Of a DNA stretch of 9,090 nucleotides, positions 1 through 9,090 are shown piece after piece. Both the position numbers and the translations under genes were made by a program. The notes below the pieces were generated by a model. The model saw only the letters and a list, made by a program, of their open reading frames with translations. It did not search any database and was not told where the DNA came from. The stretch comes from Candidatus Altarchaeum sp. (GTDB lineage: Archaea; Altiarchaeota; Altiarchaeia; Altiarchaeales; Altiarchaeaceae): NCBI GenBank assembly GCA_018260755.1, contig JAGTWP010000051.1:1-9090 (forward strand), read 5' to 3'. Positions within the stretch are counted from its first letter, which is position 1. Every line of letters begins with the position of its first letter.

Positions 1-15
1 TTACACAAGAATACG

Positions 16-34
16 ATCTACTTTATAAGTAGAT
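16..34. repeat. perfect 8-bp inverted repeat
   Basis: ATCTACTT, a TAT spacer, then AAGTAGAT form a perfect hairpin about 80 bp upstream of tpiA. It could be an operator, or the tail hairpin of a gene to the left of the window. No function is visible. Confidence 0.5.
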
Positions 35-62
35 TATTATAGCAGTCTAATTTATTACAACT

Positions 63-72
63 TTTATAAATA
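63..72 (+). promoter_or_regulatory. TATA box of tpiA
   Basis: TTTATAAATA is a good archaeal TATA box. Transcription would begin about 25 nt downstream, near 93-97, giving a leader of about 20 nt before the tpiA ATG at 114. No Shine-Dalgarno sequence precedes the ATG. Confidence 0.55.
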
Positions 73-113
73 AATTGGTTTTTGATAAAATTTTTTACTA
101 AAAATTTTTTAAA

Positions 114-764
114 ATGAAAATATTTCTAAATTTTAAGAATTATGAGACAACAACAGGGCAAAATGCAATAAATCTGGCGAAGATATGTGATAAATATCAA
201 AAAGAGGTCGTTGTAATTCCACAAACGACTGATATTTATTTAATTAGCAAAACGGTAAAGAATAAGGTATTTGCACAGCATGCGGATAATATCAAATTCG
301 GAAGCCACACAGGCTTTATTTTGCCTGAATCAATAAAAGAGGCAGGTGCAAGAGGGTGTCTGATAAACCATTCCGAACACAGATTAAAGCTTGCAGATAT
401 TGAAGCATTAGTTGAAAAGATGAGAAATTTAAATTTGATTTCGGTTGTATGTACAAACAATGTAGGTGTAAGTGTTTCGGCTGCCGCATTAAATCCGGAC
501 TTCATTGCCATTGAACCCCCTGAATTGATAGGAAGCGGAAAAGCCGTATCAAAAGAAAATCCGAAAATAATAACAGATACAATAAATAAAGTAAGAAAAA
601 TTAACGGAGATGTTAAAATTTTATGCGGGGCGGGAATAAGCAACGGCGAGGATGTCAGGGCGGCAATAAAATTAGGCGTTGATGGGGTATTGCTTGCATC
701 GGCATTTACAAATGCAAAAAATCCGGAGATTGTTCTGGATGATTTGGTTTCGGGATTGGATTAA
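114..764 (+). CDS. tpiA: triosephosphate isomerase, archaeal type
   Basis: Cytosolic enzyme that interconverts dihydroxyacetone phosphate and glyceraldehyde 3-phosphate in glycolysis and gluconeogenesis. The 216 residues match the short archaeal form (about 220), not the bacterial form of about 250. Visible active-site residues are Asn6 and Lys8 in LNFKNY, the electrophilic His86 in INHSEHR, and the catalytic base Glu134 in IEPPELIGSG, which runs into the phosphate-gripping loop 6. The other phosphate-binding turns are GAGIS near residue 172 and GVLLASAF near 190. The ATG at 114 puts NFKNY at its usual distance from the N-terminus. The gene stands alone behind its own TATA box, and the next + strand gene, gatE, starts 424 bp later. 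Nothing looks damaged. Confidence 0.95.
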   Translation: MKIFLNFKNYETTTGQNAINLAKICDKYQKEVVVIPQTTDIYLISKTVKNKVFAQHADNIKFGSHTGFILPESIKEAGARGCLINHSEHRLKLADIEALVEKMRNLNLISVVCTNNVGVSVSAAALNPDFIAIEPPELIGSGKAVSKENPKIITDTINKVRKINGDVKILCGAGISNGEDVRAAIKLGVDGVLLASAFTNAKNPEIVLDDLVSGLD

Positions 765-841
765 ATTCAAAAATTAAACCGCTTTCAAGATATGCTGATT
801 TTGTGGCAACGAAATTTTTTAAATTAAATATATTTAAAACC

Positions 842-977
842 CATTGGCGTCAACTTAAGGAAAATACCTTTCATAATCTAATGTGTTTACATTAACAAAA
901 ATCATAAGTCCTGCTAATATTTCGCATTATTTTAACAAAAATTTCAAATACTAGAAAATCTTAAGTTGATGCATATG
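842..977. mobile_element. MITE-like inverted-repeat element
   Basis: TCAACTTAAG at 850-859 is matched in inverse by CTTAAGTTGA at 960-969. Allowing a few mismatches the ends extend to 842-859 and 960-977, 15 of 18 matching. The interior is AT-rich and non-coding. It contains a perfect small hairpin (TAATGT, GTTT, ACATTA) and two copies of TTAACAAAAAT. No transposase or clear target duplication is seen. The right end runs into a truncated ORF (965-1051), which fits an insertion or a rearrangement. It could instead be a simple structured spacer. Confidence 0.35.
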
Positions 978-1051
978 ATCAAAAGATTATGGATAAAACT
1001 TCAGAAGCAACAAAAGGAAACAAGATTACTTATGATGAAATAATTGAATAG
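965..1051 (+). pseudogene. 28-codon C-terminal remnant, unknown family
   Basis: An open frame between the stop at 962-964 and TAG at 1049 encodes a hydrophilic, protein-like tail that includes DKTSEATKGNK and ends ITYDEIIE. An ATG at 989 would leave only 20 codons. The composition is less F/I/N/K-random than other intergenic frames here. Its 5' side is cut by the inverted repeat at 960-977. Acidic tails of this kind occur in small antitoxins, but no family can be named. It could be chance. Confidence 0.25.
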
Positions 1052-1056
1052 TAATT

Positions 1057-1104
1057 TCACCCCTGTTTTGTTCGGAGATTTCACATCTTACGATTTTAAA
1101 TCGT
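1057..1104 (+). repeat. dispersed hairpin repeat, degenerate copy A
   Basis: TCACCCCTGTTTTGTTCGG and the following AGATTT resemble the head of the copies at 4980-4998 and 9002-9025 (consensus TCACCTCACTTCGTTCGG). The head is followed by two small hairpins: AGAT/ATCT, and the perfect ACGATTT-T-AAATCGT at 1090-1104. It lies about 85 bp upstream of gatE. Confidence 0.45.
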
Positions 1105-1122
1105 GTTTAAATTTTTGTGTTC

Positions 1123-1132
1123 TTAATATATT
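1123..1132 (+). promoter_or_regulatory. possible TATA box of gatE
   Basis: TTAATATATT lies 57-66 bp before the chosen gatE start and would give a leader of roughly 35 nt. A second TATA-like stretch, TTTTTATACT at 1165-1174, is too close to the ATG unless initiation falls within the coding region. The choice is weak in such AT-rich sequence. Confidence 0.3.
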
Positions 1133-1188
1133 TGCTTAATTTATTTGCATTATTTTTATCTTATTTTTATACTAACTTTTTATCAAAA

Positions 1189-3057
1189 ATGACATTCGGT
1201 TTTAAATGCGGGATTGAAATTCATCAGCAACTTGACACGCACAAATTATTTTGCAGTTGTCCCTCGGTATTGAGAGAAGACGAACCGCAAATTATTGTAA
1301 GGCGAAGGATGCGGGCGGTTGCCGGAGAGACAGGAGAAGTAGATAAAGCAGCAATGCAGGAGGTCTTAAAAAACAGGGAAATTGTTTATCAGGCATACAA
1401 GGATACAAACTGCCTGGTTGAGGTTGATGAAGAACCACCGCACAATATAAATGAAGAAGCACTAACGCTCGTGTTAAAATTTTGCCTGTTAGTCGATGCT
1501 CATATCGTTGATAAAATTCAGGTTATGAGAAAGACGGTTATTGACGGTTCAAATACATCTGGCTTTCAGAGAACATGCTTAGTTGGCTATGATGGTAAAA
1601 TTTCAACCTCACTCGGAGATGTGACAATAACATCTATATGTCTTGAAGAAGATGCCGCCAGAAAGATCTCAGAAAGTGAAGATGAAATAATTTACAGGGT
1701 TGACCGGCTTGGAATTCCATTAATAGAAATTACCACCGATGCATCAATTCAAAATCCGCAGCACGCAAAAGAAACTGCTGAAAAAATAGGCACGATTTTG
1801 CGAACACTTAAAGTTAAAAGAGGGCTTGGAACAATAAGACAGGATGTTAATGTTTCCATAGAAGGCGGGGCAAGGGTTGAAATTAAGGGGTGTCAGGAGT
1901 TAAATTTAATTCCGAAAATTTTGGAATATGAGATTAAGCGACACGAAATGCTTATTTCAGTTAAGGAAGAACTTAATGCAAGAAAAGCAAAATCCGGGGA
2001 CTTTGAAGAAAATTTTGTTGATTTCGGTGAAATTTTTAAGGACACGAAATGTAAGGTTGTAACTAATGCAATTCGGAGTAATAAAGTTATTTACGGCTTG
2101 AAATTGAAAAATTTTTCCGGCTTAATAGGAAGTAAATTTTGCGGCATCAGCAAAGAACCTCGTCTTGGAAAAGAAATTTCCTGCTATGTTAAGACGGGAA
2201 CAAAACTGAAAGGACTATTCCATTCCGATGAGCTGCCTAATTACGGAATAACCGAAGATGAAATAGAAAAAGTGAGAGAAATATTGAATTGTAATGAGAA
2301 TGACGGATTTATTTTAATAGCGGGTGATAAGGAAGATGTTCTGAAGGGATTAAAAATTACGGTGGAAAGAGCAAAAATGACTTTGCTTGGTGTTCCTGAG
2401 GAAACACGAAAGGCGGTTGAAGAAGAAACAGAATATATGCGACCTTTGCCGGGTGCCTCAAGAATGTATCCTGAAACAGATGTTCCGATGATTGAAGTTA
2501 GTAATAATTTTATTGAAGAAATAAGGAAAAATTTACCCGAATCACCTGATTCAAAATTTGAGCGATATGCTTCTATTGTCGGGAAGGAACTGGCAAATCA
2601 GTTGCTTCATTCAAAAATTTCTGGTATGTTTGACAAATTTACAGAAAAATTTAAAGCCAAGCCCTCTGCAATTGCAGGTCTTTTGCTCTCAACACCAAAG
2701 GAAATAAAGAAAAAATATAATATTGATTTTGATTTTAGTTCCGAAGAAAATTTAAATTTATGCGATAAGGTAATAGAACTTATTGAAAGAGGAAAAATTT
2801 CTTATTCATCGGTTTCTGAGATTTTTTACTATGCAAAGAAGGAAAATAAGGATATTGAAAGTATTATTAAAGAAAAAAATCTGGGGCTGGCAACAAGGGA
2901 CGAAATTTTAAATATTGCAAGAGAAATTATAGCAAAGGATGCAAGTATATCAGCAAATAAAGAAAAATTTAAGGGAACGATAATGGGAAAATTTAAGGGA
3001 AGGGCAAATATTGAGGATGTTAAAGAGGTTGTTGAAGAGGTTGTTAAGGAGTTATAA
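1189..3057 (+). CDS. gatE: Glu-tRNA(Gln) amidotransferase subunit E
   Basis: Catalytic tRNA-handling subunit of the archaeal GatDE complex. GatE phosphorylates the glutamate on Glu-tRNA(Gln) and amidates it with ammonia from the asparaginase-like GatD, giving Gln-tRNA(Gln). I start at ATG 1189 (622 residues, the usual length). The open frame continues to 1117, but the extra 24 residues are a hydrophobic translation of AT-rich leader, while GFKCGIEIHQQL at 4-15 is the normal N-terminus. The GatB/GatE kinase core shows DGSNTSGFQRT (119-129), LEEDAAR (about 152) and YRVDRLGIPLIEI (169-181). An AspRS-like GAD insertion domain, a GatE hallmark absent from GatB, spans about 280-405. RPLPGASRMYPETDVP follows near 417, and a helical YqeY-like tRNA-binding tail ends the protein. 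gatD is not in the window. Confidence 0.95.
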   Translation: MTFGFKCGIEIHQQLDTHKLFCSCPSVLREDEPQIIVRRRMRAVAGETGEVDKAAMQEVLKNREIVYQAYKDTNCLVEVDEEPPHNINEEALTLVLKFCLLVDAHIVDKIQVMRKTVIDGSNTSGFQRTCLVGYDGKISTSLGDVTITSICLEEDAARKISESEDEIIYRVDRLGIPLIEITTDASIQNPQHAKETAEKIGTILRTLKVKRGLGTIRQDVNVSIEGGARVEIKGCQELNLIPKILEYEIKRHEMLISVKEELNARKAKSGDFEENFVDFGEIFKDTKCKVVTNAIRSNKVIYGLKLKNFSGLIGSKFCGISKEPRLGKEISCYVKTGTKLKGLFHSDELPNYGITEDEIEKVREILNCNENDGFILIAGDKEDVLKGLKITVERAKMTLLGVPEETRKAVEEETEYMRPLPGASRMYPETDVPMIEVSNNFIEEIRKNLPESPDSKFERYASIVGKELANQLLHSKISGMFDKFTEKFKAKPSAIAGLLLSTPKEIKKKYNIDFDFSSEENLNLCDKVIELIERGKISYSSVSEIFYYAKKENKDIESIIKEKNLGLATRDEILNIAREIIAKDASISANKEKFKGTIMGKFKGRANIEDVKEVVEEVVKEL

Positions 3058-3061
3058 TGTC

Positions 3062-3080
3062 TGAATTCTTAAAATTCAGG
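3062..3080 (+). terminator. hairpin directly after gatE
   Basis: CTGAATT, a CTTAA loop and AATTCAG form a perfect 7-bp stem starting 5 nt after the gatE stop. It may mark the mRNA 3' end. There is no U-run right after it; the T-rich tracts come later at 3251-3277. Confidence 0.35.
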
Positions 3081-3100
3081 TATTAAATTTATTAATTTAA

Positions 3101-3208
3101 ATTGTCCCTCTTGCAAATTCGCTTGGTTCATTAAATTTAAGAAATCATCCCCAAGCTGCTGACAGGGAAAATGAAAACTTCAAACCCCGCCATACAAACA
3201 CAAGAGGG
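3101..3208 (-). ncRNA. candidate H/ACA guide RNA (RNA-1)
   Basis: A GC-richer island in the convergent gap between gatE and the winged-helix gene. Read on the - strand, an 8-bp outer stem CCCTCTTG/CAAGAGGG (3201-3208 with 3107-3114) is followed at once by ACA (3104-3106) and three more bases, the standard H/ACA 3' end. The upper stem GCTTGG/CCAAGC (3152-3157 with 3122-3127) sits exactly 15 nt from ACA. It is capped by GGATGA and AATGAA, which could form tandem G-A pairs of a K-turn. The 5' half folds as GGCGGGG/CCCTGTC (3185-3191 with 3162-3168), which needs two G-U pairs that exist only in the - strand transcript. Alternatively the functional hairpin is shorter, with CCCT at 3165-3168 pairing to AGGG beside ACA. 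The rRNA target was not identified. The end GAGGGACAATTT resembles that of the RNA at 7841-7988. Confidence 0.45.
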
Positions 3209-3240
3209 TATATAAGTAGGGTATATAAGTATATAATTTA
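3206..3240 (-). promoter_or_regulatory. tandem TATA repeats, likely promoter of RNA-1
   Basis: GGGTATATAAGTA occurs twice in exact tandem (3206-3218 and 3219-3231), followed by TATAATTTA. Read on the - strand this is a stack of TTATATA boxes. The most distal, centred near 3235, would place transcription start near 3210, right at the 5' arm of the candidate H/ACA RNA. The 13-bp tandem looks like a recent duplication. Confidence 0.4.
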
Positions 3241-3242
3241 TT

Positions 3243-3277
3243 ATAAAGTGTTATTTTTTTATAAAGTGTTATTTTTT
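3243..3277 (+). terminator. 18-bp tandem duplication with T-tracts; probable gatE terminator
   Basis: ATAAAGTGTTATTTTTTT (3243-3260) is repeated almost exactly at 3261-3277. On the + strand each copy ends in a run of six or seven T, the sort of U-rich tract that ends archaeal transcripts, and would stop read-through from gatE. On the - strand the copies carry in-frame TAA stops; the 3261-3277 copy supplies the stop of the winged-helix gene. Confidence 0.4.
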
Positions 3278-3544
3278 ATAGTCTATCAACTTTGTTTGTG
3301 ACTTTAAAATTTCTTCAGCCATTTTTTTACCTTTATCTGTAATAATAAAATGTGCCCTTTCTGTTCTTACTATGTATCCCTGTTTTACATATCTGTAAAA
3401 TTTACATTGGATTTCATTATTTGAAATGTTTTCTTTTTTGGTTATCCGCTTAAATAAATTTACCGTGAGCCCTTCGAAATATTCTCCCTTTTTTATTTGT
3501 ATATTGTAAAGGTCAATCAGGTAGTTCCATGACTCTTTTTTCAT
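3269..3544 (-). CDS. small winged-helix DNA-binding protein
   Basis: A basic, soluble protein of 91 residues with no membrane segment. The pattern is helix (SWNYLIDLYNIQ), a second segment (LTVNLFKRITKKE), a probable recognition helix (ISNNEIQCKFYRYVKQGYI) and a beta wing (VRTERAHFIITDKGKKMAEEIL). The last part is the typical 'hairpin then TDKGK' end of archaeal winged-helix repressors of the PadR/MarR/ArnR kind. It starts 2 nt after the mfnA stop, so the two are almost certainly cotranscribed and may be translationally coupled; no Shine-Dalgarno sequence is visible. It is a candidate regulator of its own operon or of mfnA, by context only. The exact family was not recognised. Confidence 0.7.
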   Translation of the reverse strand: MKKESWNYLIDLYNIQIKKGEYFEGLTVNLFKRITKKENISNNEIQCKFYRYVKQGYIVRTERAHFIITDKGKKMAEEILKSQTKLIDYKK

Positions 3545-3546
3545 TT

Positions 3547-4740
3547 TTAGTATTTTTCAGTATTTTTCATCAGTTGTTTGATGTCATTTAAAAATTTTTT
3601 AATATGCGTCCTTTTTGTGTGAGGCATAATGACAATTCTTGCGTATCCTTTTGATGTCTTTGATATTATCCAGCCGGTTTCAACTAACTTGTTATAAATT
3701 TCTTTTCTGATATTAAAATTTAATATATTCATTGTTGGATTTAAAATTTCAATGCCGAGGTTTTTTAGTCCTTCTGCCAGATATTTTGTATTTTCCATAC
3801 ACTCCTTAACTATTTTGATGTATCCATCTTCCCCCAAAAATTTTAAACATGCATAACAACCTGCCGCTGAACCCCCTGAAAATGTGCCGAGCAGTCGTTC
3901 ATGCTTTCCCTGCAGATACGAAGCATTGACTGAAAATTTCGGCTCTTTTCTGAATAAGAGCATACCTGATGGAATTATATTCATTCCCATTTTGTGAGGG
4001 TCTAAAGCGATTGAATCAACACCTTTAATGCCAAAGTCAAAATTTCTTACATTATAATTTAATTTTCTGATAAAAGGAATTACAAATCCTCCGAATGCCG
4101 CATCAACATGCAGGTAAATTTTATTAACCATACAAATTTGTGCAAGTCCTTCAATATCATCAATACTTCCGTATTCTGTTGTTCCGGCAACACCAACAAC
4201 AGCAATTGTGTTCTTATTTATTAAATTTTTTACCGAATTTAAATCAACGCAAAAATTTTTATCAACAGATGCCTTTTTAACCTTAATGTCCATTAAAAAC
4301 GAAATTTTATCAAATGAAAAATGAGATGTCTCGGGAACGATAATTTCTTCCGGCACCATTTCTTTTTCTCCGCTTTCTTTCATTGCCTCTCTTTTTCTTG
4401 CCCTTGCTTCCATAATTGTAAGTATGTTTGATTCTGTTCCCCCTGATGTTATGAATCCATACGGCTGATTTAAATTTAAAAGGTCTCCGACCCACCTGAT
4501 ACAGACCTTTTCTATTTCTATTGCACCTTCACTTATCCGTTTATCCCCTAAATTTGTTTCTTTAAAAATTTTTCGTGCTTCTTCTGCAATTTTAAGCGGC
4601 TTTGTGCACATAGATGATAAAATTTTTCCGCTTGAAAAAGAGACATCCTTTTTGTGAAAATTTCGCAGTTCGGTTAAAATTTCCTTCTCTTTGGTTTCCT
4701 CTTGTTTGGTTTTCGTTTGTTTGTCGTTCTGTATTTTCAT
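3547..4740 (-). CDS. mfnA: L-tyrosine/L-aspartate decarboxylase, MfnA type
   Basis: A pyridoxal-phosphate group II decarboxylase. In archaea this family makes tyramine for methanofuran or beta-alanine for coenzyme A; sequence alone does not decide which. The 397 residues match the family length. Visible landmarks are TSGGTES at 98-104 (phosphate cup), His140 in PETSHFSFDK (stacks on the cofactor), Asp213 in HVDAAFGGF (pairs with the pyridine nitrogen), the Schiff-base Lys250 in DPHKMGM, the loop TFSGGSAAG at 286-294, and Arg368 in ARIVIMPH (substrate carboxylate). It resembles remembered M. jannaschii MfnA along its length, except for a Lys/Glu/Gln-rich N-terminus of about 20 residues. The start at 4740 fits EKEILTELRNF. 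A winged-helix gene follows 2 nt later. Without evidence of methanogenesis, aspartate decarboxylation for CoA is the better guess. Confidence 0.9.
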   Translation of the reverse strand: MKIQNDKQTKTKQEETKEKEILTELRNFHKKDVSFSSGKILSSMCTKPLKIAEEARKIFKETNLGDKRISEGAIEIEKVCIRWVGDLLNLNQPYGFITSGGTESNILTIMEARARKREAMKESGEKEMVPEEIIVPETSHFSFDKISFLMDIKVKKASVDKNFCVDLNSVKNLINKNTIAVVGVAGTTEYGSIDDIEGLAQICMVNKIYLHVDAAFGGFVIPFIRKLNYNVRNFDFGIKGVDSIALDPHKMGMNIIPSGMLLFRKEPKFSVNASYLQGKHERLLGTFSGGSAAGCYACLKFLGEDGYIKIVKECMENTKYLAEGLKNLGIEILNPTMNILNFNIRKEIYNKLVETGWIISKTSKGYARIVIMPHTKRTHIKKFLNDIKQLMKNTEKY

Positions 4741-4748
4741 TTTTATTT

Positions 4749-4948
4749 TTAAGTAGTTTTGTGCTCTGTTTCAAAATTTTCAACCGCAAGAGCAAAGAAT
4801 TCCTCTGCTTCGGTTTGAGCTTTTGCTGCAAATATTAATTTGGAATATTAGAATTAAAATTTACTGTAAATTTAGTTTATAATTTTCCTTTTCAATTAGG
4901 TATTTCTGGATATTTTTCTCTGATTTTATCTGTGCTATTCCCCCTCTG
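4749..4948 (-). pseudogene. degraded coding remnants upstream of mfnA
   Basis: The gap before mfnA holds short protein-like frames on the - strand. At 4892-4948 the frame reads STDKIREKYPEIPN then TGA. IREKYPEIP is very like the segment that precedes PW in HepT/DUF86 (HEPN) toxins, and the next codon is TGA where Trp might be expected one residue on. At 4749-4847 another frame with no ATG reads AKAQTEAEEFFALAVENFE and ends near mfnA. Neither is a whole gene. Together they suggest a decayed small gene, possibly of a HepT-type toxin-antitoxin pair. Chance similarity is possible. Confidence 0.22.
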
Positions 4949-4955
4949 TATTATT

Positions 4956-4998
4956 CAATTCTATGAATTGCATCAGAATTCCGAACGAAGTGAGGTGA
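4956..4998 (-). repeat. dispersed hairpin repeat, copy B
   Basis: On the - strand the head TCACCTCACTTCGTTCGGA (4980-4998) is identical over 19 bp to the + strand sequence at 9002-9020. It is followed nine bases later by a perfect hairpin, CAATTC-ATA-GAATTG (4956-4970). See also the copies at 1057, 8085 and 9002. Confidence 0.6.
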
Positions 4999-5060
4999 TG
5001 AAACAACATTGTTATGTAACCTTTTTGTTTTACCTCTTTAAAAATTTCATTGCGAATAAG

Positions 5061-5096
5061 ATATAACGAAATCGTTATATAACAAAACTGTTATAT
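5061..5096. repeat. palindromic ATATAAC repeats, cluster 1
   Basis: Two overlapping palindromes: ATATAACGA-AA-TCGTTATAT at 5061-5080 (nine-base arms, perfect) and ATATAACA-AAAC-TGTTATAT at 5077-5096 (eight-base arms, perfect). They share the ATAT at 5077-5080. They lie about 320 bp upstream of mfnA and about 100 bp downstream of the lipoprotein gene, and look like paired operator sites. Confidence 0.6.
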
Positions 5097-5105
5097 CAAT
5101 TACAA

Positions 5106-5130
5106 TGAAAAAACAAAGAAAAAAAGAATA
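5106..5130 (-). terminator. T-rich tract after the lipoprotein gene
   Basis: On the - strand this reads as runs of T (TTCTTTTTTTCTTTGTTTTT) about 65-90 nt beyond the lipoprotein stop, a plausible archaeal U-tract terminator. Confidence 0.4.
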
Positions 5131-5150
5131 ACTACCTTTAACAACAAAAG

Positions 5151-5200
5151 TATAACAAAACTGTTATATAACAAAACTGTTATATAACAAAACCGTTATG
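5151..5200. repeat. palindromic GTTATATAAC tandem array, cluster 2
   Basis: Units of 16 bp (GTTATATAACAAAACT) are repeated head to tail, with the last one changed to AAAACC. Each AACAAAACTGTT is itself an imperfect palindrome, so the array is a chain of overlapping inverted repeats. The stop codon of the lipoprotein gene (5196-5198) lies inside the array. On the - strand the spacers read GTTTTGTT and lead into T-rich sequence near 5106-5130, so the array may help end the lipoprotein transcript. A row of operator sites is the alternative. Confidence 0.6.
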
Positions 5201-5393
5201 TTTGTGTTTCATTTCCATCGGGATTTAAGGGGACTTTGCACACTCCTGTATCATTATTACAATCGCTTTCGTTTGTCTCATTCGTTGCAGTGTTTGTAGT
5301 GTTCTCCTTTTCGTTTCCAATGCATCCGCTCATCAAAACCAAGCCAATGAGCAACATACCAACCAAAACCAACATCATGTATTTTTCCTTCAT
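5196..5393 (-). CDS. small secreted lipoprotein
   Basis: A 65-residue protein with a charged start (MKEKY), a hydrophobic stretch of about 16 residues (6-21) and a lipobox, LMSGC, whose Cys24 should be lipidated and anchor the mature protein outside the membrane. The mature 42 residues are acidic and rich in Asn and Thr. They hold five N-x-S/T sequons (Asn31, 38, 41, 47, 61), so the chain may be N-glycosylated, and two cysteines (45 and 52) that could form a disulfide. No enzymatic domain is present, and the family is not recognised. A TATA box 24-31 nt before the ATG predicts a nearly leaderless mRNA of its own. The stop codon lies inside the palindromic array at 5151-5200. Confidence 0.75.
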   Translation of the reverse strand: MKEKYMMLVLVGMLLIGLVLMSGCIGNEKENTTNTATNETNESDCNNDTGVCKVPLNPDGNETQT

Positions 5394-5416
5394 TTTAAAT
5401 TTATTTTAAATTATTG

Positions 5417-5424
5417 TTTATAAA
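5417..5424 (-). promoter_or_regulatory. TATA box of the lipoprotein gene
   Basis: TTTATAAA on the - strand, centred about 27 nt before the ATG at 5393, so transcription should start at or within a few bases of the start codon (leaderless mRNA). It also lies just past the stop of the zinc-finger gene. Confidence 0.5.
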
Positions 5425-5439
5425 TTTGGATTATTGCTT

Positions 5440-5610
5440 TTAAATTTTAACCAAATTTTCATTGCCGAATTGTTTGAATTTACCGCCACGACAAATTTTA
5501 CATATTTTCTGAAAGTCAATACATTCTTCGCAACACCGTCTCCCGCACAACGGACAAGTATGCAAATTTCCTGCAAATTTCCCGCAAATATCACAAATTC
5601 CCGCAAACAT
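5440..5610 (-). CDS. 56-residue HIT-like zinc-finger protein
   Basis: A short gene starting at ATG 5610, 9 nt after the phosphoesterase stop, so probably in the same operon. The protein has nine cysteines in 56 residues, in four CxxC pairs: C6/C9 (CDIC), C19/C22 (CPLC), C27/C30 (CEEC) and C37/C40 (CKIC), plus C26. The spacing C-x2-C-x9-C-P-x-C-x4-C-x2-C-x6-C resembles the HIT-type zinc finger (two interleaved zinc sites), with GICDICGKFAG and HTCPLCGRRCCEEC as its core; the usual His ligand is not obvious. The tail FKQFGNENLVKI is polar. The cysteine pattern rules out a chance frame. Role unknown; such modules bind protein partners or nucleic acid. Other frames in this interval are shadows. 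Confidence 0.8.
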   Translation of the reverse strand: MFAGICDICGKFAGNLHTCPLCGRRCCEECIDFQKICKICRGGKFKQFGNENLVKI

Positions 5611-5619
5611 TATAAAATT

Positions 5620-6291
5620 TTAAAAATTTATTCGTTCCGTTTCAGATTTTTTGTCCGCAAATTTCAATATCCAACAACCTCTTTTTAACTCCCCTACATT
5701 TACTATTCTCGTTTTTCCTATGAAGTCCTCTTTCCCGTAACATTCATGAACATGCGAGCATAAATTTATTTCCGGCTGAAATTCCTCAACTATTTTTCTT
5801 ATTGCACTGCTTCCGACATGCAAACTATTGGTTATATCGCACTTTGTATTTAAAGGCGGACAATGTGTTAATAAAATTTTTCTGTCTGATTTTGCTTCCT
5901 CAAACAATTTCTTTAAATTTTCATAAATTTCATCTTCTTCATATTCAAAAGGTGTGCCAAAAGGTGTTATATTTGACCCGCCAAAAAACAAGAAGTCTAC
6001 ATTTATTCCTTCAACATTTCCTGTTTTGTTATGCTTATTTGCTTTAAATTGAGCAAAAATTTTTAAAATTTCTCTGCTGTCGCAATTTCCCGGAATTGCA
6101 TAAATTTTTGCGTGAAGTGCAAGCATATTTAAAAAATTTTCAATATTTTCTAAACTTCCTACTTTTCCGTGCGGAGAAAAATCCCCTAATACGAAAATTT
6201 CCGAAATATTTCTTTCCTGCAAAATTCTTTGAATCTTTTCATATACAAAATTTCCGTGAATATCTGCGATGATTAAAATTTCCCTGTTCAT
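5620..6291 (-). CDS. calcineurin-like metallophosphoesterase
   Basis: A cytosolic 223-residue phosphoesterase with a two-metal centre. All signature motifs are present in order: D-x-H at Asp10/His12 (IADIHGN), GD at Asp37 (VLGDF), GN-x-D at Asn69/Asp71 (IPGNCDSRE), His143 (LLTHCPP), and a final H-x-H at His180/His182 (CSHVHE), where the usual leading Gly is Ser. The single-domain size and lack of signal peptide fit the archaeal YfcE/MJ0936-like group, whose physiological substrates (phosphodiesters or nucleotides) are mostly unknown. The start at 6291 leaves the first strand REILIIADIHG at the normal distance. The zinc-finger gene follows 9 nt after the stop. A 14-bp palindrome lies 8 nt before the start codon. 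Confidence 0.9.
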   Translation of the reverse strand: MNREILIIADIHGNFVYEKIQRILQERNISEIFVLGDFSPHGKVGSLENIENFLNMLALHAKIYAIPGNCDSREILKIFAQFKANKHNKTGNVEGINVDFLFFGGSNITPFGTPFEYEEDEIYENLKKLFEEAKSDRKILLTHCPPLNTKCDITNSLHVGSSAIRKIVEEFQPEINLCSHVHECYGKEDFIGKTRIVNVGELKRGCWILKFADKKSETERINF

Positions 6292-6299
6292 ACTGCAAT

Positions 6300-6313
6300 G
6301 ACAAAATTTTGTC
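6300..6313. promoter_or_regulatory. palindrome GACAAAATTTTGTC before the phosphoesterase gene
   Basis: A perfect 14-bp palindrome ending 8 nt before the ATG at 6291. Its position suits a repressor site or a short 5'-leader structure. Palindromes of A/T cores are common in such DNA, but the GAC/GTC ends make this one more specific. Confidence 0.35.
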
Positions 6314-6395
6314 CGTTTTTAAAATTTATGTTGTTCCTTCTTTCCGCAAATTAAAATATTGAAATTTTCTTCAATAAAATTTACTGCTTTTTCCC

Positions 6396-6434
6396 TATCG
6401 GCTTTTTACTTCAAGGTGGTTTAAAAAGGCGATA
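6396..6434 (-). terminator. long hairpin after ahcY
   Basis: TATCGGCTTTTT (6396-6407) and AAAAAGGCGATA (6423-6434) pair at 11 of 12 positions around a 15-nt loop, beginning 13 nt after the ahcY stop in the direction of transcription. This is the strongest simple hairpin next to a protein gene in the window. It probably marks or protects the ahcY mRNA 3' end. Confidence 0.45.
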
Positions 6435-6447
6435 AGTTGCGATATTC

Positions 6448-7713
6448 CTATGCTGTTCCTTCCTCCCACGAGTTCAAATATTTTATCTGTTCTTCTGTAA
6501 GTTTATCGATCTCAATATTCATTGTTTTTAATTTCAGGGCGGCTACCCTTTTATCAATTTCTTCGGGAATTTTATGGACGCCTTTTTCCATTTTATGTTC
6601 TGCAATATATTGGACACCCAACGCCTGATTTGCAAAACTCATATCCATTACCTCGCTCGGATGGCCTTCGGCAGCAGCAAGATTAACTAACCTTCCTTCC
6701 GCAAGCAAATAAATTTTCCTCCCATCCTTCAAAACGAATTTTTCCGTATTATCTCTTATCGTTTTCCTGCTTACCGACATTTTTTCCAGATCCGGAATTT
6801 TTATTTCATTGTTAAAATGTCCTGCATTTGCAAGTATTGCTCCGGACTTCATCCCTTTCATATGCTCCCCGCGAATAACATTTAAGTCCCCTGTTGTCGT
6901 AATAAAAATATCACCGAAATGTGCCGCATCATCCATTTTCATAACTCTGTATCCGTCCATAGCGGCCTCAAGTGCTTTAACAGGATCAACCTCCGTAACA
7001 ATAACATTTGCTCCCAAACCGTTCGCCCTCATCGCTACGCCTCTGCCGCACCATCCGTAACCTGCAACAACAACATTTTTACCCGCTATCAAAACGGATG
7101 TCGCTCTTAAAACCCCGTCTAATGATGACTGTCCTGTTCCATACCTGTTATCAAAAAAATGTTTTGTCATAGCATCATTTATATCAAGAATGCCGTATTT
7201 TAATGCATTATCCTTTTCCATTGCCTGTAATCTTACTATTCCTGTTGTTGTTTCCTCGCATCCGCCTTTAATATTTTTGATTAATTCGGGTCTTTCTTTA
7301 TGGATTACCGTTACAAGATCGCATCCGTCGTCAACAGTAATATCCGGATTATGGTCAAGAACATCATTTATACATTCATAATATTCTTTTGTTGATAGTC
7401 CTCTCCATGCATAAACATTAACTCCTTCACTCGCCAGTGCCGCCGCAACATCATCATGTGTTGATAACGGATTACAGCCGGCAATGACAACCTTAGCCCC
7501 GCCTGCAATTAGTGTTTTGACGAGAACTGCTGTTTCCTTTGTCACATGTAAAGAAAATCCGACTGTTAAATTTTTTAACGGTTTTCTCTTTTCAAATTCC
7601 TTTTTTATTTCCATCAGAACAGGCATGTGATCTTCCGCCCATTCAATCTTGTTCTTTCCGCTTTCTGCGAGATTTATATCCTTTACTTTATAGTCGTTTT
7701 TAGACATTTTCAA
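6448..7713 (-). CDS. ahcY: adenosylhomocysteinase
   Basis: NAD-dependent cytosolic enzyme that splits S-adenosylhomocysteine, the by-product of all SAM methylations, into homocysteine and adenosine. Some archaeal members prefer S-inosylhomocysteine, which cannot be judged here. The 421 residues are normal for the archaeal/Thermotoga-like type. Landmarks are SLHVTKET with His56, Asp129 in VDDG, GCEETTTG at 151-158, Lys184/Asp188/Asn189 in TKHFFDN, the NAD-binding GYGWCGRG at 218-225, and NAGHFNNEI with His299. The C-terminus ends LTEEQIKYLNSWEEGTA and lacks the Lys-Tyr (HYRY-like) tail of bacterial and eukaryotic enzymes. ATG 7713 is used, but the ATG two codons later (7707) is equally possible. 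It is preceded by an AT-rich leader with three 17-bp repeats and by a structured RNA on the same strand. Confidence 0.95.
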   Translation of the reverse strand: MKMSKNDYKVKDINLAESGKNKIEWAEDHMPVLMEIKKEFEKRKPLKNLTVGFSLHVTKETAVLVKTLIAGGAKVVIAGCNPLSTHDDVAAALASEGVNVYAWRGLSTKEYYECINDVLDHNPDITVDDGCDLVTVIHKERPELIKNIKGGCEETTTGIVRLQAMEKDNALKYGILDINDAMTKHFFDNRYGTGQSSLDGVLRATSVLIAGKNVVVAGYGWCGRGVAMRANGLGANVIVTEVDPVKALEAAMDGYRVMKMDDAAHFGDIFITTTGDLNVIRGEHMKGMKSGAILANAGHFNNEIKIPDLEKMSVSRKTIRDNTEKFVLKDGRKIYLLAEGRLVNLAAAEGHPSEVMDMSFANQALGVQYIAEHKMEKGVHKIPEEIDKRVAALKLKTMNIEIDKLTEEQIKYLNSWEEGTA

Positions 7714-7714
7714 A

Positions 7715-7814
7715 TTTTATTAAATTTTTATTAAATTTTTATCAGGTAAAATTTTATTAATGCGGATGAGGTTTTATTAAATTTTTATTATATGAAATTT
7801 TATTAAATTTTTAT
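7715..7814. repeat. three exact 17-bp repeats before ahcY
   Basis: TTTTATTAAATTTTTAT occurs exactly at 7715-7731, 7772-7788 and 7798-7814, in the gap between ahcY and the structured RNA. On the - strand each reads ATAAAAATTTAATAAAA and contains TATA-like sequence, so they may supply the ahcY promoter or be binding sites. The low complexity makes slippage duplication equally likely. Confidence 0.55.
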
Positions 7815-7840
7815 TTCCTTAAATTTCCTTAAATTTTTAA

Positions 7841-7988
7841 ATTTGTCCCTCTACCGCGAGCATCTGTTATCATTTTTTTATCTAACAGCGATTATAGTGA
7901 GGGTTTTATTTTTGTTCCCTTGATTTAACACCTGCGGTCATCTGAAAACTTTTTTGTTTCTATCGGCAAGTTGACCTAATCAAGGGCG
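7841..7988 (-). ncRNA. candidate two-hairpin H/ACA guide RNA (RNA-2)
   Basis: A GC-richer island with two hairpins, each followed by ACA on the - strand. Hairpin 1: stem CCCTTGATT/AATCAAGGG (7978-7986 with 7917-7925, 9 bp); upper stem CTTGC/GCAGG (7966-7970 with 7931-7935, using a U-G pair possible only in this orientation); an apex with GATAGAAAC and GTTTTC; ACA at 7913-7915, 15 nt from the upper stem. Hairpin 2: stem CCCTC/GAGGG (7899-7903 with 7847-7851); upper stem CTGTTA/TAACAG (7883-7888 with 7864-7869); loop GA...TGA, as in a K-loop that binds L7Ae; ACA at 7844-7846, then three bases. The pocket strand GCTCGCG complements CGCGAGC before U2580 of 23S rRNA (E. coli numbering, from memory), and AATC can pair with the following GGUU. 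Either a separate RNA or the leader of ahcY. Confidence 0.6.
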
Positions 7989-8000
7989 CAGTTAAAATTG

Positions 8001-8010
8001 TATTTATAAT
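8001..8010 (-). promoter_or_regulatory. TATA box of RNA-2
   Basis: ATTATAAATA on the - strand, centred near 8005, predicts a start near 7980-7985, at the 5' arm of hairpin 1 of the candidate H/ACA RNA (7986). This supports a - strand transcript beginning there. Confidence 0.45.
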
Positions 8011-8047
8011 TAAAATTTAAGGTAAAAAATTTAAGATTAAAAATTTA

Positions 8048-8090
8048 GAGGCTGTTTAAAACTCTGTTGGTAAAAAATAGTTTTAACCTC
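8048..8090. repeat. imperfect inverted repeat GAGG...TTAAAACT/AGTTTTAACCTC
   Basis: The arms GAGG(CTGT)TTAAAACT and AGTTTTAACCTC match except for a 4-bp insertion in the left arm. GAGGCTGTTTAAAAC looks like an insertion-sequence end, but no transposase is nearby. The right arm abuts the hairpin repeat copy D. Confidence 0.4.
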
Positions 8091-8129
8091 GCTAACGCTC
8101 GAATATTTCAAAAACTTCGTTTTTGAAAT
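8085..8129 (+). repeat. dispersed hairpin repeat, copy D
   Basis: The head AACCTCGCTAACGCTCG is analogous to, but not the same as, the CCTCACTTCGTTCGG head of copies B and C. It is followed by a perfect 11-bp hairpin, ATTTCAAAAAC-TTC-GTTTTTGAAAT (8105-8129). Confidence 0.5.
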
Positions 8130-8186
8130 TATCAAAAATTTGTTCATTTTAATTTGATTTTGCTATTTTTTTAATTTAAAATTTGT

Positions 8187-8222
8187 TTTTGAGCAAAAAA
8201 TATTTTGTTTTGAGCAAAAAAT
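8187..8222. repeat. 15-bp direct repeat TTTTGAGCAAAAAAT
   Basis: Two exact copies at 8187-8201 and 8208-8222, 21 bp apart. No coding sequence is around them. Confidence 0.5.
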
Positions 8223-8277
8223 TGTGTGAAAAAGTTAAAAATATGTTTTTTTATCGTTATATAAAGTATGATAATCC

Positions 8278-8399
8278 TTTTGGTAGTGATAAAGATGTAA
8301 TGATATTTTGTAACAATTTTATGTATTTTAACCTTTCCCATTATTGAATTTTGGTTTAAATATTAAATTTTATCATTACTTGCTTAGCACTACCTAAAA
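8278..8399. mobile_element. MITE-like element with imperfect 24-bp terminal inverted repeats
   Basis: The left end GGTAGTG (8282-8288) and GTAATGATA (8297-8305) are matched perfectly in inverse by TATCATTAC (8371-8379) and CACTACC (8388-8394). The two 8-base spacers also agree in part, so the ends are about 20/24 identical, with TTTT/AAAA outside. The interior of 65 bp is AT-rich and non-coding. No transposase, and no clear target duplication. Alternatively a long hairpin RNA with a symmetrical 8x8 internal loop; the lack of ACA beside the lower stem speaks against an H/ACA RNA. Confidence 0.5.
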
Positions 8400-8418
8400 T
8401 AAAAATAAAAATAAAAAT
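8396..8418. repeat. AAAAAT hexamer run
   Basis: Four consecutive (A)AAAAT units beside the right end of the element at 8278-8399; a simple sequence repeat. Confidence 0.5.
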
Positions 8419-8454
8419 GGTAAAAAATAAAAATAATATTTAGAAAAAATGTAA

Positions 8455-8555
8455 GTAACTATTCAGAGGGTACAAAAATTTACCTACGAAAATTTCAAAA
8501 AATACAAAAAAATCAAAAAATTTACTCGTAATTTTTTGGGTGGCTGAATAGTTAC
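8455..8555. mobile_element. 101-bp MITE-like element
   Basis: Perfect 12-bp terminal inverted repeats, GTAACTATTCAG at 8455-8466 and CTGAATAGTTAC at 8544-8555, enclose an A-rich interior with an internal repeat of AAAATTTAC. The size and clean ends suit a non-autonomous element, and TAACTATTCAG-type ends resemble insertion-sequence ends. No clear target duplication is seen at the flanks. Confidence 0.5.
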
Positions 8556-8564
8556 GAATATTTA

Positions 8565-8606
8565 TTTTAAATATCTGATTTTAAATATCTGATTTTGAAT
8601 ATTTAT
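8565..8606. repeat. 14-bp tandem repeat, three units
   Basis: TTTTAAATATCTGA at 8565-8578 and 8579-8592 is exact, with a third degenerate unit TTTTGAATATTTAT at 8593-8606. Confidence 0.65.
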
Positions 8607-8612
8607 TAGACA

Positions 8613-8681
8613 TGTTGCAAAATAACTTTTTTACCTTTGAATTTTATTGGTTTTCACCTTTAAAATTTTTAATTTGCAACA
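8613..8681. repeat. TGTTGCAAA inverted repeat, 69 bp
   Basis: TGTTGCAAA (8613-8621) and TTTGCAACA (8673-8681) are perfect inverted ends. The interior carries ACCTTTGAATTTT and ACCTTTAAAATTTT as imperfect direct repeats. Small element remnant or hairpin; no coding content. Confidence 0.4.
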
Positions 8682-8811
8682 ACTCTATTGTTATGATATA
8701 TTCACAACAAATATAAATTTTTTCAATCTTAAAAAATAAATTTTTTAGATGGTTTATATATTGTTATGATACGAAATACCGCATAAACGTTATTTAACAA
8801 CAACTCTATTG
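8677..8811. repeat. direct repeats CAACAACTCTATTG and TATTGTTATGATA
   Basis: CAACAACTCTATTG occurs at 8677-8690 and 8798-8811. TATTGTTATGATA occurs at 8686-8698 and 8759-8771. The first copies overlap while the second copies are split and swapped in order, as if a short block had been duplicated and rearranged. 8812-9000 shows no further clear structure and no convincing gene. Confidence 0.5.
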
Positions 8812-9001
8812 AACTTTTGTGTTTTGCATTTTATAGTGTATTTGAACTTGGATTTATATTTGAGTTTGTGCTTGAATTTTAAAATTTGCAAAACTTCAAC
8901 AATGTATTTTATCTCCATCAGTGAAAATCAACATAAGAGCGAAAATATTTGAAATATTTTTAAGATTGAAACTTTATTTATAAATTTTCAGTAAAATTTT
9001 G

Positions 9002-9060
9002 TCACCTCACTTCGTTCGGAGATTTACAAAATGCTTTGCATTTTGTAAGATTGAAAATCT
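9002..9060 (+). repeat. dispersed hairpin repeat, copy C
   Basis: The head TCACCTCACTTCGTTCGGA (9002-9020) is an exact inverse of 4980-4998. It is followed by the perfect 11-bp hairpin TTACAAAATGC-TTT-GCATTTTGTAA (9024-9048). AGATTT (9020-9025) also pairs with AAATCT (9055-9060), enclosing most of the structure. TTACAAAATG recurs at 9075-9084, so more copies may lie beyond the window. Confidence 0.6.
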
Positions 9061-9090
9061 GAATATTTTCAGTATTACAAAATGTTCCAA

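Follow-up and report, generated by a model that had tools for sequence, protein, structure and literature searches.

The locus upstream of ahcY

We analysed a 9,090-nucleotide stretch of DNA (the window) that makes up contig C7 of G000, a genome of the Altarchaeum type; its nearest named relative is Candidatus Altarchaeum sp. HURL_140. An RNA element with two hairpins, each followed by an ACA box, occupies positions 7844–7986 of the minus strand. Downstream, outside the RNA and on the same strand, lies the adenosylhomocysteinase gene ahcY (6448–7713), with about 135 bp between the RNA element and the likely ahcY start codon. This gene adjoins the element in all four Altarchaeum genomes that we compared (G000, G001, G002 and G003).

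Upstream of the first stem lies the TATA-like sequence TATAAATA (approximately 8001–8008, minus strand), a possible promoter element. A preliminary description of this DNA had placed a TATA box about 25 bp before the stem; the TATA-like sequence is present, at a distance of 15–22 bp, and its assignment as a promoter is weak because the surrounding DNA is A+T-rich and the sequence is not strictly conserved among the relatives. The region from 8300 to 9090 is A+T-rich and has no ORF of 60 aa. Close to the end of the window, positions 9039–9084 form a nearly perfect inverted repeat of 46 bases (CATTTTGTAAGATTGAAAAT...ATTTTCAGTATTACAAAATG), which gave a chance match to a miRNA model in an Rfam scan. 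In G001 and G002, the far side of the RNA gene carries a divergently oriented ORF whose tail is rich in Ala and Pro (L037 2–220; L039 1–273, minus strand), which from its appearance we take to resemble ribosomal protein P1/L12.

Anatomy and conservation of the hairpins

Both sequence and folding bore out the preliminary description of two nested-stem hairpins on the minus strand, each followed by ACA. Hairpin 1, including its ACA box (7915–7913), spans 7913–7986 and reads CCCTTGATT-AGGTCA-ACTTGC...GCAGGT-GTTA-AATCAAGGG-A-ACA. The lower stem of 9 bp joins 7986–7978 (CCCTTGATT) to 7925–7917 (AATCAAGGG), a pairing that holds in all four Altarchaeum genomes, and the upper stem joins 7971–7966 to 7935–7930, on the same strand. 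The pocket between the stems provides a 5′ guide, AGGTCA (7972–7977), and a short 3′ guide of 4 nt, GTTA (7926–7929). Above the upper stem is a K-turn region (7936–7965), identified from its sequence, with GA at 7964–7963, TGA at 7940–7938 and an apical stem GAAAC/GTTTTC. The TGA is UGA in the RNA of G000 and G003, and UGG in G001 and G002. We counted 14 nt from the pocket-closing pair to ACA, correcting an earlier count of 15 nt and falling within the 14–16 nt spacing of archaeal guides.

Hairpin 2, including its ACA box (7846–7844), spans 7844–7903 of the minus strand and reads CCCTCACT-ATAATC-GCTGTTA-GATAAAAAAATGA-TAACAG(A)T-GCTCGC-GGTAGAGGG-ACA. Its lower stem (7903–7896/7855–7847) and its upper stem (7889–7883/7869–7862) each have one bulged A. 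The 5′ guide is ATAATC (7890–7895; ATAACC in G001 and G003) and the 3′ guide is GCTCGC (7856–7861). The GA...TGA apex noted previously is an apical K-loop, GATAAAAAAATGA (7882–7870, GA...UGA), which is identical in G001 and G003 and is a predicted L7Ae site. Between pocket and ACA lie 15 nt when the hairpin is in the target-binding register and 14 nt in the minimum-energy fold, both within the 14–16 nt spacing and inside the 14–17 nt range of the preliminary description; the three bases that it set apart after this ACA correspond to no visible feature.

Both hairpins have the stem-pocket-stem arrangement of an archaeal box H/ACA sRNA, with a lower stem of approximately 7–9 bp, and both upper stems carry the K-turn or K-loop expected for L7Ae. 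By published geometry the GA stem has approximately 10 layers and ACA follows after 14–15 nt; an upper stem with a different number of layers is regarded as mostly non-productive unless bulges compensate (PMC4652768). For comparison, each hairpin has approximately 9 pairs and one bulged A, and hairpin 1 of G000 has in addition a C × C mismatch in its upper stem.

Relative to dinucleotide shuffles, the whole element folded with z = −2.56 (1/200 shuffles as good), hairpin 1 with z = −2.55 (3/200) and hairpin 2 with z = −2.82 (1/200). Across the whole window, a strict full-stem ACA descriptor picked out hairpin 1 and one further site, a chance match within gatE; in 2 of 20 shuffled windows it gave one site each. 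Hairpin 2 was missed by this descriptor because its stems are bulged.

Within Altarchaeum, the RNA element is conserved against diverged flanks. All four genomes have hairpin 1 upstream of ahcY, and three of them also have hairpin 2 there, in near-identical form. Column 8/74 of the hairpin 1 lower stem is variously U-A, U-G and C-G across the genus, although four sequences are too few for genus-only covariation to exceed shuffles. The sole change in the hairpin 2 pocket, U to C, converts a guide–target pair from G-U to G-C. In G002 (contig C91; L039 at approximately 915–950), hairpin 2 is mostly deleted and hairpin 1 is intact. A partial copy of the RNA gene, 101 bp long and 88% identical, lies at 1767–1867 on the minus strand of contig C97 in G003 (L040). 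Of hairpin 1 it contains the 3′ half, and of hairpin 2 the 5′ half. A short permease-like ORF is fused at its 3′ end to this copy and takes its last codons from hairpin 1 sequence.

Searches of the class extended the range of hairpin 1. A covariance model found a distant copy in G005, and a guide pattern (GGGTCA-N-GTTA-N-ACA, demanding neither pairing nor the K-turn TGA) found further copies in 14 genomes belonging to other genera, all of which look like single hairpins. Model matches below approximately 26 bits (L128–L132 and L134) were chance or lacked the guides. Among the homologues, 97.9% of lower-stem cells are paired and 7 of the 8 pairs show changes on both sides. The covariation score, calculated after stem offsets (0–4 nt on the 5′ side, 0–1 nt on the 3′ side) had been picked for maximal pairing, was 0.913 compared with 0.257 ± 0.053 for shuffles (0/500), and at most 0.24 when the strands were slid. 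GTTA lies 14 nt from ACA in 17 of 18 homologues, and the K-turn TGA persists in 16 of 18. Folded as single sequences, three class homologues (the first stretch being one base short) gave no significant result alone. The preliminary description had staked its reading on conservation or covariation of the stems in relatives, and both were found, the RNA being kept in four genomes, in one of them without most of hairpin 2, and the lower-stem pairs of hairpin 1 varying on both sides across the class. For hairpin 2, the covariance model gave no clear homologue outside the genus, and a guide-pattern search over the class returned many matches, none recognisably structured by eye. A weak match of this model in G002 (L138) contained no hairpin 2 copy on inspection.

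No Rfam family covers the RNA element in a scan of the window, even at E 10, where only chance matches appeared, and no riboswitch family, SAH and SAM types included, matched at this threshold. Unlike the element itself, two of the class homologues weakly match HgcG (Pab40, RF00064), with E values of 0.0019 and 0.033 and scores of 24.8 and 20.8 bits, below the gathering cut-off of 77 bits for membership of that family.

Predicted rRNA targets and alternative readings

We searched the 16S and 23S rRNA of the organism itself for the complement of each 3′ guide, followed by U-N and then the complement of the 5′ guide. Both pockets have complementarity around an unpaired U-N. The hairpin 1 pocket matches UAAC-U-A-UGACC in 23S rRNA through 4 + 5 bp, all 9 of them Watson–Crick pairs, with GTTA opposite UAAC and the GGTCA of the 5′ guide opposite UGACC. 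The hairpin 2 pocket matches CGCGAGC-UG-GGUU through 6–7 + 4 pairs, with GCTCGC opposite GCGAGC and the 5′ guide opposite GGUU. In its best target register one C-G pair is opened at the pocket, leaving a GA stem of 9 pairs and a bulged A. Alignment with E. coli rrlB identified the target U residues, at positions 1917 and 2575 of the G000 23S rRNA, as U1915 (hairpin 1) and U2580 (hairpin 2), and neither target string varies among the three Altarchaeum 23S copies that were examined. Alternative registers of either pocket had worse or no rRNA targets, or scored equally at no known site.

A match to any rRNA U at the hairpin 1 score is not rare alone, occurring in 166 of 2000 shuffles (approximately 8%), and the corresponding figure for hairpin 2 is approximately 1%. 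When known pseudouridine sites were taken as the U residues aligning with 11 such sites of E. coli or H. marismortui, an equal match at one of them was obtained with 35 of 200,000 shuffled hairpin 1 pockets (1.8 × 10−4) and 116 of 200,000 shuffled hairpin 2 pockets (5.8 × 10−4). Pseudouridine 1915 is known in Haloarcula, and guides for U1915 occur in Pyrococcus, Archaeoglobus, Methanocaldococcus and haloarchaea (PMC2584109; PMC4652768). In E. coli, RluC forms pseudouridine 2580 (PMC7600485), which has also been reported in Halobacterium salinarum; an RluC- or Pus5-type enzyme for this position was not found in Haloferax volcanii (PMC2584109).

The window element is almost certainly a double-hairpin archaeal box H/ACA guide sRNA, and the H/ACA reading of the preliminary description is strengthened by the conservation, the covariation and the complementarity of both pockets to known pseudouridine sites in the 23S rRNA of the same organism. 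From the pocket complementarity, hairpin 1 very probably guides modification of U1915 in helix 69, and hairpin 2 is a likely guide for U2580 in the peptidyl-transferase region; both uridines lie in the ribosome core. Chance hairpins, or a repeat-derived structure in A+T-rich intergenic DNA, could be entertained on the modest individual folding z-scores of approximately −2.5 to −2.8. The class-wide covariation, which no shuffle equalled, the persistence of the element beside diverged flanks and the rRNA target matches make this the least credible account of the locus. Scarcely more probable is a cis-acting ahcY leader, whether a riboswitch that senses SAH or SAM, or an attenuator. Its appeal lies in position, constant upstream of ahcY in four genomes, ahcY being a classical SAH-riboswitch gene in bacteria. 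Yet the parts that are conserved are the guides, the K-turn and ACA, with a match to rRNA, and the hairpin 1 homologues across the class keep the guide sequence and the ACA spacing away from ahcY, which was not found beside them in the flanks read. Together with the lack of a riboswitch model match, this led us to reject the SAH-riboswitch idea.

A more measured doubt concerns hairpin 2, which may be decaying or differently targeted, its U2580 match being coincidental or non-productive and hairpin 1 the sole working guide. Hairpin 2 is limited to the genus and lost in G002, its U2580 register needs the C-G pair to be opened and its 5′ guide is weak in G000. Against this, it pairs at 10–11 positions around a known pseudouridine site, a match reached by 5.8 × 10−4 of shuffled pockets. 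Its sequence hardly differs among three genomes, the one pocket change preserves pairing of the guide, and it has both the GA...UGA K-loop and an ACA spacing of 15. We therefore consider a single working guide unlikely, and favour the reading in which both hairpins act as guides. The deletion in G002 arose naturally and could serve as a test of the prediction for U2580.

Protein partners and comparison with known guides

The genes for Cbf5, Nop10 and L7Ae are encoded in G000 and in all four members of the genus. Gar1 (Pfam PF04410) had no match in the four Altarchaeum genomes; of four archaeal controls, one was likewise missed by this search. None of the four Altarchaeum genomes, which are incomplete, gave a match to the RluA family of synthases (PF00849), and thus a protein maker of pseudouridine 2580 is not evident in the genus. 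The four archaeal control genomes also gave no match to this family, and it is present in 6 of 29 genomes of the class (G007, G012, G013, G019, G021 and G026).

We infer that the element is transcribed, assembles into an RNP and directs two pseudouridine modifications. L7Ae would bind hairpin 1 at its K-turn and hairpin 2 at its K-loop, while Cbf5–Nop10, with Gar1, would bind the lower stem and ACA of each hairpin. The two strands of each pocket would then pair with 23S rRNA on either side of the unpaired U-N (UAAC-U-A-UGACC for U1915; GCGAGC-U-G-GGUU for U2580), and Cbf5 would turn the unpaired target U into pseudouridine.

This kind of RNA is ordinary for archaea, and the gene escapes detection by Rfam; the literature searched yielded no account of an H/ACA guide from Altiarchaeota. 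Hairpin 1 supplies a class-wide family of candidate guides for the helix 69 pseudouridine. Its predicted target is shared with hairpin 3 of HgcG/Pab40/Pf7 (RF00064), hairpin 3 of Afu4, Hvo2 and the Methanocaldococcus L2015 guide, and its architecture of K-turn, pocket and ACA is that of the HgcG/Pab40-type guides (PMC2584109, PMC4652768). Pab40 has three hairpins, whereas in Altarchaeum hairpin 1 is joined to the predicted U2580 guide, and in the rest of the class it stands alone. Among Pyrobaculum RNAs, sR204 and sR208–210 have an upper-stem bulge one pair from the G·A pairs (PMC4652768), like hairpin 1 of G001–G003. The Pyrobaculum H/ACA-like RNAs often lack full lower stems, which the Altarchaeum hairpins keep.

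Hairpin 2 is a concrete candidate source, in an archaeon, of pseudouridine 2580, a modification with no known archaeal maker, although a guide of this specificity for Pyrococcus may already be described elsewhere in the literature. The product predicted for hairpin 2 at U2580 is the same as that of bacterial RluC, which forms pseudouridines 955, 2504 and 2580 (PMC7600485). RluC is a stand-alone protein that works without a guide RNA, unlike the candidate guide described here. On balance, we lean slightly towards the proposal that hairpin 2 is an RNA guide for pseudouridine 2580 of archaeal 23S rRNA, doing by guide RNA what RluC does in bacteria.
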